The notes beneath the pieces are model-generated. The model saw only the letters and a program-made list of their open reading frames with translations, had not been told where the DNA came from and ran no database searches. Below, in pieces: positions 1 to 41,351 of a stretch of DNA of 41,351 nucleotides. How positions within the stretch are numbered: position 1 is the first letter of the stretch; every line of letters begins with the position of its first letter. Source of the stretch: an uncultured Brachyspira sp. (GTDB lineage: Bacteria > Spirochaetota > Brachyspiria > Brachyspirales > Brachyspiraceae); the NCBI RefSeq assembly GCF_944388875.1, contig NZ_CALXKQ010000024.1, positions 1 to 41,351 of the forward strand, in the 5' to 3' direction. The translations under genes and the position numbers were made by a program.

Positions 1-77
1 GAGTGCAGAGTGCAGAGTGCAGAGTGCAGAGTGCAGAGTGCAGAGTGCAGAGTGCAGAGTGCAGAGTGCAGAGTGCA
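1..77. repeat. 7-bp tandem repeat (GAGTGCA), 11 copies
   Basis: Eleven perfect head-to-tail copies of GAGTGCA start at the first base, so the true array may extend leftwards outside the window. It is followed by CCC and then AT-rich non-coding DNA. The 7-bp unit is not a multiple of three, so length changes would shift any reading frame crossing it, but no gene is visible over it here. It is the kind of array used as a VNTR typing locus. Confidence 0.97.
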
Positions 78-523
78 CCCACTATTGTTATTTGAAGTGT
101 TTATAAGTAAATTTTTCACTTTTATAGTATAGACTTTTTTATATTTCATGTCAATATTTTCTTTTTATTTTTTACTAGAAAAAAATAAAAAGATTTTACT
201 GTAGTAAAAATTATATTTTCAAATTTAAATTATTTATAGTTCAAAAAACATTAAAAACTAAAAATATTGGAATTATTTCAGAACTAAATTAAATAAGAAT
301 TATGCTATTTAAATTTCAGTGTTTTTATTTCTATAGTTGGTCTTAGCTGCATTTCTTTTATTAACACAGGTGAAGCCCTTATATTGTAATAACCAAAAAG
401 ATCGCAATTTTATATATAGGAATTAATTGTTATTCGACATATAAAATGTGTTTTATAGCTAAAGTTATATTGAGTATTATGTAAATAATTTTGTCAATTA
501 TTTTTGTAACAGATCTATTATAA
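78..523. other. AT-rich intergenic region, possible gene remnant
   Basis: No credible gene with start and ribosome binding site is seen. On the minus strand, about 409-305 reads as a short open stretch ending in TAG (…GYYNIRASPVLIKEMQLRPTI…) whose composition is more protein-like than its surroundings. It has no start codon and could be the decayed 3' end of a gene, or chance. I could not assign it to a family. Confidence 0.35.
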
Positions 524-976
524 TTAAAATGACATTATATCCTGCCAATATGTATCAAAATATCTATACATTCCCATGCCCGGTGAATAATAACTATAAA
601 TTTCGTAAAAATCTTTTAAAGCATCTTTGAATGAATTATTATTAATATATCCCTTTCTTGCCATATAAAGAAGTGCTATAGAAGGAGATCTAGACATACC
701 AAAATTACAATGAACTAGAACCTCCATATCTTTTATATGCTCATCTATAAACTCCATAGACCTCTTTATCATTGGAAATGCATACTCGAAAGATAGACTG
801 GATATATCAAGAAGATTTAAATACAGATTATTATTTATCTCAAATACCTTTTTATCTCCTATATTTCCATGTACCCCCCTTACAAAACAGCTTTGACATG
901 CATGTACTATCGCTCCTTTAAACTTTACGCAATCATTATCGCTTCCTACATAAAGATTATTATATACTTTTTTCAT
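524..976 (-). CDS. Dual-specificity / tyrosine-type protein phosphatase
   Basis: A 150-aa cytoplasmic protein with the cysteine phosphatase signature HCNFGMSRS (HCx5RS, near residues 89-97), where Cys is the nucleophile and Arg binds phosphate. An Asp in LDIS about 30 residues earlier is the likely general acid. The size fits a minimal dual-specificity phosphatase domain. An alternative upstream ATG at 991 exists, but a TATAAT at 996-1001 would start transcription at about that codon, and GGGA lies 9 nt before the ATG at 976, so I prefer 976. The gene stands alone, divergent from the EIIA gene. Substrate unknown; it could also act on non-protein phosphates. Confidence 0.85.
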   Translation of the reverse strand: MKKVYNNLYVGSDNDCVKFKGAIVHACQSCFVRGVHGNIGDKKVFEINNNLYLNLLDISSLSFEYAFPMIKRSMEFIDEHIKDMEVLVHCNFGMSRSPSIALLYMARKGYINNNSFKDALKDFYEIYSYYSPGMGMYRYFDTYWQDIMSF

Positions 977-995
977 AATAAAAAGTCCCATTTCA

Positions 996-1001
996 ATTAT
1001 A
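996..1001 (-). promoter_or_regulatory. -10 box for the phosphatase gene
   Basis: TATAAT on the minus strand just upstream of the phosphatase gene. No good -35 hexamer is seen at 16-18 bp. It is useful mainly because it places the transcription start near 989 and argues for the second ATG (976) as the start codon. Confidence 0.45.
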
Positions 1002-1161
1002 AAGTTTTTATAATAATAACATATATATCAATTTATATAAACTATTGATATTATATAAAGTTAGAATATGTAAAAAAATTTAAATTTTATTTACATAAAA
1101 TTTGATTAATATAAAACAATTATTATATTATATAATATAAGGTAAAGGAGGTATAATTGTT

Positions 1162-1584
1162 ATGAAGCCTAATTTAGTATTAATGAGTCATGGAAGATTA
1201 GCCTCTGCTTTTATAGAGGCTGCTAAAATGATACTTGGCGAATTGGATAATTATGATATAATAGATATGCAGCCTGATGACTCTTTTGATACTATAGAAG
1301 ATAAATTAAAATCAATACTAAACAAAATTCAAGATAATAATATTTTAATACTTACAGATCTATGCGGATGTACTCCTTTTAATATTGCAAGCAAATTTTA
1401 TAGAAAATATAGTAATATATCATTGATAAGCGGTATGAATTTAGATATGGTTATAGAGTATTTTGCTTCTGATGTGCATGATGATATTAATAAACTTATA
1501 AATGATATAATAAGCGTTTCCAGAGATTCTATAGTTTTATATTCTAAAACATTTAATGAAGTTTATGAGGATATAGATATATAG
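1162..1584 (+). CDS. PTS mannose-type EIIA component
   Basis: A 140-aa protein matching the EIIA domain of mannose-family phosphotransferase systems. The N-terminal beta strand runs into MSHGRLA, with His10 as the expected phosphorylated residue, and the DLCGCTPFN segment corresponds to the DLxGGTPxN loop of the family. A strong ribosome binding site AAAGGAGGT (1144-1152) precedes the ATG. In the family it takes phosphate from HPr and passes it to EIIB. No EIIB, EIIC or EIID gene is adjacent, so this stand-alone EIIA may serve a transporter elsewhere or play a regulatory role. The second Gly of the usual GG is Cys here. Confidence 0.88.
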   Translation: MKPNLVLMSHGRLASAFIEAAKMILGELDNYDIIDMQPDDSFDTIEDKLKSILNKIQDNNILILTDLCGCTPFNIASKFYRKYSNISLISGMNLDMVIEYFASDVHDDINKLINDIISVSRDSIVLYSKTFNEVYEDIDI

Positions 1585-1655
1585 CTTTTATTTATATTTG
1601 TTTTAGTATTTTTTTCGATAATATTTAAATATATATTATATTTGGATTATAATTT

Positions 1656-2438
1656 ATGTTTAAAGATTCTATAAAGTATGCATTAGCAGATTATAGCATA
1701 TTAGAAATTACAACAAGAATATTAGTAGCCTATATAATGGGTATATTTATAGGATGGGAGAGAGCACAGCATAAAAAGCCTATAGGAAGCAGAACAACCA
1801 GCATTGTATGTATGGGTGCTGCTATATTATCATGTTATGAAGAGGTTTTTGCACGTTCTATTATGCTTGAGAATGCAGAACTTATAAAGCTAGGAAGTGA
1901 ATTATTATACACTGTACCTGATTACAATAGGATTTCGGCACAAATAGTTTCAGGAATAGGATTTTTGGGTGCAGGCATGATTATACAAAACAGAGGTAAG
2001 CTTCATGGAATAACAACAGCGGCTATAGTTTGGGTTACTGCATGTTTAGGTATAGTAATAGGTTCTGGTCAATGGGTATTATCAACTATAGGATGTATTT
2101 GTATATTTTTAAGTACTTCTATATTTAGATTTTTTATACCTTACTTTATAGCAAATAGAAGAAAATCTATAGTTTATTTAGTTGAATGTTCTTCCAAAAT
2201 AGATATAGAAAATGAGATTGAGAGATTTGGAATAAAATTTGTTAAAATGGAAATACTAGGCTGGAAAGAGGTTAAAAGCGAAGATGGGAATATTGTATCC
2301 CCTAATATAATAAGTAAGCTAAATATATTTGTTCCTATTATAGATCATAAGAATATAGAAAATATTTTATTAAGTTTGGATATTAAGCCAATAAGGCTTC
2401 TTAAAAATATGAGAGAAAGAGTAGATATTAACTATTGA
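1656..2438 (+). CDS. MgtC/SapB family membrane protein
   Basis: A 260-aa inner-membrane protein. The N-terminal ~150 residues hold four to five hydrophobic segments with the family hallmarks GWERAQHKKPIGSRTTS, the Asn-Arg-Ile-Ser-Ala-Gln motif before GIGFLGAGMI, and GITTAAIVWVTACLGI. The C-terminal ~90 residues form a soluble domain. MgtC relatives are linked to growth at low magnesium and to control of ATP synthase or membrane potential; the exact role here is unknown. It follows the EIIA gene by 71 bp. The ribosome binding site is weak (GGAT about 9 nt upstream). Its last 7 bases overlap the end of the convergent lipoprotein gene. Confidence 0.88.
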   Translation: MFKDSIKYALADYSILEITTRILVAYIMGIFIGWERAQHKKPIGSRTTSIVCMGAAILSCYEEVFARSIMLENAELIKLGSELLYTVPDYNRISAQIVSGIGFLGAGMIIQNRGKLHGITTAAIVWVTACLGIVIGSGQWVLSTIGCICIFLSTSIFRFFIPYFIANRRKSIVYLVECSSKIDIENEIERFGIKFVKMEILGWKEVKSEDGNIVSPNIISKLNIFVPIIDHKNIENILLSLDIKPIRLLKNMRERVDINY

Positions 2439-3193
2439 AAGAATTTATCCAATAATTGCTGATATGTTCCATTGTTAATGATTTCTGTAAGCCCATCATT
2501 AATTTTTTGCAGCAGTTCAGTATCTTCTTTTCTTACAGCTATAGCATAATCTTCTATTGGATAATTAGGGTCCTCTACAAGTTTAATGCTGTTATCATTT
2601 TTTGCATAATGTTCGCAAGTTACTTTATCAAATACAGCAGCATCTAATTTTTCTACTTTTAATGCAAGTAAAGCACTGCTTCCTGTATCAAATCCATTTA
2701 TATTAATACCCTGTTTTTTAGAGATATAGCTGTATCCTATAGTTCCATTTATAACACCAACTCTTTTTCCTATTAAATCATCAAATGTATTTATATATTC
2801 ATTGTCTTTATCCACTAATATTGCCTGACTTGATTTATAATATTCTTTTGAAAAGTTCACAAGTTTTTTTCTTTCTTCAGTTACAGTCATTCCTGCTATT
2901 ATAATATCTATTTGTTTTGAAGATAATGCAGGCATAAGCTCTTCAAATTTCATAGCTGTAAAATCAATTTCCAATTCTGAGGATTTTGCTATTTCATTCA
3001 TAATATCATAATCAAATCCGCCTATTTGTCCATTGCTTAAATATCCGAATGGATAATCATAAACATATATTCCAACCATTATAGTTTTATTTTTTTCATT
3101 AGTTTGTGAAGAGGTGTTGTTTACTTGAGTATTTTTATTATTACATGAGATGAATGATAATATAAGTATAATGAAAGGTACAATTTTTTTCAT
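2432..3193 (-). CDS. Amino-acid ABC transporter substrate-binding lipoprotein
   Basis: A 253-aa periplasmic binding protein of solute-binding family 3. The signal peptide MKKIVPFIILILSFISC ends in a lipobox whose Cys17 should be lipidated. The fold is shown by GYLSNGQIGGFDYDIMNEIA, then DIIIAGMTVTEERKKLVNFSKEYY, GKRVGVINGTIGYSY and YAIAVRKEDTELLQKINDGL. It would capture a polar amino acid and deliver it to an ABC permease. No permease or ATPase gene lies beside it. It is convergent with the MgtC-like gene, with a 7-base overlap of the 3' ends. Confidence 0.92.
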   Translation of the reverse strand: MKKIVPFIILILSFISCNNKNTQVNNTSSQTNEKNKTIMVGIYVYDYPFGYLSNGQIGGFDYDIMNEIAKSSELEIDFTAMKFEELMPALSSKQIDIIIAGMTVTEERKKLVNFSKEYYKSSQAILVDKDNEYINTFDDLIGKRVGVINGTIGYSYISKKQGININGFDTGSSALLALKVEKLDAAVFDKVTCEHYAKNDNSIKLVEDPNYPIEDYAIAVRKEDTELLQKINDGLTEIINNGTYQQLLDKFFQ

Positions 3194-3617
3194 TTTTGCA
3201 TATAGATTATGTTTTTTTTCAAATATATTTTATACTATAAAAAAAGTCAAGAAATTATTGTTAAATTTATTTATGATTATAAAAATACTATTTTACTTAA
3301 ATTATATCAAACCATATTAAAAAATAAGTCATTTAAATCTAAAAAGTCTTAAACGCAGATAAAGTTTTAAAATTTATTATCAATCCACTCTTTAGTTTTT
3401 AAATCTAATTTGTTGTTTTTGTATTATTTTTTCTTTTTAATTGGTGATGTTATTTTAGCTGCCTACCAAAGTATTTTTTTAATTTACTATAAACTTACCG
3501 CACGATTAATAAATTTTGATTATGAATGAATTGATAATGAAAATTTTATTTATGTATAAAGCATACCATACGTTAAATAAATATTAATATGCCTTTTTTA
3601 TAAAAATTATGTTATAG
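3194..3617. other. AT-rich intergenic region upstream of the rib riboswitch
   Basis: No gene with a start is seen. On the minus strand around 3370-3420 a short open stretch (KNNKLDLKTKEWIDNKF then stop) looks like the last codons of a lost gene. It is preceded by an in-frame stop only a few codons upstream, so it is at most a remnant. Confidence 0.3.
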
Positions 3618-3646
3618 TTGACAATTCTATATTTTTGTATTATAAT
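3618..3646 (+). promoter_or_regulatory. Consensus sigma-70-type promoter for the rib genes
   Basis: TTGACA at 3618-3623 and TATAAT at 3641-3646, spaced by 17 bp, match the consensus exactly. The predicted transcription start is near 3653, a few bases before the FMN riboswitch, so the whole aptamer is in the leader RNA. Confidence 0.9.
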
Positions 3647-3660
3647 ATTAGTATATAAAT

Positions 3661-3790
3661 CTTCGGGGCTAGGTGAAATTCCATACCGGCGGTAAAGTCC
3701 GCGAGCTTTTTTGAAAATTATTATTTTTCAGAAATAGCTGATTTGGTGCAACTCCAAAACCGACAGTTAAAGTCTGGATGGTAGAAGATA
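3661..3790 (+). ncRNA. FMN riboswitch (RFN element)
   Basis: The conserved RFN blocks are present in order: GGGGCTAGGTGAAATTCC, then ACCGGCGGTAAAGTCCGCGA, a variable AT-rich stem, then GATTTGGTGCAACTCC, AAACCGACAGT and AAAGTCTGGATGG, closing with AGAAG. This aptamer binds flavin mononucleotide and represses riboflavin genes when FMN is abundant. It sits directly before ribD. Confidence 0.96.
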
Positions 3791-3826
3791 ACTAATGTAA
3801 ACTTACTGCATATCAGAAAATTAAGG

Positions 3827-3862
3827 CTCTATTTGTTATATTTTAACATTTAGAGTTTTTTT
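3827..3862 (+). terminator. Riboswitch expression-platform terminator
   Basis: CTCTA (3827-3831) pairs with TAGAG (3851-3855), extended by TGTTA/TAACA with a short mismatch, and is followed by seven T residues (3856-3862). Its position between the RFN element and ribD suggests transcription attenuation: FMN binding would favour this hairpin. Confidence 0.8.
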
Positions 3863-3933
3863 GTTTATAGTCAAAAATCTGCCAAAATAAAACTCCAAAG
3901 ATTAATAAAAATATTTTTAAGAGTATAAGCATT

Positions 3934-5031
3934 ATGCCTGAAAAATATATGAGAATGGCTATTGAAGAAGCCAAAAAAGGAGAAGGTTTTACTAGTCCTA
4001 ATCCTTTGGTTGGTGCTGTTATAGTGAAAGATGATAAAGTTATAGGTATAGGTTATCATCAAAAATACGGTGAAAATCATGCTGAAATTAATGCTTTTCT
4101 TGACGCCCAAAAAAAAGGAGAAGATGTTGAGGGAGCTGATATTTATGTAACTTTAGAGCCTTGTTCTCATTACGGTAAAACCCCTCCTTGTGCTGATGCT
4201 ATTATAAAAAATAAAATAAAAAAAGTTATTATAGGGTGTGTGGATTCTAATCCTAAAGTTGCAGGTAATGGCATAAAAAAATTAAAAGATGCTGGAATTG
4301 AAGTTATAGTTAATGTGCTTGAAGATGAATGCAGAAAATTAAATGAAGTATTTTTCTATTATATAGCAAATAAAAGACCTTTTGTTGTGATGAAATATGC
4401 TATGACTATGGACGGTAAAATTTCTACAGTAAGCGGAAAGTCAAAATGGATAACTTCAGAAAAATCAAGAGAGCATTCTCATAGATTTAGAAATAAATAC
4501 TCTGCTATAATGGTTGGAATAAATACTGTAATAGAAGATAATCCTACACTTAATTGCAGACTTCCAAATACTAAAAACCCTATAAGAATAATTTTAGATA
4601 GTTCTCTAAAAATAGATTTAAAATCTAATATTTGTAAAACTGCAAAAGAAATAAAAACTTTTATAGCTTCTGTTAGTAATGATGATAAAAAAATAAAAGA
4701 GCTTGAGAGTTTGGGAATAGAAATAATAAAAACAGAAAGTAATAATGGAAGAATAAACTTAAAAGAGTTAATGAAAATATTAGGCGAAGAGAAAAATATT
4801 GACAGTGTGTATGTAGAGGGAGGTGCTTCTTTGCATGCTAGTTTGATAGAAGAAAGGCTTGTAAATAAGGTTTTAGTTTATATAGCACCAAAAATATTCG
4901 GAGGAGTTAAAGCAAAAAGTCCTATAGGCGGCGAAGGTATAGATGACCCTAATAATGCTTTTAAACTTATAGGCGGCGATATAACAAAAATAGATGATGA
5001 TTTATTTTTGGAATACTATTTAAATTATTAA
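3934..5031 (+). CDS. ribD: Bifunctional riboflavin biosynthesis deaminase/reductase
   Basis: A 365-aa protein, the normal length for RibD. The N-terminal cytidine-deaminase-like domain (1-145) has the zinc motif HAE (49-51) with the PCSHYGKTPPC segment (Cys77, Cys86). The C-terminal reductase domain starts at about 150 (VMKYAMTMDGKIST) and includes VGINTVIEDNPTLNCR and VEGGASLHASLI. It deaminates the pyrimidine product of GTP cyclohydrolase II and then reduces its ribose side chain, using NADPH. It is the first gene behind the FMN riboswitch. The ribosome binding site (TAAGAG) is modest. Confidence 0.97.
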   Translation: MPEKYMRMAIEEAKKGEGFTSPNPLVGAVIVKDDKVIGIGYHQKYGENHAEINAFLDAQKKGEDVEGADIYVTLEPCSHYGKTPPCADAIIKNKIKKVIIGCVDSNPKVAGNGIKKLKDAGIEVIVNVLEDECRKLNEVFFYYIANKRPFVVMKYAMTMDGKISTVSGKSKWITSEKSREHSHRFRNKYSAIMVGINTVIEDNPTLNCRLPNTKNPIRIILDSSLKIDLKSNICKTAKEIKTFIASVSNDDKKIKELESLGIEIIKTESNNGRINLKELMKILGEEKNIDSVYVEGGASLHASLIEERLVNKVLVYIAPKIFGGVKAKSPIGGEGIDDPNNAFKLIGGDITKIDDDLFLEYYLNY

Positions 5032-5088
5032 TTTATAGATAAAATATATTAGCTTTATATAGAATTAATTTTAAACTTGCACTTTTTG

Positions 5089-5114
5089 GTACTTTTTGCG
5101 GCGGGAAAAAGTAC
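5089..5114. repeat. Palindromic hairpin between ribD and ribE
   Basis: GTACTTTTT (5089-5097) and AAAAAGTAC (5106-5114) form a perfect 9-bp stem around a GC-rich 8-base loop. It lacks a following T run, so it is more likely a dispersed hairpin repeat or an RNA-processing/stability element than a terminator. A related arm (GTACTTTTG…) occurs near 10645. Confidence 0.6.
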
Positions 5115-5144
5115 AGAAATTATTTAAGAGAGAAAATATTAAAA

Positions 5145-5795
5145 ATGTTTACTGGTATAGTTGAAGAAATAGGAATTGTTAAATCGGTACAGAGCAAAGT
5201 TATTACAATAGAAGCAAATAAAATATTTGATGATTTGCATTTGGGGGACAGTGTTGCTGTTAATGGCACTTGTTTAACCGTGTCTAGTTTTGATAATAAG
5301 ATATTCAATGCTGATGTTACTCAGGAAACTTTGAACCGTACTAATTTAGGAAGTTTAAAAAACGGAAGCAGAGTTAATCTTGAAAGAGCAATGACTTTAA
5401 GCGGAAGATTCGGCGGGCATATAGTAAGCGGGCATATTGACGGAGTGGGAAGCATTAAATCTATGAAAAAAGATGATAATGCTATTATACTTACTATTGA
5501 AGTGCCTAGACATTTAATGAAGTATATAGTAGAGAAAGGCTCTGTTGCCGTTGACGGTATAAGTTTGACGGTGGCAAGTTTAACTGACAATACTTTTTCT
5601 ATAGCTGTTATTCCTCATACATTAAAGGAAACTGTACTTTATTATAAAAAAGAGGGAGATAAGGTTAATATAGAAAATGATGTTATAGGCAAATATGTTG
5701 AAAGGCTTTTAACATTTAAAGATGATAGAGAAAACAATAATAATAGTAAAAAATCCAATATCACAATGGAGTTTTTGCTTAAAAACGGATTTTAA
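5145..5795 (+). CDS. ribE: Riboflavin synthase, alpha chain
   Basis: A 216-aa protein starting MFTGIVEEIG, as in nearly all riboflavin synthases. It contains two tandem lumazine-binding repeats, seen in the parallel motifs GDSVAVNGTCLTV (about residue 32) and GSVAVDGISLTV (about 130), and the linker GRFGGHIVSGHIDGVG. It dismutates two molecules of dimethyl-ribityllumazine to riboflavin and a pyrimidine that is reused by RibH. It is the second gene of the riboswitch-controlled transcript, 113 bp after ribD. The name ribE follows the Gram-positive/E. coli usage (ribC in E. coli strains). Confidence 0.96.
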   Translation: MFTGIVEEIGIVKSVQSKVITIEANKIFDDLHLGDSVAVNGTCLTVSSFDNKIFNADVTQETLNRTNLGSLKNGSRVNLERAMTLSGRFGGHIVSGHIDGVGSIKSMKKDDNAIILTIEVPRHLMKYIVEKGSVAVDGISLTVASLTDNTFSIAVIPHTLKETVLYYKKEGDKVNIENDVIGKYVERLLTFKDDRENNNNSKKSNITMEFLLKNGF

Positions 5796-5875
5796 TAATT
5801 TTTGAACTTTTTACAGTTTTTTACAGTTTATTTTTAGGAAAAAGCTGAATAAAAAAATTAAATGGAGCATTAAAA

Positions 5876-7075
5876 ATGGAAAACATTTACAGTACTATTG
5901 ACGAAGCTTTAGAAGATTTAAGAAACGGAAAAATAATAGTTGTTTCCGATGACGAAGATAGAGAAAATGAGGGTGATTTAATATGTGCAGCTGAGTTTGC
6001 TACTACAGAAAATATAAACTTCATGGCTACTTATGCTAAAGGCTTAATATGCATGCCTATGAGCAAAGAAATTACAAATAAACTTAATTTAAATCAAATG
6101 GTTACAAAAAATACTGATAATCATGAAACTGCTTTTACAGTATCTATTGACCATATTGAAACGACAACTGGTATTTCAGCAGTAGAAAGATCAATAACAG
6201 CTTTAAAAGTAGTTGATGAAAACTCAAAACCAGATGATTTCAGACGCCCAGGACACATGTTTCCATTACTTGCAAAAGACGGAGGAGTACTTGTAAGAAT
6301 GGGACATACTGAAGCTACTGTTGATTTGATGAGATTAGCAGGACTTAAAGAATGCGGTTTATGCTGCGAGATTATGAGAGATGACGGCGATATGATGAGA
6401 AGAGATGATTTGATTGATTTCGCTAAAAAACATAATCTTAAAATGATAACTGTTTCTGATTTGATAGATTACAGAAAAAAGAATGAAGACTTAATGGAGC
6501 TTTATGCTAAGGCTAAAATGCCTACTAAATACGGTGAGTTTGAAATACTTACTTTTGTAAATAAAATAACTAAACAGCATCATGTTGTACTTACTATGGG
6601 GGATATTTCAAGCGGAGAGGATGTGCTTTGCAGAGTACATTCTGAATGCTTGACAGGCGATGCATTAGGCTCTAAAAGATGCGACTGCGGGGATCAGTAT
6701 GATTATGCTATGAGAAAGATTGCTTCTGAAGGAAGGGGAATAATGGTTTATATGCGTCAGGAAGGCAGAGGTATAGGACTTGTTAATAAATTAAGAGCTT
6801 ATGAACTTCAGGACAGCGGACTTGATACAGTGGATGCGAATATAGCTTTGGGCTTCAGAGATGATATGCGTGAATATTATGAGGCTTATCAAATGCTTAA
6901 AAACTTGGGTGTAAAAAGCATCAATCTTATGACTAATAATCCAGATAAAATAAAGTATTTAAATAATTACGGTTTAAAAATAAATGAGAGAATACCTATA
7001 CAAATAGAAGCGTCAGAGTATGATGCATTTTATTTAAAGACAAAGAAAGAGCGTATGGGTCATATATTAGATTAA
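5876..7075 (+). CDS. ribBA: DHBP synthase / GTP cyclohydrolase II
   Basis: A 399-aa fusion. Residues 1-200 are 3,4-dihydroxy-2-butanone-4-phosphate synthase ([29 protein letters not shown]). Residues about 205-399 are GTP cyclohydrolase II, with the zinc-binding [15 protein letters not shown], the catalytic region [20 protein letters not shown] and LMTNNPDK. It supplies both precursors of the riboflavin pathway, from ribulose 5-phosphate and from GTP. GGAG lies 10 nt before the ATG. It is the last gene before a repeat-rich stretch that separates it from ribH. Confidence 0.97.
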
Positions 7076-7092
7076 GAATTTAAAATAAAAAA

Positions 7093-7190
7093 GTGAACCG
7101 AAGCCAGCCCAACAGGGGCACAGTCGTGCAAATAAATTTATTTATTTGCTAATTATCGGCGAGGTAAGCATAGCAGTAATAGAACAAGTT
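7093..7190 (+). repeat. Intergenic repeat, divergent copy of the GTGAGCCGAAGCCAGCC family
   Basis: GTGAACCGAAGCCAGCC, then a CACAG-containing block, an inverted AAATAAATTTATTTATTT hairpin region and GGCGAGGTAAGCATAGCAGTAATAG. The order and several words match the 100-bp repeat that precedes each of the two secreted-protein genes downstream, with a different hairpin core. It is much richer in GC than the surrounding DNA. Confidence 0.7.
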
Positions 7191-7206
7191 TTTTATATAT
7201 AATAAA

Positions 7207-7290
7207 AGGCGAGCCGACCGACGCTCTGCGTGCCGGACGAAGTCCACCTCGCGAGTGTAGGCAAGGTACCCTTAAGGGTGACATAGCAAC
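7207..7290. repeat. GC-rich intergenic repeat with GAAGTCC core
   Basis: A GC-rich block containing GCTCTGCGTGCCGGACGAAGTCC (in part, 7223-7245) and GGTACCCTTAAGGGTGACATAGCAA. A related block lies in inverse orientation near 29075-29104, and a shorter one (GACGAAGTCCATCTC) near 10480. No protein-like reading is convincing. Confidence 0.6.
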
Positions 7291-7295
7291 AGAAT

Positions 7296-7361
7296 AAAAA
7301 ATTACGAGCCTCTAGCAACTTACAAAGGAAGTTGCTAGAGCTTATTGGCGAGTAATTTTTT
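7296..7361. repeat. Nested hairpin element with AAAAATTAC/GTAATTTTT outer arms
   Basis: Outer arms AAAAAATTAC (7296-7305) and GTAATTTTTT (7352-7361) pair over 10 bp. An inner stem CTCTAGCAACTT (7310-7321) pairs with AAGTTGCTAGAG (7329-7340) over 12 bp. The same outer arms with a different inner stem occur twice at the right end of the window. The T-rich right arm means it could also terminate transcription after ribBA. Confidence 0.75.
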
Positions 7362-7373
7362 ATATAATGAAAA

Positions 7374-7474
7374 AGTGAGCCGAAGCCAGCCCCACAGGGC
7401 ACAGACATGTGAGTGAGTTTACTCACTAGCTTATTTAAGGCGAAGGCGAGTTTAGCAATAATAGGAGTTATTCA
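7374..7474 (+). repeat. 100-bp direct repeat, copy 1 (upstream of first secreted-protein gene)
   Basis: Starts with GTGAGCCGAAGCCAGCCCC and contains the hairpin GTGAGTGAGTTTACTCAC. It ends with the ribosome binding site and start of the following gene. An identical copy occupies 8363-8463, and a third, partly diverged copy lies at 9352-9450. Confidence 0.9.
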
Positions 7475-8344
7475 ATGAAAAAAATTATTTTATTTCTTTT
7501 AAGCATTAATTTTTTATGGGCATCTCCGCCTACTGAAGCGTATTTTTCTGAACTTTTAAGGGATAATGGTAAAGTAACAAAAAATACACTTAAAGCCTAT
7601 GATGTAGAAAGTGGTGGTATGGTTTATTTTGATGGAGAGATTACATTAACAGGAGTTCTTGAAAGAGCTGATAATGAAGATATGGGAGATAATTATACTG
7701 CTTTAAGATTTTATCCTGATAATAATGTAAATCTTCCTTTTTTATATGCTTCATCTGAAATGTATTTGGAAAATCAAGGTGCTTCTAAATATGGTGATTC
7801 TTGGGATTTTAGCGGCGTTGAATTTGACAGATTGGATTTCGGTGTCTTATTAAAAAATATTGAAGTAAAATTACCAGAACCTTTGAATAAAAGATTTTTA
7901 GGTGTTTCTGCGGTAAGAGCTGAAGTTACAATTAGAAATTATCGTTTTTATGGAGAAGGCGAAGCAGGAAGAGAGGCTTACGGTGATATTGTAGGTTTTA
8001 AGGCTTTAGGTGATGTAGAAACAAAGTATTTTAGTAAAAATAATTATAATTCAGGAAATGTTTCTTACAACGAACTTCAATATAATTCTAAAGACAATTA
8101 TGTGAATATAAGAGATAAAGCAAATGGAAAAATAATAGGTAAGATTTTGAAAAGAGATATGATTTATAATGGGGGAGTTTTATTATCTATCAATGGAGCA
8201 GGTATTGATTATATGAATTATGAAAATTTTGAAAAAAATTGGCATGAAGTATTTTATCTTCCTCCAGAGGCTGAAGACGGAAAATATGCAATTCATGGCT
8301 TTGTGCATGGTTCGCAGGTAAAACTTGAAAATGGAGGCTATTAA
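7475..8344 (+). CDS. Secreted protein with C-terminal SH3b-like domain, copy 1
   Basis: A 289-aa protein with a signal peptide (MKKIILFLLSINFLWA, predicted cleavage near SPPTEA). The body (25-200) is not recognised. Residues about 208-285 resemble a bacterial SH3 domain: YVNIRDKANGKIIGKIL, a conserved Trp, and IHGFVHGSQVKL. In other proteins this domain binds cell-wall or surface ligands. AGGAG (7463-7467) is the ribosome binding site. The next gene is a tandem copy 989 bp further on, identical for the first 201 codons. I infer an exported, periplasmic or surface protein; no enzyme motif is visible. Confidence 0.8.
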   Translation: MKKIILFLLSINFLWASPPTEAYFSELLRDNGKVTKNTLKAYDVESGGMVYFDGEITLTGVLERADNEDMGDNYTALRFYPDNNVNLPFLYASSEMYLENQGASKYGDSWDFSGVEFDRLDFGVLLKNIEVKLPEPLNKRFLGVSAVRAEVTIRNYRFYGEGEAGREAYGDIVGFKALGDVETKYFSKNNYNSGNVSYNELQYNSKDNYVNIRDKANGKIIGKILKRDMIYNGGVLLSINGAGIDYMNYENFEKNWHEVFYLPPEAEDGKYAIHGFVHGSQVKLENGGY

Positions 8345-8362
8345 AAGAGCATAACAATAACA

Positions 8363-8463
8363 AGTGAGCCGAAGCCAGCCCCACAGGGCACAGACATGTG
8401 AGTGAGTTTACTCACTAGCTTATTTAAGGCGAAGGCGAGTTTAGCAATAATAGGAGTTATTCA
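8363..8463 (+). repeat. 100-bp direct repeat, copy 2
   Basis: Identical to 7374-7474. Together with the following gene it forms the second 989-bp unit of a tandem duplication. The identity continues without a break from here to 9066, that is over about 704 bases. Confidence 0.93.
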
Positions 8464-9333
8464 ATGAAAAAAATTATTTTATTTCTTTTAAGCATTAATT
8501 TTTTATGGGCATCTCCGCCTACTGAAGCGTATTTTTCTGAACTTTTAAGGGATAATGGTAAAGTAACAAAAAATACACTTAAAGCCTATGATGTAGAAAG
8601 TGGTGGTATGGTTTATTTTGATGGAGAGATTACATTAACAGGAGTTCTTGAAAGAGCTGATAATGAAGATATGGGAGATAATTATACTGCTTTAAGATTT
8701 TATCCTGATAATAATGTAAATCTTCCTTTTTTATATGCTTCATCTGAAATGTATTTGGAAAATCAAGGTGCTTCTAAATATGGTGATTCTTGGGATTTTA
8801 GCGGCGTTGAATTTGACAGATTGGATTTCGGTGTCTTATTAAAAAATATTGAAGTAAAATTACCAGAACCTTTGAATAAAAGATTTTTAGGTGTTTCTGC
8901 GGTAAGAGCTGAAGTTACAATTAGAAATTATCGTTTTTATGGAGAAGGCGAAGCAGGAAGAGAGGCTTACGGTGATATTGTAGGTTTTAAGGCTTTAGGT
9001 GATGTAGAAACAAAGTATTTTAGTAAAAATAATTATAATTCAGGAAATGTTTCTTACAACGAACTTGAATATAATTCTAAAGATGATTATGTGAATATAA
9101 GAGATAAAGCAAATGGAAAAATAATAGGAAAGATTTTGAAAAGAGATATGATTTATAATGGGGGGGTTTTATTATCTATCAATGGAGAAGGTATTGATTA
9201 TGAGAATTATGCAGATATCGAAACAAAGTGGCTTGAAGTATTTTATCTTCCTCCAGAGGCTGAAGACGGAAAAGATGCAATTCATGGCTTTGTGCATGGT
9301 TCACAGATAAAACTTGAAAACGGAGGCTATTAA
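8464..9333 (+). CDS. Secreted protein with C-terminal SH3b-like domain, copy 2
   Basis: A 289-aa tandem paralogue of the preceding gene. Codons 1-201 are identical to copy 1 at the DNA level, including the signal peptide. All twelve amino-acid differences lie between residues 202 and 284, in the SH3b-like region (for example INGEGIDYENYADIETKWLEVF against INGAGIDYMNYENFEKNWHEVF). Most base differences there change the residue; about five are silent. This suggests divergence of the ligand-binding domain while the rest is homogenised by recent duplication or gene conversion. Function unknown. Confidence 0.8.
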   Translation: MKKIILFLLSINFLWASPPTEAYFSELLRDNGKVTKNTLKAYDVESGGMVYFDGEITLTGVLERADNEDMGDNYTALRFYPDNNVNLPFLYASSEMYLENQGASKYGDSWDFSGVEFDRLDFGVLLKNIEVKLPEPLNKRFLGVSAVRAEVTIRNYRFYGEGEAGREAYGDIVGFKALGDVETKYFSKNNYNSGNVSYNELEYNSKDDYVNIRDKANGKIIGKILKRDMIYNGGVLLSINGEGIDYENYADIETKWLEVFYLPPEAEDGKDAIHGFVHGSQIKLENGGY

Positions 9334-9351
9334 AAGAGCATAGCAATAACA

Positions 9352-9450
9352 AGTGAGCCGAAGCCAGCCCCACAGGGCACAGACGTGTGAGTGAGTAAAC
9401 TCACTAGCTTATTTAAGGCAGCACCTTGCTTCGGTCGCGAGCATAGCAAT
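9352..9450 (+). repeat. 100-bp direct repeat, copy 3 (diverged 3' part)
   Basis: Matches copies 1 and 2 from GTGAGCCGAAGCC through the GTGAGTGAG…CTCACTAGC hairpin and TTATTTAAGGC, then departs (CAGCACCTTGCTTCGG…). It marks the right end of the tandem duplication. Confidence 0.88.
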
Positions 9451-9460
9451 AATAATAATT

Positions 9461-9489
9461 TTGACAATTTATATTAATTTTATTATAAT
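9461..9489 (+). promoter_or_regulatory. Promoter of the Rpn-family gene, leaderless arrangement
   Basis: TTGACA (9461-9466), 17 bp, TATAAT (9484-9489): a perfect consensus. Exactly 6 nt separate the -10 box from the ATG at 9496, so transcription is expected to start at or within the start codon. Confidence 0.85.
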
Positions 9490-9495
9490 GTTTGT

Positions 9496-10380
9496 ATGAT
9501 GGATAATAACTACAGAAGCATAAAATATTTTAATACATTGAATGATTATTTTGTGAGATATCTTTTCTCTGATAAAGGAAGCGAGGCAATATTGCTTGAT
9601 TTTATTAATTCAACAATGCTTGATGCTGGTATGAAAACTTTCAGAAGTGTAGAAATACTTACGCCATCGCCGAAGGCGGGCAGATGCCTCAATTATAAGG
9701 AAAATTACGAAGATAAAGAAACCATAACAGATGTTAAATGTATAACTCAAAACGGTTCAGTTGTTATAATAGAGATTCAGCTTCAAGGCAATTCAAGATT
9801 TCCAGAACGCATACTTTATTATTGGGCTTCTAATTACAGCAAACTTTTAAAGCAAGGCGAAAAATATGATGACCTAACTCCTGTAATAAGTATAAATCTT
9901 CTTAATTTCAATTTAGATGACAGCAGCAATATACATTCCTGCTATATGATTTATGACACAGTTAATCAAAGACTTTTGACAGATCATTTACAAATACATA
10001 TAATTGAGCTTAAAAAATTTAAGGGTGATTTATTAAAACCAAATTTAAATTGCTGGCTTAAATTTTTCACTATAAAAGAAAAAGATAATAAGGAGGTTAT
10101 AATGTCAGAAATAGTAAAAGAGAAACCTATAATGGAAGAAGTGCAAAAAAGATATAATAACTTCATTAAAGACAGACTAATGATGAATGAATATGATAAA
10201 AGACAGGCATATTTATATGGTAAGCAAATAATGCTTGAAGAAGAGCGAAGACTAGGAATTGAAGAGGGTGAAAAAAATAAGGCAATATCTATAGCTAGGA
10301 ATTTTAAGAAAGCTGGCATAGATATAAAAATAATCAGTGAAAATACAGGTTTGAGTATAGAGGAAGTGGAAAATTTGTGA
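9496..10380 (+). CDS. Rpn-family PD-(D/E)XK nuclease (recombination-promoting / putative transposase)
   Basis: A 294-aa protein of the Rpn/PDDEXK_2 family. The N-terminal LNDYFVRYLFSDKG and the nuclease core ITDVKC…VVIIEIQLQ (Asp79, Glu93, Gln95) followed by RILYYWASNYSKLLKQGEKY are diagnostic. Members are DNA endonucleases that promote RecA-independent recombination, and are often multicopy. The C-terminal end (GLSIEEVENL) is the usual helical tail. Residues about 57-66 (SPSPKAGRCL) appear to be an insertion encoded by a palindromic GC-rich sequence at 9663-9687. No ribosome binding site is present; the -10 box lies 6 nt before the ATG. A second ATG follows at 9499. Confidence 0.88.
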   Translation: MMDNNYRSIKYFNTLNDYFVRYLFSDKGSEAILLDFINSTMLDAGMKTFRSVEILTPSPKAGRCLNYKENYEDKETITDVKCITQNGSVVIIEIQLQGNSRFPERILYYWASNYSKLLKQGEKYDDLTPVISINLLNFNLDDSSNIHSCYMIYDTVNQRLLTDHLQIHIIELKKFKGDLLKPNLNCWLKFFTIKEKDNKEVIMSEIVKEKPIMEEVQKRYNNFIKDRLMMNEYDKRQAYLYGKQIMLEEERRLGIEEGEKNKAISIARNFKKAGIDIKIISENTGLSIEEVENL

Positions 10381-10753
10381 GTTTATTAAAGAACAAGTTT
10401 TCTCATATAATAAATATTAGATATAATAAATTAAAAAAGCTAGACTACTGCCAAGCATAATAATAACAAACGAGTTGACGAAGTCCATCTCATAAAATAT
10501 GCAGTAATGTACATTTGCATAAGAGTCAGTGCTTTAGTTGCTAGCTTATAATAGCGGAGGACTTATAAATATTTTTAAACTACAATAAGACAGTGTAAGA
10601 AAATTATTAAGTTTTATGAAAAAAAGTCAAATATAAAAACTGCAGTACTTTTGGTTCTCGCTTCGCTTGGGTCAGCAAAAGAACTGTGGTTTGGGGTGAA
10701 ACCCAAATAAAAATATTAAGACCTAATAATAACAATAATAAAGGATAGTTAAG
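10381..10753. other. Repeat-bearing intergenic region upstream of ribH
   Basis: No gene. It holds GACGAAGTCCATCTC (about 10475-10490, shared with the 7.2-kb repeat), a hairpin CAGTACTTTTG (10643-10653)/CAAAAGAACTG (10675-10685), and a second small hairpin TTTGGG/CCCAAA (10690-10707). There is no RFN element, so ribH lacks its own FMN switch here. Confidence 0.6.
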
Positions 10754-11224
10754 ATGAAAACTTTTGAAGGAAAACTCGTTAGTGAAAAACCAATTAAAAT
10801 TGGTATAGTATGTGCTAGATTCAATGAATTTATTGTTTCTAAACTTTTGGGCGGTGCTTTGGATGCTTTATCCCGTCATAATATTAAAGACGATGATATT
10901 TCTGTAGCTTGGGTACCGGGGGCTTTTGAGATACCTCTAATAGCTTCTAAAATGGCTAAATCCAAAAAATATGATGCTGTTATATGTTTGGGTGCTGTTA
11001 TAAGAGGTTCAACTACTCATTATGATTATGTTTGTGCTGAGGTGTCTAAAGGTATTGCTAATGTTTCGCTTAATTCAGATGTTCCTGTAATGTTCGGAGT
11101 TTTAACTACTGAAAACATTGAACAGGCTATTGAAAGAGCTGGAACTAAAGCTGGAAACAAAGGTTTTGATTCTGCTATGGGTGCTATTGAAATGGTAAAC
11201 CTAATCAGAGAAATAGAAAAATAA
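10754..11224 (+). CDS. ribH: 6,7-dimethyl-8-ribityllumazine synthase
   Basis: A 156-aa protein, typical of lumazine synthase. Motifs: [34 protein letters not shown] (with the catalytic His), [16 protein letters not shown] and [16 protein letters not shown]. It condenses the RibD product with dihydroxybutanone phosphate from RibBA and would assemble as an icosahedral shell. AAGGA lies upstream of the ATG. In many bacteria it directly follows ribBA; here 3.7 kb intervenes, and it must either be reached by readthrough or use an unidentified promoter. Confidence 0.97.
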
Positions 11225-11250
11225 TATCTAATAATACTATACTACAATTA

Positions 11251-11290
11251 AAACAAGGGCTTAAATTATTTTTAAGTTCCTTGTTTTTTA
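11251..11290 (+). terminator. Rho-independent terminator after ribH
   Basis: AACAAGG(G)CTTAAA pairs with TTTAAG(TT)CCTTGTT around an ATTATT-type loop, followed by a T run (TTTTTTATT). Confidence 0.85.
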
Positions 11291-11410
11291 TTATCTTTAA
11301 TTTTTATTATTTGTTATATTTAATAATAAACTTAATATTATATCTATAGACTTTTTTATTATTTAATATATAATATTTATTAATAATAATTATTAATAAT
11401 AGGGGTTCAT

Positions 11411-11899
11411 ATGAAATTAAAAGGATCTAAAACAGAGGTTAATTTGAGAAATGCGTTTATAGGCGAGGCTATGGCAAGATGCAGATATATGTTTTATGCT
11501 GAGAAGGCTAGAGAAGAGGGAAAAGAGGATGTGGCTTTAATGTATGAAAGAGCTGCCAGAAATGAACAGGAACATGCTAAAATATGGTTTCAGAATTTTC
11601 ATGGTATATTTTCTACAGAAGATAATTTAAAAGAATCTATTATGAATGAAAATTATGAATCTATTGATATGTATTTGGGATATGCTAAAACTGCTCAGGA
11701 AGAGGGGTTTGATGATTTGGCTATGGCTTTTATGAATGTTGCTAGAATAGAAGACGGACATAAAAAACAGTTTCAAAGTTTCTTAGAAGATAAAACTTTT
11801 GATGTTCAAAATTGGCAGTGTGATATATGCGGCTATATTGATTTGGCAAATGAAAATCCTCAAATATGCCCTGTTTGCAAAACTAAAAAGTCAAAATAA
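11411..11899 (+). CDS. Rubrerythrin
   Basis: A 162-aa protein. The ferritin-like diiron domain (1-125) shows GEAMARCRY, ERAARNEQEHAKIW (ExxH), AKTAQEEGFDD and ARIEDGHKKQF (ExxH). A short C-terminal rubredoxin-like domain carries CDICGY and CPVC for one iron. Rubrerythrins are cytoplasmic NAD(P)H-dependent peroxidases that protect anaerobes from hydrogen peroxide. AGGGG lies 8 nt before the ATG. It stands alone between two terminators. Confidence 0.95.
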   Translation: MKLKGSKTEVNLRNAFIGEAMARCRYMFYAEKAREEGKEDVALMYERAARNEQEHAKIWFQNFHGIFSTEDNLKESIMNENYESIDMYLGYAKTAQEEGFDDLAMAFMNVARIEDGHKKQFQSFLEDKTFDVQNWQCDICGYIDLANENPQICPVCKTKKSK

Positions 11900-11910
11900 T
11901 AATTGTTATC

Positions 11911-11958
11911 ATATTCTATTGTAGGTATTTAATTTTAATAAAACTTACGATAGAATAT
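11911..11958. terminator. Bidirectional terminator between rubrerythrin and the membrane-protein gene
   Basis: ATATTCTATTGTAGGT (11911-11926) pairs with bases 11943-11958 over about 16 bp, with two G-T pairs. It lies in the 66-bp gap between convergent genes and can serve both strands. Confidence 0.75.
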
Positions 11959-11965
11959 TATTTTA

Positions 11966-12442
11966 TTATGATTTAATTTTCTCTTTATATATGAGTGTAT
12001 ATATGTATCTTTTGCAAGATAATAATTTATTTATGAATTCTCTTAAATCATATTTTATATTATTATTATCTATTTTAATTTTAATAGATAAATTTTCATA
12101 AGAATTCATATTATCAAAAAAAGTTTCATGATTTAATTCTTTTCTATTTTCTTTATCAAATAAAGTAAGTAATTCTCTTATATTTTTATTTTTTGCACTT
12201 ATGAATGTTTCAAAATAAAAATTATCATCTTTTAATATATTTATATCATATACAATATTAAATATATATTTTTCAATTTCATCAAATTCTTTCAATATCA
12301 TATTTAAATATTGATATGATAATCTTTTACTTGGAAATTTACTTGTTACAGTATAATTATATATTATAGTTCCAATCAAAGTTATTAATGAAATAACTAA
12401 AGAAATTATAGATATTATTACTTCTATATTAGATATTTTCAT
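11966..12442 (-). CDS. Small membrane protein of the STAS-GHKL gene set
   Basis: A 158-aa protein not assigned to a family. One N-terminal hydrophobic segment (about residues 8-30, IIVSLVISLITLIGTII-like) is followed by a helical, charged cytoplasmic or periplasmic domain rich in Asn, Lys and Ile. Its ATG overlaps the stop codon of the upstream gene (ATGA), with no Shine-Dalgarno, so translation is probably coupled. It is the last gene of a three-gene set with a STAS-like protein and a GHKL ATPase, and could be their membrane partner or effector. Confidence 0.7.
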   Translation of the reverse strand: MKISNIEVIISIISLVISLITLIGTIIYNYTVTSKFPSKRLSYQYLNMILKEFDEIEKYIFNIVYDINILKDDNFYFETFISAKNKNIRELLTLFDKENRKELNHETFFDNMNSYENLSIKIKIDNNNIKYDLREFINKLLSCKRYIYTLIYKEKIKS

Positions 12443-12777
12443 TTTTTTATTAAGTTATTGGCTTTTTCCATAAACCCTTTTATATGTTTTATTAAAAATT
12501 TATCATCTGAACATTCAAATGTAATTTTTTTATTAATTTCATCTAATGTATAATATTTATTTATAATCAAACCAGCAAATGCTTCATCCCAAAAAGATGG
12601 TCCTATACCATCCAACTTATCAAGGTTAATAGTTATTTTATCATATTTATTTAAAGATGGTATTAAACAATCCTCTCTAAAAACTTCTCCTGATACATCA
12701 CTATCAGTTCTATATCTGCCAAAAGGAGAAGGACTAAAATCTTTATATAAAACTATATATTCTTTTATCAATTTCAT
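12439..12777 (-). CDS. STAS-like protein (DUF4325 type)
   Basis: A 112-aa protein resembling the STAS-like DUF4325 domain: RTDSDVSGEVFREDCLIPSL, then NLDKLDGIGPSFWDEAFAGL, with a Ser-Phe at the position where STAS domains carry the regulatory Ser. STAS proteins bind GHKL kinases or NTPs in partner-switching systems. A strong site AGGAGG lies inside the end of the upstream ATPase gene, whose stop is 3 bp away, and the next gene overlaps by 4 bp, so the three are a coupled operon. The pairing with a GHKL ATPase supports the call. Confidence 0.78.
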   Translation of the reverse strand: MKLIKEYIVLYKDFSPSPFGRYRTDSDVSGEVFREDCLIPSLNKYDKITINLDKLDGIGPSFWDEAFAGLIINKYYTLDEINKKITFECSDDKFLIKHIKGFMEKANNLIKK

Positions 12778-12780
12778 TAA

Positions 12781-13899
12781 TTATTCCTCCTCATATAATG
12801 TTTCATCTATATCTATTTCAGATTTTATACAACCATTCCATGAAATAAGTGTACCTTGAAGATTATAGTCTAATAATTTTGATTCAATATCATCACTATT
12901 TTTTGTATACTTATAATAACCTTTTCTGCTAATTATTACAAGTTCTCCATTATCTGATTTTTTAGCATATTTTTTAATAGACTTTAATCCTTTGCCTCTA
13001 TTTTCTAATTTTGTTGATGATTCACTTGTTTCTACCGCGATACGGATTTTTTCTGCATCATTTTTATTGAAAATAACATACCTTTTTAAATCTAGTGTTT
13101 TAGGTATTGTTTTCCCTTGGTCATAAATTATAATTTTCATATTATTATCATTTATATTTATATATCCTAATATCCACCATTTTTTTAATTTATATATAGA
13201 GTTGTAGATAAAGTCATCAGGATAAGCATGATGATGCGTATTTAATATAGCCTCTGTTATACCAACTTTAAGGGTTTTCTTTCCATTTATACTATTTTCA
13301 TTAATTAAACTTTCAATTTCATTTACAATCTGCAATTTACGCCCTTCATTACCACTAGTTCCTGATTTAAATTTTAAATATCTTATAGTATTATTATTGT
13401 TAGGTGTTATATATCCTTTTTCTTTCCTTGATAATTTTATATCTAAAAAATCATACATACCTATATCATTAAATATGGTTTTAATTTCATTATTCCATTT
13501 ATTGAAATCATAAACTCCAATTCTGGTTTTATGTAAAGTACAAAGTCTATCTAATTCAGATACCAATACTAATGCTGCTTCTGGTGTTATATATGTGAGG
13601 TATTTCATATTTATAAACAATCTTTTTTTATTATCAGATATTTCTCTTATTTTATTAAAAAAGACTAATGTTTCACAAGTATTCTCATCAAATGATAAAA
13701 CTTTAGGGATATCTATTTCTAATTTATCTTTTCTTTTATGTCTGCTCTTTTTATATATACTCCCAGTAGCAACCCTCCTTTTTCTTTTTTCCTTTAATTT
13801 ATATATAAATTTTTTAATTGTATGTTTTTTATGTAATAATTTCTTATAGAATTTTTTATGTTTTCTATTTCTTTTAATTAAAAAAGGCTTTTTATTCAT
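12781..13899 (-). CDS. STAS-GHKL ATPase with basic N terminus
   Basis: A 372-aa protein. Residues 1-60 are nearly half Lys/Arg/His and could bind nucleic acid. Residues about 65-155 look like a STAS-type alpha/beta domain (RLFINMKYLTYITPEAALVL). Residues about 185-350 are a GHKL (HATPase) domain: N box EAILNTHHHAY (216-226), G1 region IIYDQGKTIP (Asp260, Gly262) and G2 motif NRGKGLKSIKKY (300-311). No His kinase dimerisation domain is seen, so it fits an RsbW-like kinase or ATP switch rather than a two-component sensor. Its promoter lies inside the end of terL and predicts a leaderless mRNA. Confidence 0.8.
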   Translation of the reverse strand: MNKKPFLIKRNRKHKKFYKKLLHKKHTIKKFIYKLKEKRKRRVATGSIYKKSRHKRKDKLEIDIPKVLSFDENTCETLVFFNKIREISDNKKRLFINMKYLTYITPEAALVLVSELDRLCTLHKTRIGVYDFNKWNNEIKTIFNDIGMYDFLDIKLSRKEKGYITPNNNNTIRYLKFKSGTSGNEGRKLQIVNEIESLINENSINGKKTLKVGITEAILNTHHHAYPDDFIYNSIYKLKKWWILGYININDNNMKIIIYDQGKTIPKTLDLKRYVIFNKNDAEKIRIAVETSESSTKLENRGKGLKSIKKYAKKSDNGELVIISRKGYYKYTKNSDDIESKLLDYNLQGTLISWNGCIKSEIDIDETLYEEE

Positions 13900-13905
13900 A
13901 AATAT

Positions 13906-13934
13906 ATTATAGATTAATAATAGTATTTTTTCAA
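13906..13934 (-). promoter_or_regulatory. Promoter of the STAS-GHKL operon, leaderless arrangement
   Basis: On the minus strand TTGAAA (13934-13929), 17 bp, TATAAT (13911-13906), then 6 nt to the ATG at 13899. No Shine-Dalgarno is present. The operon can therefore be expressed separately from the terminase genes upstream. Confidence 0.8.
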
Positions 13935-13937
13935 TTA

Positions 13938-15308
13938 TTATTCTCCAAAAATAGCATTAACTAAATTCATTTTATCATCATTTTCTTCATTTATTATTTC
14001 TTCAATACCAAAGAATATCAAACTAGATAAAGCATCTGGAAAATCTAAATAGCTGAATATATCTCCTTTAATATTGCTTCCATTAAGAGAATCATCGAAA
14101 TTTAATAATTGTTTAAGTGCTATATATCCGCGTCCATTATTAGTTTTAAGCCATTTATCTGTATCTGTGCTTTCTGGTATATACTGCCAGCTTTTAGGAA
14201 AATATACTTTATCATATATTAAATAGCTTGCATTGACTATACGTTCTGCTTTATTTTTATGAACATAAAAAGGAATTACTTCAAAATGTTTTTCTAATCT
14301 TTTTACTAATTCCTTCTGAGCAAAGTTGCTTTCGCATAATACTTTTTTTATTTTTTTATCTATTAAGAAATTGATTATACTTTCATCAGTGGTAGAGTTT
14401 TCATCATTACGCATAAGTCCTGAATCTATTAAATAAATATCTTCTTCTACCTGAGTGTATATTATGACAGAGGTAAAGCAGTTATATTCTCCGAATGCTG
14501 GATCAACTACGGCTTTATGTTCACCTGAATTGATTTTATCTATATTTTCTTTTTTATTATCATCATAGAATTTTAATTTAGAATATAAGAAAATTTTTCC
14601 CTGTTTATTTTTTATTTTACCAAGCCAAATATGCTCATACATTTTAGGCATTATTTTTAGAGTTGAAAGTCTTGATTTATTTAATATATCGCTGAAATAA
14701 TAGTTACCGTCATAGTTTATGAAAGTTATTAAAATATTATTGTCTTCATATTCTTTATAATTATATTTGTTATTATTTTTATCAGTGTATATTTTATTTT
14801 CTAATTTAAACTTGCTTACAGTTTTGTAAATAAAATCCGTTTCAAATCTAGGATTAAATGCAATCCATATTTCACTTTTTTCAGCACGTATTGAAGGCTC
14901 TAATATTTCATAGCTTCTTTGCGTGAGAGTTTGTCCTTCCTCTATGAAGCATATTTTTACATTGTATATTGATTTAATCTCTTCAATGGAGCATTCTCTT
15001 ATGCCTAAAAATATAAATTTGCAGTTGGTAATTTTATTTATGATTTCATTTCTTTTGATTATAAAAAAACTTTCAAGCTTTAATTCTTTTATGATGCTTA
15101 TTAGAAGGGGGTATGTTGAATAGGCTATTGATTTTTGAATTTCTCTTGAACATAGTATAACGCCTTTAACTTCAAAACTTTTTGCTATTAGAATGCGGGC
15201 AATAGATTCGCTTTTTCCTCCGCCGCGTCCCCCATAAGCTATTTTTAATCTCTTTTGCATATACGCCCATTTTTCAAAAGGTTTTAATATATTGAACTTT
15301 ATATCCAT
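13938..15308 (-). CDS. terL: Phage-type terminase large subunit
   Basis: A 456-aa terminase. The ATPase domain has Walker A GGRGGGKS (26-33) and Walker B ICFIEE (119-124); IAFNPR at about 149-154 is the coupling region. The nuclease domain shows acidic residues in VVDPAFG (Asp269), LCESN (Glu326) and DFPDALSSL (Asp425), the three-acid RNase H-like set. It packages DNA into procapsids and cuts it. I start at the ATG at 15308, which has GGAG 10 nt upstream, instead of a TTG at 15323. All key residues are intact. No portal or capsid gene follows. Confidence 0.92.
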   Translation of the reverse strand: MDIKFNILKPFEKWAYMQKRLKIAYGGRGGGKSESIARILIAKSFEVKGVILCSREIQKSIAYSTYPLLISIIKELKLESFFIIKRNEIINKITNCKFIFLGIRECSIEEIKSIYNVKICFIEEGQTLTQRSYEILEPSIRAEKSEIWIAFNPRFETDFIYKTVSKFKLENKIYTDKNNNKYNYKEYEDNNILITFINYDGNYYFSDILNKSRLSTLKIMPKMYEHIWLGKIKNKQGKIFLYSKLKFYDDNKKENIDKINSGEHKAVVDPAFGEYNCFTSVIIYTQVEEDIYLIDSGLMRNDENSTTDESIINFLIDKKIKKVLCESNFAQKELVKRLEKHFEVIPFYVHKNKAERIVNASYLIYDKVYFPKSWQYIPESTDTDKWLKTNNGRGYIALKQLLNFDDSLNGSNIKGDIFSYLDFPDALSSLIFFGIEEIINEENDDKMNLVNAIFGE

Positions 15309-15335
15309 TATTATTTTCTCCAAATAAAATTATTT

Positions 15336-15791
15336 TTAATTATCAAATCCGACTCTTATATTAATTTTATTTTCTTCTTCTTTTAGTTTTCTTTTTTCAA
15401 GCCTTTTAGATTTTCTTGTTTTTACAAGCTCTAAAAATACTATAATAGCTCTTTCGCTTGGAGGATTATATTTATAAACTGTTCTTTTTATAAATGATTC
15501 TTTTCCGTCTTTATCGGTTTTTATTTCTTTTATTGTGTCTTTAGTATAATAACCTAAAGCCTTTTTTATCAGAGCATTTTCTATTTTTATTTTGGCATCT
15601 TTAAAATATTCATCTTTCGCCTTTCTTATTTTTTTTGCTAAACTTTTCTTATATTTTCTGCTTGATTTGTTAATATATTCTTTTAACTCATCATAGCTGA
15701 TATTTAAAGTTCTGCTTAAATGCTCAAATGTAGGATTTTCTTTTTTTATTAGATTATAAATAGAATCTTCAAGCTTTTTTGTATATTTCAT
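15336..15791 (-). CDS. terS: Phage-type terminase small subunit
   Basis: A 151-aa basic protein directly upstream of terL. It has an N-terminal helix-turn-helix (FEHLSRTLNISYDELKEYIN, about 22-41), a helical oligomerisation region and the family-like ALIKKALGYYTKD…KYNPPSERAIIVFLEL segment. TerS rings recognise the DNA to be packaged and load TerL. AGGCGG precedes the ATG. It is divergent from the MerR-like/TPR genes, with promoters in the shared 120-bp gap. Confidence 0.82.
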   Translation of the reverse strand: MKYTKKLEDSIYNLIKKENPTFEHLSRTLNISYDELKEYINKSSRKYKKSLAKKIRKAKDEYFKDAKIKIENALIKKALGYYTKDTIKEIKTDKDGKESFIKRTVYKYNPPSERAIIVFLELVKTRKSKRLEKRKLKEEENKINIRVGFDN

Positions 15792-15803
15792 TATGCCGCC
15801 TAT

Positions 15804-15830
15804 TTGACAAAAAATAATTTATAATATAAT
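15804..15830 (+). promoter_or_regulatory. Promoter-like block upstream of the broken 658-aa gene
   Basis: TTGACA (15804-15809) and TATAAT (15825-15830), spaced by only 15 bp. The block from 15811 to 15853 is almost the same as 18176-18219, which precedes the TPR gene. That indicates a duplicated control region. Confidence 0.6.
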
Positions 15831-15912
15831 CAAAAAATATAAGTAATTATAAGAATTTTATTGATGTCCTGCGTAAGTAATGAAATGAATTATAAAAAAT
15901 ATAGTTTATAAT

Positions 15913-16179
15913 ATGTATGTAAGAAGAATATTTTAGTTCTGTGAATTAGTTTTTAATAATGATATTACAGACGTAAATATAAAACAATTTTTATTAGCAA
16001 TAATAGGAAGCATTATAAAAAGTATAAATATAGAAAAAAGAGAATATTATATTTATAATGATAAATATATACTTAATTCATTAAAGGATATTATAGAAAA
16101 TAAAGGCTATAAAAAGGTTTATATTATATCAAAAGTATCAGGGCATCAATTAAATACAAGAAAAGATAAGCCTTATAAT
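15913..16179 (+). pseudogene. Interrupted N-terminal part of the 658-aa MerR-like gene
   Basis: In the same frame as the following gene, codons are open from 15937 to 16179 and read as ordinary protein (…KQFLLAIIGSIIKSINIEK…GYKKVYIISKVSGHQL…), but contain no ATG, GTG or TTG. An ATG at 15913 in that frame is followed by seven codons and a TAG at 15934-15936. Another ATG (15864) opens 15 codons in a different frame, after the duplicated promoter block. The original N terminus therefore seems to be broken by a stop or a frameshift. Confidence 0.6.
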
Positions 16180-18156
16180 TTGAATGAAGTTAATATAATC
16201 CGCAAAGAAAAAGAAGATGAAGAAGATATTTTTATTTATGATATGGCAGATAATGCCCCAAAAGAAATTGATATAGAACATGTATATTCAATAACTCATG
16301 GTCTAATGATGAATTGGATTGACCCTATAGTGTTTTTGAGAATAGGGGTGTTTTTAGATTTATTTGAATACTCATGCAATAAACCTATACCTTCAGGTGG
16401 AGGTTTAGATAATAAATTGTGTATTTTTATTCCGAACCCTAAAAAATTTAATTTAGATAAAATGAAAAAGAGAATACAAAATTATTATGATAAATCTATT
16501 TTTCCTGCATATAGAATTTATTTAAAACTTTCTAAAGAATATGAACTTTTTTATAGCCAAAAGCATTTATTAATTTATGATGAAATATATCAACTTGAAA
16601 AATTAAAATTGGATGTAAAGCAGATAGAGGATTTAGTTAATAATAAGGATTTTAAATCAAAAAATAAAACAATAATAAGAAGAAAAATATTAGAAAAAAG
16701 AATAAGACTTATAGAACAGCTTGCAGACTCTTATGAAGATGAAGAATTAAAAAGAATTTTAGGTGCTATTCGTCTTTCATTGGATTATAGTATATTAATA
16801 AAAATAGGAGATATTATAGAGTTAATAATATTATACTCCAGAAAAAATAAAATATCAGTAGATGATGATAAAGCTTTTTATTATTTGATTTTTAAAATTA
16901 AACATTTAATATTTGACAATATTCCAAGAATTGTATCCTATGATGAAGGCGATAAAATAGAGGATTATAATATTATATTAAAACTTTATTTAGATAAATA
17001 TAAAGAGATGAAAGATAGAAATAAAGAATCATTGGATAAAGAGTATAATAGTGAAGATTGTATAAGATACGGATATGATAATTTAAATCATGATGATTAT
17101 TTAATTAATGAAGAGAAGCTAAGCGAAATAAATGTATTAAACAGAGCAGGTTATTTTTATAATTTATTTTTGAAATCCGATTCATACGAATATAAGTACA
17201 GACAAAGCGATGAATATATATATTCATTAAGTAATAATAAATATCATGAATATATGGATTTGCTTTTTTATTTGCTAGATTTAAGAATAGATTATAATAT
17301 AAAAATTATTCACGGCGATGAAGAAGTTAATAATGATATAATTTCTATTTTAGAAGATATTAATGCTGTTCAAAAAATAGCTGAGAGATTCTATTTTTTA
17401 GGCTGTTTTAATGATACTAATAAATATAAAAAAACTATGATGAGCAAAATAAACAGCATAAAAATAAAATTTGCTTTTAAATATATAGAAGAGATAAAAG
17501 CTCATATTAATAATGAAAACAGAAAATATAGAGAATATGATGAGGCATTTAATTATATAATAGATTTTATAGAGTTTACTAAAATACGTCAGTCAAAAAA
17601 AGAATATTATAATGAAAAGCATTATTTAGATTATGATTATTATTACAGCGATGAATATAAAAACTTTAAAAAAATAGATGCAGAAATTTTTGAGGCTGAT
17701 GATAATGATTTAAAAATTATAGAAAAGGTGAGAAAAAGTTTTTTGGAAAGAGGTATGGAAGCATGGAATTATTTTTCTGAAACAGGATATAAAGATATAA
17801 AAGAAAATTATAAAGAAGATAGAAGAATATTTTTTGAGAACAATTATAAAATAATATATAAAAAAGCCAAAGGAGACGGAATTAAAAAAATGAATTACAT
17901 AAAATCCATCCCTACTAATAATGTTATTGAAAATGAGGATGATTTTATTGATGTTTATTTTTTTAATTACATGAATTATATATATCAGAAGAAATATTAT
18001 ATTGATTTTTTTAAGGTAAACAAAATAGATTTAAAAAAATTGTATATAGAAAGAACGGATATATTTGAAGAACATGATGAAAATAATCCATTTGGTTTTA
18101 GGATTTCTTCTGTTGATCTTGGCGGAACTTATTCTTATATTGATATTGAAGATTAA
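16180..18156 (+). CDS. MerR-like winged-helix protein, 658 aa, N terminus damaged
   Basis: A large, Asn/Lys/Tyr/Asp-rich cytoplasmic protein. Residues about 53-155 carry the shared signature of this locus: LRIGVFLDLFE, then a long insert, then IFPAYR and a helix YDEIYQLEKLKLDVKQIEDLV, which I read as a divergent MerR-type winged helix. The remaining 500 residues are helical and not recognised. The TTG at 16180 has no ribosome binding site; the frame stays open 81 codons upstream. The first in-frame ATG is at 16243. It may be a decaying gene or be made from a start I cannot see. Confidence 0.6.
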   Translation: MNEVNIIRKEKEDEEDIFIYDMADNAPKEIDIEHVYSITHGLMMNWIDPIVFLRIGVFLDLFEYSCNKPIPSGGGLDNKLCIFIPNPKKFNLDKMKKRIQNYYDKSIFPAYRIYLKLSKEYELFYSQKHLLIYDEIYQLEKLKLDVKQIEDLVNNKDFKSKNKTIIRRKILEKRIRLIEQLADSYEDEELKRILGAIRLSLDYSILIKIGDIIELIILYSRKNKISVDDDKAFYYLIFKIKHLIFDNIPRIVSYDEGDKIEDYNIILKLYLDKYKEMKDRNKESLDKEYNSEDCIRYGYDNLNHDDYLINEEKLSEINVLNRAGYFYNLFLKSDSYEYKYRQSDEYIYSLSNNKYHEYMDLLFYLLDLRIDYNIKIIHGDEEVNNDIISILEDINAVQKIAERFYFLGCFNDTNKYKKTMMSKINSIKIKFAFKYIEEIKAHINNENRKYREYDEAFNYIIDFIEFTKIRQSKKEYYNEKHYLDYDYYYSDEYKNFKKIDAEIFEADDNDLKIIEKVRKSFLERGMEAWNYFSETGYKDIKENYKEDRRIFFENNYKIIYKKAKGDGIKKMNYIKSIPTNNVIENEDDFIDVYFFNYMNYIYQKKYYIDFFKVNKIDLKKLYIERTDIFEEHDENNPFGFRISSVDLGGTYSYIDIED

Positions 18157-18166
18157 ATTATACTGT

Positions 18167-18195
18167 TTGATTAAAAAAATAATTCATAATATAAT
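18167..18195 (+). promoter_or_regulatory. Promoter of the TPR gene
   Basis: TTGATT (18167-18172), 17 bp, TATAAT (18190-18195), in the 70-bp gap before the TPR gene. The sequence after it repeats the block at 15811-15853. Confidence 0.75.
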
Positions 18196-18226
18196 CTAAA
18201 AAATATAAGTATTTATAAGGGTTGTT

Positions 18227-20137
18227 ATGAGTTTGATCGATTTGGCGGCAGAAGCGTATCAAAATAAATTGTATAATTTTTCTATAAAGCTTATTAATAA
18301 ATATCTTAAAAATACAAAAAATAAAAAGTTAGAAAAAGCCTATTATTACAGAGCATTAAGCAGAGAAAAATTAAAGCATTATAAAAAGGCATTGGAAGAT
18401 TATAATAGTCTGCTTAAAATAATTCATCACAGCCCAAAAATATATTCAAAAATATCTATTATCAAAATAAAACTTTTTAAAAGCTGTCATAATATTATAG
18501 ATGATACTAAATTCTTCAATAATGATATAATAGAATATTTGGAGAAATCTATAAAATTAAAAACTGAAAACAAAAATATTTATTATTACAGATATATATT
18601 TAAAAATATTTCACTGCTACGTTATGAAATAAATGAAAAAGAAAAAGAAATTATTTTAAATAAACTTAAAAATAATTTTCCAAAAATGTATAAATATTTA
18701 GGTTATGAATATAAAGATGAGAGATATTTAAAAAAAGCCATTGAGTTTGATGATAAGGATTATATATCATATTATAATATGGCTGTTATAAATTATAAAA
18801 ATATAGATAGTTCTATTAAATATTTAGAAAAGTCAATAAATATAAATCCAAATTATTATAAGGCTTATAATGCTCTTGCTTTATTATTGCTTGAAAAAGA
18901 AAAGTCTATAGATAATTATAAAAAGGCTTTAGAGTATTTGGATAAGGCTATTGAATTAAATAAATATTATGTTCAGGGATTTTTTAACAGGCATAAAATA
19001 AAAAAAGAATTGCTGAGTTTAATTGAAGCAGATAAAAAATACGATGAAGAATATAAAAATAAATTAAAAGATGAAATAACAAAAGACTTAAAAAATGCTT
19101 ATGAGCTTTCTAATTATGAAGCAAAAAAATCTATTAAGTATTATAAAGTTTTCGGCACAGAAGATGATATTATAAAAAACTTATCAAATGCTCAATTATC
19201 CTTTCCTAAATCAAAAGATGATAATGTTTTAATTTATATAAAGACCGCTGATAATGTTTCCAGTTTCTTTGAAAAAATAGAAAATTATAATGAGGCTTTA
19301 AGTTTAGATTCCAACTATTATGAGGCTTATAATTTAAGGGGCTTTGCAAAATATAATCTGGGCTTTTATGATGATGCATTGATTGATTTTGATAAGGCAA
19401 TAGAAATTAATAAAAATTATGCCGATGCCTATTACAATAAGGGAAAGGTTTATTTATCTAAAAAGAAATACAATGAAGCTATAGAATATTTTACAAAGTC
19501 AAAAGAACTTTATAAAATGAATGATGATAAGCATGAATTAAACAGAATAAAGCCTGATCATTATATTGCTTGGTGCTATTATTATTTGGGAGAGGACATT
19601 GATAAAATATTTAATGAGAATATAAAATCAAATAATGAAGGACTTTCTGAAGTTTATTACAACAGAGGAAAATTAAGATATCAGCTAAAAGAATATGAAA
19701 AGGCTGCAGAAGATTTTGATAACATAAAAGATGAAACTGATAAAAATTATAAAAAGTCATTATTTTATAATGTTATATGCAAAAACGAATTAAGCGGTTT
19801 GACAGAGGATGAAAATATAAAACTTCATAATAAACTAATAATGATGCTTGCACTTGCCAAAGAATATAAAAAAGATAATGATTTTAGAAGTGCATTTGAT
19901 ATTTATGAAAAAGTGATTAACAATACTATTGAAATTAATAATAATAATAATGCAGAGCGTATGTTTTTCTTTTATTTGTTTAGGGCAGAAGCAAAGATTG
20001 AAATATTTAACTCTTCATTTGATTATGATAATTATTTTGAAGAGGCAAAAGAGGATATTAAACTTGCCTATCAGTATGCGAATACCGATAAGAAAAAAGA
20101 ATATATTGATATTCAGAGGAAAGAATTTAATTTATGA
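18227..20137 (+). CDS. TPR-repeat protein, 636 aa
   Basis: A long array of tetratricopeptide-type helical repeats. Typical units are YYKAYNALALLLLEKEK…YKKALEYLDKAIELN (near 210-245) and YYEAYNLRGFAKYNLGFYDDALIDFDKAIEIN (near 365-395), followed by YADAYYNKGKVYLSKKKY. No signal peptide or membrane segment is seen, so it is a cytoplasmic scaffold or partner-binding protein. AAGGG precedes the ATG. Its last codon overlaps the ATG of the following MerR-like gene (ATGA), so the two are probably translated together and may interact. Confidence 0.85.
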   Translation: MSLIDLAAEAYQNKLYNFSIKLINKYLKNTKNKKLEKAYYYRALSREKLKHYKKALEDYNSLLKIIHHSPKIYSKISIIKIKLFKSCHNIIDDTKFFNNDIIEYLEKSIKLKTENKNIYYYRYIFKNISLLRYEINEKEKEIILNKLKNNFPKMYKYLGYEYKDERYLKKAIEFDDKDYISYYNMAVINYKNIDSSIKYLEKSININPNYYKAYNALALLLLEKEKSIDNYKKALEYLDKAIELNKYYVQGFFNRHKIKKELLSLIEADKKYDEEYKNKLKDEITKDLKNAYELSNYEAKKSIKYYKVFGTEDDIIKNLSNAQLSFPKSKDDNVLIYIKTADNVSSFFEKIENYNEALSLDSNYYEAYNLRGFAKYNLGFYDDALIDFDKAIEINKNYADAYYNKGKVYLSKKKYNEAIEYFTKSKELYKMNDDKHELNRIKPDHYIAWCYYYLGEDIDKIFNENIKSNNEGLSEVYYNRGKLRYQLKEYEKAAEDFDNIKDETDKNYKKSLFYNVICKNELSGLTEDENIKLHNKLIMMLALAKEYKKDNDFRSAFDIYEKVINNTIEINNNNNAERMFFFYLFRAEAKIEIFNSSFDYDNYFEEAKEDIKLAYQYANTDKKKEYIDIQRKEFNL

Positions 20138-21477
20138 AAGATATAAATAAAGATAATTTAGAATTTAATTTTGATGATGATAAAAGCGGCAAATATATAA
20201 AAAAAGAAATTCCTTCTTTGATTGAAATAAAAAAAAAGACAGAAAATATATTTTTAATAGAAGCTGTTTCAGGAAGAGAAAAAAAATCAAATGGAAATTA
20301 TAAAAAAAGGAAGATTAAATTTTTAGAAGATAATATTTATGATTTTTTTGATGATAAGAAAGAATATAAAAATATATTAGATGATTTTAATTTTGATGAT
20401 GAGAGTATTTATTTTTTCAGCATACAGGCCTTTTTAGATAAATACTTTAAAAATCACAGCAAAGATAATGAAAATTTAAAAGATAATATGCAGCAGGCTT
20501 ATGACAGAGAAAATATACTCCCTTCATACAATATTAAATATAACAAATCAAATAGTAACGATACAAAAACTAGAATATACACAAAAGATCATTATCCGCT
20601 TTTAAATGAAATATTGAGGCTGGAAAAAGAAGAAAAGAATTATGAAGAGATAAGGTCTGCTTTATACGAAGATTTAAAAGAAGTATATAAAAAAGAAGAG
20701 TATAATGAAAAAATAGATGATGATAATTTGGAAGGGTATATAAAAAATATATGCTCAAAATTTGATGATGATAAACTTTATGATGAAAATGATGACAACA
20801 TTATTCACCCTATTATATATTATCATCAGAAATTATATTATATGCCATTTAAAATTTATGAAAATTTTATAAGAAACAAAATAAATATAAAAAAATATAA
20901 AGCTCTTATCAATTTTAGCAAGGAAAGTTTTGATTTAATCAATAAAAATAATAAAGATGAAATAGATTATATTTATAATAGATGTAATAATTATGGTTTA
21001 GAAAGGCATGATAAAGTTTTATTTGAAAATATAATTTTTGATAAAATAGATTTTAATATAAAAGAAACTTATGAAAAATGTATAACTCTAAATGATAAGA
21101 TAATATCATTTCAATTGAGTAATAATATTTATATAAAGAACTATAATCCTACTGCAGCAGAAGAGATTTTCAATATTCTTTATTTTACAGATTACATAGA
21201 TGAACACAAGTATATAGAATTAAAAGATAAAATGTCAAAGTTAAAAAGTTTAGAAAAAAATAATAAAATAATAGAATGCAGTATAACTTCAGAAGATGAA
21301 AAAATAATTTATAATACGGCTAAAGCATTTAAATTTAAAAAAATGGGTTATATAAGTCTTTATAAGGTAATTAAACTTAACTATGACAACAGCAATTTAG
21401 AAAATACATTCAAAGAAATTATAGATTTAATGAAAAACTATGATAAAATATATAATTTAGCTAAATCTGCCCAATAA
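20134..21477 (+). CDS. MerR-like winged-helix protein, 447 aa
   Basis: A cytoplasmic protein, very rich in Asp, Lys and Asn. Residues about 93-178 hold the local signature: FFSIQAFLDKYF, ILPSYN, TRIYTKDHYPLLNEILRLE and a final helix YEEIRSAL, matching the order helix-turn-helix, wing, helix of MerR domains. The C-terminal 270 residues are helical and unassigned. It overlaps the TPR gene by 4 bp. Here the usual Arg of the PAYR motif is Asn. Function inferred only as DNA binding. Confidence 0.72.
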   Translation: MKDINKDNLEFNFDDDKSGKYIKKEIPSLIEIKKKTENIFLIEAVSGREKKSNGNYKKRKIKFLEDNIYDFFDDKKEYKNILDDFNFDDESIYFFSIQAFLDKYFKNHSKDNENLKDNMQQAYDRENILPSYNIKYNKSNSNDTKTRIYTKDHYPLLNEILRLEKEEKNYEEIRSALYEDLKEVYKKEEYNEKIDDDNLEGYIKNICSKFDDDKLYDENDDNIIHPIIYYHQKLYYMPFKIYENFIRNKINIKKYKALINFSKESFDLINKNNKDEIDYIYNRCNNYGLERHDKVLFENIIFDKIDFNIKETYEKCITLNDKIISFQLSNNIYIKNYNPTAAEEIFNILYFTDYIDEHKYIELKDKMSKLKSLEKNNKIIECSITSEDEKIIYNTAKAFKFKKMGYISLYKVIKLNYDNSNLENTFKEIIDLMKNYDKIYNLAKSAQ

Positions 21478-22015
21478 TTTTATTTTACATATAATACATT
21501 TTTTGAGATATTTTTTATACTCCAAAAATACTTCAAAAATATTTCAATACATTAATCTTTCTATAATGATTTAAACTAACCATGGGGATATAATATGATA
21601 CATACATATTAATGACTATATATATAATAATACTGCCATAAAAGATACATTATTATTATCATATAGATAAATATAACATAAGGTATATATGAGGGTATTT
21701 ATAAAAAATATATAAATATACAAATTAATTTTTTTTCTTATGTTTGGTAGAATATTTTAATCTGATTTAATAAGAAATTTATTAATTTTATGACATCCCT
21801 CAGAGGGTATCAAGTGAGTTTTTTATGTTATTTGCTATTATATATATGTATTAAGATATTACTGGAGGAATATATGAGTTATATTATATGTTTAATTATA
21901 AAGGAAAGTCTTATTCCAATATAGTTAAATTACTATTTGTTATTCAATTATAATAATGATTAAAGCCAAATTTTAATATATTAATATACAGTAAAATTTT
22001 TGCTGGAGGTGTATT
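21478..22015. other. Intergenic region with short ribosome-binding-site-led ORFs
   Basis: No long gene. Several Shine-Dalgarno-like sites lead very short ORFs: AAGG before ATG at 21689 (8 codons), and GGAGGA before ATG at 21874 (16 codons, MSYIICLIIKESLIPI). A small hairpin ATCCCTCAGAGGGTAT lies near 21795. The spacing before the frameshifted Smr gene suggests decayed genes or leader peptides; I cannot tell which. Confidence 0.4.
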
Positions 22016-22376
22016 ATGCCTAAAATAAAATTATATTACTTAAATTTAGGAGGTATTATGAAGAAAGATAGAATGATTAAGCGTAAAATATACCGTGATA
22101 ACGGAAATTATGTTATAGATTTACATAACTTCCACAGTAAGCGAGGCAATAGATTTTATTGATCATACAATACTTCATTATTACTATATCAATAATATTA
22201 ACTCTACTTTAGAAATAATATATGGAAGGGGACTTCATAACGGAATAGGACATTCTGTATTAAAAGCTCATGTTATAAACAGAATTTATGAATTAAAAAA
22301 GAAAGGTCATGTTCTTAAATGGAAGCAGAACAAATGTAAAAAAGGCGGGGCTATAATTGTATATGTAAATGTATGA
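22016..22376 (+). pseudogene. Smr-domain protein gene with +1 frameshift
   Basis: Reading from ATG 22058 (ribosome binding site AGGAGGT) gives MKKDRMIKRKIYRDNGNY then VIDLHNF, and would stop at 22160. Skipping one base at about 22133 continues as TVSEAIDFIDHTILHYYY, then LEIIYGRGLHNGIGHSVLKAHV and GGAIIVYVNV, ending at 22376. Together these form an Smr domain: the DLH motif, the GxGLHxxxGxSVLK motif and the closing strand. Smr domains are small nucleic-acid endonucleases or binders. An in-frame ATG at 22016 with GGAGGTG is an alternative start. It is either inactivated, frameshifted by design, or a sequence error. Confidence 0.82.
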
Positions 22377-22412
22377 TTATAGAGATTATATAAATATTTT
22401 AAGGAGAGAAAA

Positions 22413-23120
22413 ATGGCTAGAAGGGATAAAGATAATAAAGTATATGATAATAGTAAAAGGGATGTTAATGAAAAAGATATCATTTACTATATAGCAGGCA
22501 GAGAGTGCGTACTTCCATGCAAAGCGGATGCTGATAAAAATTCTTTTATGCAGATAGGAGATTTTTTTAATGAACTTATAAGGGATAAAATAATAAATGA
22601 CGGAGATATTGATTTAAAAGTTTTAAGAAAATGGGATGAAAAAGAAATACTTCCAGCATACAGAAAGGCAAAGGGACCTGTAAGAACGGATACAAGATTT
22701 TATACTAAAAATCATAAATATATGGTTAAGGAGATATTAAGGCTTAAGAGAATAGGTTTTGATATATCCGACATAGAGAGAATATTATTTTTTAATGAAA
22801 GCTTGGAAATTGTTCTTTTGGATAAGTCTATAAAAAATAAAGAAGATTACAGCAAAATGAAAAGAACTATAAACAATATGGAGGATATGGAAGCTAAATT
22901 GATAACTCCTTCAATAGAAACTGTAAAGGAAATCATTAATTTAGATAAATACAATATTAACAGCAAAAGCAAAAAGTTAAAAAAAGAATATGCCTCCATA
23001 ATTGCTTTTATAGATATAGTAAAAAAGGCATGCTCATCATACAATGGGAATTATTTTAATAAATCTGATTTTAAGGAGGATATGATTGATATAATAAAAA
23101 GATATAAGAAATTACTTTAA
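22413..23120 (+). CDS. MerR-like winged-helix protein, 235 aa
   Basis: A compact member of the locus family. Residues 46-128 read as a MerR-type DNA-binding domain: MQIGDFFNELI, VLRKWDEKEILPAYR, TDTRFYTKNHKYMVKEILRLKRIGFDISDIERILF, corresponding to helix 1-turn, the RxWxxxGLLP turn, the RYY wing and the EIxxIL helix. The C-terminal half is helical (YSKMKRTINNMEDMEAKL) and may mediate dimerisation. AAGGAGAG precedes the ATG. The paralogue 23242-23937 is closely related and has the same layout. Confidence 0.82.
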   Translation: MARRDKDNKVYDNSKRDVNEKDIIYYIAGRECVLPCKADADKNSFMQIGDFFNELIRDKIINDGDIDLKVLRKWDEKEILPAYRKAKGPVRTDTRFYTKNHKYMVKEILRLKRIGFDISDIERILFFNESLEIVLLDKSIKNKEDYSKMKRTINNMEDMEAKLITPSIETVKEIINLDKYNINSKSKKLKKEYASIIAFIDIVKKACSSYNGNYFNKSDFKEDMIDIIKRYKKLL

Positions 23121-23241
23121 TTCTATTATATATATATTAGGGGATATAGCAGCAAATATCTATGTTTTTTATTTTCATGCTATGTACAAAAAACCTATAT
23201 TGTTTTATATATAAATTAATAATAAGTTACAGGTATCATAT

Positions 23242-23937
23242 ATGAAAAGCTATAAAAAAATAGATATGAATAATGATAATGCTTACTATTTTATAAATAA
23301 AGTTAAGCATACATTAACTTCTAAAAATAATATTAATAAAAATGATTTAATGTCTATAGGAGAGTTTATAGATTTGCTTAAATGCGAAGGCATATCAGAT
23401 GTTACATTTAAAAATATGAGAGATTGGGATAATAAGGGCATACTTCCAGCATACAGAGTTCCTCAGGGCAAGTCTAGAGAGGATGTTAGATACTACAGTA
23501 ATGAGCATTTAAATATGGTAAAAGAGATATTATATTTAAAATCTGTAGGTTTAGAGCTTCCAGACATTTATAAAATCATGTTTGAAAATGAAGATGCAAA
23601 TATTATATTTTTATATAAATCTGTAAAAAATTTGGAGGATTTCAAAAGAATGAAAGATGTTATAAAAAATATTGATGAAATGGAAAAAGAATTGATAGTT
23701 CCTATAATAAAGAATATTAAAAATGAGTTTATAAAAAATAATGATAAGATTGATGAAAGCTATATAAAAAAACTTATATTCAATTATAAGAATGCTGATT
23801 TGGACAGCGAAGATATTACTATGCTTTCTTTTATACTTATGCTTTTAAGTGCTTTTTCATCATACAATGAGGAGGATAATTCTTTTGATAAAAAGAAATT
23901 CTCTGATTTTATGACAGATATAATAAGCAAATATTAA
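23242..23937 (+). CDS. MerR-like winged-helix protein, 231 aa
   Basis: A paralogue of the preceding gene. Residues 37-114: MSIGEFIDLLK, FKNMRDWDNKGILPAYR, EDVRYYSNEHLNMVKEILYLKSVGLELPDIYKIMF. The WDNKGILPAYR and VRYYS elements are the clearest MerR-like ones in the window. The C-terminal region (FKRMKDVIKNIDEMEKEL … SSYNEEDNSFDKKKF) parallels that of the neighbour. It is transcribed in the same direction and ends before a strong terminator. Probable DNA-binding regulator; target unknown. Confidence 0.84.
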   Translation: MKSYKKIDMNNDNAYYFINKVKHTLTSKNNINKNDLMSIGEFIDLLKCEGISDVTFKNMRDWDNKGILPAYRVPQGKSREDVRYYSNEHLNMVKEILYLKSVGLELPDIYKIMFENEDANIIFLYKSVKNLEDFKRMKDVIKNIDEMEKELIVPIIKNIKNEFIKNNDKIDESYIKKLIFNYKNADLDSEDITMLSFILMLLSAFSSYNEEDNSFDKKKFSDFMTDIISKY

Positions 23938-23990
23938 AAATCAAGGCAATTAAACCCTAATCAGAAAAAATAACATAATATTTATTTTAT

Positions 23991-24024
23991 CTCCTAATGA
24001 ATATAACTTCATTAGGAGTTTTTT
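23991..24024 (+). terminator. Rho-independent terminator after the 231-aa MerR-like gene
   Basis: CTCCTAATGAA (23991-24001) pairs perfectly with TTCATTAGGAG (24008-24018) over 11 bp, followed by six T residues. Confidence 0.95.
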
Positions 24025-24025
24025 A

Positions 24026-24053
24026 TTGTATATGTTTTTATTTTTGATATAAT
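24026..24053 (+). promoter_or_regulatory. Promoter of the 711-aa MerR-like gene, leaderless arrangement
   Basis: TTGTAT (24026-24031), 16 bp, TATAAT (24048-24053), then exactly 6 nt to the ATG at 24060. No Shine-Dalgarno is present. It begins immediately after the terminator of the previous gene, so this is an independent transcript. Confidence 0.78.
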
Positions 24054-24059
24054 AAAAAC

Positions 24060-26195
24060 ATGAAAATAAATTTAATAAATAATGATATAAAATACATAAT
24101 ACAAACTGCTGATAATAGTTTTGATGATAATTATATTCTTCCATCATTAAGAACTTTATTAGAAAAATTAGCAAAATTAGAAAAGTCAGAAGAGGTAAAA
24201 AAGTCAGAAGAAGTAGAAAAAACAAAACCTGAATATGATGAAAATATAACAATATATTTAGTTTCAAAAAATTCAGGAAATACTACTCAGTTAAAAAAAG
24301 GAAATTATAAATATATAGAGATAAAGTTTATAGGCAATGAATATAATAAATATAAAGAAATTAAATATTATAAATATGAAAATAATATATTAAAATTTGC
24401 AGATAAAAATAAATTATGCTTTTTTGAAATAGGGGCATTTTTGGATTTATTTAATATATTAAAATCATTAGAAAATAAAAATATTGGTAGTTTTCTTATA
24501 TACGAATTAATAAATAATATCATTAACAAAAATAAATTGATTTATTTAAAAAAATATTATGGGCAAAATAATAAAACAATAGAAGAATATAAAGGCATAA
24601 ATTATGATGAAATAGAGTTAATTATAAAAGAAAGAGAATTAAAAAGATTAAAAAAGATTCTTCAGGAGTATTATGATTATTCGGATAATTCTAAAGCAGG
24701 AATACTTCCTTCGTACAGATTAGAAAAACATTCAGATGCTTCTAAAAAAAGCACAAGATATTATACTTTGGAATCTTTAATCATTTTAGATGAGATACTC
24801 AGAATATATAAAAATATTAAAGAGGATAGTTTTTATTTTATAAGAAATATAAGCTATTTAGAAGATACCAATGATATAAAAGATGAATTATTTGACAAGA
24901 GAAAAGTTTTAAAGGCATTGAAAAATACTAACTTTATTAAAAGTAAATTGTATATAGAAAATATTTTAGATGTACTGGATTATAATAATTCTGATAAAGA
25001 ATTTAAAAGCAGAATAGAAAATGTAAAAAACTCTGAATTAAAAAAATTATTTGACAGTGAAGATATAGAAAATATAAATAATCTCAATAATATTGATGAA
25101 CGTAAAAATTATATAGAAGATTATATTTTCATATTGTTTAATAATATAAAAATAATGATTGATGAATATAAAAATATAAAAGATGATGATGAAAAAACGG
25201 AATTAGAAAATAAAATTATAGATTATGATTTGCATTTCTTTTATTTTAAATTTGTATTGGATTATATGTTTCTGTATAAAAAAGAACTTGATGTTTATAA
25301 TGATTTATATGATTTATACAGATATAAATATTTTTATTTGAAAAAAGATAATATAGATTTTTTTGAAAGTATATATAAAAAACATGATTTAATAAATTAT
25401 AAATATCCTTTTAATTTCTACATATCTATTTATGAAGATTATATATATAAAAACTATGATGATGAAAATATAGAAGATAAATATAAACTTATATTAAAAG
25501 AAAAAGAAGATTTTATAATACTTTCAGAAGATAATTATGATTATTTGTATTTGTATTATGATTTTGTATTTTTTCTTTTGTATTATACTATAATAAATAA
25601 TGAGCATGTGATTGAAAGATTTAAAAGAGGTTCTTTCAAATCAGAATATACTAAAGATAATTTAAGGGTGCTTGATTATTATTCTATATTAGCTACAGAT
25701 GAATTATTAAATGGGGTAAAAAATAATATTAAAAAGATTAAAATTCTATTGGATATAATTTACTTTTCTAATATAAAAAAAGAAAGCATTAAAAATTTGA
25801 GAGATGATATAATAAATTTAAATAAAAAAACAGATTATATTGATAATATTATTAATGATTATGATATTACTGATACTTTGGAGTATTTAGAAAAAGATGA
25901 ATATATTAATAAAAATAAAGAAATAGAAAAAATAGAATCTGTAAATTTTCCTTTTAATAAATATGAATGCAGGAAGTATTTTGATGAGAATATATCAAGA
26001 ATAATGAAAATATATAATTATAAATCAAGAACAGATGAAACATTCAGACTGTTTTTTAATTTTGCAGTATATGAATTCAATATTGATAAAACTAATTTTG
26101 AAATGATTTATAAACATATAGATAAAATACTATTTAGTATTGAAAAGGTTAATAAATTATGCTCTTATAATAATTTTATTCTAAGCTGTAAGTAG
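24060..26195 (+). CDS. MerR-like winged-helix protein, 711 aa
   Basis: The largest member of the family in the window. It has an N-terminal charged repeat (EKSEEVKKSEEVEKTK, about 41-56), then the locus signature split by an insert: FFEIGAFLDLFN (121-132), about 80 extra residues, GILPSYR (214-220), STRYYTLESLIILDEILRIY (231-250). The C-terminal 450 residues are helical, Asn/Lys/Tyr/Asp-rich and not recognised; no transmembrane segment is convincing. It has its own promoter and appears to be a leaderless mRNA. I infer DNA binding by the MerR-like part only. Confidence 0.72.
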   Translation: MKINLINNDIKYIIQTADNSFDDNYILPSLRTLLEKLAKLEKSEEVKKSEEVEKTKPEYDENITIYLVSKNSGNTTQLKKGNYKYIEIKFIGNEYNKYKEIKYYKYENNILKFADKNKLCFFEIGAFLDLFNILKSLENKNIGSFLIYELINNIINKNKLIYLKKYYGQNNKTIEEYKGINYDEIELIIKERELKRLKKILQEYYDYSDNSKAGILPSYRLEKHSDASKKSTRYYTLESLIILDEILRIYKNIKEDSFYFIRNISYLEDTNDIKDELFDKRKVLKALKNTNFIKSKLYIENILDVLDYNNSDKEFKSRIENVKNSELKKLFDSEDIENINNLNNIDERKNYIEDYIFILFNNIKIMIDEYKNIKDDDEKTELENKIIDYDLHFFYFKFVLDYMFLYKKELDVYNDLYDLYRYKYFYLKKDNIDFFESIYKKHDLINYKYPFNFYISIYEDYIYKNYDDENIEDKYKLILKEKEDFIILSEDNYDYLYLYYDFVFFLLYYTIINNEHVIERFKRGSFKSEYTKDNLRVLDYYSILATDELLNGVKNNIKKIKILLDIIYFSNIKKESIKNLRDDIINLNKKTDYIDNIINDYDITDTLEYLEKDEYINKNKEIEKIESVNFPFNKYECRKYFDENISRIMKIYNYKSRTDETFRLFFNFAVYEFNIDKTNFEMIYKHIDKILFSIEKVNKLCSYNNFILSCK

Positions 26196-26319
26196 TCGGG
26201 AAGTACTGCATATTTATATATAAAAAAATAATAATTTATAAAAATTTAAATATATAATATGTAAATTACTTTTGAAACAAGTCTTTACACTTCTTATCAA
26301 TTAAAATTCCCGCATAAAC

Positions 26320-26348
26320 TTGACTTAATCATACATTTATGATAGCAT
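26320..26348 (+). promoter_or_regulatory. Probable gapA promoter
   Basis: TTGACT (26320-26325), 17 bp, TAGCAT (26343-26348), about 50 bp before the ribosome binding site of gapA. The -10 box matches the consensus at four of six positions. Confidence 0.6.
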
Positions 26349-26391
26349 GTATATTGAATTTTATATGTTCGCGTATAGGATATTATTTTAA

Positions 26392-27456
<1,065 letters not shown>

Positions 27457-27492
27457 TAAAAATTATAATAATTAATTTATTAAGCTATAAGG

Positions 27493-27530
27493 AGGGTGTT
27501 ATATTTAATTATAGCACCCTTTAAATTTTT
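27493..27530 (+). terminator. Terminator after gapA
   Basis: AGGGTGTTATA (27493-27503) pairs with TATAGCACCCT (27510-27520), one G-T pair, followed by TTAAATTTTT. pgk is therefore probably transcribed mainly from its own promoter, which I could not place with confidence. Confidence 0.8.
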
Positions 27531-27603
27531 ATAGATATATAACACTAAATATTTTTTGTACTTGTTATATATTTATAAGCAATAATAATATAAGGATTAA
27601 AAA

Positions 27604-28803
27604 ATGAAAAAAACAGTAAAAGATATTGATATTAAAGGTAAAAAAGTAATAATGAGAGTGGACTTCAATGTGCCTCTTGATAAAGAAACTAGTTCAAAAA
27701 TAACAGACACTACAAGAGTAGATGCTGCTATGCCTACTATAGAATATATACTTTCTCAAGGTGCTTGTCTTATACTTATGAGCCATTTAGGAAGACCTAA
27801 AGGAGAGCCTAATCCTAAATATTCTCTTAAACCAGTTTATGATTATTTGAAAACTAAACTTCCTAACAATAAAGTAGAGTTTGCTAAAGACTGTATAGGA
27901 GAAGAGGTAAAAAAACAAGCTGCTGAACTTAAAGCAGGAGATGTACTTTTACTTGAAAACTTAAGATATCATGCTGAAGAAGAGAAAAATGATCCTAATT
28001 TCTCAAAACAATTAGCTGATTTGGCTGATGTTTATGTTAATGATGCCTTTGGTACTGCACATAGAGCACATGCTTCTACAGCTGGAATAGTATCTGCTAA
28101 AGCTGGTATGCCTGCTGTTGCTGGTTTCTTAATGGAAAAAGAAATAAAATATTTGGGAGATGCTGTTGCTAATCCTGCTCGTCCATTTGTAGCTATAATA
28201 GGCGGAGCTAAAGTTTCTTCAAAAATTTCTGTACTTAAAAACTTACTTAATAAAGTTGATACTTTAATAGTTGTAGGCGGTATGGCTTATACTTTCCTTA
28301 AAGCTAAAGGACTAGAAATAGGTGCTTCTTTATGCGAAGATGATTATATTGCTACTGCTAAAGAAATTATGGATAAAGCTAAAGAATTAAATAAAACTTT
28401 ATACTTGCCTGTTGACAATGTTATAGCTGATAAATTTGATAATGACGCTAATATCAAAACAGTAGATTCTAATGCTATACCTGCAGGCTGGATGGGCATG
28501 GATGTTGGACCTAAAACTTTGAAAGAACTTGAAGATATACTTAAAAATGCTAAAACAGTTGTTTGGAACGGACCTTTAGGCGTATTTGAAATGTCTAATT
28601 TTGCTAAAGGTACATTTGAAGTTGCTAAATTTATAGCTAATTCTAATTGTGTAAGTATAATTGGAGGAGGAGATAGTGTATCTGCTGTTAATAAATCAGG
28701 TGTTGCTGATAAGATGACACATGTATCTACAGGCGGCGGAGCTTCTTTAGAGTTCCTCGAAGGCATTGAATTACCTGGTATTGCTGTATTACAGGATAAA
28801 TAA
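27604..28803 (+). CDS. pgk: Phosphoglycerate kinase
   Basis: A 399-aa enzyme of normal length. Hallmarks: VIMRVDFNVPL, LMSHLGRPKGEPNPKYSL, LLLENLRYHAEEEKNDP, VNDAFGTAHRAHAST, AIIGGAKVSSKI, VWNGPLGVFE and GGGDSVSAV. It transfers phosphate from 1,3-bisphosphoglycerate to ADP. AAGGA lies upstream of the ATG. It follows gapA, the usual partner. Confidence 0.98.
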   Translation: MKKTVKDIDIKGKKVIMRVDFNVPLDKETSSKITDTTRVDAAMPTIEYILSQGACLILMSHLGRPKGEPNPKYSLKPVYDYLKTKLPNNKVEFAKDCIGEEVKKQAAELKAGDVLLLENLRYHAEEEKNDPNFSKQLADLADVYVNDAFGTAHRAHASTAGIVSAKAGMPAVAGFLMEKEIKYLGDAVANPARPFVAIIGGAKVSSKISVLKNLLNKVDTLIVVGGMAYTFLKAKGLEIGASLCEDDYIATAKEIMDKAKELNKTLYLPVDNVIADKFDNDANIKTVDSNAIPAGWMGMDVGPKTLKELEDILKNAKTVVWNGPLGVFEMSNFAKGTFEVAKFIANSNCVSIIGGGDSVSAVNKSGVADKMTHVSTGGGASLEFLEGIELPGIAVLQDK

Positions 28804-28830
28804 ATAATTAATAGTTAGATTTCAATAAAT

Positions 28831-28888
28831 CAAAATAGTGAGCCCGTAGTAACTTTAGTTGCTACGGGTTTTTTAGCGAACTATTTTG
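28831..28888 (+). terminator. Strong terminator after pgk
   Basis: CCCGTAGTAAC (28843-28853) pairs with GTTGCTACGGG (28858-28868), then six T residues. Outside it, CAAAATAGT (28831-28839) and ACTATTTTG (28880-28888) form a second, outer stem. Confidence 0.95.
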
Positions 28889-29050
28889 ATTATTAAATAA
28901 ATGTATTGAATTAGCGGTATCGTAGTATTACAATACAAATGATATATTATACTTGTTTCAAAGTAATTGAGAAGATTATATATGAAATTTTTATAATTTA
29001 TAAAAACAATGTTTTATATATTGTATAACTTATTGTTTTAATATATAAAT

Positions 29051-29108
29051 ATGCCATCCTTCACCTACCGGAACCAAAGGAGGACTTCATCAGCACGCAG
29101 AACGTGGC
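29051..29108 (-). repeat. GC-rich intergenic repeat, inverse copy of the 7.2-kb block
   Basis: Read on the minus strand it contains GTTCTGCGTGCTGATGAAGTCC, close to GCTCTGCGTGCCGGACGAAGTCC (in part) at 7223-7245. The rest of the pgk-EamA gap (28889-29230) is AT-rich and without a supported gene. The copy also creates a chance 45-codon ORF on the plus strand, which I do not accept. Confidence 0.6.
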
Positions 29109-29230
29109 AATTAATAAATAAAATTAGTTTTGGAATAAGTATATGTAGTTTTTTATTTTATACTCTTTTTAATATACATCCTTATTAATTATTATAAAAA
29201 ACTTTAACATAAATACTAATTAATAAAAAC

Positions 29231-30112
29231 TCAATTAGTATCTTTATTAACTTTTCTTTTCTCCATTAAAAATAAAGCTATTCCTAATAATATTAATACA
29301 ATTCCAATAAACTGCTTTAAACTAATGCTTTCATTTAGTACAAAATAACCAAGTATGCATGTACCTACAGCCTCTCCTAATATTGTCATAGATATAACAG
29401 TTGCTGAAAACCATTTCAAAAGCCAAGTAAATACCACCTGACCAAGCATAGTAGATATGAGAGTTAATGCTATTAAATAAATCCAAGTAGAAGAAGAATA
29501 TCCTGTAAAAGGAATATTCATAAAATATGATAAAATACCCAAAAATATAAATGCACTGAAATAGCTCAAAGCAATCCAATTAACTGCCGATAATCTCACT
29601 CTAGCATACTGCCCTATTATAAAATACATACTTATAAGACCAGCAGCAATAAAAGCAAGCAAATCACCAAATAAAGCCTTTGAACTTATTTGAAAATCTC
29701 CCCATCCTATTATAAATGAACCTGCTATAGCTATAATAAAGCCCAATATTGCAATGATTGTATATCTTTCTTTAAAAAAGAAGTATCCAGCTATTAATGA
29801 AAATAAAGGCTGCAATGTAACAATTACTGTAGAGCTTGCTACTGAAGTAAAGTTTAATGACTGAAACCATAAAAAATAATGCAAAGCCAATGAAAAACCT
29901 GCTAGTACAGACAGAATAATTTCTTTTTTTGTTATTGATAAAACCTCTAACCTATTTGATTTTTTTAATAAACTTATTGGAAGCACAATTAAAAATGAAA
30001 AGAATATCCTATAAAATGCTGCTATAGAGGACGGGGCATTTGCAAGCCTTACAAATATTGCAGAAGTTGATAATGCTATTACTCCAACTAATAAAAATAC
30101 TCCTTTACCCAT
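29231..30112 (-). CDS. EamA-family (drug/metabolite) transporter
   Basis: A 293-aa inner-membrane protein with ten hydrophobic segments in two EamA halves (about 1-140 and 150-285). Features: the N-terminal ALSTSAIFVRLANAPSSIAAFYR, SLNFTSVASSTVIVTLQPLF at the end of the first half, and TVISMTILGEAVGTCILGYFVLNE at the end of the second. Members export metabolites or amino acids; the substrate is unknown. AGGAATT precedes the ATG. It is divergent from the DUF3108 gene. Confidence 0.92.
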   Translation of the reverse strand: MGKGVFLLVGVIALSTSAIFVRLANAPSSIAAFYRIFFSFLIVLPISLLKKSNRLEVLSITKKEIILSVLAGFSLALHYFLWFQSLNFTSVASSTVIVTLQPLFSLIAGYFFFKERYTIIAILGFIIAIAGSFIIGWGDFQISSKALFGDLLAFIAAGLISMYFIIGQYARVRLSAVNWIALSYFSAFIFLGILSYFMNIPFTGYSSSTWIYLIALTLISTMLGQVVFTWLLKWFSATVISMTILGEAVGTCILGYFVLNESISLKQFIGIVLILLGIALFLMEKRKVNKDTN

Positions 30113-30235
30113 AAATAATTCCTAATAAAAAATAATTTACATAAAAAAATAATAATATATTAAAAAAATAGTATTGCAACATTTATAATAATATAATAGC
30201 ATATAAACATAACTTATAAAAGGAGAATTGTATTT

Positions 30236-30982
30236 ATGAAACATACTTTTATAATATCTTTATTATTAATATCGAATATTTTATTTGGATATAATCAAAC
30301 ATTTAAAGTGGGAGAATATATCAAATATGACGTATTAGCACAGGTTCCTGAATTCAATATAAGCGGAAAAGTGGGAATGCTTGAGGCTAAAGTTCTTGCT
30401 ATAAGCAATGTAAACGGAAAACCAGCGTATCATCTTTATGCTCATGTTTACACTACAGGAGCAGCTAATTGGCTTTATAAGGTTAGCGATATATTTGAGG
30501 CTTGGGTTACTACGAATGACTTTACTCCTATAATATTAAAAAAAGATACATCAGAGGGAGATTGGACTAATAAAGAAACTTTAACTTTTTATAATAATTA
30601 CTATTTGTTTAATGACAAAAGAACGGTAGATGAAAAGGTAGAGTTTAAAGGAATGGCATTTGATGCTTTATCTTTAGTATTTTTTATGAGATTCGTTGAC
30701 AAGAATATAGGTACTTTTAGCATTAATTGGCTTGAAGGAAAAAATGTTAAAAAAGATATAAGATTTACTATAGAAGAAGGGGAAGAATTAAAAACAAAAT
30801 TAGAAAGAGGAAAATTAACTACTACTAGAATATATGAAAAAGATAAATATGGAACGGATGCTTTAATTTCTAAGGATAAATATAATCAGGTGCCTTTGGA
30901 CGTTATTATAGCTGAACAAAAAATTTATGGACTTACATTAAGGGTAAGAGGCATAATAAAAGAATATAAAGACGGCAAATAA
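30236..30982 (+). CDS. Exported DUF3108-type protein
   Basis: A 248-aa protein with a signal peptide (MKHTFIISLLLISNILFG). The mature part resembles DUF3108: FKVGEYIKYDVLAQ at the start, a long run of beta strands, WLYKVSDIFEAWVTTNDFTPIIL, and a C-terminal RVRGIIKEYKDGK. DUF3108 proteins are periplasmic beta-rich proteins of unknown function. AAAGGAG precedes the ATG. It is followed by a symmetrical hairpin shared with the convergent DUF1858 gene. Confidence 0.85.
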   Translation: MKHTFIISLLLISNILFGYNQTFKVGEYIKYDVLAQVPEFNISGKVGMLEAKVLAISNVNGKPAYHLYAHVYTTGAANWLYKVSDIFEAWVTTNDFTPIILKKDTSEGDWTNKETLTFYNNYYLFNDKRTVDEKVEFKGMAFDALSLVFFMRFVDKNIGTFSINWLEGKNVKKDIRFTIEEGEELKTKLERGKLTTTRIYEKDKYGTDALISKDKYNQVPLDVIIAEQKIYGLTLRVRGIIKEYKDGK

Positions 30983-30988
30983 ATTTAA

Positions 30989-31019
30989 GAGAGATAGTAA
31001 TTATTTTTTACTATCTCTC
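30989..31019. terminator. Symmetrical terminator hairpin between convergent genes
   Basis: GAGAGATAGTAA (30989-31000) and TTACTATCTCTC (31008-31019) form a perfect 12-bp stem with a T-rich loop. It lies between the ends of the DUF3108 and DUF1858 genes. Confidence 0.8.
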
Positions 31020-31047
31020 CTAAATATCTAAAATATCTTTTATGAGA

Positions 31048-31257
31048 TTATTTACTAGCTTCAAATTTATCGTTAATCTCTTTAACTAAGTTATCAATAA
31101 GCTCATCATTCATGCCATGACCGCGGCATCCCTCTTCTAAACTTTCCCAGCTGGCTACATGGCATCCTACACAATGAAGTCCATGACTCATCATTATTTC
31201 TACAGAATCAGGAAAAGCCTGTATAATTTCACCTATACTCATAGTCTTGTTTATCAT
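31048..31257 (-). CDS. DUF1858-type small protein
   Basis: A 69-aa protein with MSIGEIIQAFPDSVEIMMSHGLHCVGCHVA, the DUF1858 signature including HCxGC. The two Cys could bind metal or take part in redox exchange; the domain is common in anaerobes, alone or joined to hybrid-cluster or other redox proteins. Role unknown. AGAGGT precedes the ATG. Confidence 0.9.
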   Translation of the reverse strand: MINKTMSIGEIIQAFPDSVEIMMSHGLHCVGCHVASWESLEEGCRGHGMNDELIDNLVKEINDKFEASK

Positions 31258-31330
31258 AATTTATTACCTCTTTTTATTTTTTTATATAATATATATAATT
31301 GTTATTTTTGTCAAAGGGTAAAAAGTATAT

Positions 31331-33457
31331 CTAATTATTTGAAATATGCAAAATAGGATAAAAGTTATCAAATTTCTTTATATGCTTTCTTAAATAGCTT
31401 AAATTAAACTCGCCAATATTTTCTAAAGCATTAATCTCCATCTTAGACATTCTTTTTACATCATGAGGCATATTAAGTCTTTTATATATCCTTTTTAACA
31501 TCATTATTACATATAGATTTTTCATATCAGCCTTATCAAATAATGATAATGAAGTAATCAAATCAAATCCTTCTATATTATTTAGAGCAAAATATGAATA
31601 AAGTAATGCAGCATTAGTATCTATTTCGGCAGAAGCCTCTTTAATTATAGAGTAAGCCTCATTCTCATTTTTTTCAACACCAATCCCATTATAATAACAA
31701 TGAGCAAGAAAACCTTTTGAGCATGTACATTTGGAATTATTCATATCCGCTATCTCTTTAGCCCTATAGTAAATTTCAAATGCCTTATTAAAATCCATCT
31801 CTAAACCCCTTCCAAGCTCATAAGCCCTTCCTACTATAACTAAAGGACATTCAAAAGTATTATCCATATCAAAGGTCATATTTGCTATACCAACAGCAAT
31901 TTCAGGAAAAGGCGTTATAATATCTCCATAAAATAATTCCTTAGAATATATATAGTAAGACATTATATCATTTAATTCCATGGCTTTCTTAAGCATATAA
32001 ATGCCTTCATCATTATATTTACTAGGCATATTATATAATAATATATTAGCAATAGCTCTGTATATTACAGCATTATCCAAACTGCCATTTAAACAGCTTT
32101 TTAAATTATTGAGCATAAGATCATAATTATCAGAACCTATCATCTGCAATGAATGAGCGTATATAAACTTTATATAATCTATTTCACCATCACCTTTATA
32201 TACATATTTAAAAAACTCATCACATATCTCGGCAGTTTTCTTATAATCTCTAAGTTCATAATAAGAAAATATTAGAAGATAATATGTTGAATATTTAAAC
32301 TCGCTTTTATTTATTTTATTTAAATATAATAAAGCCTCTCTGTAATCATCATCGCTTTGAGCATAATTATGATAAAGCTCAGCTATCTTTTCATAAAGCC
32401 AAGAACCGACATCACTTACCTCATGAATTATTTTTTTAAACTCAACAATAGCCTTTCTTATTTCGCCCTGATAAGCATATAAATTTCCTCTGTAATATCT
32501 GTACTGCATATTTTTAATTCCAAGTACATCTATAATTTTATTAAGCAAATAAAAAGCCTCTTCTAAATCCTTACCCTCCTGCTGACTGTCAGGATAATAC
32601 TTATCATCATTTTCAATTATCAAATCATGCAAAGCCTGTGCCTTTCCAAGCAAAGCATCTAATCTATATTTATTATTATTATTTTTAAGAAGCTCATTAT
32701 AATTCTCTATAGCCTTTCTGTATTTCTCTTTATTAAAATACCACTCAGCCCTCTCATATATGGCATTAAAATTAATAGGATTAAGTTCAACAGCCCTATC
32801 CAAAAAGAATATAGCATCATCATAAAAATCTGAATGTATCCCTTTCTTAGCAAGTATAATACCTTTCAAAAAATAAGCATCATCATACATAGGAAAGTCT
32901 TGAATAAGTTTATTAGCCTCTAAATCTGCCTTAGGAAGTATATTAAGATTATAATAACAAAGTCCCCTTTCAAATCTTGCTATTCTGCTGTTACTAACAT
33001 CTACCCTGCTGATAAAATCATCATAATATCCTATGGCCTGATGGAAATCTGCCTCATTTTCTCCATTATTAAGATAACTGCTTGCCAATATAAGCAATGC
33101 ATCGTAAGCGGTATCATCCTTATCAAAAAGTATCTGAGCATATTCTCTTTCTTTATCTATATTTTTTAAATCCCTATTTAAATACATAAGTCCTCTGTAT
33201 GCATCTATTATATTAGGATCAATATCTATAGATTTATTAAGATCATACTCTATAGTAGAATAGATTAAAGCAACTCTTGCATCATATTTGGTATTGTCAA
33301 ATTCCTGATTCTGAAGCTCTATAAATGCTGATTTTCCACGCATATAAAAAGCTCTGGCATTATCTGGTTCCATCGATATAATAATGTCTAATTCTTCTAT
33401 GGCTTTTTTATAATCTCCCTCATCCATATATTTGCTTATTTCATCTAAGGAACTCAT
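31331..33457 (-). CDS. TPR/Sel1-repeat protein, 708 aa
   Basis: A large soluble protein made of tetratricopeptide repeats: DYKKAIEELDIIISMEPDNARAFYMRGK at the start, and NFNAIYERAEWYFNKEKYRKAIENYNELLK near 235-265. Sel1-like repeats lie near 540-620 (LVIVGRAYELGRGLEMDFNK, FLAHCYYNGIGVEKNENEAY). No signal peptide or membrane segment. It is the last gene of a minus-strand run after YggT (9-bp gap). Probably a protein-interaction scaffold; partner unknown. Confidence 0.9.
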   Translation of the reverse strand: MSSLDEISKYMDEGDYKKAIEELDIIISMEPDNARAFYMRGKSAFIELQNQEFDNTKYDARVALIYSTIEYDLNKSIDIDPNIIDAYRGLMYLNRDLKNIDKEREYAQILFDKDDTAYDALLILASSYLNNGENEADFHQAIGYYDDFISRVDVSNSRIARFERGLCYYNLNILPKADLEANKLIQDFPMYDDAYFLKGIILAKKGIHSDFYDDAIFFLDRAVELNPINFNAIYERAEWYFNKEKYRKAIENYNELLKNNNNKYRLDALLGKAQALHDLIIENDDKYYPDSQQEGKDLEEAFYLLNKIIDVLGIKNMQYRYYRGNLYAYQGEIRKAIVEFKKIIHEVSDVGSWLYEKIAELYHNYAQSDDDYREALLYLNKINKSEFKYSTYYLLIFSYYELRDYKKTAEICDEFFKYVYKGDGEIDYIKFIYAHSLQMIGSDNYDLMLNNLKSCLNGSLDNAVIYRAIANILLYNMPSKYNDEGIYMLKKAMELNDIMSYYIYSKELFYGDIITPFPEIAVGIANMTFDMDNTFECPLVIVGRAYELGRGLEMDFNKAFEIYYRAKEIADMNNSKCTCSKGFLAHCYYNGIGVEKNENEAYSIIKEASAEIDTNAALLYSYFALNNIEGFDLITSLSLFDKADMKNLYVIMMLKRIYKRLNMPHDVKRMSKMEINALENIGEFNLSYLRKHIKKFDNFYPILHISNN

Positions 33458-33466
33458 AATTATACT

Positions 33467-33787
33467 CTATATCCTAACCGCTAAACTTAATAAAAATCGA
33501 TATATAACTTTAAGTATAACAGGGGCAGCTAATTGAAGCAGCAAAAGAAATACCAATGGAGATAAATCTATAATACCTACAATAAGTCTTCTTCCGCCGA
33601 ATATTTTATCTATAACTCCGTCTGTTATCTTATAAAAGAAATTAACTATAGGATTATAATAATCCAAATGCATAGCTCCGAATGCCTGAAGCCAGCTTAA
33701 TATAATCCATACAAACCATATAAAAGAATACAGCCTTAAAGCCTGAAATAATAAAACATATATAAAATTAACAACTTGTATTAACAT
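33467..33787 (-). CDS. YggT-family membrane protein
   Basis: A 106-aa inner-membrane protein with two hydrophobic regions (about 5-35 and 68-100) and the family-like IILSWLQ … YNPIVNFFYKITDGVIDKI … DLSPLVFLLLLQ. YggT relatives are associated with cell division, osmotic stress or membrane-protein placement; the role here is not defined. GGAG precedes the ATG. It lies 9 bp after the STAS gene, in the same run. Confidence 0.88.
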   Translation of the reverse strand: MLIQVVNFIYVLLFQALRLYSFIWFVWIILSWLQAFGAMHLDYYNPIVNFFYKITDGVIDKIFGGRRLIVGIIDLSPLVFLLLLQLAAPVILKVIYRFLLSLAVRI

Positions 33788-33796
33788 ATAACTCCA

Positions 33797-34132
33797 TTAA
33801 TTTCCTATATTTTTCAAAGCATCATCAACATTATCCGATATGTTCACTATAGTTAAAAATTTAGTAGCCTCAAATAATTTTTTTAATTGTTTAGTCAGAG
33901 AACAAAAATAAACAACTCCTCCATTTTCAGCAGATACCCTTAAAGTAGAAGCGATAATACCCAAAGCCGATGAACACATATATTCTATATTATGAAAATC
34001 AAATATAAAATTTAAAGCCCCTGCATTTTTCACATAATTTAATTTATCTTCTAATATATCCACATTTTCAGATATAATATTTTTTTCTATACTAATTATG
34101 GCTGTTTTATCCTCAATGATCGTACGAACCAT
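33797..34132 (-). CDS. STAS-domain protein (anti-sigma-factor antagonist type)
   Basis: A 111-aa single STAS domain: IIEDKTAIISIEKNIISENV, FIFDFHNIEYMCSSALGIIAS and VVYFCSLTKQLKKLFEATKF. The Ser in CSSALG is at the position phosphorylated by RsbW-like kinases in partner-switching systems. The kinase is not adjacent; a GHKL ATPase lies 20 kb away in the accessory region but there is no evidence that they work together. AAAGGAG precedes the ATG. Confidence 0.9.
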   Translation of the reverse strand: MVRTIIEDKTAIISIEKNIISENVDILEDKLNYVKNAGALNFIFDFHNIEYMCSSALGIIASTLRVSAENGGVVYFCSLTKQLKKLFEATKFLTIVNISDNVDDALKNIGN

Positions 34133-34222
34133 AGATACTCCTTTAATAAAAGACTATAAAAAGTATAATAAATCACTTAATTTACAATATTATTATAAAA
34201 CATTAAAAAATCAAGTAATTTT

Positions 34223-35005
34223 TTATTTTTCCCACTCAATAAGTATAGGACAATGATCGCTTCCCATAACATCAGTTAATATATCAGCCCTCTTAATATT
34301 AGGATCTATCTCATTATTAACAAAGAAATAATCTATTCTCCAGCCAACATTCTTTTCACGCGACCTAGTTTTCATATCCCACCAGCTATAATGCCCTCCT
34401 TCTTTAACAAACATTCTAAATGTATCTGTAAAGCCCTTATTCAAAAACTCTGTTATCTTAGCACGCTCTTCAGGTAAAAAACCAATACTCTTTTCATTTT
34501 CCTTAGGTCTTGCCAAATCAATAGCTTCATGAGCAATATTCATATCGCCGCATAATATAATATTAGTTTTACTTTTTAATTTGCTTAAATGCTTAGTTAT
34601 CTCATCATAAAATGAAAGTTTATACTGAAAATGCTCCTCAGATTTTCCGCCGTTAGGAAAATAAACATTAAATATTGTAAAATCATCAAACTCCAATGAC
34701 AATATTCTGCCTTCCCTATCTGAGAATTTACTGCCTAATTTATTTTTTACCTCTTTATTAGGCTTTAATTTTGTATAAATAGCAACACCGCTGTATCCTT
34801 TCTTCACTTCAGGATCGGCAGGATTAATGAAAAGCTCATATCCTTCTATATTTCTTAAATCAGCAGGAAGCTGCTCCTCAAAAGCCTTAGTTTCTTGAAG
34901 ACATATTATATCAGGATTTTCTTTTTTTATAAAATCAACCAAACCTTTTTTGTATGCCGCTCTTATTCCATTTACATTCCAAGATATTATTTTTAAAACA
35001 CTCAT
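34223..35005 (-). CDS. xth: Exodeoxyribonuclease III / AP endonuclease
   Basis: A 260-aa enzyme of the exonuclease III family. Motifs: KIISWNVNGIRAA, ICLQETKA (metal-binding Glu), GYSGVAIYTK, FNVYFPNGG, LCGDMNIAHEAIDLARP and GSDHCPILIEWE. It repairs abasic sites in DNA and removes 3' blocking groups. AAAGG precedes the ATG. Divergent from the metallo-hydrolase gene. Confidence 0.96.
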   Translation of the reverse strand: MSVLKIISWNVNGIRAAYKKGLVDFIKKENPDIICLQETKAFEEQLPADLRNIEGYELFINPADPEVKKGYSGVAIYTKLKPNKEVKNKLGSKFSDREGRILSLEFDDFTIFNVYFPNGGKSEEHFQYKLSFYDEITKHLSKLKSKTNIILCGDMNIAHEAIDLARPKENEKSIGFLPEERAKITEFLNKGFTDTFRMFVKEGGHYSWWDMKTRSREKNVGWRIDYFFVNNEIDPNIKRADILTDVMGSDHCPILIEWEK

Positions 35006-35171
35006 AAAAAACCTTTATATATTCTAACACTGCCATTATATAATTTTATAATAATAATACAACTATATTAAAATATATAATATTTGATTAATAATAAATG
35101 TAGAAATTATTGATTTTTTTTTATTTATTATATATTATATATAATAAATATGTAAAAAATAAGGGTATATT

Positions 35172-36056
35172 GTGAAAGTAAGATTTCTTGGAAGCAGAGG
35201 ATCTATACCAACTCCTGGTAATAGTTTCAATGAATATGGCGGAAATACATCATGTCTTCAGGTTATAGACGATGATGAAAATTATATAATATTAGATGCT
35301 GGAAGCGGACTTAAAAATGCAAGCTATTATATATTTAAGTCAGAAAAAACTGAAAGTATAATACTGCTTACACATTTTCATTGGGATCATATTATGGGCA
35401 TACCTTTCTTTGCACCTTTCTTCTCAAGTAAATACAGCTTTACTATTTACGGTCCTAAAGATTCATCTACAGAAATGTATGATACCATCAATAATATACT
35501 CTCTAAAGACTATTTCCCTGTAAATTTAGAACAATTTGCAGCAAGTTTGAAATTTGAAGCATTTTATGAAGGCAAAAAAATAGTTTTCGGAAATATGATA
35601 ATAGAAAGTATATGGGTAAATCATCCATGTCATACACTATCATATAAAATAACTTCAGGAAATAAAACCGTAGTATATTTAACAGATCATGAACCATATA
35701 AAAGACGTCTTCATGCACAGCATCCTTCACTTTCTCATTATAATCATAATGCCGACTTGCTTCATGCCAGATTAATAGATTTTGTAAGAGGTGCTAATGT
35801 TCTTATAATAGAAGGCGAATATACAAAAAGTGAATATTATAACGGACATATAGGATGGGGACATTCTACTCTAAATGATGCTATTCAGGTGGGACTTGAT
35901 GCAAATGTGCCTTATGTAATAATTCACCATCATAATCAGGAAAGAACCGATGCTCAAATAGATCTGATATATAATAAGCTAATGGCGTTCTTTAATAAAG
36001 AAGGAATAGACCTTCAATTAGCTTTTGCAAAAGAAGGTTCATACATAATCATATAA
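35172..36056 (+). CDS. Metallo-beta-lactamase-fold hydrolase
   Basis: A 294-aa protein with the MBL metal motif THFHWDH (HxHxDH), further ligands in NHPCHTLSY and YLTDHE, and a C-terminal VIIHHHNQE. The start RFLGSRGSIPTPG is typical of RNase Z-like and cyclic-nucleotide phosphodiesterase-like members. The start codon is GTG, with AAGGG upstream. It could be a phosphodiesterase; substrate unknown. Confidence 0.88.
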   Translation: MKVRFLGSRGSIPTPGNSFNEYGGNTSCLQVIDDDENYIILDAGSGLKNASYYIFKSEKTESIILLTHFHWDHIMGIPFFAPFFSSKYSFTIYGPKDSSTEMYDTINNILSKDYFPVNLEQFAASLKFEAFYEGKKIVFGNMIIESIWVNHPCHTLSYKITSGNKTVVYLTDHEPYKRRLHAQHPSLSHYNHNADLLHARLIDFVRGANVLIIEGEYTKSEYYNGHIGWGHSTLNDAIQVGLDANVPYVIIHHHNQERTDAQIDLIYNKLMAFFNKEGIDLQLAFAKEGSYIII

Positions 36057-36059
36057 AAA

Positions 36060-36092
36060 AACAAGAGACTTCATTAAAAGAAATCTCTTGTT
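36060..36092. terminator. Terminator between convergent hydrolase and chemoreceptor genes
   Basis: AACAAGAGA(C)TTC pairs with GAA(A)TCTCTTGTT around an ATTAAAA-type loop, in the 53-bp gap between convergent genes. The left side has a run of A, giving a T tract on the minus strand, so it can act on both. Confidence 0.8.
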
Positions 36093-36109
36093 ATATAAAA
36101 TTATAATAA

Positions 36110-37945
36110 TTATAACTTAAAGAAGCTGATGCTTTGTTCTAATTTTTTTGCTCTGTCTAATAGGCTTTGAGATAAATTACTAGATTCTCCTGCCAAATTT
36201 GCATTTTGAGTAGTTACCGTTTCCATACTATTTATTGCTGTACTAATTTGATTAACTCCAGACTGCTGTTCTAATGCTGTTGTTGCAATACTTTCCATTA
36301 ATTCAGAAGTTTCTTTTACTTTGCTTTGAAGCTCAACAAATATCTCCTGAGATTTTCTTGCTGTTTGTGTGGCATTATTAATTTTCTCAGCTGTATTATC
36401 AACTAAATGAGTAATATCCTTAACTGATGCCTGAGTAGTTTGTGCCAAATTTCTAACCTCGCTTGCTACAACAGCAAAACCTTTACCCTGATCTCCAGCA
36501 CGTGCCGCCTCTACGGAAGCATTCAAAGCAAGTATATTAGTCTGAAATGCTATATCTTCTATTATTTTTGTGATATCTTTTATTTTCTCACTTGACTCAT
36601 AAACTTCTTCTATATTTGAAGATGTCTGACTGATTATCTGAGCTGCTTCCTCTATATAATTAATAGATTCATTCATCATATCTTTACCATTAACAGCACT
36701 TTCAGTAGACGACTGTATAGTAGAAACTATCTCTTCAACACTTGCAGCTGTTTCCTCCAAATTGGAAGCTGTGGCTTCTGTTCTGCTTGAAAGCTCTCCG
36801 CTGCTTTCCATCATAGTCTGAGAAGAAGCCATAATTTCTCTGGATGTATCATTAACCTCATTAATAACTTCTACTAGCTTCTGACTCATTATATTAAATG
36901 TTTTTTCTAATCTTCCAAACTCATCTTTTCTCTCTTTTTCTATTTCTTTTACTTCTAAATACCCCTCAGATATTTTCTGAGCCTGCTTCATCAAGCTGTC
37001 TAAAGGCGACATAGTTCTTTTTATATATGAAAGAGTAAATGTATTTATAAATAATATAGACAATATACATATTATTACAGCTATTCTAATCATTCTAATA
37101 TTTTCTCTGTAAATAATTCTATCATCCATAGCCATAGTTAAAGTCCATGGAAGCTCGCTCATCTTAGTATAAACTGCTGTTCTTGAAGCGGTAGCAGATT
37201 TATAGTTTATTACGCCATTTTGCTTATTGTCTTTTTTAATTAAATTAAAGTATCCTCCGCCGTTTTCATTAATATAATCGTATGTATCTATAACTATTAC
37301 TCCGTCTTCATCCAATGCGAATAATCTTCCTGTTTCATCAAGTTTTAACTGCTTTAATTTATTTATAACCTCTTCCCAGTTTATTGTCATGTATATAGCA
37401 CCTATTAAATTATTATTTTCATCTCTTACACCTGCTATTATACCTAATGACCATTTATTATCAGCTGATGATTTTACTATTTTAGTTCCATAAGCTACAT
37501 CATAATTGCTTTCTTTAAAATCATTCCAAATTCCAGGCCTCAAATCCTGTATATTATTTCCTATCGCAGAACGTTTAGCATTATCCAATATGATTCCGTT
37601 AGTATCGGTTACACCTATATTTAATGAATATTTATTTATAGATTCAAATTTTTTTAATGTCTGATCCAATTGAATATTGTTATTAGTACTTGAAACATTT
37701 TCTAAATAATTAATTACAGCAGGAGTTATAGCATAAGTCTTTATAAGTGTTTTATTTTCAAAAAGCCAAGTATCCAACATTGATTTATAGCCTTCTATTG
37801 TTGAAGCAAATCCTGAAAATGTTGTTTTGCTTACTCCTATAAATGATCTATAGGATAATAAGCATATAGTTATCATTAGAATTATCGTTGTTATTATACT
37901 TATTGTAAGCGGCATTTTAAATCTTATAGAATGTCTCTTCTTCAT
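36110..37945 (-). CDS. Methyl-accepting chemotaxis protein
   Basis: A 611-aa chemoreceptor. A first membrane segment (about 12-35) is followed by a periplasmic dCache-like sensor (about 40-280, with [16 protein letters not shown] and [12 protein letters not shown]), a second membrane segment (about 282-305), a HAMP domain and the signalling domain. The hairpin tip [31 protein letters not shown] is present (quoted in part: [16 protein letters not shown]). It senses a small ligand and controls CheA at the flagellar array. AGGGAG precedes the ATG. Ligand unknown. Confidence 0.95.
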
Positions 37946-38286
37946 AAAAAATTTTCTCCCTAAACAAATATTTTCTTAATATATATCCAAATTATATTAT
38001 ACTGCAATGACAAAAAATGACATATATATTTTTTATTTAAAAAAATTAGAATACATGCATATTGCATAATATAACTATTGTCGTCATATTCCGTAAAATA
38101 TATAATCATAAAATAAATAATATAATTAGCTTATTTTAAATATTTTTTATATATAATCAGATAAATGTAAAAAAAATGTATGATATACAAATGTTTTTAA
38201 ATAAAAATATACATATATAAATATAATTAATTTTTAATTCATTCAAAATTAAAACAATAATATAAAAAATTGATGAATATTTTAAC
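37946..38286. other. AT-rich intergenic region before metG
   Basis: Very AT-rich DNA between the divergent chemoreceptor and metG genes. Apart from the metG promoter at its right end I see no gene, repeat or RNA in it. Confidence 0.5.
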
Positions 38287-38315
38287 TTTACAAAAACCAT
38301 TAATTTTAGTATAAT
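38287..38315 (+). promoter_or_regulatory. metG promoter
   Basis: TTTACA (38287-38292), 17 bp, TATAAT (38310-38315). The predicted start near 38322 gives a leader of about 40 nt; no T-box-like element is seen in it. Confidence 0.75.
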
Positions 38316-38363
38316 TGCTTCAATCGTATATTTTTCATAACTAAATAATGGAGGCATACATAG

Positions 38364-40319
38364 ATGACGGATAAAAAATTTTATATTACAACTCCAATAT
38401 ACTACCCTTCAGATTATCTGCATATTGGTCATTGTTACTGCACTATAGCTACAGACACTATGGCAAGATATAAAAAAATAATGGGATATGATGTTTATTT
38501 TCTAACTGGTACAGATGAGCATGGTGAAAAAATAGCAAGAAAAGCAGAAGATGCTAAAACTACTCCAAAATCTTATGTAGATAATATTGTTAATGCCACC
38601 AAAGAGTTATGGAAAAGACTTCATATTGATTACAGCCATTATATAAGAACAACAGATGACTATCATGAAAGAAGAGTTCAGAAAATATTTAAAATACTTT
38701 ATGATAAAGGATATATTTATAAAGGAGCATATAAAGGACTTTACTGCGTAAGCGATGAGGCATTTTTTACAGACAGTCAGGTAATAAAAAAGGATGATGG
38801 AAAATGCTATTGTCCAGATTGCGAAAAAGAATTGGAATACAAAGAAGAGGAATGCTACTATTTAAAACTTTCTGAATACGGTCAATGGCTTATAGATTAT
38901 TATAAAGAACATCCTGAGTTTTTAGAGCCTAAAGAAAGACAAAATGAAATGCTTAAAAACTTTTTGCTTCCTGGACTTGAAGATTTAGCAGTTACAAGAA
39001 AAGGTCTTCAATGGGGAATACCTTGTCCTATAAATAATGAACATAGTATATATGTATGGATTGATGCTTTATCAAATTATATTACAGCATTAGGATACCC
39101 TGAAGATGGGCAGGATGATTTGTATAAAAAATACTGGCCAGCAGATGTGCATTTTGTTGGAAAAGAGATAGTACGATTTCATGCTATTATATGGCCTATA
39201 ATGCTTAAAATGCTTGATATACCTCTTCCTAAAAAAGTATTTGGGCATGGATGGGTACTATTCGATGACGGTAAAAAAATGAGTAAAAGCAGAGGAAATG
39301 TGGTTGATCCTAATACATTAATAGATAAATATGGTGTTGATGCTTTAAGATACTTCCTAATGAGAGAGATTAATTTCGGTTCTGACGGATACTATTCTCA
39401 GGAAATCTTCTTAAAGAGAATAAACAGCGATTTGGCTAATGATTACGGTAATTTATGGTATAGAATAACAACTATGCTTGGAAAATATTTTAACAGCGTG
39501 CTTCCAGATGAAGCAGAAAGTGTTTATGGAGATAGAGAAAAAGAACTTAAAAAAATGGTTCTTACGCTTGATGCTAATGTTGAATCTGCTTTGGACAGTT
39601 ATAAATTCCATGAGGCATTATCTCATATTTGGGAAGTTATTAGAATGACCAATAAATATGTAGAGGATAGTGCACCTTGGAATCTAGCTAAAGATGAAAG
39701 CAAAAAAGAGCATCTTGCTAATGTAATGTATATATCTTTTCAAGTATACTATATAGTAACAGCTTATTTACAGATATTCTTTGTAGAAACACCTAAAAAA
39801 GTATTTAATAGATTAGGGCTTGGGGATAGTGTTCCTTTAGAGGATGCTAAAAAATGGGGTTCATTAAAATCTGGTATAAAAATAGAAAAGGGAGAGGCTT
39901 TGTTTAATAGATATGATATAGAAAAAGAAATAGGTGCAGAAAAATCTGATAATAAGAAGGAGGTTAATCCCCCTAAAGAGGATAAGCATAAAGCTAATAT
40001 AGAAAAAGAAGACTTTGAGAAACTTGAACTTCTTACAGCAAAAATATTAGTTGCTGAAAAAGTGGAAAATGCTGATAAACTTTTAAAGTTTGTGCTTGAT
40101 ATAGGAGGCGGAGAACAGAGAGTTGTTGTATCTTCTATAGCAGAATATTATAAACCTGATGAAATGGTTGGAAAAAGCGTTCTTTATTTGGCTAATTTAA
40201 AACCTAAAAAGTTCAGAGGAGTTACTTCGCATGGAATGCTTCTTTTGGCAGATAATGTGGATACTCTATCTCTTATGAAGCCTGAAAAAGATTTTCCTGC
40301 AGGATGTTCTGTAAATTAA
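38364..40319 (+). CDS. metG: Methionyl-tRNA synthetase
   Basis: A 651-aa class I synthetase. The HIGH motif is in YLHIGHCY, and KMSKSRGN is the KMSKS loop. A zinc-binding-type insertion has CYCPDCEKELEY with flanking Cys. Residues about 540-651 form the EMAP/tRNA-binding domain (ELLTAKILVAEKVENADKLL, VVSSIAEYY, KFRGVTSHGMLLLA), joined by a Lys/Glu-rich linker. It charges tRNA-Met. TGGAGG precedes the ATG. The FtsQ-like gene starts 23 bp after it, probably on the same transcript. Confidence 0.98.
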   Translation: MTDKKFYITTPIYYPSDYLHIGHCYCTIATDTMARYKKIMGYDVYFLTGTDEHGEKIARKAEDAKTTPKSYVDNIVNATKELWKRLHIDYSHYIRTTDDYHERRVQKIFKILYDKGYIYKGAYKGLYCVSDEAFFTDSQVIKKDDGKCYCPDCEKELEYKEEECYYLKLSEYGQWLIDYYKEHPEFLEPKERQNEMLKNFLLPGLEDLAVTRKGLQWGIPCPINNEHSIYVWIDALSNYITALGYPEDGQDDLYKKYWPADVHFVGKEIVRFHAIIWPIMLKMLDIPLPKKVFGHGWVLFDDGKKMSKSRGNVVDPNTLIDKYGVDALRYFLMREINFGSDGYYSQEIFLKRINSDLANDYGNLWYRITTMLGKYFNSVLPDEAESVYGDREKELKKMVLTLDANVESALDSYKFHEALSHIWEVIRMTNKYVEDSAPWNLAKDESKKEHLANVMYISFQVYYIVTAYLQIFFVETPKKVFNRLGLGDSVPLEDAKKWGSLKSGIKIEKGEALFNRYDIEKEIGAEKSDNKKEVNPPKEDKHKANIEKEDFEKLELLTAKILVAEKVENADKLLKFVLDIGGGEQRVVVSSIAEYYKPDEMVGKSVLYLANLKPKKFRGVTSHGMLLLADNVDTLSLMKPEKDFPAGCSVN

Positions 40320-40342
40320 AAAAATAAAAGAAACTATCATAA

Positions 40343-41107
40343 ATGAAAAACTTAAAAGAAAATAAACTTAGAAAGAAATTAAATAAAAATAAACTTAGCG
40401 ATAGGCAAAAAAATATAATAAAAAGAACTGCTGTTATTTTTATTTTAATCATTATAATAGCAGCTTCTATTACTGTTATAAATAAAGCAAGAATTTTAAG
40501 AGTAGAAATAAGGGGCTTAAATAAATTAAATGCTATAGATATAATGGAAGAGTCAAACCTTTCTAAATATAATAATACAAGTTTATTTAATATACCAAAA
40601 AAAGAAATTACAAAGGACATAGAAGATAATCCAAGAGTTAAAGTTGAAAATATAAAGGCATCATTTCCTGATTTGCTGATAATTAATGTATCAGAAAGAG
40701 ATAATCTTTTTTTACTTGAATCTAATACAGGAATATATGAAATAACGGATGAAGGATATATTATTAAAAATGAATCTATTTATAATTATGATGTTCCTTA
40801 TGTTACAGGCTTAAATATAAATCCTACAAACAAAAAAATAGAAAATGAATACTCAAAATATTTATCTTCTGTAATATATGAGCTTAAAACCAATTATAAT
40901 GAGATATACAATCTTATATCAGAGATAAATGCTTTTGGAAACGATTTAATACTTTATCCTAGAGGCTATCAGGTGCAGGTTATATTAGAAAAATATGTGA
41001 AGGCAGAAAAGTTCGTTGATTTAACAGCAATATTAAAAACTATTCAAAATCAAGGAACACAAACCTACAGAATAGATTTTAGATTTAAAGAGGCTATTAT
41101 TAATTAA
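40343..41107 (+). CDS. ftsQ: FtsQ/DivIB-like cell-division protein
   Basis: A 254-aa protein: a basic cytoplasmic N terminus (1-26), one membrane segment (about 27-46), then a POTRA-like domain (RILRVEIRGLNKLNA … SLFNIPKKEI … DNPRVKVENIKASFPDLLIINVSERD). The order and length fit FtsQ/DivIB, which scaffolds the divisome from the outer face of the inner membrane. The assignment rests on architecture plus the VKVENIKASFPDLLIINVSE strand pattern. Its last codons (FRFKEAIIN) lie in a sequence repeated downstream. Confidence 0.8.
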   Translation: MKNLKENKLRKKLNKNKLSDRQKNIIKRTAVIFILIIIIAASITVINKARILRVEIRGLNKLNAIDIMEESNLSKYNNTSLFNIPKKEITKDIEDNPRVKVENIKASFPDLLIINVSERDNLFLLESNTGIYEITDEGYIIKNESIYNYDVPYVTGLNINPTNKKIENEYSKYLSSVIYELKTNYNEIYNLISEINAFGNDLILYPRGYQVQVILEKYVKAEKFVDLTAILKTIQNQGTQTYRIDFRFKEAIIN

Positions 41108-41351
41108 TGATATTTAAGTATATACAATAATTTCCTCAAATAAAAATTACGAAGCAAATTTATACTTTAGTATAAATTTAGTTTTTGCGGAGTAATTTTT
41201 ATAAATAATAAAATGATTTTAGATTTAAAGAGGCTATTATTAATTAATGATATTTAAGTATATATAATAATTTTCTCAAATAAAAATTACGAAGCAAATT
41301 TATACTTTAGTATAAATTTAGTTTTTGCGGAGTAATTTTTATAAATAATAA
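41075..41351 (+). repeat. 140-bp tandem duplication covering the 3' end of the FtsQ-like gene
   Basis: Bases 41075-41214 recur at 41215-41351 (cut by the window edge), offset exactly 140 bp, with only about two mismatches (TATACAATAATTTCCTC against TATATAATAATTTTCTC). The unit includes the last 11 codons and stop of the FtsQ-like gene plus a hairpin element. More copies may follow outside the window. Confidence 0.95.
41142..41200. repeat. Nested hairpin element with AAAAATTAC/GTAATTTTT outer arms, copy in the tandem duplication
   Basis: Outer arms AAAAATTAC (41142-41150) and GTAATTTTT (41192-41200); inner stem AAATTTATACT (41156-41166) and AGTATAAATTT (41169-41179). A second copy lies at 41282-41340. 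It has the same outer arms as 7296-7361. The T-rich right arm would also let it work as a terminator for metG-ftsQ. Confidence 0.8.

Follow-up and report, generated by a model that had tools for sequence, protein, structure and literature searches.

A cluster of five genes from an uncultured Brachyspira sp. encodes what are, as judged by profile comparison, paralogues of one MerR-type family. This family has not previously been catalogued and appears to be specific to Brachyspira. The cluster is carried by contig NZ_CALXKQ010000024.1, the 41,351 nt of which are referred to here as the window, and profile searches recover no other members from this genome. Members are of four types: small (S; S1 of 231 aa and S2 of 235 aa), M (447 aa), L3 (658 aa) and L2 (711 aa). 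The L3 branch is repeatedly found back-to-back with terminase genes of a gene transfer agent (GTA), which makes it a testable candidate for controlling them. Our tentative preference is for a lineage-specific family of MerR-fold regulators in which L3 acts as a local regulator of GTA packaging genes.

All five open reading frames are present at the positions given by an earlier, sequence-only reading of this DNA and lie on the forward strand (Table 1). The L3 frame includes no ATG: start comparison shows that, where a relative begins with ATG, the present genome has ATA. The cluster also includes two genes not named in that reading. One encodes a TPR protein, overlaps M by 4 bp and has M as its 3′ partner. 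The other is an Smr-domain gene whose frame is shifted in the present genome by one inserted base pair near 22132 (DNA alignment); it is intact, with 119 aa, in the closest relatives.

Table 1. Features of the cluster and of the adjoining terminase genes (positions in the window)
Feature	Position	Strand	Basis or remark
TerL, terminase large subunit, putative BhGTA TerL	13938..15323	-	Pfam Terminase_3 6.3e-29
TerS, terminase small subunit	15336..15791	-	phrog_309 1.1e-5, phrog_23444 1.5e-4
GTA-class promoter element CTTATAATTACTTATATTTTTTGATT	15828..15853	-	between TerS and L3
L3, 658 aa	16180-18156	+	from TTG; open frame 15937..18156, up to 739 codons
Second, diverged copy of the TerS promoter element	18194..18219	-	between L3 and TPR gene; PWM score 19.6
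TPR protein, 636 aa	18227..20137	+	Pfam TPR_2 4e-20 and synteny; recurrent partner of M
M, expanded member, 447 aa	20134..21477	+	hhalign to S profile 5e-8
Smr-domain small gene	about 22059..22376	+	Pfam Smr 1.2e-7 for L056 orthologue
S2, small MerR-like protein, 235 aa	22413..23120	+	Pfam MerR_1 2.8e-4, alignment, profile search
S1, small MerR-like protein, 231 aa	23242..23937	+	Pfam MerR_1 2.5e-8, AF2 model
L2, expanded member, 711 aa	24060..26195	+	hhalign to S profile 5e-6; genus-wide profile search

Alignments were built separately for each type and then compared profile-to-profile (hhalign). The small type matched the 447-, 658- and 711-aa types with E values of 5e-8, 2e-7 and 5e-6, respectively, and the 711-aa type matched both the 658-aa type (1e-26 across 445 columns) and the 447-aa type (3e-11). 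Since the best E values of column-shuffled controls (100 shuffles) reached only 0.01-0.05, the similarity exceeds that due to chance and AT-rich composition. These results bear out the proposed relatedness of the small and large proteins. They also support the idea of a local, undescribed MerR-like expansion: the homology is significant and the large members have no model in Pfam, PHROGs, NCBIfam or PADLOC. Among the five proteins, only S1 and S2 are matched by Pfam MerR_1. The ordered signature by which the five had been grouped reflects true homology but does not hold literally in two of them: the 447-aa protein has SIQAF in place of IG.F and ILPSYN in place of ..YR, and the 658-aa protein has LFYS in place of TRxYT and EIYQL in place of EIL.L.

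The neighbouring terminase had been described as an orphan. It has, in fact, already been proposed as TerL of the Brachyspira gene transfer agent BhGTA/VSH-1 (PMC9662315), and its genus-wide conservation in a single copy (23 of 26 Brachyspira genomes) matches the account of Kogay et al. 2022 (PMC9662315). A tandem CTTATAAT promoter element is located 5′ of both TerS and TerL and also at the GTA head and tail/lysis operons. This shared element strengthens the assignment of TerL as the GTA terminase, and TerL and TerS may be co-regulated with the GTA structural genes. The second copy in the window scores well above the best value obtained with the reversed-sequence control (13.9). The element is a direct repeat with 10-bp spacing; no other conserved element was found close to L3. 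It was rejected as an operator of the whole MerR-like family because it is absent 5′ of other S, L2 and M loci and is present in genomes devoid of the family.

When adjacent to TerL or TerS, L3 is always divergent from it, in a head-to-head arrangement. This was observed for 13 gene pairs in 11 genomes (G000, G002, G004, G009, G015, G016, G018, G020 and G022, together with G008 and G010, which carry two copies each). Three deeply separated L3 clades each adjoin a terminase gene, TerL for L3a and TerS for L3b and L3c, and in three genomes (G005, G006 and G007) L3 or a remnant of it lies 14-41 kb from TerL. The repeated terminase neighbourhood postulated for the whole cluster is therefore a property of L3 across the genus but not of the other four genes, as relatives of S, L2 and M are mostly found at fixed housekeeping loci. 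Profile searches identified TerL and TerS but no family members in G013 and G019; in G006, TerL and TerS occur with remnants of the family only. Since G013 and G019 carry TerL without any member, the family is neither required for the terminase nor essential to the GTA.

In a set of 393 Spirochaetota genomes, members of the family occur in Brachyspira alone; profile searches outside this genus returned generic MerR matches only. Three modules recur across the genus: L2-Smr-S, TPR-M and L3. The TPR-M pair is kept in loci L061, L067, L068, L086, L087, L089, L094, L096 and L097, and Smr adjoins S in many loci. The weak ILnPYK..Y..LDEI similarity of a TPR protein in L067 (1307 aa; E 5e-4 to 9e-3) is suggestive, but this protein was not accepted as a MerR-TPR fusion linking the parts. 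For intact pairs, dN/dS is mostly 0.1-0.3 for S, about 0.2-0.4 for L3 and 0.2-0.5 for L2. These values are well below 1, which argues that the genes are functional.

The main rival explanation, which we consider possible but doubtful, is that of a conflict or immunity system that evolves fast and can be dispensed with, in which MerR-like binders, an Smr endonuclease-like partner and TPR proteins act against phages or other mobile DNA. The terminase locus would then be no more than one hotspot of insertion that dates back to a common ancestor. The genes do show a birth-and-death pattern: their presence is patchy, and in several genomes copies are duplicated, truncated or interrupted by many stops. 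L2 and L3 have the highest dN/dS of the family, most members lie away from the terminase, and the Smr proteins keep their DLH and GRGLH motifs. However, PADLOC models match none of 10 proteins, leading us to reject any known defence system, and a phage origin was likewise rejected, as neither IMG/VR nor a set of 50,697 phage records yielded any relatives. In addition, two of the modules occupy fixed housekeeping loci (ispG/cdaA and pheA-aroK) rather than mobile islands, and the constant divergent orientation of L3 next to the terminase genes also speaks against such a system.

Turning to the fold, the AF2 model of S1 has pLDDT values of 88-95 across residues 11-70 and 81-120. It includes a beta-hairpin (14-25), a winged helix (about 35-117) and a helical C-terminal part. 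MerR regulators have a dimerising coiled-coil helix behind the winged helix; in this monomer model, helices 119-163 come next and are mostly at pLDDT 56-71. The top structural matches are MtaN, BmrR and SoxR (1.6-2 Å across about 70 residues; for SoxR, Z 8.8 and 1.6 Å across 70 residues), and the S profile matches MerR proteins of the PDB by sequence (E 2.7e-6). We are confident that the S members carry a MerR winged-helix domain, as modelled for S1. Of the two proteins that were modelled, the prediction of a confident winged helix in all five was thus realised for the 231-aa protein but not for the 711-aa protein, whose model (pLDDT 49) is too weak for judging its fold. The three large types appear MerR-like by homology. 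It is unlikely, in our estimation, that they do not bind DNA and that their conserved block is a relic or has been re-used in a structural helical protein. Such a loss would be in keeping with the missing wing arginine of L3 (LFYS vs TRYYT), the missing IG.F helix start of M, the weak L2 model and the lack of any PDB sequence match for the L2 and M profiles, but L2 keeps ILPSYR and RYYTLES invariant in an alignment of 11 sequences and GlnR is a weak match to the L3 profile (E 0.022).

In the regulator reading that we prefer, the cluster would hold the entire complement of Brachyspira-restricted MerR-fold DNA-binding regulators of the present genome. The S members combine the winged helix with a helical C-terminal part lacking a known sensor domain. 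M, L2 and L3 would retain the block of recognition helix, wing and helix, which a long insert separates from helix 1, and would end in a fast-evolving all-helical region which we take to serve in oligomerisation or partner contact. The proteins may act in modules with the Smr-domain protein (L2-Smr-S) and the TPR protein (TPR-M). L3 would most likely regulate the divergent promoter region that it shares with the GTA terminase genes and hence GTA DNA packaging. We infer that the family acts on transcription, that its large members bind DNA and that L3 targets the terminase genes. The presence of the GTA promoter element in the L3/terminase intergenic region favours this reading, as do the constant head-to-head arrangement and the terminase neighbours of all three L3 clades. 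MerR regulators are expected to recognise a dyad that is placed in a promoter spacer of 19-20 bp, and it counts against the reading that the element is a direct repeat and not a dyad, that L3 has lost the usual start codon and that the Smr partner is frameshifted in the present genome. The dispensability of the family, the distance of L3 from TerL in G005, G006 and G007, the absence of the element from the other loci and the weak L2 model count against it as well. The alternative half of the initial proposal of a "regulatory or DNA-handling system", in which the MerR-like proteins would attach to host DNA and recruit the Smr nuclease or the terminase to it, with no transcriptional role, seems quite improbable: L3, S and Smr do occur together near TerS/TerL in G015, G000 and G002 and, according to Pfam, the Smr domain has the fold of a nuclease, but genomes with TerL can do without the family, the Smr-S pair usually lies at a different locus and there is no promoter element in common with the GTA genes.

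The S members share with MerR regulators (MtaN, BmrR, SoxR, GlnR, RacA) the winged-helix fold, the order of recognition helix, wing and helix, and the aromatic-arginine wing. They differ in having an N-terminal hairpin ahead of the winged helix. Also unlike MerR regulators, no metal, drug or coiled-coil sensor architecture was recognised in the family, no MerR-type operator was found, and the large members carry a long insert and a helical extension of several hundred residues. A MerR fold inside proteins of 650-750 aa would widen the known architectures of that fold.

GafA and GafY/GafZ, the alphaproteobacterial GTA activators, are encoded by the host and dedicated to the control of a divided GTA genome; to our knowledge, GafA has not been described as MerR-type. 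L3 would work likewise if it controls GTA genes, and differs in adjoining the terminase. Within BhGTA/VSH-1 (Brachygtaviriformidae), the terminase described here is orthologous to TerL BHWA1_01969; the described gene set does not include the MerR-like genes. How the Brachyspira GTA is regulated, and which genes it requires, has been stated as an open question (PMC11841831). The locus offers a regulator-like candidate head-to-head with the terminase, and the 25-bp element connects the terminase locus, which lies apart, with the head and tail/lysis operons of the GTA. A more far-reaching proposal, which we regard as rather unlikely, is that the L3 type represents MerR-fold regulators that are dedicated to the GTA packaging genes and diversify rapidly; together with paralogues and an Smr nuclease, they would form a modular network that differs from all known GTA control systems. 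The Smr partner itself matches Pfam Smr (small MutS-related) and keeps the DLH and GxGxH motifs but, unlike other Smr proteins, is a stand-alone protein of 91-130 aa paired with MerR-like genes.

The sequence-only reading placed five MerR-like genes in the window. All five open reading frames were found at the positions given, and only the two small ones have a Pfam MerR match. Alignments were built from Brachyspira genomes, one per type: A1 for the small type S (231 and 235 aa), A2 for L2 (711-type), A3 for L3 (658-type) and A4 for M (447-type). Profile-profile comparison recovered the proposed similarity of S with the larger members (E 5e-8 with M, 2e-7 with L3 and 5e-6 with L2) and also related L2 to L3 (1e-26) and to M (3e-11). 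The best E-values against S among 100 column-shuffled versions were 0.043 (A2), 0.052 (A3) and 0.0095 (A4). These values and controls together establish that the MerR-like family is real. The ordered signature described for the five genes is looser than originally worded: M carries SIQAF and ILPSYN, and L3 has LFYS in place of TRxYT.

For the small type, the expected winged helix was borne out. The model of the 231-aa protein reaches a pLDDT of about 90 over the greater part of its hairpin and winged helix, and the structures closest to it are MerR proteins: MtaN (Z 9.5), BmrR (Z 8.7-8.8) and SoxR (Z 8.8, 1.6 A over 70 residues). Among PDB sequences, the S profile matched MerR proteins (2.7e-6) and the L3 profile weakly matched GlnR (0.022); those of L2 and M had no match. 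The 711-aa model has a mean pLDDT of 49, too low to decide the fold; the predicted elements, in the order helix, long insert, helix, two short strands and helix, fit a MerR domain without proving it.

Among 393 Spirochaetota genomes, strong family matches are confined to Brachyspira, where S occurs in 19 of 26 genomes; the other matches are generic MerR. No family match was found in phage records, viral contigs or PADLOC. The small members match only phrog_11671, of unknown function, in PHROGs and only MerR models, below threshold, in NCBIfam; for the large types, none of the libraries searched gave a significant match. The family is undescribed and limited to one genus.

Three arrangements recur when the window and the retrieved loci are mapped gene by gene: a TPR gene with M, between ispG (GcpE) and cdaA-ybbR genes in most genomes; L2-Smr-S, near pheA/aroK and a NadR-like gene; and L3 beside terminase genes. 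The partner in the second arrangement has 91-130 aa and an Smr domain (Pfam 1.2e-7 in the L056 copy). TPR-M is joined with Smr-S(-L2) in G014, G017 and G011, and in the window all modules are joined (TerL, TerS, L3, TPR, M, broken Smr, S, S, L2). One TPR protein, of 1307 aa, may be a MerR-like/TPR fusion: its N-terminus shows weak similarity to the M/L2 block (E 5e-4 to 9e-3).

Between closest pairs, dN/dS is 0.05-0.12 for TerL, 0.08-0.3 for TerS, mostly 0.1-0.3 for S, 0.12-0.39 for TPR, 0.12-0.33 for M, 0.19-0.42 for L3 and 0.22-0.48 for L2. Intact genes are under purifying selection, but evolution of the large members is fast, and copies with frameshifts or many stops occur in several genomes. 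Compared with two relatives, the Smr gene of the window carries a 1-bp insertion, and at the L3 start codon the window has ATA where a relative has ATG.

The terminase is not the orphan it was taken for. TerL is present in 23/26 Brachyspira genomes (69-91% identity), and published work had put forward the corresponding protein as TerL of the Brachyspira gene transfer agent (GTA), a role not validated by experiment (PMC9662315). Throughout the genus, TerL and TerS are preceded at a distance of about 30-100 bp by a tandem element, CTTATAATnaCTTATAwTTTTTGnT with TATA after it, of which no published description was found in the literature searched. With up to 3 mismatches, this genome has seven sites, against one for a reversed-pattern control; one is at TerS/L3 and three are in a phage-like head/tail cluster on contig C4, encoding tape-measure-like, tail-tube-like and weak major-head-like proteins. 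The orthologous clusters of G009, G010, G014 and G025 have the element at the first promoter of the head operon; those of G009 and G025 have it at the second promoter too. A second operon, whose first gene encodes a protein of 260-266 aa, has the element as well and in G010 runs into a GH19-type lysin gene; two methyl-accepting chemotaxis genes precede the G010 head operon. This agrees with the VSH-1 layout as published, which includes lysis genes and mcpB/mcpC (PMC4955376). The element is found in 23/26 genomes; the exceptions are G001 and G003, both without TerL, and G019, which has a diverged form. Across the genus it links TerS/TerL with the head and tail/lysis operons of BhGTA, and this speaks, independently of sequence phylogeny, for the terminase as a member of the GTA.

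Element copies and other features
Feature	Location	Strand	Context
Tandem element CTTATAAT	window 15828-15853	-	TerS/L3
Element copies CTTATAAT	L105 16179, 16393, 18811
Element copy CTTATAAT	L106, about 49 bp upstream of 13441
Element copies CTTATAAT	L111-L116
Diverged element copy	window 18194-18219		before TPR gene
Diverged TerS promoter copy, roughly 50 bp	window 18180-18226		between L3 and TPR gene
Near-perfect element copy	C3:171985 (L107 8986)		this genome (G000)
Near-perfect element copy	C14:45810 (L108 8811)		this genome (G000)
372-, 112- and 158-aa proteins	window 11966-13899	-	directly downstream of TerL
terS halves	L044 9483; L056 5812		G002
1307-aa TPR protein	L067 4142-8065

L3 adjoins TerL or TerS in 11 genomes (G000, G002, G004, G008, G009, G010, G015, G016, G018, G020, G022), head-to-head in all 13 gene pairs; in G005, G006 and G007, L3 or a remnant lies 14-41 kb away. 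Because of shared ancestry these are not 11 independent events. The stronger argument is that three separate paralogous clades, deep in the L3 tree, lie by terminase genes, one by TerL and two by TerS; the L3 of the window is a long branch of unsure exact place. In G002, terS is in two halves, one by TerL and the other by L3, which marks a rearrangement breakpoint inside terS.

The family itself is mostly not in the GTA element regulon. Apart from the terminase promoters and one diverged window copy before the TPR gene, no instance of the element was found at the loci of S, L2, M or Smr; the family therefore does not read the element everywhere. Genomes that lack the family have the element too, and the GTA can thus do without these proteins. 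A longer stretch before the TPR gene resembles the TerS promoter in the same orientation and suggests a past duplication or insertion. The regulatory role first suggested is plausible, if unproven, for the subfamily beside the terminase. Most likely, MerR-fold proteins would regulate transcription, the helical extension would serve as an interaction surface and L3 would act on the divergent terminase promoter; from homology we infer DNA binding, and from this a putative target. The main rival is a conflict system, for which gene turnover and the Smr partner speak. The GTA promoter element may be the more immediately useful result.

Directly downstream of the window TerL, the 372-aa protein has weak HATPase/RsbW similarity (phrog_3364 3.6e-50) and the 112-aa protein is a STAS-like DUF4325 protein; by sequence these look like a partner-switch pair, one that the relatives examined did not show next to TerL. 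CGCACGG...CCGTGCG inverted repeats, recurring upstream of TerL in L046, L047, L048 and L075, may be generic Brachyspira repeats. The two further near-perfect element copies of this genome have similar flanks and no obvious gene close downstream; the same regulon may here include small RNAs or short peptides.
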